Shown here: piece after piece, positions 1-34,870 of the stretch | Position numbering within the stretch: position 1 is the stretch's first letter | Layout of the letters: each line of letters begins with the position of its first letter | From: Ruminiclostridium sp. | Lineage (GTDB): Bacteria > Bacillota > Clostridia > Oscillospirales > Ruminococcaceae | Assembly (NCBI GenBank): GCA_017625405.1 | Contig: JAGALB010000006.1 | Span: 1-34,870, forward strand | Reading direction: 5' to 3' | Length of the DNA stretch: 34,870 nt | Translations under genes and position numbers: made by a program | Notes under the pieces: model-generated | The model's database searches: none | The model's input: only the letters and a program-made list of their open reading frames with translations | What the model was told of the DNA's origin: nothing

Positions 1-155
1 AAAGGGCTTTTCCTCAGACTCCTTTCCGAAAACTTTTAATTTTAATTTAAGCCTTTGGAAGGGGGTTCGGGGGATAACCTTTCTACAGAAAGGTGTCCCA
101 CGATAAATACTTATAAAGCTTCTATATGAGTACCGCTCTTACGTGTATCCGTTTT
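1..155. other. Intergenic stretch, possible interspersed repeat
   Basis: No gene is supported here. The stretch downstream of the DUF368 stop holds a G-rich segment around 60-75 and a small hairpin at 80-95 (CCTTTC, loop TACA, GAAAGG). On the minus strand it reads as a C-rich segment followed by an A/T-rich one, the kind of non-coding sequence that is often repeated between genes in ruminococci. That last point is from memory, not from a second copy in this window. Confidence 0.3.
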
Positions 156-1310
156 TTATTCACCGACTTTTGTGTTCTTGCCTACGATGTATGCGACAAA
201 TGCACCTACCCCAAGACAGATAACGCCTGCAAGGGTTGCAAGATTAAGTCCGAAGCCTGCGGGGAAAATTACATAGATTGAGCCTGCCACAAGACCGAGA
301 ATTGCACTGTAAGTCATAAGACTGTACTTCTTCATAAGCCATGTAATCAGTCTTGCACCGAATACAAGCCCGATTACCGCACCAATACCACAGGGGATAA
401 TGATGGCGAAATCAAGGTCCTTGACTGCGCCGATAACGGTTGTGTAAACCCCTAAGGTGAGCATTACGAATGAGCCGCTTACGCCGGGAATAATCATTGC
501 AATAGCCGCAACAAACAGGGCAACCATCATTGTAAGGAAGAAAGGAACGTCCATTTTGTAGCTTACAGAGAGCTCAAAAATTTCGGGATTGATATTTCTG
601 GCGTCATAATTCCAGAAAGTAACAGTATGACTGCTGTGAGGTTCAATAACAGCACCATCTTCGTTAATAATAGCATTATGTTCGTCAATAACATCGGTTG
701 ATGTTACACCGAAAAGGCTTAAAACCTTACTTAATGTAGATTCTGAAATGATTACTTTTCCGCCTGTGGTTTGCGTAGCAGCTTTAGGGTCAAGTACACC
801 TTCAACCAAGTCAATTTCCCAGCTGTCAACTACTCTGTCGCTGTCATTGTAAATAGTGATTGAAGTATGGTCTCCGTCAATCGCTGTCTTGAAGGAATAA
901 GGCTCTGTTGAGCCGCTTTCCGCCACTGCAAGACCTACAACCGCCGCAAGACCGATTATAAACGGAACTATACAGGTAGGTCTGAACTTATCCTTGACGG
1001 TGGCGTTTCTGATAATCAGCGGAACGCTGCCGATTATAAGACCCATGAAGAACATATTTGTCTGGGTGGGGAAATTTTCAAAAAGCCAGGTTACCACAAA
1101 GGCAAAGCCTACTATTCCGAGCACTGCGCCGATTCCGAAAAAGATAAGAAATACGATATTTTTCTTTATTTCTTTAAGATTCAGTGTAAGCGCACCGCAG
1201 ACCTTGTCATAGCAACCGAAAACAACCAGCATTGTGCCGCCGCTGACGCCCGGGATAACATTGGCTATTCCGAAAACCAGTCCGTAAAGGACTGCCAGAA
1301 TATTCTGCAT
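156..1310 (-). CDS. DUF368 membrane protein (PopT-like undecaprenyl-phosphate transporter) with extracytoplasmic insert
   Basis: DUF368 proteins include PopT, which returns undecaprenyl phosphate across the membrane for cell-wall and surface polymer synthesis. The family's two inverted-topology halves are visible through the repeated signature NVIPGVSGGT (residues 17-26) and MIIPGVSGSF (272-281), each followed by further membrane segments. Length is 384 residues, against roughly 270-300 usual for the family. The excess is one hydrophilic block at about 131-253 between membrane segments. It is rich in beta-type sequence, with an N-x-S-x-x-V-x-x-W pattern near 155-164 that faintly resembles cellulose-binding beta-sandwiches. 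ATG at 1308-1310 has AAAGGAG nearby. It lies 14 bp after the P-type ATPase stop, so the two are probably cotranscribed. Family call is strong; the insert's fold is a guess. Confidence 0.85.
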   Translation of the reverse strand: MQNILAVLYGLVFGIANVIPGVSGGTMLVVFGCYDKVCGALTLNLKEIKKNIVFLIFFGIGAVLGIVGFAFVVTWLFENFPTQTNMFFMGLIIGSVPLIIRNATVKDKFRPTCIVPFIIGLAAVVGLAVAESGSTEPYSFKTAIDGDHTSITIYNDSDRVVDSWEIDLVEGVLDPKAATQTTGGKVIISESTLSKVLSLFGVTSTDVIDEHNAIINEDGAVIEPHSSHTVTFWNYDARNINPEIFELSVSYKMDVPFFLTMMVALFVAAIAMIIPGVSGSFVMLTLGVYTTVIGAVKDLDFAIIIPCGIGAVIGLVFGARLITWLMKKYSLMTYSAILGLVAGSIYVIFPAGFGLNLATLAGVICLGVGAFVAYIVGKNTKVGE

Positions 1311-1324
1311 TTATTTTTCTCCTT

Positions 1325-3862
1325 TTACTTTCTTGTGTGCTTTGCAATTTCCGAAGGAAGCTGCGATACAAGAGTGATTACAAGTGCCAGCAGAGGCATC
1401 ATTACATTGACAGCTTCAAATCCGAGGACATTGTTTACTACGGGAACAAACACCAGCAGCAGGGCAAAGAGGACTGTAATACCTGAAATAAGTCCCGCAA
1501 AGGACTGTCCTGCTCTGATTGCGTCGGTAATACTCTTTTCGGAAAGGTTTACCCAGCCTGCAATTATTATGCCGAAAACGAAAATCAGCAGGAAGTTGCT
1601 GGCTGACTGAGGCGTGAGCTGTAAAACAGTTTCATCGCTGTTTACGCCGTAGCCTGAAGAAATAAGATAGAATACAGTTTCGGCAAGAATAAGTCCCAGA
1701 GCCTGAATAAAAGGTCTGATAAAGAAGCTTTTTCTTATTCTGTTTCTTCCGATAAAGCGTGAGGAACTGATATCGGAACGTAAATCGCTGCTGTTATCAA
1801 GAAACATAAGGGATACAGCAGGAACAATAAGAATTCCGATAATGCTGTAAATAACAGGAGTGATTACCTGAGGAACGTCAAGCATGAGGTTGAGGCAGGC
1901 AAAAACCGCAAGTGTTGTAAGAGCTGTGATATTCAGGGAAATACAGCGTTTTACATTTCCGTACACCTGGCGTGCAACCTTAAGCACATCAACTATATTT
2001 TCAAAATCACCGCTTGAGGTTGTAACCTCGCAGGCTTCGCTGGCTGCCCCTGAACTATCGGCGGTTGTGATACCGATGTCCGCCTGTTCAAGGATATTGC
2101 TGTCAATATTCTCGCCGCCGTATGCAACTACGATTTCGCCTGAATCCTGAAGCTTCTTTATAATATCCATTTTCTGGCCGGGAGTTACTCTTGCAAAAAT
2201 GCCCACGTCGCTAAGGTCAATTCTTTCATCCGATGCAAACTGTTCGCCTGTAACAATACCTTCGTTCTTTATGCCTATCTTACGTGCGATGGAAAGGGCG
2301 GTTTCAGGGCTGTCGCCTGTGGTCATGACAACTCTGATGCCTGCCTTCACGCAGGAACGTATAGCATAGGGAATATTATCCTTTGTGGGAGTATCGAAAG
2401 CCATGAGTCCGATGAACTTATAGCGGATATTTCTGAGGGATTTCGGGATTTCATCCTCTTCGGAAAGCTGCACGAATGCCACAACAAAGGTTATATAGCC
2501 CTGCTTTTCGTATGTGATTTTCTTGTTCTGTACAGTATAAAGCAGGTCGGAAGGAACATCGCAGAGTGAAAGCATTACATCGGGTGAGCCCTTTACGCAG
2601 AGGAGTCTTGAGCCGTTTACATTCCAGAGGTTTCCCGAAATGCCCACTGCGCTGTCAAAAGGATATTCCTTGATAAGCTCATTTTCCTGAAGCTCCGCAA
2701 CATCTGTACCCTTGAAGGTGGCATTGAGGATGATGGCCTGGTCGATATGGTCGGCCGTATGCTTCTTTTCACATGAAAGCACGGATACATTGGTCATCAT
2801 CTGTTCGTTTGCGGCAAGCTCGTCCGCAAGCTCAAGATGACCCTTGGCAATATCACCCGTCTTATCTATACATATGCAGGTAACTGCGCTCATATGCTCG
2901 ATTGCGGTAAGATTTTTTACCTGGGCGTTTCTTTCGCTCAGTCTTTTTACACCCTTTATGTAGTAAAGTCTGATAGTCGTTTCAAGCTCTGCGGGAATAA
3001 AGCAGAGCGCAAAGGCGATTGCGGGATAGAAGGTGTTATAGATAGTGTTCAGCAGAGGGTTTTCCGCATAAATGTCGATTGCGGTAAAACGGAACAATGC
3101 CGAAAAGGCAAGTATAACCGCCGCCGCAATGTTAAGCACCCGGCTTACACGTCTTACGGTCTTTTCCGCAGAGGTGTAGTAAACATCGGTTTCCTCGGCA
3201 TTGCCGTAGGTTTTGAAAAGCTTTGTATCAACACCTGTGGCGGTGACTCTCGCAGCAAGTCTGCCGCTTACAATCTTTGTGCCTTTATAAATACAGCTTC
3301 TCTTCAGCTCTTCATTCAGGCTGTCTGCGCCTGTGATTTTCTGTACAGGCTTGCGGCTTCCTGTAAATACGCTTTCGTCAACTGTAAGGTCGTATATTTC
3401 CAGCAGATGTGCGTCCGCAGGAACATTCTCCCCTTCTTCAAGTATGATTATATCATCGGGAACAAGAAGCTCACGGTGAACCTCGCATATCTTACCGTCA
3501 CGGACAACATTGCAGAAAACCTTTGAGCGCTGTCTTATCCTGATATATTCTTCGTCGCATTTTTTGCCCTTGATGGTTTCAACCGCGACAAAAACCGCAG
3601 ATAAAACCGCAAGGATAATCCCTGCAACAAGCTCTCCGTACAAAAAGCTCAGCACCGAAGCTGCCACAAGCAGAACGAATTTCAGAGTAAATATAGTTCT
3701 GAAGACAGAATAGCCCTTTTCCTTTTCTTCGTGCTTGCTTTCGCTGTTATATCCGTACAGCTTTATATTTTCATTTACCTTGGTGTCGTTAAGACCTATG
3801 TATTCATTTTTAAAATCACTTAAAACTGCCAAAATGTACGTCCTTTCCATAATAATTGCCAT
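1325..3862 (-). CDS. P-type ATPase-like protein with degenerate catalytic motifs
   Basis: The layout follows P2-type cation pumps: N-terminal cation-ATPase region, two early membrane segments (about 55-97), actuator domain, membrane pair with the M4 motif, phosphorylation and nucleotide-binding domains, and C-terminal membrane segments. The phosphorylated Asp survives as D333 in DKTG, as do KGSP (424-427) and TGD (515-517). Other core motifs do not. TGES is TGSR (167-170), losing the Glu that drives dephosphorylation. DKTGT is DKTGD. PEGL in M4 is PAEL (290-293). The hinge GDGxND is GGENID (582-587), losing the first Asp and the Asn. A normal pump cycle is unlikely. It may be a regulatory or scaffold relative, a flippase-like protein, or a decaying gene, although the frame is open for 845 codons. 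The start is uncertain: ATG at 3860-3862 or 3848-3850, neither with a clear ribosome site. Confidence 0.8.
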   Translation of the reverse strand: MAIIMERTYILAVLSDFKNEYIGLNDTKVNENIKLYGYNSESKHEEKEKGYSVFRTIFTLKFVLLVAASVLSFLYGELVAGIILAVLSAVFVAVETIKGKKCDEEYIRIRQRSKVFCNVVRDGKICEVHRELLVPDDIIILEEGENVPADAHLLEIYDLTVDESVFTGSRKPVQKITGADSLNEELKRSCIYKGTKIVSGRLAARVTATGVDTKLFKTYGNAEETDVYYTSAEKTVRRVSRVLNIAAAVILAFSALFRFTAIDIYAENPLLNTIYNTFYPAIAFALCFIPAELETTIRLYYIKGVKRLSERNAQVKNLTAIEHMSAVTCICIDKTGDIAKGHLELADELAANEQMMTNVSVLSCEKKHTADHIDQAIILNATFKGTDVAELQENELIKEYPFDSAVGISGNLWNVNGSRLLCVKGSPDVMLSLCDVPSDLLYTVQNKKITYEKQGYITFVVAFVQLSEEDEIPKSLRNIRYKFIGLMAFDTPTKDNIPYAIRSCVKAGIRVVMTTGDSPETALSIARKIGIKNEGIVTGEQFASDERIDLSDVGIFARVTPGQKMDIIKKLQDSGEIVVAYGGENIDSNILEQADIGITTADSSGAASEACEVTTSSGDFENIVDVLKVARQVYGNVKRCISLNITALTTLAVFACLNLMLDVPQVITPVIYSIIGILIVPAVSLMFLDNSSDLRSDISSSRFIGRNRIRKSFFIRPFIQALGLILAETVFYLISSGYGVNSDETVLQLTPQSASNFLLIFVFGIIIAGWVNLSEKSITDAIRAGQSFAGLISGITVLFALLLVFVPVVNNVLGFEAVNVMMPLLALVITLVSQLPSEIAKHTRK

Positions 3863-3939
3863 AATTGCCGGAAAATCATTCTAAAAATGTATTATACCAT
3901 ATTATTTTATAAATTGCAACAGCGTTTTACGTAAATCTC

Positions 3940-4049
3940 TGCGGGGCGGCACGCCGCCTTGCCCTTCGGGCAAGGCTACATCTGTGCGGCGGCAAAGCCG
4001 CCGCACAGATGGCGGTTTGCTTCGCAAACCGCAGGCGTGCCGCCCCGCA
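3940..4049. repeat. Cloverleaf-shaped 110-bp palindromic element
   Basis: A 16-bp perfect outer stem (3940-3955 with 4034-4049) encloses three perfect hairpins: 3956-3964/3968-3976 (9 bp, loop TTC), 3979-3993/3997-4011 (15 bp, loop AAA) and 4012-4020/4024-4032 (9 bp, loop TTC). Only TA (3977-3978) and A (4033) stay unpaired at the junction. It is very GC-rich in an A/T-richer gap between the NlpC-like gene and the P-type ATPase gene. No protein or known RNA is recognised. It resembles a REP/MITE-type element more than a terminator. Confidence 0.85.
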
Positions 4050-4079
4050 CCCGTACCGCTGTTTTTACCCCTGAAAACG

Positions 4080-4112
4080 AAAACCTGCAAAGCCGTGGAC
4101 TCTGCAGGTTTT
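4080..4112. terminator. Intrinsic terminator downstream of the NlpC-like gene
   Basis: A 10-bp stem (4080-4089 with 4103-4112) with a 13-nt loop. On the minus strand it follows the NlpC/P60-like stop by about 40 bp and ends in TTTTCGTTTTC. On the plus strand it also runs into T residues, so it may work both ways. Confidence 0.65.
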
Positions 4113-4150
4113 TCGTATTTATTTTATGGAAGGATAAACTCCGTATGGTG

Positions 4151-4723
4151 TCATAAACTGAGTGCCGTTACAAAACGGCTCTGCCAGTAGGGTGCGGTTA
4201 TATCCGCAGACTTTACCTTTTCGCCGGGATAAGGGGAATAAATCATAGTTCCGCTTCCCGTGTAAATTCCGCCGAAGGAAGCCCTGCCGCCCGGCTCATC
4301 GGAAAAGTAAAGTACATCACCCGCTTTGATTTCTTCGATTCCCACGGTCGAGCCCCATTCAAGCTGTCCGCTTATCTGTCTGGGGCAGGCGATATATCCG
4401 TTTTCACGAAGAACATAGTATATAAATCCCGAATTGTCGAAGCCTTCGGAGGGTTCATCGCCGCCCTCGGCAAATTCTATACCCATAAGTGCCTCAGCCG
4501 TGGCAACAATCCCGTTTGTCTGTGTGCTGTCCGTAATAATCACGGGCGGAGCTGTTGCCGGAACAGTTGTTGTCATCATCTCCTGCGGCGGCGGAACCGT
4601 CGCAGGAGAATCCAACGTGGTGGTCTGAGGAGTTTCCGTCTGGGCTTCGGCGTGGTAATCTGACGTAAAAATTATTATAAGCGCCAGCAGTACGAAGACT
4701 GCCGCAAAAATATATTTTTTCAT
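4151..4723 (-). CDS. NlpC/P60-like secreted protein lacking catalytic Cys and His (pseudoenzyme)
   Basis: An N-terminal membrane anchor or signal (residues 5-20) is followed by a Thr/Pro-rich linker (about 30-65) and an NlpC/P60-like domain (about 70-190). The fold signature is recognisable: a segment matching the family's DCSGF block, a PRQISGQ segment, AGDVLYF where active members have PGDLVFF, and GGIYTGSG where they have HVGIYIG. At the catalytic positions the Cys of DCSGF is Asn97 (FDNSGF) and the His of HVGIY is Phe150. Peptidoglycan endopeptidase activity is therefore not expected; a binding or regulatory role is more likely. The gene lies downstream of ypeB on the same strand but has its own promoter. 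No strong ribosome site is visible before the ATG at 4721-4723. The assignment rests on motif order and should be confirmed by structure prediction. Confidence 0.7.
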   Translation of the reverse strand: MKKYIFAAVFVLLALIIIFTSDYHAEAQTETPQTTTLDSPATVPPPQEMMTTTVPATAPPVIITDSTQTNGIVATAEALMGIEFAEGGDEPSEGFDNSGFIYYVLRENGYIACPRQISGQLEWGSTVGIEEIKAGDVLYFSDEPGGRASFGGIYTGSGTMIYSPYPGEKVKSADITAPYWQSRFVTALSL

Positions 4724-4762
4724 TTGATGTTCCGTAAGAAGCTTTGTTTATCTTCTGTTATC

Positions 4763-4850
4763 ATTATATTCCTTTTATGCTCAGAATGCAATAACAAACT
4801 GGTTACAATTTTATGTCAATTCGGTTACAAAATCGGCGAAAAGGTTACAA
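4763..4850 (-). promoter_or_regulatory. Promoter with three phased TTGTAACC boxes
   Basis: On the minus strand, TTGCAT (4786-4791), a 17-nt spacer and TATAAT (4763-4768) form a good promoter for the NlpC-like gene. Upstream are three copies of TTGTAACC, read as GGTTACAA on the plus strand at 4801-4808, 4823-4830 and 4843-4850. Their 22- and 20-bp spacing is close to two helical turns. The boxes sit upstream of the -35, an activator-like position. Confidence 0.55.
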
Positions 4851-4860
4851 TTTGTAACTT

Positions 4861-6177
4861 TTACACTGTAAGCGTACCGTTCTTTGAAATCTGAAGCAGT
4901 AAAATCTGTTCTTCCTGACCTGTTACAGCATTGATATAGACAAGCACATTCTGTCCGCTTTCGCCTGTGCACTGTACTTCATAGCAGAAAATCTCGTTCT
5001 GTCCGCCTGAGGGAATAACGCAGAGGTCGGCATCCAGAACACGCAGATTCTTCGATACAAGGCTTATTGCCTTTTCCTCGGAAATTCTGGGGGCAGGCAG
5101 GTCACGCACCCTGTGGTTTGTAAGATAACCACGCATATCAAAGGAAAGAATCTCGCCGTTATCAAGGGCAACGCCGATTTTTATAAGGTCGGTGTACATT
5201 GTTACATCGTTCTGTTCGGCGGCAAAGTTGATAATGCAGACTCCTCCCTGTATTTCATAATATGTGTCCTCTGCATTCATTATTCCCAGTCTTTCCAGAT
5301 ATTCCCCGGCAATTTCCGTTGCTCTGCCTGCGGTTATCTTCTGCTCGTTTACAGCTCTGCCTGCAAGCATATAGGAGAAATATCCGCCGTTTTTGGTTAC
5401 CGCAATGGTAAATCTGTCGTTTTCAAACACGTATGACGGCATTTTTCCGCTTTCGTCGCCTGTTCTGCTGAGATTGTCCGCACCTGTGAGCTTTACCGCA
5501 CGGCGAAGAGCCTCTTCCTCGGAAATTTCCTTTTCACCCTCCAGCATAACGGGATTCTTCTCCATTATATGGTCTGAAAAAGGACCGTCATAAATCAGTG
5601 ACGGATAGTTGTTGTCCAGGTTTTCAAAATCCTTGAAACCGTCGGTGACGGTTACCTCCTGAGAATCGGGAGCAACCCTGCCGAAAGTGATGTTGCCGTC
5701 ACGTATTCTTTCTTCCACCTGCCACATGCTTCCGCTTAAATTTACCGCATAATCATACAGCACGGATATGTTTGATTTTTCCTCTTCGGAAAGCTGTCCG
5801 CCCGAAGCGCATTTTTCGGCAAGCGCTTTTGAATAATTGCCTACCTGGGATAAAAAGCGGTAAGTCTGTTCTAAATCCAGTTCTTCGATAGGAAGCTGGG
5901 AAAGAGCGCTTTTTGCGGTAGCGGCGTCGCTTACCAGCTTTGAGGATAAATCAGACAGCATGCTGATGCTGTTTGTATACATCCCCTTTTCAAGGTTGTT
6001 CTTTATGTTGTCAAGGTTAAGAGAAATATCCTCAACAGCTCTCATATAGCTGTACTCCAGATTCCGCTGGGCGGTCCTTGCCTGTCCGTACTGAATGCCC
6101 GCAAAAACCGCAAGGGCAGTGACGGAGGCTACGGAAAAGGTTATTACTCTTGCGAAGCTGCGTTTGGTTATAGTCAT
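4861..6177 (-). CDS. ypeB: Germination protein YpeB
   Basis: YpeB is the spore-membrane partner that stabilises the cortex-lytic enzyme SleB in Bacillus and Clostridia. The protein has an N-terminal membrane segment (about 8-27), a helical region rich in Asn/Ser/Leu that contains the NLEYSYMRAVEDISLNLDNI stretch and a NLSGSMWQVEERIRDG block typical of the family, then C-terminal PepSY-type repeats. At 438 residues it is near the usual length of about 450. The ATG at 6175-6177 is preferred over the one at 6184-6186, because AAGGA (6187-6191) is 9 nt from the former and almost touches the latter. No sleB gene lies upstream, where Bacillus has it; an NlpC-like pseudoenzyme lies downstream instead. 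This suggests a spore former, or a descendant of one. Confidence 0.88.
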   Translation of the reverse strand: MTITKRSFARVITFSVASVTALAVFAGIQYGQARTAQRNLEYSYMRAVEDISLNLDNIKNNLEKGMYTNSISMLSDLSSKLVSDAATAKSALSQLPIEELDLEQTYRFLSQVGNYSKALAEKCASGGQLSEEEKSNISVLYDYAVNLSGSMWQVEERIRDGNITFGRVAPDSQEVTVTDGFKDFENLDNNYPSLIYDGPFSDHIMEKNPVMLEGEKEISEEEALRRAVKLTGADNLSRTGDESGKMPSYVFENDRFTIAVTKNGGYFSYMLAGRAVNEQKITAGRATEIAGEYLERLGIMNAEDTYYEIQGGVCIINFAAEQNDVTMYTDLIKIGVALDNGEILSFDMRGYLTNHRVRDLPAPRISEEKAISLVSKNLRVLDADLCVIPSGGQNEIFCYEVQCTGESGQNVLVYINAVTGQEEQILLLQISKNGTLTV

Positions 6178-6186
6178 ATAAATCAT

Positions 6187-6362
6187 TCCTTTCTTAAAGT
6201 AACCTGAAATTACAGGTACTCATTTAACTATATTTTTGTGCAATTTTTTCTTAATATACTATTTAATATTTTAACAAAATGTGGTATAATATTTATAATT
6301 GTGTTTTAAACGCAACAAAATTATGTTTTAAACAGTGTTATAATAGTAAAGGACTGAAAAAC
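6187..6362. promoter_or_regulatory. Divergent ypeB / cysteine desulfurase control region
   Basis: This A/T-rich gap holds TATAAT at 6285-6290 and 6339-6344 on the plus strand, neither with a convincing -35. A direct repeat TGTTTTAAAC occurs at 6302-6311 and 6324-6333, 22 bp apart and just upstream of the second TATAAT. On the ypeB side there is a short dyad, ACCTG and CAGGT, at 6202-6217. Confidence 0.4.
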
Positions 6363-7463
6363 TTGATATATCTTGACAACTGTGCCACCACCCGTCCCTG
6401 TGACGAAGCAATAAAGGCGGTATGCGAAAATATGTCGGAAAATTTCGGCAACCCTTCCTCTCTCCACAAGGCGGGAATCGAAGCCGAAAAGGTTCTGAAA
6501 TCTGCAAAAAAGACGATTTTAAATAAGCTGGGTCTTGATGGTGAAATCTATTTCACCTCGGGCGCTACCGAAAGCAACAATACCGCAATTCTCGGTACGG
6601 CAAAAGCCTACAAGCATAACGGCCGCAGAATCGTCACCACCGCTATGGAGCACCCCAGCGTTGCCGAGCCCATAAATAAGCTCTGCGAGCAGGGATATAC
6701 AGCGGTAAGACTTGCGCCGAAGGATTATGAGAATTTTGAACAGGCAATTATAGATGCGGTGGATTCAGATACATATCTTGTAAGCGTTATGTGGGTCAAC
6801 AACGAAACGGGCTATATTACCGATACGGCGAAAATCTACAACGGCGTAAAGCGCAAGAACCCGAAAACAATCGTCCATGTTGACGCAGTACAGGGCTTCT
6901 GCAAGCTTCCCTCAAAAACTCTCAAGGCTGATTTCGTCAGCATTTCTGCACATAAAGTCCACGGCACAAAGGGCGTAGGGGCGCTTTTCGTTGCAAAGGG
7001 TATGCGTTTTGAGCCGCTTTTATACGGCGGAGGTCAGCAGAAAAATCTGCGCTCGGGAACTGAGGCGGTAGATCTGATTGCAGGCTTTGAAGCTGCGGTA
7101 AAGGCTTATCCCGACTGCCGTGAAAAATACGAAAAGCTTAACACTCTCCTTCAGGAAAGGCTTTCCGCCTATGAAGGAATCACAATAAACAGTTTCAATA
7201 ATTCAAAGAATATTCTCAATTTCTCCGTAAAGGGAGTAAGAAGCGAGATAATGCTTCATTTTCTCGAAGAAAGCGGAATCTACGTTTCCAGTGGCTCGGC
7301 CTGCTCAAAGGGCAAGACAAGCGGAGTGCTTGCCGCCTTCGGCGTCAGCGATGAAAACGCAGACAGCGCTATAAGAGCAAGCTTCTGCCCCGAAACCACG
7401 GAAAGCGATATTGAAGCTCTTGCGGAACAGATAGGCAGGGGCATTGAAAGATTCAGAAGATAA
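6363..7463 (+). CDS. Cysteine desulfurase (NifS/IscS family), sulfur donor for ThiI
   Basis: This PLP enzyme takes sulfur from cysteine as an enzyme persulfide. Visible motifs are LDNCATTRP near the N-terminus, SGATESNN, the His of MEHPS (residue 97), the Asp of HVDAVQ (174), the PLP lysine of SAHK (198) and the loop cysteine of SSGSACSKG (314). A TTG start at 6363-6365 is chosen. It gives the family's usual N-terminus (LIYLDN) and has AAAGG about 10 nt upstream. The ATG at 6279 would add 28 residues unlike the family and overlap the promoter region. A 10-bp gap separates it from thiI, the same arrangement as nifZ-thiI in Bacillus subtilis, so its main partner is probably ThiI in 4-thiouridine formation. 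Confidence 0.88.
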   Translation: MIYLDNCATTRPCDEAIKAVCENMSENFGNPSSLHKAGIEAEKVLKSAKKTILNKLGLDGEIYFTSGATESNNTAILGTAKAYKHNGRRIVTTAMEHPSVAEPINKLCEQGYTAVRLAPKDYENFEQAIIDAVDSDTYLVSVMWVNNETGYITDTAKIYNGVKRKNPKTIVHVDAVQGFCKLPSKTLKADFVSISAHKVHGTKGVGALFVAKGMRFEPLLYGGGQQKNLRSGTEAVDLIAGFEAAVKAYPDCREKYEKLNTLLQERLSAYEGITINSFNNSKNILNFSVKGVRSEIMLHFLEESGIYVSSGSACSKGKTSGVLAAFGVSDENADSAIRASFCPETTESDIEALAEQIGRGIERFRR

Positions 7464-7473
7464 GGAGTACATC

Positions 7474-8646
7474 ATGCAGGAAGTAATAATGGTAAAATAC
7501 GGCGAAATCGCCTTAAAGGGACTCAACAAGCATACCTTTGAAGATATGCTTATCCGCAATATAAAGCGCAGACTCAAGACCTGCGGCGAATTTGACTATT
7601 CCCGCCGTCAGTCCACGGTGTATATAAAGCCCCTGAACGAGGATGCAGACATTGACAGCGCAATTGAAAAGCTCAAGTGCATTTTCGGCATTGCCGCTAT
7701 CCAGCGCAGTGCAGAGCTTCCCAAGAACTGGGACGACATCGTTAAAGAAGGTATGCCCTATCTCAAGGATACCCTTGACTGCGTAAGAACCTTCAAGGTT
7801 GACGCAAAGCGCTCCGATAAAGCATTCCCCATGAAGACTCCCGATATTCAGCGTGAGCTTGGCGGTGCTATTCTTTCCGCTTATCCTCACCTGAAGGTGG
7901 ATGTTCATAACCCCGATGTTACGGTTATCCTTGAAATCCGTGATACCCACGCATTTATCAACGCAGAAAAGCTTCCCGGCCAGGGCGGTATGCCCGTGGG
8001 CAGCAGTGGTAATGCGCTTCTTCTCCTTTCAGGCGGTATCGACAGCCCCGTTGCCGCTTATATGATGGCAAAGAGAGGCCTGAATGTTGACGCTATCCAT
8101 TTCCAGAGCCCTCCCTATACCTCTGAAAGAGCGCTTATGAAGGTTGAAGAGCTTTGCGAAAAGCTTACTCCCTACTGCGGCGATATCCGTTTCTACTGCG
8201 TGCCTTTTACAGAAATTCAGGAAGCACTCCGTGACAACTGCCCCGAAGAATATTTCACAATCATCATGAGAAGACTTATGATGAAGATTGCCAACAGAAT
8301 CTGTGAGCAGAAGGATTACAAGGCACTTATCACAGGCGAATCCGTAGGACAGGTAGCAAGTCAGACAATTATGGCTCTCGCCTGCACCGACAAGGCAAGC
8401 GATGTACCTGTTTTCCGTCCCGTTATCGGTATGGACAAGAAGGAAATCGTTGAGATTGCACGCCGTATCGACACCTTTGAAACTTCAATTCTTCCCTATG
8501 AGGACTGCTGCACGGTATTCACCCCCAAGCACCCCAAGACAAAGCCTGTTATCAGCGAGGTTGAGGAAGCGGAAGCAGGTTTCGATTTCGGACCGCTTCT
8601 TGAAAAGGCGGTAAACGAAATCGTAATCAAGGATTTCAGGGCATAA
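7474..8646 (+). CDS. thiI: tRNA sulfurtransferase ThiI
   Basis: ThiI adenylates U8 of tRNA and inserts sulfur to make 4-thiouridine. The N-terminal part (VKYGEIALKGLNK) and the following THUMP region are typical. The PP-loop SGGIDSP (residues 186-191) and the conserved EDCCTVFTPKHP cysteine segment are present. At 390 residues it ends without the rhodanese domain of the E. coli enzyme, as in Bacillus, where the neighbouring desulfurase hands over the sulfur. ATG 7474 is supported by AAGGAG at 7462-7467, which overlaps the desulfurase stop. An ATG at 7444 would put ten non-family residues in front. The short form is more likely to serve tRNA thiolation than thiazole synthesis. Confidence 0.93.
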   Translation: MQEVIMVKYGEIALKGLNKHTFEDMLIRNIKRRLKTCGEFDYSRRQSTVYIKPLNEDADIDSAIEKLKCIFGIAAIQRSAELPKNWDDIVKEGMPYLKDTLDCVRTFKVDAKRSDKAFPMKTPDIQRELGGAILSAYPHLKVDVHNPDVTVILEIRDTHAFINAEKLPGQGGMPVGSSGNALLLLSGGIDSPVAAYMMAKRGLNVDAIHFQSPPYTSERALMKVEELCEKLTPYCGDIRFYCVPFTEIQEALRDNCPEEYFTIIMRRLMMKIANRICEQKDYKALITGESVGQVASQTIMALACTDKASDVPVFRPVIGMDKKEIVEIARRIDTFETSILPYEDCCTVFTPKHPKTKPVISEVEEAEAGFDFGPLLEKAVNEIVIKDFRA

Positions 8647-8686
8647 ATGAAAATATTCTGAAAAATACAAGGAAAATTATTACAAT

Positions 8687-9199
8687 ATGGTTACAAATCT
8701 TGACAAGATTACCGAAAATGTAGTACAATTATTAGAAGGTGTAAATTCCACCGTAGCAACTGCCGAAAGCTGCACGGGAGGACTCCTTTCGGGAACAATC
8801 GTTTCCGTTTCGGGAGCGTCCTCGGTTTTCGGATACGGCGTCTGCACCTATGCCAACGAAGCAAAGATGAAGCTGCTGTCCGTAAAGGAGGAAACTCTTG
8901 ATAAATACGGCGCTGTAAGCACTGAAACCGCAAGGGAAATGGCTGAAGGCATACGCAGACTCAGCAAAGCTGACTACGGCATATCCACCACAGGTATTGC
9001 AGGTCCTTCGGGCGGCACACCCGACAAGCCCGTAGGTACGGTATGTATAGGTATTTCCTCGGAAAAGGGAACTTATGCACAGCGTTTCGTGTTTGACGGC
9101 GAAATGTTCCGTGAAGCGGGGGACAAGCGCACTGCCATACGGCTGGAAGCGGTTTACACCGCACTGACATTATTAAAGAAGGAAATTGAAAACCACTGA
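8687..9199 (+). CDS. pncC: Nicotinamide-nucleotide amidohydrolase (CinA C-terminal domain)
   Basis: PncC converts nicotinamide mononucleotide to nicotinate mononucleotide in pyridine nucleotide recycling. The single-domain protein (170 residues) carries the family motifs TAESCTGGLLSG near the N-terminus, a YGVCTYANEAK segment, and GIAGPSGGTPDKPVGTV towards the C-terminus. The N-terminal MoaB-like domain of full CinA is absent, as in E. coli YgaD-type PncC. The ATG has AAGGA about 13 nt upstream, slightly long. The gene lies 40 bp after thiI and 21 bp before a sortase gene, probably in one transcript. Confidence 0.9.
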   Translation: MVTNLDKITENVVQLLEGVNSTVATAESCTGGLLSGTIVSVSGASSVFGYGVCTYANEAKMKLLSVKEETLDKYGAVSTETAREMAEGIRRLSKADYGISTTGIAGPSGGTPDKPVGTVCIGISSEKGTYAQRFVFDGEMFREAGDKRTAIRLEAVYTALTLLKKEIENH

Positions 9200-9220
9200 C
9201 ATAAAGAAAGGTGATTTCAG

Positions 9221-10387
9221 ATGAATTATACACAAAGACCAAAGAGCAGAAGAAGTGCAGGCTATAAGCCCGCAAAGGCAGAAAAGCCCTCCAAAACAGA
9301 AAAGGCTTCTGAAAAGGAAGAAAAACCTGCCCGAAAAAAGGAGAGCTTCTTCATGAAAATACGGAATGCAATTCTCCCCTGCAAGGGCGACAGCGTTACC
9401 GAGTCGGTACGTAAGGTTGTTTTCGATATTGCGGTTGTAGCCCTGATTATCACAGGCGGCTCGCTGATTTCCGACGTTGTGGGACGTGTTATCCAGCAGC
9501 AGCAGGATATTGTCATAGCAGATAATTATGATAAATTCAGAAATGAAGAGGATGCAGATACTATTATCGGTCAGCTGGACCTCACCGACGAGGAAAAGGA
9601 AACTATTCTCAAGGAACAGCCTCAGATTCTCCCCTTATTCATGGAGTACTACAACAAGAACAAGGACATTGTAGGCTGGATTACAGTAGGCGAGGGCGAA
9701 AACAAGATAGTAAACCACCCTGTAATGCAGGCGGCAGACAATGACTATTACCTTACCCACACCTTTGAAAACAAGGAAGACAAGGGCGGCGCAATCTTTG
9801 CCGATTACAGAAACGAATTTGAAGCAGGAAAGCTTTCCGGCAACACCGTTCTCTACGGCCACAATATCTGGGACGGTACAATGTTTGCAAAGCTTACCCG
9901 TTACTATGACGCAACCCTCGGCGGTTACAGCGATAAGCTGGGCTTCTACAAGGAAAACCCCACTATTATCTTTGATACCCTTTACGAAAAGTCGGAATGG
10001 AAGGTTTTCGCCTGCGTTCTGTTCAATACAGATGAAAAGAACGGCGAGGTTTACCCCTACACACAGATTCACGACTTTGAAAATGAAGATTCCTTCAACA
10101 GCTTTATCCTTGATATAATGGACAGAAGCGTTCTCTGGACAGACGTTGACCTTACCTACGGCGACAGCATCCTTACTCTTTCCACCTGCTACTACCCTTA
10201 TGGTCAGAATATCGACACACGCTGCGTAGTTTTCGCAAGAAAGGTCCGTGACGGTGAAAGCCCTGAGGTTGATGTTTCAAAGGCTCAGAGAAATGAAAAT
10301 CCCCTTATGTTCACATACCAGTATACCGTTCTCGGCGGCAGCTGGAAGGGCAGAACATGGGATACCTCCAAGCTTCTTTCATACTGA
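9221..10387 (+). CDS. Class B sortase (first of three)
   Basis: Sortases cleave a sorting motif and join the protein to the cell wall or another acceptor. The protein has a Lys-rich cytoplasmic tail (about 1-50), a membrane segment (about 64-84) and a class B sortase domain. The catalytic residues are His214 (LYGHN), Cys323 (TLSTC) and Arg334 (DTRCVVFARKVR). The juxtamembrane block ILPCKGDSVTESVRKVVF is closely echoed in the third sortase of this cluster, suggesting duplication. It is longer than a minimal SrtB (about 240 residues) because of the tail and a helical spacer before the domain. The start has GAAAGGTGA 7 nt upstream. No sorting-signal substrate is visible nearby, so specificity is unknown. 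Confidence 0.9.
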   Translation: MNYTQRPKSRRSAGYKPAKAEKPSKTEKASEKEEKPARKKESFFMKIRNAILPCKGDSVTESVRKVVFDIAVVALIITGGSLISDVVGRVIQQQQDIVIADNYDKFRNEEDADTIIGQLDLTDEEKETILKEQPQILPLFMEYYNKNKDIVGWITVGEGENKIVNHPVMQAADNDYYLTHTFENKEDKGGAIFADYRNEFEAGKLSGNTVLYGHNIWDGTMFAKLTRYYDATLGGYSDKLGFYKENPTIIFDTLYEKSEWKVFACVLFNTDEKNGEVYPYTQIHDFENEDSFNSFILDIMDRSVLWTDVDLTYGDSILTLSTCYYPYGQNIDTRCVVFARKVRDGESPEVDVSKAQRNENPLMFTYQYTVLGGSWKGRTWDTSKLLSY

Positions 10388-10398
10388 GAGGTGACAGC

Positions 10399-11037
10399 AT
10401 GAGCTTTGATTCACTTATATTTGACCTTGACGGAACGCTCTGGAACAGCTCCGATACCGTTGCCGAAGCATGGAATGTCGCACTTGAAAAGGCAGGCTAT
10501 GACGTACGTATAACAGGTGCGGATGTCCTGAAGCAGATGGGAAAGCCTATGGACGCTATCATGCGTGACGCTTTCGGCGAAACAATGACGAAAGAAGAAG
10601 CAATGAAGTTCCTTGAGATTCTCTCTGCCGAGGAAATAAACCACATCGAAAAGACAGGGGGCAGGCTTTTCCCTCAGTTGGAAGAAACATTGTCCCTTTT
10701 AAAGACAAAATATCGTCTTTTTATTGTAAGTAACTGTCAGAAAGGCTATATCGAAGCTTTTCTGAAAGCGCATAAGCTTTCGCAGTATTTTGAAGGCTTC
10801 ATGTGCTGGGGCGACACACAGCTCCCCAAGGCAGAAACCAACAAACAGCTTATTGCACGCTATAACCTCGAAAACCCCGTATATATCGGTGATACCGAGG
10901 GCGACCATATTTCCGCACAGGGTGCAGGAATACCCTTCTGCTACGCTTCGTACGGCTTTGCGGAGGTAAGCGGCTATGACTATAAGCTGGAGAAATTCTC
11001 CGACCTTATTAACATATTTATGGACAAGGCGGAATAA
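10399..11037 (+). CDS. HAD-superfamily hydrolase, phosphoglycolate phosphatase-like
   Basis: Motif I is FDLDGT (nucleophile Asp9, acid/base Asp11). Motif II is the Ser of IVSNCQ, and motif IV is GDTEGD near the C-terminus. A helical cap lies between about residues 15 and 85. These mark a Gph/PGMB-type small-molecule phosphatase of 212 residues; the substrate cannot be read from sequence. ATG 10399 is chosen because GAGAGG (10386-10391) stands 7 nt upstream and the family's N-terminus begins there. An ATG at 10357 would overlap the sortase by 31 bp. Its place between sortase genes is odd but close spacing (11 bp) suggests cotranscription rather than shared function. Confidence 0.87.
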   Translation: MSFDSLIFDLDGTLWNSSDTVAEAWNVALEKAGYDVRITGADVLKQMGKPMDAIMRDAFGETMTKEEAMKFLEILSAEEINHIEKTGGRLFPQLEETLSLLKTKYRLFIVSNCQKGYIEAFLKAHKLSQYFEGFMCWGDTQLPKAETNKQLIARYNLENPVYIGDTEGDHISAQGAGIPFCYASYGFAEVSGYDYKLEKFSDLINIFMDKAE

Positions 11038-11112
11038 CAATGTAAACTAAGAGCACGGCTCTTTAAAAAGAATAAAAAATCAATGAACCCATGAAAGGAC
11101 AGGAATATCAAA

Positions 11113-12144
11113 ATGGCTAATTTTAAGAAAGTAAGAAAATTTGCCGCTGCACTCTCTGCAATGGCAATTGTACTCAGCATGTCCGCTTGCGGAGAAACAA
11201 GCGTTCCCGAAGAATCAGGAGACGGCACAACAACCACAACAGCCGCAGAAGCAGGCGATTCCACAACAAAGGCTACCACAACTGCTCCCGCTATTGTAAC
11301 AACTACAACAACTACAACAGCTCCTCTCCCCGTTCTTACAGAATATGAAGCAAAGTTTGCTGAAAACGAGGATATCGTAGGCTGGATCAAGCTTGACGCA
11401 GCAAACATCAACGACCCCGTTGTACAGGCTGACGATAACAAGTACTACCTCACAAGAGATTTCAACGGAAACGATTATCAGAACGGTTCCTTCTTCGTTG
11501 ACTACAAGTGCCAGTTCACCACAAGAACAAGACCCGCAAACACAATCATCTACGGTCACAACATGGTAACAGGCCCCAGCTTCGCAAAGATTACACGTTA
11601 CTATGACGCAAGACTCAACGGCGACTATGCAAACCGTCTTGACTTCTACAAGAACAATCCTACAATCGAATTCAACACAATCTGGGATACAGAGCGCAGC
11701 GAATACAAGGTATTTGCTTGTATGTTCGTAAACACAATGGAAGAACACGGCGAAGTATTCAAGTACTACAAGCAGAGAGACATCAAGAACGAAGGCCAGT
11801 TCCTTGAATATGTTGCTCAGATCATGGACAGATCCGTATTCTACACAGACGTTGACCTTGAATACGGCGATGAAATCCTTACACTCTCCACCTGCTACTA
11901 TCCTTTCGGCAAGGCAGTTGATACACGCTGCGTAGTATTCGCAAGACGTGTAAGAGAAGGTGAAGACCCCACAGTCGATACAAGCAAGGCTTACATAAAC
12001 GACAGTCCCCTCTACTTTGACTACTACTACAAGGTAAACGGCGGAAGCTGGGCAGGCAGAAAGTGGGATACAACAAAGGTCAAGGGTCTTGACGAATACG
12101 TTGCAGCTTACCCTGACAGCAAGGCAGCAGCTCCCAAGATGTAA
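11113..12144 (+). CDS. Class B sortase with lipoprotein signal peptide
   Basis: The catalytic domain matches its neighbours: His149 (IYGHN), Cys261 (TLSTC) and Arg272 (DTRCVVFARRVR). The N-terminus differs. Instead of a transmembrane helix it has a lipoprotein-type signal ending SMSAC, with Cys26 as the predicted lipidated residue, followed by a long Thr/Ala linker (about 38-72). Sortases are normally held by a helix, so a lipid-anchored sortase is unusual. The lipobox has Met at -3, which is not ideal. If it is not used, the hydrophobic stretch could act as an uncleaved anchor. A 75-bp gap before the gene contains a weak hairpin (AAGAGC/GCTCTT) and may allow separate regulation. Confidence 0.87.
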   Translation: MANFKKVRKFAAALSAMAIVLSMSACGETSVPEESGDGTTTTTAAEAGDSTTKATTTAPAIVTTTTTTTAPLPVLTEYEAKFAENEDIVGWIKLDAANINDPVVQADDNKYYLTRDFNGNDYQNGSFFVDYKCQFTTRTRPANTIIYGHNMVTGPSFAKITRYYDARLNGDYANRLDFYKNNPTIEFNTIWDTERSEYKVFACMFVNTMEEHGEVFKYYKQRDIKNEGQFLEYVAQIMDRSVFYTDVDLEYGDEILTLSTCYYPFGKAVDTRCVVFARRVREGEDPTVDTSKAYINDSPLYFDYYYKVNGGSWAGRKWDTTKVKGLDEYVAAYPDSKAAAPKM

Positions 12145-12178
12145 TCGCCCGTTTTTCTTATAGAAAGGTTTTCAGCAG

Positions 12179-13276
12179 ATGTCCGAAAATAAAACAAAAA
12201 AGAATGTACGACTCCGCCCCAGGAGAAAAAAGAAGATGAACGGCTTTGAAAGCTTCATCAGCGGAATTCTTCCCTGGAAGGGCGATCCGCCCGGCGAAAT
12301 CGTACGTAAAATAGTGTTCCTTGTGGCAATTGTTGTACTTATAGTTGCCGGCTGCCTTATGCTCAGATTCTATGTGTTCCGTGAAAACGAGAACAACAAG
12401 GACGCACAGTACTGGGCAGACCAGAAGGAGCAGAACGCTTCAGATGAGGTAATTACCGTAATTCTGAAGGATGATTCCGATAAGGATAACTCTTCCGAGG
12501 ACAAGGAAACCGAGGAAGTTGAAGTACTTGCGGAATATATGCCCTATTATGAACAGAACAATGATTTCGTTGGCTGGATTTCCATGTACCCCTACATCCA
12601 GTATCCGGTTGTTCAGTCCGATGATAACGAGTATTACTTAAAGCACAACTTTGAGGGCGGCTACAACGAAAACGGAACAATCTTCGCCGATTATCAGGGT
12701 AAGATTTCCGCTACCGAAATGCCCCATAATACTCTTCTCTACGGTCATAACCTTATTACAAACAATTTCTTCCAGCCCCTTTCCAATTTCAGGAAGGAAG
12801 GAATAAGCTTCTTAAAGGACAACTACATTCTTGAATTTGATACCCTCTACGAGCGTAATCAGTACAAGATTTTCTCCGTTTTTCTTACAAACACCAAGAC
12901 CGAGCACGGCGAAGTGTTCAACTACTGGAACCAGGTTTATTTCAGTTCCAAGTCCGAATTCAACAACTTCGTTGCCGAATGTCTTGACAGAAGCTATTTC
13001 TACACAGGCGTGGATTTACAGTACGGTGACGAGCTTCTCACCCTTTCCACCTGCGATTTCTCCATGTTCTCCGATATGAGACTTGTAGTTGTTGCAAGAA
13101 AGGTAAGAAAAGACGAGAGCATCTCCATGGATACGTCCGCATTTATCGACAACACAGGCTTCGATGATGACGGAAATGTAAAACGTAAGATGTTCGAAGC
13201 ATATTACACCACCTATGGCTGCGAATGGGCAGGCAGACAGTGGGATAAATCCTGGATAAAGGATTTTGAAGGCTGA
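12179..13276 (+). CDS. Class B sortase (third of three)
   Basis: An Arg/Lys-rich tail (1-20), a membrane helix (about 44-63) and an acidic spacer (about 85-115) precede a class B sortase domain with His190 (LYGHN), Cys292 (TLSTC) and Arg301 (MRLVVVARKVR). The residues around Cys and Arg differ from the other two (TCDFSMFSDMR instead of TCYYP...DTR), so substrate choice may differ. The juxtamembrane ILPWKGDPPGEIVRKIVF matches the first sortase. GAAAGG lies 11 nt before the ATG. It ends 25 bp before the SpoIID-domain gene. Confidence 0.9.
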   Translation: MSENKTKKNVRLRPRRKKKMNGFESFISGILPWKGDPPGEIVRKIVFLVAIVVLIVAGCLMLRFYVFRENENNKDAQYWADQKEQNASDEVITVILKDDSDKDNSSEDKETEEVEVLAEYMPYYEQNNDFVGWISMYPYIQYPVVQSDDNEYYLKHNFEGGYNENGTIFADYQGKISATEMPHNTLLYGHNLITNNFFQPLSNFRKEGISFLKDNYILEFDTLYERNQYKIFSVFLTNTKTEHGEVFNYWNQVYFSSKSEFNNFVAECLDRSYFYTGVDLQYGDELLTLSTCDFSMFSDMRLVVVARKVRKDESISMDTSAFIDNTGFDDDGNVKRKMFEAYYTTYGCEWAGRQWDKSWIKDFEG

Positions 13277-13301
13277 TTTTTCATGAAAGGAGGCGGTTTT
13301 T

Positions 13302-14828
13302 ATGGGTAAAGGGTCAATCGCCAAAATTGCGGCAGCGCTTGCTATCATAAGCGTCTATATATACCTTTTCGGAATTGTGGGCACTATCGACAGCCTTGAT
13401 TCAAACCTTGCCGAGCAGGTTACCACCGATACGGCAGAGACCTTTGAAACAACAGAACCGCCTGATGATGATGCGGTCCCCGTTATTGCAACAACAACCT
13501 CTGTTTCACGCACGGAAAGAGTTGTCTACACCTACTCCACAGAGCTTAATGTTGCCAACGGCAAAAAGCCCTCCCTTGCGGATTATACCGCAACAGAGCC
13601 CATCCTTGTAATTACTCAGGAAGTGACCGCCCCTGCGGCGTCAACCACAACAACTCCTGATTTTCAGCTTAACGAGGAGGATGTTGACTATACAACACCT
13701 CCGAAAACCACTACCGCTGCGGCAACCACTACCACAACAACCGCCGCAACAACAGTGCTTACTCCCGCTTCAACATCAATTGTAACGCTCCCCACCACAA
13801 CTGAGGCGCCTGTTACAACAACTACAACCGAAGCACAGACTACAACCACTACAACCACAGAGTGGATTACCACAACCACAACAACTGAGGCAACCACCAC
13901 AACGGAAGCTACAACAACCACAGAAGCGACTACCACGACGGAAGCTACAACTACGACAGAGGCTACAACAACAACCGAGGCAACCACCACAACGGAAGCC
14001 ACAACAACTCTTCCCGAAACAAATATCGCAGGCGAAACCCTTACAGTAAACGCAGGCGGTACAATTGTTACGGATACAGCTGTAAATATTGTTGCAAAGG
14101 CCGTTATGGCGGAAGTCGGCGACAGCTTCAGCGAAGAAGCAATCAAAGCGCAGGCAATTGCCGCTTACACCTACATAAAGTACTACAACCAGAACAATCA
14201 GAACGCATACGTTGTCTTCAAAACCCCCAGCGATAAGGTTACACGCTGTGTAAAAGAGGTTATCGGAAAGGGTATTTACTACAACGGAAGCCTGATTCAG
14301 GCGGTTTATTGTGCATCTTCCGCAGGCTCAACCGCTTCATCTGTAAACGTGTGGGGTGTTGATTACCCGTATCTGAGAAGTGTATCAACCGAGTTTGACG
14401 CACTTTACGACATAAACTACGGCAGAAAGGCGACCTTCTCCTCTGCCGAAATCAAGAACTATGTTCTTGACAATACAGGTATCGCTCTCAGCGGCGACCC
14501 TTCAACATGGTTTGCTATAACCTCAAGAATTGACGGTAATTTTGTCGGCAGCATGACTATCGGCGGACAGGAAACCTATTATAACGGCTCAAAGAGCGTT
14601 AAAATAACCGGCAGAGTATTCCGTGAAAGCATTCTCGAATACAATATCCGTTCCGCAAGCTTTGATATAGTTTATGACGCATCTACCGACAATTTCGTAA
14701 TCACGACCTATGGTTACGGTCACTGCGTCGGTATGAGCCAGCACGGCGCAAACATTCTCGCAACACAGCACGGCTATAATTACGAACAGATTTTACAGTT
14801 CTTCTATCAGGGCGTTTCGATTTATTAA
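13302..14828 (+). CDS. SpoIID/LytB-domain protein with long Thr-rich linker
   Basis: SpoIID-type domains are peptidoglycan lytic transglycosylases that act on glycan strands lacking stem peptides. An N-terminal membrane anchor (about 8-27) is followed by about 200 low-complexity Thr-rich residues, including EATTTT repeats (196-236), and a SpoIID domain (about 245-508). The domain shows VMAEVGDSFSEEAIKAQAIA, with Glu271 matching the catalytic Glu, and YGHCVGMSQHGANILA near the C-terminus. The family form is usually GHGVGMSQYGA, so one Gly is Cys here. The ATG follows GGAGG. Location after three sortases suggests a vegetative cell-wall role rather than engulfment, since true SpoIID lacks such a linker. 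Internal LPETN at 237-241 is not a sorting signal. Confidence 0.87.
   Translation: MGKGSIAKIAAALAIISVYIYLFGIVGTIDSLDSNLAEQVTTDTAETFETTEPPDDDAVPVIATTTSVSRTERVVYTYSTELNVANGKKPSLADYTATEPILVITQEVTAPAASTTTTPDFQLNEEDVDYTTPPKTTTAAATTTTTTAATTVLTPASTSIVTLPTTTEAPVTTTTTEAQTTTTTTTEWITTTTTTEATTTTEATTTTEATTTTEATTTTEATTTTEATTTTEATTTLPETNIAGETLTVNAGGTIVTDTAVNIVAKAVMAEVGDSFSEEAIKAQAIAAYTYIKYYNQNNQNAYVVFKTPSDKVTRCVKEVIGKGIYYNGSLIQAVYCASSAGSTASSVNVWGVDYPYLRSVSTEFDALYDINYGRKATFSSAEIKNYVLDNTGIALSGDPSTWFAITSRIDGNFVGSMTIGGQETYYNGSKSVKITGRVFRESILEYNIRSASFDIVYDASTDNFVITTYGYGHCVGMSQHGANILATQHGYNYEQILQFFYQGVSIY
13887..14009 (+). repeat. 18-bp coding tandem repeat (EATTTT)
   Basis: Six full EATTTT units plus a partial EATTT. 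Codons vary between units, so selection seems to act on the peptide rather than the DNA. It probably forms an extended, possibly O-glycosylated wall-spanning stalk. Confidence 0.85.
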
Positions 14829-14834
14829 AAACTG

Positions 14835-14863
14835 TTGACAAATTATTACAGCTGTGTTATAAT
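14835..14863 (+). promoter_or_regulatory. Consensus promoter of thiT
   Basis: TTGACA (14835-14840) and TATAAT (14858-14863) are separated by exactly 17 nt. Transcription would begin near 14870, just before the riboswitch. Confidence 0.85.
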
Positions 14864-14873
14864 AACTGACGTA

Positions 14874-14962
14874 CAAGGGGAGCTGATATTTCGGCTGAGA
14901 GGAAGCGGATTAACGCTTCGACCTTACCTGATGCAGATAATGCTGCCGTAGGGAATGGACGA
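14874..14962 (+). ncRNA. TPP riboswitch (THI element)
   Basis: The conserved thi-box blocks are in order: AAGGGGAGCTG, GGCTGAGAGG (14893-14902), ACCTTACCTGATGCAGATAA (14921-14940) and GCTGCCGTAGGGAA (14942-14955). It binds thiamine pyrophosphate. A strong terminator follows and then a thiamine transporter gene, so it probably switches off transcription when TPP is plentiful. Confidence 0.93.
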
Positions 14963-14980
14963 ATGAATATGTATTTCATG

Positions 14981-15017
14981 ACAGTCTCTTTTTTGTGCAA
15001 AAAAGAGACTGTTTTTC
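14981..15017 (+). terminator. Riboswitch-controlled terminator
   Basis: A perfect 14-bp stem (14981-14994 with 14999-15012), loop GTGC, followed by TTTTC. It lies between the TPP aptamer and thiT and is the expected OFF structure. Confidence 0.88.
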
Positions 15018-15063
15018 TGTGTCAGGAAACATCTCTGAATACATATGACACAGAAAGGAAAAT

Positions 15064-15633
15064 ATGGAACGAACAAAAAACACAAAGGTAGAACGGCTTG
15101 TTACCAGCGCCGTATTTATCGCACTTGCCGTAGTGCTGAGCTTCATCAAGGTCTATAAGCTCCCTCTGGGCGGCTCAATCACTCTGCTTTCAATGCTGCC
15201 CGTCTGCCTGCTGTCCCTTAAATACGGGGTTAAATGGGGCTTTGTCTGCTCTTTCCTTTACGGGGCAATCCAGCTTGCGGTTGCTCTGGGCGAGGTTATG
15301 AGCTGGGGAATGGATGTGAGAATGTGGATAGGCTGTATCGTCTTCGACTATCTCTTAGCTTTCGGTATTTTAGGTCTTTCGGGAATATTCAGAAACAAGA
15401 AAATGCCCCTTATGCTGACAGGCGTCGGGCTTTCGCTGGTGCTGCGCTTTGTAAGCCACTTTATTTCGGGCGCTATCTTCTTCGACATCTGGATGCCCGA
15501 GGAATTCAGTAACCCCTACCTTTATTCGCTGGTTTATAACGGCTCCTATATGCTGCCCGAAACGGTTTTCACCCTTATCGGTGCAGGCATCATATTCGGC
15601 GTGCCCGTTATACGCAGAATGATACGAGAATGA
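15064..15633 (+). CDS. thiT: Energy-coupled thiamine transporter, S component ThiT
   Basis: ThiT is the thiamine-binding membrane subunit of ECF transporters and works with a shared EcfAA'T module encoded elsewhere. The 189-residue protein has about six membrane segments, the N-terminal AVFIALAVVLSFIKV helix, the GGSITLLSMLPV segment typical of the family, and the late RFVSHFISGAIFF motif followed by an N-G-S-Y block. GAAAGG precedes the ATG. The TPP riboswitch upstream independently supports the substrate. Confidence 0.93.
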   Translation: MERTKNTKVERLVTSAVFIALAVVLSFIKVYKLPLGGSITLLSMLPVCLLSLKYGVKWGFVCSFLYGAIQLAVALGEVMSWGMDVRMWIGCIVFDYLLAFGILGLSGIFRNKKMPLMLTGVGLSLVLRFVSHFISGAIFFDIWMPEEFSNPYLYSLVYNGSYMLPETVFTLIGAGIIFGVPVIRRMIRE

Positions 15634-15634
15634 C

Positions 15635-15668
15635 AAAAACCGCAGTATCTGCCGATACTGCGGTTTTT
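15635..15668. terminator. Bidirectional terminator between thiT and a convergent gene
   Basis: A perfect 15-bp stem (15635-15649 with 15654-15668), loop TGCC, with A and T tracts on both sides, so it can end thiT and the convergent minus-strand operon that stops at 15671. Confidence 0.9.
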
Positions 15669-15670
15669 TA

Positions 15671-16048
15671 TCATTCACAGAGTACGGTTACCTTCGCATC
15701 TCTGTCCTCTCCGTTATCGCCTTTTCTGGCGTAGACATACACCTCTAAAACGCCCTGTCCCTCGGTTACTGTAAAGGATGAGCCGTCTTCGGCTACGGAA
15801 ATTCCCAGTCTGTCGCCCGACTCCCAGCACGCGGCGCTGATGAATGTGCCGTGTGACCTTTCTACAAGCGCAAGTTCATCAACGGTTACAACCTGACCTG
15901 CGGTTATTTTAACGCCCTCGTAAGGTGTTATTTTCGGAGTTCCCTCCATGTATGTGTACAATCCCCAGCCAAGAGAAATTGTAACATATAGCGCTAGTAT
16001 GATAAGAAATAAGCCTATAACTCTTAAAATGCTGAATTTCTTTTTCAT
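15671..16048 (-). CDS. Small membrane-anchored protein, function unknown
   Basis: The 125-residue protein has one N-terminal membrane helix (about 8-33) and a short extracytoplasmic domain (about 45-125) of predicted beta character, with no recognised motif. AGGAG precedes the ATG at 16046-16048. It starts 16 bp after the DUF4153-like gene and is the last gene of a likely four-gene operon. I do not recognise a family. Confidence 0.7.
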   Translation of the reverse strand: MKKKFSILRVIGLFLIILALYVTISLGWGLYTYMEGTPKITPYEGVKITAGQVVTVDELALVERSHGTFISAACWESGDRLGISVAEDGSSFTVTEGQGVLEVYVYARKGDNGEDRDAKVTVLCE

Positions 16049-16064
16049 TTTTGTTCTCCTTTAA

Positions 16065-17561
16065 TTACATTGCAGGGAAGCTGAAATACGCAAAACCGTC
16101 ATAATCTTCTGCGTATTTTTCAATTTCAGTAAGCGTCCTGCGCGCATCAAGCGAAAACGATAAATCAGGCGAATCAAGCAGTCGCTCAATGTGTCTTACC
16201 GCAGGTGTTCCCAGGTCTTCCAGCACGCCGAAATCAACTGTATCCAGCTTGCCCGTTTCGTAGGCGGTAACGTTGTAGTCGGCTATCATTCCGTCGATAT
16301 TGCCGAAGCAGAGAATACCCATCATAACCGCAAATGCGGCAAAGGCGGTTTTCCAGAACTTAATACCTGTAAACTGGGATATGATAATCAGCACGAAAAC
16401 AATTGCCAGCAGAATCATAAACCAGGAGGTGTAAACTCTCAGAGGAGTCATACCCATTTCGTTTATATAAAGCGCCATTTTGCTTATTGCCGAGGCAATA
16501 AGGAACAGGGTAAACACGGATATTGCGGTGGTGTAGACTTTAAGGGTGGTTGTCTTGCTGTCATTTTCGCCACGCTTCATAAAGCACTGAAGCACCATGA
16601 TGATAAACAGATTTATAACCGCTACGGCGCAAAGCTCGAAGAAGCCCTGTCTTGCATATTCCGAATAGCTGAAGCCTTCGGGCAGCACACCTGTAAAGGC
16701 AGCGGTAAAATATCTGAACTGCATTACGATATAGATAACGTAGAAAATACAGACAGGTGTAACAGCGGGATAACCCAGGGCACCGGGGATAATACGGAGC
16801 CTGCTTTTGTCGGAGTATCCCGGTGCCACAGGCTCGGCGGCAGAGGATAATGCGCCGAAAAGGTACATCCATACAATGAAAGCAAAAGCGAACTCGATGA
16901 TATACTTCATTTCAAAGTCGGGAAGACTTCTGAAGCAGTTTTCTATAAGGTCGCCAAAGCTGTCGTCGCTCATGGAAAGCAGCGCAAGCACAAAAATCGT
17001 AACAGGTAAGGCAAGAAAAATTCCCGCAATTGCAAGGAAGACATTTTTTCCTGCCTTTTTGTTTTTAAGCAGCTTTCCTGCAGCCTTAGGGCCGTCACCG
17101 AAGCAGGAAAAGGGCTGCAAAAAAACGGATTTCAGCAGGTCGTATACAAAATCACCGCCGAAAGGCTCAGCACCGCTTAGGGTGATGCCCAGATACATAT
17201 AAAGCAGAATCGTGAAAAGCGACGCAAGAATGTTTATAAAAATGTTAGCACAGAAAAGAGGGGTAAAGCAGAAGAATATCGCTATACCAAATGTTATAAT
17301 CTGCATACGGTTTACAGGGATATTCTTTGTTTTTACGAATACTGCACCCGTAATTCCGAAAAGAAGCCACATTATTCCGCCCCATAAGCCGCCTGCATAT
17401 TCACAGACAAAATGAGTGAACATAAGCCCCAGAACAAAACAAATAAGGCTTATGACTGCGTCAGACATGGTAAATTCACGCTTATACGCATGCTGTACAG
17501 GAGGCTGTGGAGGGTAAACAGGGGGCGGAGGAGCTGTCTGCGGTGTGCTTATATTTTCCAT
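16065..17561 (-). CDS. DUF4153/DUF4173-like polytopic membrane protein
   Basis: A Pro-rich cytoplasmic N-terminus (1-28) is followed by a dozen or so membrane segments over residues 35-430 and a soluble C-terminal tail of about 65 residues. The central YARQGFFELCAVAVINL segment is characteristic of the DUF4153/DUF4173 group, whose function is unknown. At 498 residues its length is typical. The start is 21 bp downstream of the XRE gene stop, indicating cotranscription with a regulator and a DUF2975 protein. Confidence 0.75.
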   Translation of the reverse strand: MENISTPQTAPPPPVYPPQPPVQHAYKREFTMSDAVISLICFVLGLMFTHFVCEYAGGLWGGIMWLLFGITGAVFVKTKNIPVNRMQIITFGIAIFFCFTPLFCANIFINILASLFTILLYMYLGITLSGAEPFGGDFVYDLLKSVFLQPFSCFGDGPKAAGKLLKNKKAGKNVFLAIAGIFLALPVTIFVLALLSMSDDSFGDLIENCFRSLPDFEMKYIIEFAFAFIVWMYLFGALSSAAEPVAPGYSDKSRLRIIPGALGYPAVTPVCIFYVIYIVMQFRYFTAAFTGVLPEGFSYSEYARQGFFELCAVAVINLFIIMVLQCFMKRGENDSKTTTLKVYTTAISVFTLFLIASAISKMALYINEMGMTPLRVYTSWFMILLAIVFVLIIISQFTGIKFWKTAFAAFAVMMGILCFGNIDGMIADYNVTAYETGKLDTVDFGVLEDLGTPAVRHIERLLDSPDLSFSLDARRTLTEIEKYAEDYDGFAYFSFPAM

Positions 17562-17582
17562 AACATAATTTCCTCTCTTTCT

Positions 17583-17804
17583 TTATTCGCAGGGTGTGCC
17601 GCTGGGGTCAAATTCAAGTATATCCCCCGGCTGGCAGTCAAGCACCTCGCAGATTTTTTCAAGGGTTGAAAAACGGATTGCTTTAGCCTTTCCCGTTTTG
17701 AGAACCGACAGATTTGCGGCGGTTATTCCTATTTTTTCGGCAAGCTCGTTGGAAGAAATCTTCCGCTTTGCCATCATTACATCAAGATTAATTACAATTT
17801 TCAT
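17583..17804 (-). CDS. Small XRE-family regulator (YozG-like)
   Basis: The 73-residue protein is essentially one helix-turn-helix domain: residues 14-60 include MAKRKISSNELAEKIGI, the turn AANLSVLKTGKAKAIRF and STLEKICEVLDCQPGDIL. It matches the YozG type often encoded beside DUF2975 proteins. ATG 17802-17804 is chosen because GAGAGGTG lies just upstream and family members begin MKIVINLD. A more upstream ATG at 17861 would overlap the preceding gene. It may bind the dyads in the divergent promoter region at 18291-18387. Confidence 0.87.
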   Translation of the reverse strand: MKIVINLDVMMAKRKISSNELAEKIGITAANLSVLKTGKAKAIRFSTLEKICEVLDCQPGDILEFDPSGTPCE

Positions 17805-17814
17805 GCCGCACCTC

Positions 17815-18264
17815 TCATATTGTAAAGTCGTTTTCTTCACGGATTGCCACTGCGTGTTCAAAAACGTTCTTTATAACTCTCAGAATAAGCCCCATGAAAG
17901 CACAGGCAATAACGATTATAAGCGCAAAGGGCTTTAAGGTTGTGAAATAAACGAAAACCAGAGCTTCCGCAAAGCAGCAGTATGAAATAATGCGTAAAAG
18001 CTTTACGTTTGCACTGATAAAGGGCTGGTCAACTATAATGTTCTTGAGCAGCTTGTCAAGGCATATAAGTGCAACCACCGCCGCAGGCACAGCACAGTAC
18101 AGGGTTATGAGCAGCGGGACATATACCGAAGGGTCACCCTTTGCCATAATCATTCTGTCATAGTGCTCCACCATATAGGGCGCCATTACGCAGCACACCG
18201 CCGCAAGTACATAAACTATCTTGATAAGTATTGAAGTGAGTATTGCAGATTCATTTTTTCTCAT
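17815..18264 (-). CDS. DUF2975 membrane protein
   Basis: This 149-residue protein has four predicted membrane segments and the layout of DUF2975 proteins, which usually sit next to a small XRE regulator, as here (10-bp gap). Its role is unknown; a membrane sensor for the regulator is a common suggestion. ATG 18262-18264 is chosen because AAAGGA is upstream. The open frame extends to 18393 but would cover the promoter. First gene of the operon. Confidence 0.82.
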   Translation of the reverse strand: MRKNESAILTSILIKIVYVLAAVCCVMAPYMVEHYDRMIMAKGDPSVYVPLLITLYCAVPAAVVALICLDKLLKNIIVDQPFISANVKLLRIISYCCFAEALVFVYFTTLKPFALIIVIACAFMGLILRVIKNVFEHAVAIREENDFTI

Positions 18265-18290
18265 GGTTAAATTTTCCTTTCGTGTGGTTG

Positions 18291-18327
18291 TTGACATTAT
18301 ATTATCACACAATTTATCAATTGTCAA
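18291..18327 (-). promoter_or_regulatory. Promoter and dyad of the DUF2975 operon
   Basis: On the minus strand TTGACA (18322-18327) precedes overlapping -10 candidates: TATAAT (18296-18301, 20-nt spacer), TAATAT (18299-18304, 17-nt spacer) and GATAAT (18301-18306, 15-nt spacer). TTGACA at 18291-18296 on the plus strand mirrors the -35 and makes an outer inverted repeat around the promoter. Confidence 0.5.
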
Positions 18328-18358
18328 TAGTTTTTTATCGTTTTTCGATAATTTTTTA

Positions 18359-18405
18359 CTGATTTGCAAAAATCTATTGCAAATCAGCGCCATATGCTAT
18401 ATAAT
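18359..18405 (+). promoter_or_regulatory. Promoter of the Pcp-like gene with an overlapping dyad operator
   Basis: TTGCAA (18377-18382), a 17-nt spacer and TATAAT (18400-18405) form the promoter. A perfect 11-bp inverted repeat, CTGATTTGCAA (18359-18369) and TTGCAAATCAG (18377-18387) with a 7-nt spacer, covers the -35. A protein bound there should block RNA polymerase. Confidence 0.65.
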
Positions 18406-18433
18406 TGTAACAGAATATAACGGAGGTTTTCCT

Positions 18434-18919
18434 ATGAAAAATGTAATTTTGGCAGGCTTTGACGGTAAAAACAATCCTGCACGCATGATAACAGAAAAAG
18501 TAAAAGCAGACTGCACAAAGCTGATTTTGCCCAATGACAAGGAAAAATCCGCAGAGCTTCTGCTGAAAACTATAAAGGAAAAGGACGCCGTTTGTGTGGT
18601 TATGCTGGGGCAGAAGCCTGTTATAAGGCAGAAGATAGCGGTTGAGCCTACGGCAGAAAGAAACGGAAATATCCTCCATACTCCCCTTGACTGCACCGTA
18701 ACCGTTCAGAAAATCAGGGAAAACGGCTGTAAGGCATATATTTCAAAGGGCTGCGGTACATCGCTATGCAACCACATATATTACGAATGCCTTGAAAACG
18801 GTACAAGCTGCATCTTTCTCCATGTGCCCACCTGTGACAATATCACCGATATGAATGCGGTCACAAAGGCTGTCGGCGGCTTTCTGAATGAGCTTGGAAG
18901 CGTGCCCTGCGTTTTGTAA
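18434..18919 (+). CDS. Short pyroglutamyl-peptidase I-like protein (C15 family)
   Basis: C15 peptidases remove N-terminal pyroglutamate. At 161 residues this is shorter than the usual 200-215. The catalytic triad is still visible: Glu71 (IAVEPTAERN, matching ISIERVAIN), Cys112 in GTSLCNHIYYECL and His130 in FLHVP. The shortening falls mainly in the N-terminal half and before the Glu motif, where the family's FGxxxxNPS and GQAGGR blocks are reduced to FDGKNNPA and LGQKPVIRQ. Activity is plausible but substrate may differ. CGGAGG precedes ATG 18434. Its promoter faces the XRE/DUF2975 operon and carries a dyad operator. Confidence 0.75.
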   Translation: MKNVILAGFDGKNNPARMITEKVKADCTKLILPNDKEKSAELLLKTIKEKDAVCVVMLGQKPVIRQKIAVEPTAERNGNILHTPLDCTVTVQKIRENGCKAYISKGCGTSLCNHIYYECLENGTSCIFLHVPTCDNITDMNAVTKAVGGFLNELGSVPCVL

Positions 18920-18927
18920 AATTTCTG

Positions 18928-18956
18928 TTGACATACTTTTTATTGTGTGGTACAAT
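18928..18956 (+). promoter_or_regulatory. Promoter of the Thr-rich lipoprotein gene
   Basis: TTGACA (18928-18933) and TACAAT (18951-18956) with a 17-nt spacer. It begins nine bases after the preceding stop codon. Confidence 0.75.
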
Positions 18957-19001
18957 GATAAAAACTTTTTAAATAAAACGGGAAAGGAAATGTGAATCGC
19001 T

Positions 19002-19643
19002 ATGAAAAAACTGCTTGCTCTGGTTATGTCATCCTTATTTGTTCTGACTGCATGCACAGGCGAAGGGAACAGCAAGGTTTCCGAAACACAGACAACAACT
19101 GTTACAACAACCGTTACCACAAAAGCCGAAACAACAACCACCACTGCTGCGCCTGAACCGCCCATGACAGTGCTGCAGGTTGAAGATATGACAGTAAAAA
19201 TTGACCCTGCCGTATGGGAAACGTTTGAAGAATATGTCGAAAGAATGGAGAAAAACGGCACTCCTGTTGATCCGGAAGACAGAAAGGATATGGAAAGCGG
19301 CGAATACGGCCGTGTGTTTGTGCACGGTGATGCTGACTGGCTTCTCACGATTGATACTTTCGTTATGGAAGACAGGGAGCTTGAAGGCTTTGCCACAAGA
19401 GAAGAATACGAAGAATTTGCAGAATCACGGGAAGGCAAGGGCATAAATTTCACATCAGAAATAAGAGAGAAAAACGGTCTGCTGTTCCTGGATTGTATCT
19501 CATCTGACGGAGGTTCGTATTATACGCAGATCAGCAGCATAATTAAAGACAATACTCATTATTTGTTTATTTTCGCCGGTTTTGAAAAGAAAACCGAAAG
19601 AGAATACCTGTATGACATTATAGAAAACCTCTCCTTTGAATAA
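19002..19643 (+). CDS. Thr-rich lipoprotein, function unknown
   Basis: A typical lipoprotein signal (MKKLLALVMSSLFVLTAC, Cys18 lipidated) is followed by a Thr-rich linker (about 27-50) and an alpha/beta domain (about 55-213) that I cannot assign to a family. The domain has aromatic and acidic patches and ends in the segment YLYDIIENLSFE, reminiscent of small lipoproteins that contain a PsbP/MOG1-like fold, but this is only an impression. It has its own promoter and a strong terminator, so it is probably monocistronic. AAAGGA stands 13 nt before the ATG. Confidence 0.75.
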   Translation: MKKLLALVMSSLFVLTACTGEGNSKVSETQTTTVTTTVTTKAETTTTTAAPEPPMTVLQVEDMTVKIDPAVWETFEEYVERMEKNGTPVDPEDRKDMESGEYGRVFVHGDADWLLTIDTFVMEDRELEGFATREEYEEFAESREGKGINFTSEIREKNGLLFLDCISSDGGSYYTQISSIIKDNTHYLFIFAGFEKKTEREYLYDIIENLSFE

Positions 19644-19650
19644 AATCAAA

Positions 19651-19688
19651 GCACCGTTCAGGATCAAATCCTGAACGGTGCTGTTTGT
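19651..19688 (+). terminator. Terminator of the lipoprotein gene
   Basis: A perfect 14-bp stem (19651-19664 with 19668-19681) with loop CAA, then TGTTTGTT. The T tract is interrupted, so efficiency is uncertain. Confidence 0.75.
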
Positions 19689-19704
19689 TGTATAATGAGT
19701 TTTT

Positions 19705-19877
19705 CTGCCGTTTTGCCTTGCCCGACAAACCGCTTTTTTGTAAAAGGCAGGAATTGGCAGAGGCGGCACGCCTCATGTATAAACCAATTACCACCATTTG
19801 TGCCCCCTGCCGTTTCGCCTGCTTCGGTAAAGCAGAGCTTTTTAAAAGGCAGGAACTGCCCGAGGCGGCACGCCTCA
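19705..19877. repeat. Two 71-bp direct repeats at the ABC transporter 3' end
   Basis: Copies at 19705-19775 and 19807-19877 start with CTGCCGTTT and finish with the same 18 bases (GAGGCGGCACGCCTCA preceded by a one- or two-base variant). They share AAAAGGCAGGAA in the middle and differ at around 15-20 positions. Each ends in a small hairpin (GAGGCG, loop GCA, CGCCTC). The last bases of the second copy supply the stop codon of the ABC transporter gene. The 11-mer GGCGGCACGCC in both copies also occurs in the outer stem of the cloverleaf element (3945-3955). Confidence 0.7.
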
Positions 19878-21707
19878 GGCGTAGATTGAAGCGCAGTATT
19901 TTTCTGCCTGAACATTCCACATTTCGGCATATGTTCCGTTGTTTGCAAGTAGCTGGGTATGGGTTCCGCTTTCGGCAATACTGCCGTTTTCAAGCAGAAT
20001 TATTCTGTCTGCGTCCTTTGTGGTGGAAAGACGGTGCGAAATCAGGATAACCGCCTGATTTTCCGCATTCTGAAGCATACTCTTGTTGAGTCTGTATTCT
20101 GCGATGGGGTCAAGTGCGCTTGACGGCTCGTCAAGAATCGCAATAGGCATATCCCGCATGAACATACGTGCAATTGCCGCTTTCTGACCTTCACCGCCTG
20201 AAAGCATTGTGCCTTCCTCGGAAAATTCCTTTGTAAGCTCGGTGTCAATGCCATTTTCAAGAGCACTCAGCTTGCTGCCGAAATCCGCACGTTTAAGGGC
20301 TTCGATAACCTTTCCGCTGTCGCTTTCCGTAACGAAATCCGTTTTTACGTTTTCCGCAAGAGTTGCGCCGTAAATCTGGAAATCCTGGAACACCGCACCG
20401 ATTTTTTCACGGTAAGCCTTTGTATTCAGCCTGCGGATATCTACACCGCCGAAAAGGATTGCTCCGTCGGTAACATCATAAAGACGCATAATCAGCTTTA
20501 TCAGCGTGGATTTTCCTGCGCCGTTTTCGCCTACAAGAGCAAGCTTTTCGCCCTTGCGGATTGTCATGCTGACATTTTTCAGCACGTACTTTTCGCTGTC
20601 CTTGTATTTAAAGCTTACATCACGCAGCTCAAGGGTGCAATCATCTTCGGGGACGGGAACTTCACCCTCGCAGCCCTCAATATTCACTTCATATTCCATA
20701 AAACGGCGGAATTTTTCTGCGTACTGTCCCACAACCTGGAAATCAACCAGCGCATAGTTCATCTGGTCAAGGTGGCTCTTTATGCCGTTGGTTGCGTTTT
20801 TAAGAGAAGCTACTTCGCCCAGCTGAATCGTCTTTTTCTCGATTGCAAGGTATGCAAGATATACGGGAACAGCATAGAACTGGCAGAGAGTGAATACCGT
20901 TATCCAGTTTATAAGAGTAGGGGCAAGGATTTTCAGAGAATATCCCAGCGCCATTTTCCGTTCTTCGGCAATTGCCTCGTCGTACTGCTCCATAAGCGCT
21001 TCTTCAATGCCTGTCAGCTTGATCTCCTTTGCGTATTCGGGCTGATAGAATACACGCTTCGAGTAATCCGCCTTTCTGCCGATACGCTGTTTTTCAAGGT
21101 TATATTCATATTCCAGCTTTGTGATGATAAAACGGGTTATAATGTTTACTATAAAGCCGATAACAGGGAAAATCATAACAACCGCATTTACAGTAAGAAT
21201 CATCGTTCCCGCAACAATCATCGCCACAATATGGGAAACTATGTTGGCAACGCTCATAATGGCTTTCTGGCACATTTCCTCAGACTGGGATGCGGCGATG
21301 ACAAAATCATCGTAATATTCGGGAATATCATAGCATCGTAAATCCATTTTCTGTGCCTTAGCCATAAGCTCACGCTGGATTTTTCCCTGAAAGCCTATCA
21401 TTTTTGTCCAGAAATAGTTTTCAAGGATTCTGAACATTACCAGTCGGAAAGCATACAGCACAAACATCACCGCAAGTACCCTGACTACACTCAGAATATC
21501 AGCGGTAGTTGTAAAAATGTTGATGATTTCCATAAGGAGAAAGGTGTCGATAAATGCGCCGATGCCCATAAAAACACATCTGCTGACAATGTATGACAGC
21601 GCCATTTTCTTGTCGTGACGGAAGGCGTATTTCAGTACGTAAAAAACGTTTGAAATCAGTCTTGACATTTTGATTTTATCTTTTTTATTTTCGTTCTTTA
21701 CACTCAT
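19875..21707 (-). CDS. ABC exporter half-transporter (fused membrane and ATPase), second subunit
   Basis: An N-terminal six-helix exporter domain (about 20-320) is fused to an ATPase (about 355-610). Walker A is GENGAGKST (residues 393-401), the Q-loop VFQDF, the signature LSGGE (502-506), Walker B IAILDEP (522-528) and the switch His in LISHRLS, all canonical. The start at 21705-21707 is chosen because AGGAGGTGA lies upstream; its ATGA overlaps the stop of the previous gene, implying translational coupling. The partner is the neighbouring half-transporter, so a heterodimer like BmrCD is expected. Substrate is unknown; a drug or peptide is plausible given the leader and acetyltransferase in the operon. 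Its stop codon lies in a repeat. Confidence 0.9.
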   Translation of the reverse strand: MSVKNENKKDKIKMSRLISNVFYVLKYAFRHDKKMALSYIVSRCVFMGIGAFIDTFLLMEIINIFTTTADILSVVRVLAVMFVLYAFRLVMFRILENYFWTKMIGFQGKIQRELMAKAQKMDLRCYDIPEYYDDFVIAASQSEEMCQKAIMSVANIVSHIVAMIVAGTMILTVNAVVMIFPVIGFIVNIITRFIITKLEYEYNLEKQRIGRKADYSKRVFYQPEYAKEIKLTGIEEALMEQYDEAIAEERKMALGYSLKILAPTLINWITVFTLCQFYAVPVYLAYLAIEKKTIQLGEVASLKNATNGIKSHLDQMNYALVDFQVVGQYAEKFRRFMEYEVNIEGCEGEVPVPEDDCTLELRDVSFKYKDSEKYVLKNVSMTIRKGEKLALVGENGAGKSTLIKLIMRLYDVTDGAILFGGVDIRRLNTKAYREKIGAVFQDFQIYGATLAENVKTDFVTESDSGKVIEALKRADFGSKLSALENGIDTELTKEFSEEGTMLSGGEGQKAAIARMFMRDMPIAILDEPSSALDPIAEYRLNKSMLQNAENQAVILISHRLSTTKDADRIILLENGSIAESGTHTQLLANNGTYAEMWNVQAEKYCASIYA

Positions 21708-23515
21708 GCCGTCACCTCCTCTGCAAGATAATTCTGCGCCTGCAGCTTCCACATTTCGGCATATTTGCCGTTCAGCGCCATTAATTCAGCGTGGCTGCCC
21801 TGCTCGATAACCGTGCCGTGTTCAAACATATAGATGCGGTCTGCATCACGGGTTGCGGAAAGACGGTGGGAAATGAATATTACCGTTTCGCCGTCGGTTG
21901 CAGTCAGCATATTCTTATACATATTGTATTCGGCAATAGGGTCAAGAGCTGAGCTTGGCTCGTCAAGGATTACAATATCAGGCTTTCTGGCAAAAACTCG
22001 TGCGATAGCAATTTTCTGCGCTTCGCCGCCTGAAAGACCCATGCCGTTTTCGTCAAATTCCTTGGTAACCATTGTGTCAATGCCCTTTTCAAGGCTGTCA
22101 AGCTTGTCGCCGAACTGCGCCTTTCTGAGAGAATCCTCAACCAGAGCACGCTCCTCGTCGTTCTTAGGCTTTCGCATAAGGACATTGTGGGAAAGGGGCA
22201 GGGCAAATACCTGTAAATCCTGGAACACCGTGCCGAAACGGCGGTGAAGGGATTTCGGCTCGTATTTTGCGGTGTCTTCACCGCTTATTCTTATGCTGCC
22301 CTCTGTGGGATTATAAAGCCCCATAATCAGCTTTACAAGGGTTGTCTTGCCTGCACCGTTATGACCGACAACGGCAATCTTCTCTCCCTTTCTGATGCTT
22401 ATGTTCACATCATGGAGGGTAGGCTTGTCAGCACCCTCATAGGTGAAGCTCATACCGCTTATTTCAATATCGGAAAGATTCTTCGCCTTAATAAGGCTGT
22501 CGGCGCTTACCTTTGGCTCATAGGAAAGGAAATCACGGAGATTTGATACAAACGCACTTTCCTTTGCAAGAGCAACCACCAGCTCAGCAACATCGGATGT
22601 GCGCCACGAAAGTGTGGAAAGCGCAGGTATCATAGCGATATATGCGGCTGTGGGTGCTTCCCCCTCGCTGAGCACAAAGGCTATATAAAGATAGGGGAGA
22701 ATAGTTGACAGGATGTTGTACAGAATCCATTTCATCGGCTCGATAACACAGAGCTTTCTGCGGATTTTCCGTGTATTCTCCTCCATTTCCTCGTATGCCT
22801 TTTCGTGGCGGGAAAGAAGAAGCCTGCCGATACCGAACAATCGTAATTCCGACGCATATTTCTTCTCGTAGAATACTCGTTTTGCGTAGCTGCCGATACG
22901 TCCGTCACGGGTATTTTCCATATCGAGGGAGTAGTATAAATCGCCCTCTTTTTTGCCGAATATCATAGAAACCGCAACCATCGGCACAATGAACAGAAGC
23001 AGTATCGGGTCAACATCCGCCACAATTATTGTCGCCGCAATTACAGAAGCGACGCCCGCTACAAGATAAGCGGAAAAATAGAGGATGTTGTTGCCTCTCC
23101 ACTGGCATTCGTTCAGCGCACGGGTGTATTTGTCGTAGAAGTCGGGGCGCTCAAATTCGGAATACTCCATTGAAATTGATTTGCGTATAACACGCTTGTA
23201 GAAATCCTGATACATCTTCGGCAGGAACTGCTTTTCGCAGAGCTGATGGATTGCCGCTGTGATATGTATGCAGATATGTCCGATACACATTGCTCCCACA
23301 AAGGAGGCAAGGGCTGTAAAGGGTGTTTTGTTTTCAATTGCAACATATATCCACTCTGTAAGATACACAGAAAATATTGTCCAGAACACGTTTTCGTTGA
23401 ATTCCTTGATGAACGTGTAGATGACATAGCCCTTACTGCCACGCCACAATATTTTCAGCATATACAAAACATTCGACAGAGAGGAATGCTTTGGTTTTTC
23501 TTTTTTCTCTTTCAT
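21704..23515 (-). CDS. ABC exporter half-transporter (fused membrane and ATPase), first subunit
   Basis: Architecture as for the second subunit: membrane domain about 15-315, ATPase about 345-600. Motifs are GHNGAGKTT (Walker A, 384-392), VFQDL (Q-loop), LSGGE (494-498), VILDEP (515-520) and FISHRLS (switch His). Both subunits have intact catalytic Glu, so no degenerate site of the BmrC/TM287 kind is obvious. ATG 23513-23515 is preferred because AAAGGAG stands 7-8 nt upstream; the ATG at 23531 lacks spacing. It is 21 bp downstream of the acetyltransferase gene. Confidence 0.9.
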   Translation of the reverse strand: MKEKKEKPKHSSLSNVLYMLKILWRGSKGYVIYTFIKEFNENVFWTIFSVYLTEWIYVAIENKTPFTALASFVGAMCIGHICIHITAAIHQLCEKQFLPKMYQDFYKRVIRKSISMEYSEFERPDFYDKYTRALNECQWRGNNILYFSAYLVAGVASVIAATIIVADVDPILLLFIVPMVAVSMIFGKKEGDLYYSLDMENTRDGRIGSYAKRVFYEKKYASELRLFGIGRLLLSRHEKAYEEMEENTRKIRRKLCVIEPMKWILYNILSTILPYLYIAFVLSEGEAPTAAYIAMIPALSTLSWRTSDVAELVVALAKESAFVSNLRDFLSYEPKVSADSLIKAKNLSDIEISGMSFTYEGADKPTLHDVNISIRKGEKIAVVGHNGAGKTTLVKLIMGLYNPTEGSIRISGEDTAKYEPKSLHRRFGTVFQDLQVFALPLSHNVLMRKPKNDEERALVEDSLRKAQFGDKLDSLEKGIDTMVTKEFDENGMGLSGGEAQKIAIARVFARKPDIVILDEPSSALDPIAEYNMYKNMLTATDGETVIFISHRLSATRDADRIYMFEHGTVIEQGSHAELMALNGKYAEMWKLQAQNYLAEEVTA

Positions 23516-23536
23516 TTTATCTCTCCTTTTCATTTG

Positions 23537-24049
23537 TTATTTCACATCAATCCAGTATCGTTGCTCAGTTACACCGTCAACTATAACCTCATTTTCCAAC
23601 ACACCGCCGTTATTGATAATGCTTTTAGCAGATCCGATATTATCCTTGTCGCATACCATAAGTGCTCTTTCTATGCCAAGTTTTTTGCATTCTTCAAGTG
23701 CAAGACCTATCATAGCCGTTGCAACCCCTTTTCTTCTTTCTGAAGGCACTACACCGTCGCCGATATGACCGCCGTTAAGTAAAAGTGATTCATTTATGAA
23801 ATGTCTTATGTTGACAGCTCCTACCACAATATTTCTGTCTGTATCAAGGCAGAAAAAAGTAGAATCAGGCACCAGACCGCCGCTTGCATCCTTTATTTCC
23901 AGATTTTCGCAATAATATTCAAAATCGTGATAATCAATTCTGCGGATAGAATAGGGTATTATTTTTTCGCCCGTGCCGTACCATTCATCCAGCATATCTG
24001 AAATCTGCCTTTTGTATTCAGGGCTTGCCTTTATCAGTTTTAAATTCAA
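23537..24049 (-). CDS. GNAT-family N-acetyltransferase
   Basis: The 170-residue protein has the GNAT core with acetyl-CoA motif A readable as GDGVVPSERRKGVATAMIG (about 107-125), followed by the helix LALEECKKLGIERALMVCD and the NIGSAKSIINNGG segment typical of the family. The substrate could be an antibiotic, peptide or small metabolite. The start is a TTG at 24047-24049, with AAGGAGGG about 9 nt upstream; no ATG serves this N-terminus. It is the first structural gene after an attenuator-like leader and before two ABC exporter subunits, which favours a drug resistance or self-protection role. Confidence 0.85.
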   Translation of the reverse strand: MNLKLIKASPEYKRQISDMLDEWYGTGEKIIPYSIRRIDYHDFEYYCENLEIKDASGGLVPDSTFFCLDTDRNIVVGAVNIRHFINESLLLNGGHIGDGVVPSERRKGVATAMIGLALEECKKLGIERALMVCDKDNIGSAKSIINNGGVLENEVIVDGVTEQRYWIDVK

Positions 24050-24071
24050 TTATAAATTCCCTCCTTCTTCT

Positions 24072-24115
24072 CTGTAAAAACAAAAAGCGTGCATTTCATA
24101 CAGAAATGCACGCTT
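24072..24115 (-). terminator. Leader terminator (attenuator) before the acetyltransferase/ABC operon
   Basis: A perfect 12-bp stem (24085-24096 with 24104-24115), loop of 7 nt, followed on the minus strand by TTTTTGTTTTT. It lies 20 nt after the leader peptide stop codon and 36 nt before the acetyltransferase TTG. Confidence 0.85.
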
Positions 24116-24134
24116 GAATGCTTATAACAACGCA

Positions 24135-24218
24135 TTAAAAAATAATGCGGGCGGCGGCAGACAAGTGTTCATTTCCTGATATGAATGTAGCTGATGTGTA
24201 ATGAGTGTGCTTAAACAT
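24135..24218 (-). CDS. 27-residue leader peptide
   Basis: A short frame begins at ATG 24216-24218 with AAAGGAGG at 24227-24234, an ideal 8-nt spacing, and ends at TAA 24135-24137. The peptide starts MFKHTHYTSATFISG and ends AAARIIF. A small hairpin (24131-24137 with 24143-24149) overlaps its last codons and stop, and the terminator follows. This is the arrangement of BmrB-type leader peptides, where a drug-stalled ribosome prevents termination. The hairpin's 3' arm (AATGCG) can instead pair with GCATT in the terminator's first arm, which would provide an antiterminator. Confidence 0.72.
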   Translation of the reverse strand: MFKHTHYTSATFISGNEHLSAAARIIF

Positions 24219-24252
24219 ATTATCTGCCTCCTTTCAAAAAAATTATGTGCTT

Positions 24253-24281
24253 AGTATATCACTATGTCCTGAATTTGTCAA
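24253..24281 (-). promoter_or_regulatory. Promoter of the attenuated acetyltransferase/ABC operon
   Basis: On the minus strand, TTGACA (24276-24281), 17-nt spacer and TATACT (24253-24258). Transcription would begin near 24246, about 28 nt before the leader peptide start. Confidence 0.8.
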
Positions 24282-24304
24282 GCATTTCCGTGAAATTTTT
24301 GATT

Positions 24305-26020
24305 TTAACAAATCAGCTCCTTAGCGGAGTGCAGCCTGTGCGGGTGACTCAATATGGACGCACTTTCACCCAGCCGTATCACAGCGCAGTTCTCATCAGG
24401 TTCAGCGGTGCTGTATTTGTTATCTTCGCTGGGGTTAATTGTAACATTCCAAGTATATTTCCGATTATCCGCAACGACAGAACGGATATGCTCATTAAGT
24501 CTGTCCCTCTGAAAGATAGGGGAGGAACTTTCAAGCATTCTGCCAAGTTGTTTTGCTACTGCAGATATTTCTGAAATGCAACCATTCATAATACTTTCCT
24601 GCTCGCTCTGCCGTTCTCTCTGTTCGCAGAGCTTTTTTATTTCCTCGTTATATTCCGCTTTCATAACCACAAATTCATCTCTTGTGATATTCCCGTCGGC
24701 AAACATAGTAATCAGACTTTTCTTTCGTTCTTCGACTTTATCAATCTGACTTTCAATGAAAATAACGCTTTCGGAACAGTTCTGCTTTGATGCAGCCTTG
24801 TAATAATCACATATGCTGTCAAGAGTTTCGAGAAGCTCTTTTCTTTTGCTTTGCCATACCGACTGTAACAAAAGCTCTGCCATCATATCCATTTTCCATT
24901 GAGTGATTGAAGCTTCGTTGCAAAATCCGTCTCCGTCCTTATGCTCCGTTGCCTTTCCATTATTCACTTGATTGTAGCAGACATAATTGTAGGTGATATT
25001 GCCGTCTTTATCCTTGTGATAACGATTTTTGCGGAAAGAAGAACCACATGCACAGCGCAGTTTCTGCACCCATAAATCCGTTGAAATACGGTTGCTTTTC
25101 TTTACGGTTTCGCCGTTCTGAACAAGAGTACTTTTGCGTTTGGAATTTAATATCTTGTTGCACTTTTCCCATTGCTCCTCGGAAATAATCGGCTCAAAAT
25201 CGCCCTTGACATATACATAACTGCTCCTGTCAAGATTGTGAATACGCTTTTGCTCCAGATAATTGTTGACGTGAGATTTGTTATAACAGATACAGCCCTT
25301 ATATGTAGCGTTTTTCAGAACTCGGCTCACATTACTGCAAGTCCATTTTGTTGTTCCTGTTGCAGTAAGCCTGCCTTGCTCACGAAGAATTTTTGCAATC
25401 TTCATTGTGCCGTGTCCTTGTTCGTAAAGGTCAAAGATAGTCCGCACCGTTTCAGATTGCTCAGGGTCTATGACATAAGTTCCGTCAACTCGATTGTATC
25501 CGAGAATGTTTCCGCTTCCGTAAAGAGTTTTGTTCTCTCGACTGATACGCTGACCTGCACGGACACGCTCGGAAACCTTTCGGCTTTCCTCTTGTGCAAG
25601 CGTTGCCATAATCGTCAGTCGTAATTCTCCATCACCGTCCATCGTCCAGATATTATCGTCAACGAAGAAAACCTCAATGTCAAGATTTTTCAAAGCACGA
25701 GTGTGGGTGAGAGTGTCAACTGTATTTCGTGCGAAACGGCAGACTTCACGTGTTACAATCAAATCAAATTTTTTCATTTCAGCATCGGCAATCATTTTCA
25801 TAAACGCAGGTCGCTTCTTTGCTTGCGTTCCCGTGATGCCCTCGTCGATGTATTTATCGACAACTTGCCAGTTCGGATAACGCTTTGCAATATCCTCATA
25901 CCACTGCATTTGATTTTCCAAAGCAGAGAGCTGAGCCTCGTGTTCTGTTGAAACTCGTCCATAGAAAACGACTTTTCTTGGTCTGTTTCTGTCGAGAGAA
26001 TTATAGTTCAGATTTAACAT
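24305..26020 (-). CDS. Large serine recombinase (integrase) with attachment site inside its 3' end
   Basis: The resolvase domain (about 15-150) has the nucleophile Ser24 in YGRVSTEHEAQ and the RFARN and GDGELRLTIMATLAQEESR blocks. A recombinase domain (about 165-270), a zinc ribbon (Cys323, Cys325, Cys348, Cys367) and a coiled-coil (about 400-475) follow, the normal order for integrases of phages and mobile elements. AAAGGAG precedes ATG 26018-26020. Oddly, codons 560-565 cover the 15-bp core shared with ppdK, so the last six residues (AKELIC) are written by chromosomal sequence. In the excised circle the frame would continue into a 50-codon tail now at 32798-32951, giving 615 residues. The integrated form may be seen as a truncated product. 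Confidence 0.93.
   Translation of the reverse strand: MLNLNYNSLDRNRPRKVVFYGRVSTEHEAQLSALENQMQWYEDIAKRYPNWQVVDKYIDEGITGTQAKKRPAFMKMIADAEMKKFDLIVTREVCRFARNTVDTLTHTRALKNLDIEVFFVDDNIWTMDGDGELRLTIMATLAQEESRKVSERVRAGQRISRENKTLYGSGNILGYNRVDGTYVIDPEQSETVRTIFDLYEQGHGTMKIAKILREQGRLTATGTTKWTCSNVSRVLKNATYKGCICYNKSHVNNYLEQKRIHNLDRSSYVYVKGDFEPIISEEQWEKCNKILNSKRKSTLVQNGETVKKSNRISTDLWVQKLRCACGSSFRKNRYHKDKDGNITYNYVCYNQVNNGKATEHKDGDGFCNEASITQWKMDMMAELLLQSVWQSKRKELLETLDSICDYYKAASKQNCSESVIFIESQIDKVEERKKSLITMFADGNITRDEFVVMKAEYNEEIKKLCEQRERQSEQESIMNGCISEISAVAKQLGRMLESSSPIFQRDRLNEHIRSVVADNRKYTWNVTINPSEDNKYSTAEPDENCAVIRLGESASILSHPHRLHSAKELIC
24319..24341. other. Attachment site at the recombinase end of the element
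   Basis: The minus strand reads GCACAGGCTGCACTC (24341-24327), then CGC, then TAAGG. The core and TAAGG match 32944-32966 exactly; only the middle three bases differ. In the ppdK frame this copy reads Ala-Gln-Ala-Ala-Leu-Arg-stop, so it carries the original ppdK end. Confidence 0.85.
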
Positions 26021-26186
26021 CTCGTACTCCTTTCACCAATATTTCTGTCTTGAACTCAGGAAATTCGTTTTTAACGATGTTGTCAAAAGTCTCCTGATTT
26101 ATCAATCCATTTTTCAAAAGAACTTTAACTGCCACAAATTCAGCATAACGTGATTCGACTTGTGGATTATTCTTTTCGTTTTCCAT
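26001..26186 (-). CDS. Small protein upstream of the recombinase
   Basis: The 61-residue protein, Glu/Lys-rich, contains VLLKNGLINQETFDNIV, which resembles the short helical SHOCT-like C-terminal motif. AAGGAGG precedes its ATG, and it overlaps the recombinase start by 20 nt, so the two are coupled. Comparable small frames accompany serine integrases of clostridial elements. A directionality factor or regulator is possible, but no DNA-binding motif is clear. Confidence 0.75.
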   Translation of the reverse strand: MENEKNNPQVESRYAEFVAVKVLLKNGLINQETFDNIVKNEFPEFKTEILVKGVRDVKSEL

Positions 26187-26220
26187 ATTTTTATCCTCCT
26201 TAAGCGCATTTGGTTTTAGC

Positions 26221-26259
26221 GCTTTAAAGCATTATATCTTATGGAAGGAGATTTGTCAA
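26221..26259 (-). promoter_or_regulatory. Promoter of the recombinase operon with a palindrome at the start site
   Basis: On the minus strand TTGACA (26254-26259), 17-nt spacer and TATAAT (26231-26236). The 10-bp palindrome GCTTTAAAGC (26221-26230) lies at the expected start of transcription, and AGCGC repeats follow, a likely repressor site. Confidence 0.8.
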
Positions 26260-26967
26260 GACCATTATGGACTTACGCAGATTTTTCAGAAAATCATTCA
26301 AGGGGTTTGGGTTCTCCCAACAAGTTTTTTTGTATTTGTCGGCACACGGATTTTCTTTGAAAAAGAGGGAGTGTGGCCACAAATACTATGCTTGCTGTCA
26401 ACGAAGTGGCAGGAAGCATAGTTTACAAAAAACGGACTGTGTCTATACACAGGCGATACTTGCTCTCATCAGAAAATGAAAAAGAGCAAGTCGCAAAATT
26501 GACGCAGTGTATAGACAAGTCATATGCTTGCTGTCTACTGAGTTTGAAAAAACAAATGATTAACCTTTTCAAGAAAACTTCGCAGAACGCACATACCATC
26601 GGTGATGGTATATAAGTGCGCCCTTGTCTGTCGCAATGGAAAAATGAAGCTTGTTCAGTCTGAAAAAAATTCATCTGAACTCAAAAAGGTATGTACGTAC
26701 GTACACACCTTTTTCACTTGGAATGAAAATTTTTATTCTCAGGCTGAGAAAAAGATAACCACCCGACTTGTCGTTTGTGCTGACAGTCGAGTGGTTATGT
26801 TAATTCGGGGCAACACAGGGAACGTTACCAATGCTCCACAACATTATACATCTCTTTCAAAGGATAGAAAAGGAGTCGTTTGAGCATCATTTCAGGCAAT
26901 GTACCTGATTCAATGCGTTATCTGAGGAAAACTCGGCAATACTGTTTTGGATTTTCTTTAAGAACTT
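26260..26967. other. Gene-poor region with clustered inverted repeats
   Basis: About 700 bp without a convincing gene between the recombinase promoter and the GHL ATPase stop. It holds perfect inverted repeats ACTATGCTT/AAGCATAGT (26385-26393, 26414-26422), TGTCTATACAC/GTGTATAGACA (26440-26450, 26507-26517) with ACTTGCTCT/AGAGCAAGT nested inside (26458-26466, 26483-26491), ATACCATC/GATGGTAT (26593-26600, 26604-26611), and a 32-bp near-palindrome at 26683-26714. ATGCTTGCTGTC is directly repeated at 26388 and 26524. This could be a transfer origin, a binding array or a structured RNA. Confidence 0.6.
26744..26798 (-). terminator. Terminator of the restriction-modification operon
   Basis: A 14-bp stem with one G-T type mismatch (26755-26768 with 26785-26798) and a 16-nt loop. 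On the minus strand it is followed by CTTTTTCTC and lies about 170 bp past the GHL ATPase stop. Confidence 0.65.
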
Positions 26968-28647
26968 TTACTTACCGTCATCTTCTTTGTCAATCTCTTT
27001 TAACAATGCAACAAGACGTGCTTTGATGTTTTCGTATTCAGTATTAAGCTGTTGCTTTGCGATTTCAGTAATTAAAGAAGTATGTCCCACAGCATCTCTT
27101 ACAGGTTTATAAACCGATGCAGACCTGCTTAATCCAGCAATTTTGGGTGAATTATCAGGCACTTTATCTATTAGATTGGCTAAATATGACATATCAAGAT
27201 AATACAAATCACCCAAGTTTCTTCGCACATCATAACTTATATTGGCAGAGCCTTTGTTTCTCTCTTCGTTTTTTCTACATCTTTCTGCTTCTTCTTGAGC
27301 TGACGGAGTAACAGGTAACTGTGTGTGTTCTACATAGTGTCTCAATAAATTTTCAGCTACAAAACACTCTGTGTATGAAGGAATATTAAATTGAGCTTCT
27401 TCGGATAATTCCTTAACCCACTCGTCTACAACGCTACCCTTTTTTATGAATTTTTCATCTTCTGAACCATTCATATCTGACATTGTCGCATTAAATAGCT
27501 CTTGTGCTTTTCTGGCTTTTTTGGGTATTGTTTTATTGTCAGGATCACCATCGTTACCGTGTTTGCGGCGCAAGGCATCCCATTCATCAATTATTTTTTT
27601 AAATATCTGCTTTAATTCAAGCAACATTTTAGAAAATGTAGGATCATCAGATATTACCCCTTCACGACTACTTGTAAATACATCTTTTGTATCACCTACA
27701 TCAAGGTCATCAAAATGTATTTGTCCGTATGCATAATTTTCTACAATCCTTGATGTAGGAAGATGTCTGAGTATATCCTTTTCTCTCAAACGTCCATTTA
27801 CAAATAGGTCGATGGTTGCTTTTTCTTGCGCTCCTCTAATTTTCAAATTTGAAGGCTTTTTAACGGTAGCAATATATCCTTTTATGCCAATTTCAGGTTT
27901 AATGTAAATACATTCATCTAAATTATCCATTGTATCTAAGAACGGGTCTTTAAAGCCCTTTGTTCTCCATACAAATTGCGTATTATCAGCTAAATCGCTC
28001 AAAAGCTCTTCGGTAATTTTTTCTTCATTAACATAAATATTGAAATCGGAATCAATAAGGGAAAATCGAAAATACATTGCGATTGCCTTTTTTATGTAAT
28101 CTACTGTATTGAATATTCCGTTAGTCAAATTTTCAAAATATAAAGAAGTGCCACTTTCTATATTAGATAAGCCGTCGAAATTGTCATCAAGAGGTTCAAG
28201 CGTGTAGTCTTGAGAATTTAAATCATCCGTGATAGCTTTGTCCAATCCTGAATTGTCAATTATGCCGCCAACAACTTCGCCCAAAGCTTTTTTTGTTGCA
28301 ATATGCACTCTATCTGAACAAGATAATAATGCAAGTTTTCCTATTCCTTTTCTTCCAATAAAAGGTCTGCCGCTTGTTGACTTATATGTACCATTCTTTC
28401 GTTTTGAATAACCTATCTTTAAAAACTTTTCTTGAAAATCATCATCAGACATACCTATGCCGTCGTCAACAATCTTCATCGTATTGTTTTCTTTGTCTAT
28501 TTCAATCCATACATTTTTTGCATCAGCATCCCAAGAGTTTGAAATTGCTTCCCCAAGTACTGTTATGATGTTTCTGTACAAATTTCGTCCTAAGTGATTT
28601 AGCACGCTTAATGAAATATTAAAGTTGTATTTCTGCTTGGTAATCAT
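26968..28647 (-). CDS. GHL (MutL/MORC-like) ATPase of a restriction-modification system
   Basis: The N-terminal GHKL ATPase fold is clear: EAISNSWDADA (N box, about 33-43), DDGIGMSDDDF (about 61-71) and GRKGIGKLALL (about 97-107), followed by a transducer-like region to about 340. The remaining 220 residues are helical and unfamiliar. MutL-like GHL ATPases in prokaryotic restriction-modification operons are a described group related to eukaryotic MORC proteins. AAAGGTGG precedes the ATG. It lies 13 bp after a C5 methyltransferase gene and ends the operon. A role in ATP-dependent target processing or control of restriction is inferred. No nuclease motif was recognised in its C-terminus. Confidence 0.85.
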   Translation of the reverse strand: MITKQKYNFNISLSVLNHLGRNLYRNIITVLGEAISNSWDADAKNVWIEIDKENNTMKIVDDGIGMSDDDFQEKFLKIGYSKRKNGTYKSTSGRPFIGRKGIGKLALLSCSDRVHIATKKALGEVVGGIIDNSGLDKAITDDLNSQDYTLEPLDDNFDGLSNIESGTSLYFENLTNGIFNTVDYIKKAIAMYFRFSLIDSDFNIYVNEEKITEELLSDLADNTQFVWRTKGFKDPFLDTMDNLDECIYIKPEIGIKGYIATVKKPSNLKIRGAQEKATIDLFVNGRLREKDILRHLPTSRIVENYAYGQIHFDDLDVGDTKDVFTSSREGVISDDPTFSKMLLELKQIFKKIIDEWDALRRKHGNDGDPDNKTIPKKARKAQELFNATMSDMNGSEDEKFIKKGSVVDEWVKELSEEAQFNIPSYTECFVAENLLRHYVEHTQLPVTPSAQEEAERCRKNEERNKGSANISYDVRRNLGDLYYLDMSYLANLIDKVPDNSPKIAGLSRSASVYKPVRDAVGHTSLITEIAKQQLNTEYENIKARLVALLKEIDKEDDGK

Positions 28648-28660
28648 AATTCCACCACCT

Positions 28661-29710
28661 TTATACGTCTATACCGTGTTCTTCTAAATGTGTCAATATT
28701 GTTTCTCCAATAACTTCTCCTAATCTAACAGGGACAGCATTACCTATGTGTCTTGCTATATCACTGAACACAAAATTCTTTTCCGGGTCAATAAAGTCAT
28801 ACCAATCTGGAAAGGTTTGTAACATTGCGCCTTCACGTAACGACAATGCTCTGTCTTGGTCAGGATGTCCGTATCTACCGGTGCCATAATTATAAAATTG
28901 TGTCGTTATTGTCGGCCCGATTTGGTCCCAAGTCATACGCCCGTAAACAGAACTATATGTTTGTCCTGTTGGTTTTTTATGACATTCGCATCGTAACTCT
29001 TCGGGCCAATCTTTCCACGTTCCACCGGGAATGGAGTGACGAATTCTTTTTAAATTTCTTTCAGAAAGAGCAGCAGAACGATGTAAAGCATCATTTGGGT
29101 CTACGCCTCCGGCTTCAATAGGTGGCAAATCGTGAATAAAATCTCTAACGTGAATTTCATTTCTGTTATGTGTAGGTGCAATAATATTTATTGGTCCTAA
29201 ATTTGAACCTACGAGGACAAACCTTCTTCTTGTCTGTGGAATGCCGTAATCAGGACAATATATAACTCTGTAATCAGTTTCATATCCGTTCGTATGCAGA
29301 ATGTTTAAAAATTCTGCAAAAATATTTGTATCTTCAATTTGTGGCACATTTTCCATAGATACAATAGTTGGGTGAACCTCTTGTATTAAACGACCATATT
29401 CCAAAAGCAAATTATATTTTTCATCTTGAGCGTTTGCCTCACCCAGTTTAAATCTCATTTGTGAAAAAGGCTGACAGGGAGCACATCCTACCAAAATTTT
29501 AACTGCATCATCATCATAAAGTGCATTAATATCGTCACCGGTGAGTTCACGAACATTTTGAATATTATAATCAATGTGGTTGTTATGTTCGTATGTATAT
29601 TGACAGGTAGGGTCTATATCATAACCGGCAATAACATTTAAACCGGAGTTGATAAGCCCTCGAGTTAATCCGCCTATACCACAAAATAAATCGACAATTT
29701 GTGCCGGCAT
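28661..29710 (-). CDS. DNA (cytosine-5) methyltransferase, downstream copy
   Basis: Motif I is VDLFCGIGGLT, motif IV PCQPFS with the catalytic Cys (residue 79 from the chosen start), motif VI ENV, motif VIII QTRRRFVLVG and motif X GNAVPVRL. At 349 residues it has a short target-recognition region. It differs from the upstream methyltransferase, so two target specificities or two strands of an asymmetric site are possible. A GTG at 29717-29719 is also open, but the ATG at 29708-29710 has better spacing to GGTAGG. Adjacent to the GHL ATPase, with which it may form a functional pair. Confidence 0.9.
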   Translation of the reverse strand: MPAQIVDLFCGIGGLTRGLINSGLNVIAGYDIDPTCQYTYEHNNHIDYNIQNVRELTGDDINALYDDDAVKILVGCAPCQPFSQMRFKLGEANAQDEKYNLLLEYGRLIQEVHPTIVSMENVPQIEDTNIFAEFLNILHTNGYETDYRVIYCPDYGIPQTRRRFVLVGSNLGPINIIAPTHNRNEIHVRDFIHDLPPIEAGGVDPNDALHRSAALSERNLKRIRHSIPGGTWKDWPEELRCECHKKPTGQTYSSVYGRMTWDQIGPTITTQFYNYGTGRYGHPDQDRALSLREGAMLQTFPDWYDFIDPEKNFVFSDIARHIGNAVPVRLGEVIGETILTHLEEHGIDV

Positions 29711-29732
29711 AAATTTCACCTACCTTCCTGTC

Positions 29733-30806
29733 TTACTTCACAAACCTAATCTGTACATTCAATTTCAAATATTGTTGTCCGTCAACTTCGTATATACTAC
29801 CAAAACCGTGTTTGCTCTTGCTCGGAGTATCAAAACGAGTATTGGCATACATATAATTCTTGAAAGCGTTGTGGTTATAAATGTGATAACACACAACATC
29901 GCCATCGTCCTTGACAATGATATATCCGCCTGTTGCTTCGTAATCGCCTGTCCACAAAGTGTTCGGAACCATTCCGAGAGCTATGTTTGTAAGCATTTCC
30001 TTTGACTTATGTCGCAGGAAGACCTTGTTGTCAAGTGTTGACACAACACCTGCTTCGGCAACCATATCGGTAAGTTCGGAAATACTGTGGGACTTACCCT
30101 GATAGTAATACTTAATCATCTCGGCGAACACAGCAGGCATTTCTGTCATAACCATTTTAAGATTGAAATCAAGGGTTTTATTATCTGTTTCAACAAATTC
30201 AATATCTGCTCCTTTTGAAGCGAGAAAATCAAATTTATCTTTAAATTTCTTAAATCCGTGGAATGTATTGATTTCATCACCAGTAAGCTTGTTTCCTGTT
30301 ATCTTGTAAGTGAAATTAGTTGCTCCTGAAGCATTGAAAAGGGTAGAGGGACTTCCAAGCTGCGATTTAATGCTGAAACCAAAAGTATCATCACGTCCGG
30401 ACATAATATCGTGAACCATAAGACGAATATCAGCCTTATCCTGTGATTTTGCTTTCAAGGTTTTACACTTGATTGATTCTGCAAAACTCCATACTTCAGG
30501 AAGCTCAAACGCTCCTTTGGTGTTTTTCTTTGCTTTTAAACCTGCAAGAAGCTTGTCAGTCTGTTCAACGAAAGAAGCAATGGGAATACTGCATATTTCT
30601 TCGCCGTTACCTGCGTTTATAACTTTTACTTCAGCTGTGCGGCAATACTCAAGAGTATCATTACCCTGAGCACGAATTACTTTGAGTACATCATAGTAAA
30701 TATCGGGGATTTTATTTGTATCAGCATCGGCGGCATAAAGTTTACCATCTGCCAAAAGCTTAAAAAGCGTATATAATTCGCTCCATTCTCCTACATTTCC
30801 TGTCAT
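29733..30806 (-). CDS. HpaII-family type II restriction endonuclease
   Basis: HpaII cuts CCGG. The N-terminus GEWSELYTLFKLLADGKLYAA with the following DxxxNKIPDIYYDVLKVIR matches the family, and the length of 357 residues agrees with it. A conserved later portion includes FGFSIKSQLGSPSTLFNASGATN, with a likely metal/catalytic Lys in the FSIKSQLG segment. The ribosome site is weak and the gene starts 6 bp after the small protein gene, so translation may be coupled. The upstream C5 methyltransferase is the natural cognate partner. The exact target is inferred from the family and should be tested. Confidence 0.87.
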   Translation of the reverse strand: MTGNVGEWSELYTLFKLLADGKLYAADADTNKIPDIYYDVLKVIRAQGNDTLEYCRTAEVKVINAGNGEEICSIPIASFVEQTDKLLAGLKAKKNTKGAFELPEVWSFAESIKCKTLKAKSQDKADIRLMVHDIMSGRDDTFGFSIKSQLGSPSTLFNASGATNFTYKITGNKLTGDEINTFHGFKKFKDKFDFLASKGADIEFVETDNKTLDFNLKMVMTEMPAVFAEMIKYYYQGKSHSISELTDMVAEAGVVSTLDNKVFLRHKSKEMLTNIALGMVPNTLWTGDYEATGGYIIVKDDGDVVCYHIYNHNAFKNYMYANTRFDTPSKSKHGFGSIYEVDGQQYLKLNVQIRFVK

Positions 30807-30812
30807 AATCTT

Positions 30813-31088
30813 TTACCTGCTTTTTAAAAATTCATAATAGTGATTCATAGCAACACTATACATTCTGTTTCCTTTGGTATCTTTTAAATCAAAAAATCGG
30901 TTGGAAGTAATATCCTTCATCATTGAGTCAAATTCAATAGAAGAAGTGACATTATAAAGTTCTTTATCAATAACGCCTTCCGAAAGCATATCCTTTGTAA
31001 TTGCTCTTATCGCACGAGTGTATTTTCCTATTGAGCTTTCTGATAACTTTGTTGTTTCTTCAAGCCATTCTCTGAATAATTTCTCCAT
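30813..31088 (-). CDS. Small restriction-modification accessory protein
   Basis: The 91-residue, helical protein begins EKLFREWLEETTKLSESSIG and contains KYTRAIRAITKDML and a NRMYSVAMNHYYEFL ending. This resembles the N-terminal helical domain found on some modification-dependent or HNH restriction enzymes, here as a separate gene between methyltransferase and endonuclease. ATG 31086-31088 is preferred because GAGGT lies 7 nt upstream; the ATG at 31092 is only one base from it. It could bind DNA, act as a chaperone or adjust timing; no activity is assigned. Confidence 0.7.
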   Translation of the reverse strand: MEKLFREWLEETTKLSESSIGKYTRAIRAITKDMLSEGVIDKELYNVTSSIEFDSMMKDITSNRFFDLKDTKGNRMYSVAMNHYYEFLKSR

Positions 31089-31102
31089 ATTCATACCTCA
31101 TA

Positions 31103-32224
31103 TCATTTGTCGAGTTCAGCTAAGCACTTCTTCATAAACTTTGCCATTTCTTCAACAGCGGGGATTGTAACAGCATTACCGAACTGCTTGTATTTCGGAC
31201 CGTCGGCAAGCTTCTCAGGAAAACTGAATTTATCCTTACCGGTCTTTTTATCAATAAAAGCATAATTCACAAAACCTTGTAATTTACCCCATTCTCTCGG
31301 TGTCATGGCTCTGATGCCTTTATCATTAAGGGGAGTCTGCTTGGAAGCAACCACCTTACCCGCAACATCTTTCTTTGGGTCAATAACGAGATTACGCTCC
31401 TTTCCCGAGCCGCCTGTTGCAAGAATTGCATTGGAAACAGGATGTTCAATCTCGGGAAGATTTACAATTTTATATCCAAATCCGTTACCCTTGCTTTCGT
31501 GTCTTGCCTTGTGGCGTTCAAGCGTTTCCACATATCCTGATGAAAGGAAATATTTATCATCGGCATTCATTTCAAGTAAATCGTGCAAATCCTCATAGAT
31601 AGGCTTTTTTCTGCAAGTTGGGAGTTCGTTGGGAAGATTATCAACGGCTCTGCCGAAGTGCTTTCGGCTAAAGCCCATAATATAAACTCTCGGTCTGTTT
31701 TGGGGAACGCCAAAGTTTCTTGAATTACGCACAAAATCTCTTGCATTGTAAACAAGCTTACCTTTTTCATCCTTGGTTACACCAATGACTTTATAATCAA
31801 GACCGTTAACGAGAACATCAAGGATTGTCGCAAATGTTTTTCCTCGCTCGTGGGTGATAAGATTATCAACATTTTCAAGCATAAATGCCTTTGGAGTTGT
31901 TCTTCTGAGCATTTCAGCTATATCAAAGAAAAGCGTTCCTCGAGTTTTATCAAGGAAACCTTCCTGCTTACCGGCACGACTGAACGCCTGACAGGGGAAG
32001 CCTGCAAGGAGAACATCGTAGTTCGTATTATCAACTTTTTCTTTGAACTCTTCGGTTGTTATATCGTTCATCGGATTTTCGCCGTAGAGGTGTTCGTATG
32101 TAAGACAAGCATTTTTATCAATCTCTGCCGACAGCACATTTTCAAAGCATCCTGCAAGCTCATATCCACGACGTATACCACCGATGCCGGCACAAAGGTC
32201 TATGGTTTTATATTTTTTAGGCAT
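31103..32224 (-). CDS. DNA (cytosine-5) methyltransferase, upstream copy, probable HpaII-type partner
   Basis: Motif I IDLCAGIGGIRRG, motif IV GFPCQAFSRAG with catalytic Cys78, motif VI ENV (117-119), motif VIII QNRPRVYIMGF and motif X FGNAVTIPAV are in order. Length is 373 residues. AAGGAG precedes ATG 32222-32224 and overlaps the Vsr gene end. It sits directly upstream of the small protein and HpaII-type endonuclease, as expected for the protective methylase, and with Vsr, which repairs the T:G mismatches made when 5-methylcytosine deaminates. Confidence 0.93.
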   Translation of the reverse strand: MPKKYKTIDLCAGIGGIRRGYELAGCFENVLSAEIDKNACLTYEHLYGENPMNDITTEEFKEKVDNTNYDVLLAGFPCQAFSRAGKQEGFLDKTRGTLFFDIAEMLRRTTPKAFMLENVDNLITHERGKTFATILDVLVNGLDYKVIGVTKDEKGKLVYNARDFVRNSRNFGVPQNRPRVYIMGFSRKHFGRAVDNLPNELPTCRKKPIYEDLHDLLEMNADDKYFLSSGYVETLERHKARHESKGNGFGYKIVNLPEIEHPVSNAILATGGSGKERNLVIDPKKDVAGKVVASKQTPLNDKGIRAMTPREWGKLQGFVNYAFIDKKTGKDKFSFPEKLADGPKYKQFGNAVTIPAVEEMAKFMKKCLAELDK

Positions 32225-32226
32225 TT

Positions 32227-32658
32227 TTATTCTCCTTCATCGTCCGCCTGATTGCGAACTGCTTTTTCGATTATATCGGCACAATCCGAAAGTTTCTTCT
32301 TAATATCGTTGCCCCAGAAGCGAAGAACAGTCCAGCCATCAGCTTCAAGAGCTGCGGTAACTTCTTTATCTCGCTCCATATTGCGTTCTATCTTTGGTAT
32401 CCAGAATTCTTGATTGGATTTGAAATCCTTTTTGCGTTCTTCCCTGTTGTAGCCGTGCCAAAATTCGCTATCGCAAAACACAGCAACTTTCCTTCCGATA
32501 AAGGTAATATCGGGTTTCCCGCAAACTGTTTTAACATTCTTTCTGTATCGCAACCCTCTGTTCCAGAGTTCTTTCATCAGCATAACTTCTATTTTCGAGC
32601 CTTTACATTTGACTTGCTTCATATTGTAGCTGATTTGCTCGGGAGTTTTCTTGCTCAT
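32227..32658 (-). CDS. vsr: Very short patch repair endonuclease Vsr
   Basis: Vsr nicks 5' of the T in T:G mismatches that arise at methylated cytosines. Motifs include SYNMKQVKCKGSKIEVML, a CGKPDITF segment with the catalytic Asp, AVFCDSEFWHGY and the C-terminal WTVLRFWGNDI. Length (143 residues) is typical. ATG 32656-32658 is preferred, with AAGGTG just upstream; a GTG at 32665 lies inside that ribosome site. First gene of the restriction-modification operon. Confidence 0.92.
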   Translation of the reverse strand: MSKKTPEQISYNMKQVKCKGSKIEVMLMKELWNRGLRYRKNVKTVCGKPDITFIGRKVAVFCDSEFWHGYNREERKKDFKSNQEFWIPKIERNMERDKEVTAALEADGWTVLRFWGNDIKKKLSDCADIIEKAVRNQADDEGE

Positions 32659-32700
32659 ACAATTCACCTTGTCAATTTTTGATTACGCCTATTCCATTTT

Positions 32701-32729
32701 AGTATATCATATATTCGACAGAAAATCAA
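32701..32729 (-). promoter_or_regulatory. Promoter of the restriction-modification operon
   Basis: On the minus strand TTGATT (32724-32729), 17-nt spacer and TATACT (32701-32706). It is just inside the element, after the terminator at 32759-32790. Confidence 0.7.
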
Positions 32730-32753
32730 TATTTATATAGTATATGGGCATAC

Positions 32754-32790
32754 AAAAATCCCGTATCCAACATAACCGTCGGATACGGGA
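32754..32790 (-). terminator. Terminator inside the element end, now serving ppdK
   Basis: A 10-bp perfect stem (32759-32768 with 32781-32790) with a 12-nt loop, followed on the minus strand by TTTTTG. It follows the stop of the stranded recombinase tail by 8 bp, so in the circle it would terminate the recombinase transcript; in the integrated state it ends ppdK. Confidence 0.85.
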
Positions 32791-32797
32791 CTTATTG

Positions 32798-32951
32798 TTA
32801 TTTACCGAATTCAATGCGGACAGCCATAGACATATCCTGCCATTGAAATTCTCTGAGATATTTTCCTTTTGACTTCTGATAGGCTCTCGCCATTTCAAAG
32901 GTTATCGGAAAATCCCATTCAATTGCTACCTTAGAGAATAATCCCTTATCT
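32798..32951 (-). pseudogene. Stranded 50-codon C-terminal tail of the serine recombinase
   Basis: The frame reads DKGLFSKVAIEWDFPITFEM, then continues to VRIEFGK and a stop at 32798-32800. It has no start or ribosome site of its own in the integrated state. The phase across the 15-bp core is the same as that of the recombinase at 24341-24327, so site-specific recombination would join recombinase residue 565 to this tail. It is thus a detached gene segment, functional only in the circle. Confidence 0.8.
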
Positions 32952-32966
32952 GAGTGCAGCCTGTGC
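32944..32966. other. Attachment site at the ppdK end of the element
   Basis: The minus strand reads GCACAGGCTGCACTC (32966-32952), AGA, TAAGG. The core is in the last codons of ppdK. AGA-TAA, brought by the element, replaces the chromosomal CGC-TAA now at 24321-24326, leaving the encoded C-terminus (Leu-Arg) unchanged. Confidence 0.85.
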
Positions 32967-34870
32967 AGCAGCGAGTCTAGCGATCGGCACACGGAAAGGT
33001 GAGCAGGATACGTATGTGAGACCGAGCTGGTGGCAGAATTCTACGGATGTGGGGTCACCACCGTGTTCGCCGCAGATACCAACGTGGAGTTCGGGACGAG
33101 CAGCCTTACCCATCTTGATAGCCATTTCCATGAGCTTGTCTACGCCTGTCTGGTCGAGCTTAGCGAAGGGATCGTTTTCGAAGATCTTAGCATCATAGTA
33201 AGCGTTGAGGAACTTACCAGCGTCATCTCTGGAGAAGCCGTATGTCATCTGTGTAAGGTCGTTTGTACCGAAGCAGAAGAATTCAGCTTCCTTAGCGATT
33301 TCGTCAGCTGTGAGAGCTGCACGGGGGATTTCGATCATTGTACCAACTTCGTACTTGAGGTCAGCACCTGCAGCAGCGATAACTTCGTCAGCTGTTGCAA
33401 CAACTACGTCCTTAACGTACTTGAGTTCCTTGATTTCGCCTACGAGAGGAATCATGATTTCAGGAACGATATTCCAGTCGGGATGAGCCTTCTTAACGTT
33501 GATAGCAGCCTTGATAACTGCAGCTGTCTGCATCTTAGCAATTTCAGGATATGTTACTGCAAGACGGCAGCCTCTGTGACCCATCATGGGGTTGAATTCG
33601 TGGAGAGAAGCGATAAGAGCCTTGATGTCTTCAACGGACTTGCCCTGAGTATCAGCGAGAGCCTTGATGTCAGCTTCTTCTGTAGGAACGAATTCGTGAA
33701 GAGGAGGATCGAGGAAACGGATTGTAACAGGGTTACCTTCGAGAGCTTCGTAGAGAGCTTCAAAGTCAGCCTGCTGCATGGGTTCGATCTTAGCGAGAGC
33801 AGCTTCTCTTTCTTCAACTGTATCTGCACAGATCATTTCACGGAATGCAGCGATTCTGTCAGCTTCGAAGAACATGTGCTCTGTACGGCAAAGACCGATA
33901 CCTTCAGCACCGAGTTCGCGAGCCTTCTTAGCGTCTGCGGGTGTATCTGCGTTTGTTCTTACCTTAAGAACTCTGTACTTGTCAGCCCAAGCCATGATTC
34001 TGCCGAATTCGCCAGCGATTGTAGCGTCAACAGTAGGAATGAGACCGTCATAGATGTTACCTGTTGTACCATCGATAGAAATGCAGTCACCTTCGTTATA
34101 TGTCTTGCCAGCAAGTGTGAACTTCTTGTTTTCTTCATCCATCTTGATGTCGCCGCAACCGGATACGCAGCATGTACCCATACCACGAGCAACAACGGCA
34201 GCGTGAGATGTCATACCACCACGAACTGTGAGGATACCCTGAGCAGCCTTCATACCTGTGATATCTTCGGGAGATGTTTCAAGACGTACGAGAACTACCT
34301 TTTCGCCTCTTTCAGCCCAAGCAACTGCGTCGTCAGCTGTGAATACAACCTTACCGCAAGCAGCACCGGGAGAAGCGCCGAGACCCTTACCAGCGGGAAC
34401 TGCAGCCTTGATAGCCTTAGCGTCGAACTGGGGGTGGAGAAGTGTATCGAGGTTACGAGGATCGATCATAAGAACGGCTTCCTGTTCAGTTCTCATACCT
34501 TCGTCAACGAGGTCGCAAGCGATCTTGAGGGCAGCCTGAGCTGTTCTCTTACCGTTACGAGTCTGGAGCATATAGAGCTTACCGTGTTCTACTGTAAATT
34601 CCATATCCTGCATATCTCTGTAGTGGTTTTCAAGAGTCTTGCAAACATCTACGAACTGAGCAAATGCTTCGGGGAACTTTTCTTCCATCTGAGCGATGGG
34701 CATGGGAGTACGAACGCCGGCTACAACGTCTTCGCCCTGTGCGTTTGTTAAGAATTCACCCATGAGCTTCTTTTCGCCTGTAGCAGGGTCACGTGTGAAA
34801 GCAACACCTGTACCGCAGTCATCACCCATGTTACCGAAAGCCATCATCTGTACGTTAACAGCTGTACCCC
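32946..34870 (-). CDS. ppdK: Pyruvate,phosphate dikinase, C-terminal part (runs off the window)
   Basis: PPDK interconverts pyruvate, ATP and phosphate with PEP, AMP and pyrophosphate, a glycolytic step in many anaerobes. The visible 641 codons include the end of the nucleotide-binding domain (FGNMGDDCGTGVAFTRDPATG), the swivelling phosphohistidine domain with GGMTSHAAVVARGMG, and the PEP-binding barrel with GLCRTEHMFF, MMGHRGCRL, FGTNDLTQM and the catalytic GICGEHGGDP. The 5' end lies beyond position 34870. Strong codon bias suggests high expression. Its last two codons and stop are supplied by the integrated element, and its terminator is the element's. Confidence 0.95.
   Translation of the reverse strand, partial: GTAVNVQMMAFGNMGDDCGTGVAFTRDPATGEKKLMGEFLTNAQGEDVVAGVRTPMPIAQMEEKFPEAFAQFVDVCKTLENHYRDMQDMEFTVEHGKLYMLQTRNGKRTAQAALKIACDLVDEGMRTEQEAVLMIDPRNLDTLLHPQFDAKAIKAAVPAGKGLGASPGAACGKVVFTADDAVAWAERGEKVVLVRLETSPEDITGMKAAQGILTVRGGMTSHAAVVARGMGTCCVSGCGDIKMDEENKKFTLAGKTYNEGDCISIDGTTGNIYDGLIPTVDATIAGEFGRIMAWADKYRVLKVRTNADTPADAKKARELGAEGIGLCRTEHMFFEADRIAAFREMICADTVEEREAALAKIEPMQQADFEALYEALEGNPVTIRFLDPPLHEFVPTEEADIKALADTQGKSVEDIKALIASLHEFNPMMGHRGCRLAVTYPEIAKMQTAAVIKAAINVKKAHPDWNIVPEIMIPLVGEIKELKYVKDVVVATADEVIAAAGADLKYEVGTMIEIPRAALTADEIAKEAEFFCFGTNDLTQMTYGFSRDDAGKFLNAYYDAKIFENDPFAKLDQTGVDKLMEMAIKMGKAARPELHVGICGEHGGDPTSVEFCHQLGLTYVSCSPFRVPIARLAAAQAALR

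Follow-up and report, generated by a model that had tools for sequence, protein, structure and literature searches.

The window (the whole 34,870-nt stretch of DNA that was analysed) holds a mobile element of 8.6 kb, at about 24342-32951, inserted at the 3' end of ppdK. We think it fairly probable that this is a defence-gene element that carries attP in its own serine recombinase gene, and that integration strips a tail from the recombinase and so changes the behaviour of the enzyme. The parts of this reading differ in strength. Judged from the reading frames, the element very probably encodes a long recombinase as a circle and a short one when integrated. A functional effect of losing the tail, for example less ready re-excision by the resident element, has roughly an even chance of being real. 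On sequence evidence, the same att-in-integrase arrangement is common to dozens of related elements. The features of the region are listed in Table 1.

Table 1. Features of the integrated element and its flanks, in window coordinates
Feature	Position	Strand	Remarks
Landing-site DNA; ppdK-like end CTC CGC TAA	24305..24326	-	supplies the final residues of the recombinase after integration
att core on the recombinase side (int x host junction)	24327..24341	-	codons 560-565
Large serine recombinase, 571 residues integrated	24305..26020	-	Pfam domains; 1-565 element-encoded, AKELIC site-written
61-residue ORF overlapping recombinase start	26001..26186	-	
GHKL-ATPase type II restriction protein	26968..28647	-	nearest BbrUII/HgiDII family, below family cut-off
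C5 cytosine methyltransferase	28661..29719	-	
HpaII-type restriction endonuclease	29733..30806	-	
93-residue ORF	30813..31094	-	weak SAM-like integrase-domain match
C5 cytosine methyltransferase	31103..32224	-	
Vsr-type endonuclease	32227..32667	-	
Strong hairpin + T run, terminator-like	32741..32797	-	directly 3' of tail stop
Stranded recombinase C-terminal tail, 50 residues + stop	32798..32951	-	DKGLF...EFGK (ends ...RIEFGK)
att core, ppdK end of the element	32952..32966	-	
ppdK (pyruvate phosphate dikinase)	32946..34847	-	target site = last codons; 5' part apparently lost at contig end

Two copies of a 15-bp core, GCACAGGCTGCACTC on the minus strand, lie at 24327-24341 and 32952-32966, and the repeat can be extended to 23 nt with two mismatches (family D9). 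The initial annotation had placed the core in codons 560-565 of the recombinase, with a second copy in the same phase, and both coordinates and direct reading confirm this. It had also described the second copy as lying beside ppdK; the location is right, but the core is itself ppdK coding DNA and lies in the final codons of that gene (...AQAALR*, with the ppdK stop at 32946). The copy at 24327-24341 is readable as a ppdK C-terminus as well (GCA CAG GCT GCA CTC CGC TAA). The element supplies a substitute CTC AGA TAA for CTC CGC TAA, both of which read Leu-Arg-stop, so that the ppdK sequence is preserved. The att site codes in two frames: one is that of ppdK, the other that of the recombinase linker. 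Among 60 genomes of the genus, none was found with an unoccupied ppdK site next to this left flank; the flank had matches in seven of these, complete in the genome of the window itself and partial in the other six. The target is therefore inferred from the ppdK coding sequence on both sides of the element and from the ppdK ends of congeners. The left flank could itself contain the remnant of an old element.

After integration, the resolvase domain (PF00239, 2.9e-29, N-terminal) and the Recombinase domain (PF07508, 1.8e-22) remain in a single 571-residue frame. The integrated C-terminus reads ...HPHRLHS-AKELIC*, and, as claimed earlier, AKELIC is written by the landing site. Past the second core, the recombinase phase continues as DKGLFSKVAIEW...IEFGK* and reaches its stop at 32798; the circle form would thus be 565 + 50 = 615 residues long by reading, in frame, as had been proposed. 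The tail has no start codon between the core and its conserved motif, and an in-frame GTG lies upstream at 32992, within ppdK. A terminator had been reported right after the tail stop: a hairpin (-29.1 kcal/mol, z -6.8) followed by a T run is indeed found there, but a simple terminator scan listed no site at this position. Small ORFs like the one that overlaps the recombinase start precede many related recombinases, and the 61-residue product is a possible partner protein of the recombinase.

The predicted structure shows a complete serine-integrase fold, beyond which the tail forms a small beta-alpha-beta module. The linker that precedes it is predicted to be disordered, and this linker is what the att site encodes. 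The C-terminal DNA-binding region of the model shares the overall fold of solved serine integrases. Model residues 10-529 align with these structures, and the SPbeta integrase is covered over its whole length; the tail falls outside the alignment, so what is known of the function of the C-terminal domain does not automatically apply to it. Comparison of the tail with PDB folds gave no convincing match (best E 6.4) and none was found in Pfam, so its role is not readable from homology. A search against the sequences of solved chains, with a profile that included one miscopied row, also returned no match.

Relatives offer a broader view of the C-terminus. Among 65 recombinase matches, 32 have short, site-written C-termini after the same linker, six carry a tail following the linker, and eight have the tail built in with the linker absent. 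Recombinases fused to the tail had been suggested as a check on the long form, and in addition to these matches there is a natural tandem array with three tails, in which recombinases are fused in frame to a neighbour's tail. An AKELIC end in relatives at unrelated sites would have counted against the proposal; it is absent from the four readable relatives at 87-97% identity, whose C-termini read AKVVNHKSAFVQDS, QLLVIGINQKIVIQ (frameshifted), QSTTSNSDKLSEMQIA and a tail piece. Several site-written ends, among them those of L032, L035 and L077, derive from other elements: they are decayed tails, not plain host DNA.

Of the 34 genomes with relatives, 18 have a stranded tail behind ppdK. For 27 stranded tails the frame is open through the core in the recombinase phase, and all 27 have a ppdK-like end in the other frame. 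The phase is the same in 39 of 42 rows with a core, a count drawn from 89 distinct long rows in which the window is present three times. L018 and L095 read a genuine ppdK-type core in another phase, L025 is likewise off-phase, and L098, L119 and L061 are stranded copies that also lie out of phase. The stranded tails are under purifying selection, with a ratio of 0.17 in frame and about 2 in shifted frames, which served as the frame control. In a separate, differently cut count in which fused tails were included, the ratio was between 0.05 and 0.24 in four groups; in a fifth, with two changes, it was 0. Together, the in-phase stranded tails, the purifying selection and the array of in-frame fusions strongly back the long/short anatomy put forward in the initial annotation; the effect on direction or stability of integration that it suggested is more tentative.

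We also searched for the circle itself. The own-tail circle junction, in the sister-group pattern, was found in none of the viral_contigs and in none of 391 genomes of the class; the own-tail pattern found only the window's own attL, with two mismatches, among 396 genomes of the family (1/396). This absence is weak counter-evidence, because integrated genomes would give the same result. Matches to the recombinase at 1e-60 include two plasmid records and four phage records. One phage-collection record (MT836627.1) has a recombinase with the tail built in, and in another (MT835788.1) the recombinase ends in a ppdK-like AQANIKNPRN; neither of these two records has overlapping ends.

In the reading that we prefer, attP would sit in a linker-coding stretch, with a complete serine-integrase body on one side and a small conserved tail domain on the other. 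Once the element had entered a cell, the long form would be made and would perform or enforce integration. Integration would remove the tail, and the resident element would then make a tail-less enzyme that may re-excise less readily, or only under other conditions, such as the presence of a partner protein or of a long form made by an incoming relative. The tails would be put to use as part of a recombinase, either in the circle or in a tandem array. It counts against this reading that linker-less relatives retain an attached tail in assembled genomes, so the tail alone is not incompatible with chromosomal residence.

Several other explanations bear on the same evidence. Short serine recombinase cores and the misjoining to which MAG contigs are prone could, by chance or as an assembly artefact, put a 15-bp repeat at the end of an unrelated gene. 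The left copy encodes a ppdK end and the arrangement recurs in many relatives, so the repeat is beyond chance; with the same junction type in many separately assembled genomes and a three-tail array, we rejected this explanation, to which we give almost no weight. The stranded tails might instead be separate small genes, for example for a peptide partner of the recombinase, expressed behind ppdK when the element is integrated. They do follow ppdK on the same strand, and 22 of the 27 concordant tails have an in-frame ATG, GTG or TTG upstream of the core in an open frame, as the window does with its GTG. However, the remaining five have no upstream start, a Shine-Dalgarno-like tetramer precedes the start in just one of the 27 (L143, which is not at ppdK), in 25 of 27 the first 16 codons after the core contain no start, and homologous tails are built into unsplit recombinases. 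We regard separate genes as quite unlikely.

It is also conceivable, though we doubt it, that the tail swap is a by-product of economical packing, with att overlapping the gene end and both forms working alike. Alignment of the body with the solved SPbeta integrase already covers the full length of the latter, which would fit, as would integrated recombinase frames that stay open with arbitrary ends. Purifying selection on the stranded tails would be unexpected if the tail were idle, however, and an idle tail would not explain why the conserved motif persists in unsplit relatives at 43-53% identity. (For three of the unsplit relatives, L072, L081 and L091, a search for att repeats gave nothing convincing.) A stricter proposal is a built-in switch in which the long form integrates (attP x attB) and the short form is the one that can excise (attL x attR); this switch would replace or assist a directionality factor. 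Selection on the tails would act only if the element leaves again, a lone resident would make only the short form, and C-terminal parts set direction in serine integrases (PMC3783163). Against this, relatives with a built-in tail presumably both integrate and excise with the tail attached. The small ORF upstream of many related recombinases could be an ordinary directionality factor, and some serine recombinases of mobilizable elements are bidirectional without a factor (PMC5704250). A strict direction switch seems improbable to us, if worth keeping in mind. Only tentatively would we extend it to a scheme in which the tailed circle enzyme integrates, the tail-less resident enzyme excises, and recombinases trade tail modules in the tandem arrays at ppdK; if this were true, each recombination event would re-edit the enzyme that performed it.

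Staphylococcal SCC elements use a large serine recombinase (Ccr), insert at a gene 3' end, build up in tandem and carry restriction cargo. The element in the window and its relatives are similar in these respects; the difference is that the best NCBIfam match of the window recombinase is CcrB at 125 bits, below the equivalog cut-off of 900. The domain order and fold of the body and the site-specific insertion into a host gene resemble those of Bxb1, phiC31, SPbeta and Listeria prophage integrases. Unlike these, the window recombinase has an extra C-terminal tail module, its att lies within coding sequence, and the element restores the end of the host gene.

Two systems with a recombination site inside a protein gene are closer in design. 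Archaeal suicidal (SSV-type) integrases are tyrosine recombinases exclusive to archaea; integration splits the integrase gene into two inactive parts, the C-terminal one with the catalytic domain, recombination between related elements can yield chimeric genes, and excision may need a complete enzyme from a relative (reviewed in PMC8371274). There, too, the site is inside the integrase gene and integration alters that gene, but the window has a bacterial serine recombinase with its catalytic and DNA-binding parts unsplit, and only a 50-residue tail is exchanged. In the integration-dependent immunity of mycobacteriophages (BPs type), attP lies in the repressor gene, the integrase is a tyrosine recombinase, and the tail of the long repressor form is typically a degradation tag of the ssrA-like kind (PMC8092301 and PMC9262239). 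The likeness is an attP inside a protein gene and a C-terminus that differs between free and integrated forms; here, however, it is the recombinase gene that contains attP, and the tail, a conserved module that is predicted to fold, has no ssrA-like tag. Searches of the open-licence PMC literature showed no account of a serine integrase gene that contains its att site and exchanges a tail.

The arrangement has consequences for enzyme mining, where att sites are reconstructed from integrated genomes (PMC10083194): a recombinase gene recovered from a genome with an integrated member of this family is missing its natural tail and has an end written by the site. For integrative mobilizable elements (IMEs) with serine integrases, no directionality factor has been identified or proposed according to PMC5704250. 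With two naturally occurring forms of the same enzyme, the control of direction would become directly testable. The arrangement looks like a widespread bacterial, serine-type counterpart of the known systems, in which the enzyme is kept whole and one module is exchanged, so that the state of integration is written into the enzyme; the integrase of the free element would then differ from that of the inserted one.

Repeat comparison within the window places two minus-strand copies of the att core, GCACAGGCTGCACTC, on either side of the element, embedded in a 23-nt repeat with two mismatches. The initial annotation had put the first copy in codons 560-565 of the large serine recombinase and the second beside ppdK (pyruvate phosphate dikinase), and both placements are borne out: translation gives a 571-residue protein ending in AKELIC, and the second copy forms the end of ppdK itself (...AQAALR, stop). 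The 50 further residues claimed in the recombinase phase are likewise there (DKGLFSKVAIEW...IEFGK, stop, read to 32798), and the arithmetic of a 615-residue circle form (565 + 50) holds by reading. A terminator had been placed right after this stop; a strong hairpin with a T run is present (-29.1 kcal/mol, z -6.8), but a simple terminator scan does not list it. A ppdK C-terminus can be read at both copies of the core, with CTC CGC TAA on the left side and CTC AGA TAA on the right; the 3' end of ppdK is therefore where the element inserted, bringing a replacement end. Its cargo codes for a pair of C5 methyltransferases, one HpaII-type and one Vsr-type endonuclease, and a BbrUII/HgiDII-like restriction protein of the GHKL-ATPase kind. 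Ahead of many of these recombinase genes, whether the relative is split or unsplit, lies a small ORF of ~45-60 residues (motif like ALKLIEILLEKGLINQATYxNI), a candidate directionality or partner protein.

Features of the element in the window
Feature	Position	Basis or location
att core, copy 1	24327-24341 (minus strand)	repeat comparison
Small ORF ahead of recombinase	26001-26186	counterparts upstream of recombinases in many loci
Imperfect long palindrome, 38-nt arms, 79%	26663-26734	gap between recombinase and cargo
Restriction-type cargo	26968-32667	domain/family matches
att core, copy 2	32952-32966 (minus strand)	repeat comparison

Recombinase matches were found in 64 of 297 family genomes (threshold 1e-60), and relatives' loci (L-numbers) were taken from the genome collection (61) and from viral contigs (4). 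Most share at the 3' end a linker, the att-encoded stretch before the tail (DNA like CTGCACAGGCNGC), beyond which the ends differ. In a mechanical tally at 1e-100 over 65 rows (the window plus L032-L096), the linker is followed by a site-written end, encoded by landing-site DNA, in 32 rows (L069 is contig-cut; two have the identical end LHRRR) and by the tail in 6 (two contig-cut); the tail is built in without a linker in 8, and the rest have LHTQ/LHIP-type ends (6), other ends (7) or are incomplete (6). The LHTQ/LHIP-type ends apparently represent another target site. They characterize a sub-lineage (L036, L039, L041, L042, L044, L045 and L046, ending LHTQ.EIT or LHIPVDETL-like), several members of which have DNA like CACACAGGTGGAGATAACTC behind the linker.

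Ends differ even among recombinases 87-97% identical to that of the window, compared where readable: AKELIC in the window versus AKVVNHKSAFVQDS in L032, QLLVIGINQKIVIQ in L035 (a frameshifted copy), QSTTSNSDKLSEMQIA in L034, and a 41-residue tail piece, cut by the contig end, in L033. Another recombinase body, 92-96% identical across L033, L007 and L051, occurs with three ends, two of them distinct tails and one decayed. In L032, L035 and L077 the site-written end is not plain host DNA but the decayed tail of another element.

A natural tandem array, L166 (19.6 kb from the genome of L033), runs in the order ppdK, core, tail 1; unit A; recombinase A, which continues in frame into tail 2; unit B; and recombinase B with tail 3, where the contig stops. 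Recombinase B shares 96% identity with the recombinase of the window. Tail 2, which matches the stranded tail of the window at 94% identity, heads the unit with this window-like recombinase; thus, recombinase and tail belong to one element, as the circle would join them. Read from its sequence, each recombinase in this array is wearing its neighbour's tail. Unit B of L033/L166 has another methyltransferase-like sequence as cargo.

A profile built from 12 tails was searched in 34 genomes reached through 35 loci, and found tail genes in 25 of them (39 matches, 35 without internal stop). Thirty matches were read as loci: 19 directly behind the ppdK 3' end (18 genomes; L152 and L165 share one genome and the same upstream sequence), 5 elsewhere, 2 at contig edges and 4 fused to a recombinase. 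The stranded tails of L142, L143, L145, L148 and L150, with no ppdK found directly upstream, are perhaps at pseudo-sites. Among 30 congener loci fetched, the window's own included, the ppdK 3' end is used repeatedly, with open tails behind it in L101, L102 and L118 and decayed-looking ones in L098, L100 and L119; the ppdK query had no match in 7 of 60 congeners. Linker-less tailed recombinases adjoin ppdK in convergent orientation in L013 and L070.

Stranded tails account for 36 of the 59 distinct copies found over all loci, and fused ones for 23. An upstream core was not found in 4 of the 36; in the other 32 the recombinase phase is kept in 29 (27 open through the core), with L098, L119 and L061 in other phases. 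All 27 open in-phase copies also encode, in another frame, a ppdK-like end (AQA..., 6-10 residues and stop), so that the stretch carries two genes' ends in two frames. As judged from codon comparison, the tails are shown to be kept by selection: for 13 distinct stranded tails of the largest sister group the pooled ratio is 0.17 in the tail frame versus 2.21 and 1.92 in the shifted frames, and smaller groups agree (0.09, 4 copies; 0.36, 3 copies with few changes), these ratios being descriptive and without p-value because the pairs are not independent. Differences at codon positions 1/2/3 in the 13 tails number 448/373/1326. Could stranded tails be translated as separate genes? An in-frame start does lie upstream of the core in 22 of the 27 copies, mostly inside ppdK. 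Starts are scarce after the core (no ATG, GTG or TTG within 16 codons in 25 of 27), and a Shine-Dalgarno-like tetramer precedes the upstream start in only one of 27 (L143, not at ppdK); separate translation therefore appears unlikely.

Archaeal suicidal integrases, described as exclusively archaeal (PMC8371274), resemble the window element in having the site inside their own integrase gene; unlike the window recombinase, they belong to the tyrosine class and are split into parts that are inactive. In integration-dependent immunity, the C-terminus changed is the repressor's (PMC8092301, PMC9262239). For other serine integrases, direction control via C-terminal parts is established (PMC3783163), and a large serine recombinase mining study reconstructed att sites from integrated genomes (PMC10083194). 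A search of an incomplete open-licence literature library turned up no published account of this arrangement.

The att site lies within linker codons, integrated copies carry a site-written end, and tail and stop are left behind ppdK. We propose that the circle would give rise to the tailed enzyme, which would integrate, and that the resident would then make a tail-less enzyme resembling a canonical complete serine integrase. Several observations count against this proposal. The circle junction was not found in viral contigs, 396 family genomes or 391 class genomes; some relatives keep the tail attached; L018 and L095 read the ppdK-type core in another phase; and in L025 the core phase differs, with the tail in register. 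The L169 recombinase also reads a ppdK-type core in another phase, its own end being the ppdK-like AQANIKNPRN. In L061 the tail that comes next is out of phase with the recombinase, as is, judged by eye, a tail-like stretch in L018; compatibility by phase may therefore matter. Under the proposed mechanism, tail loss would most likely lower immediate re-excision or make it conditional; in a stronger version, the short form may be the excising form.
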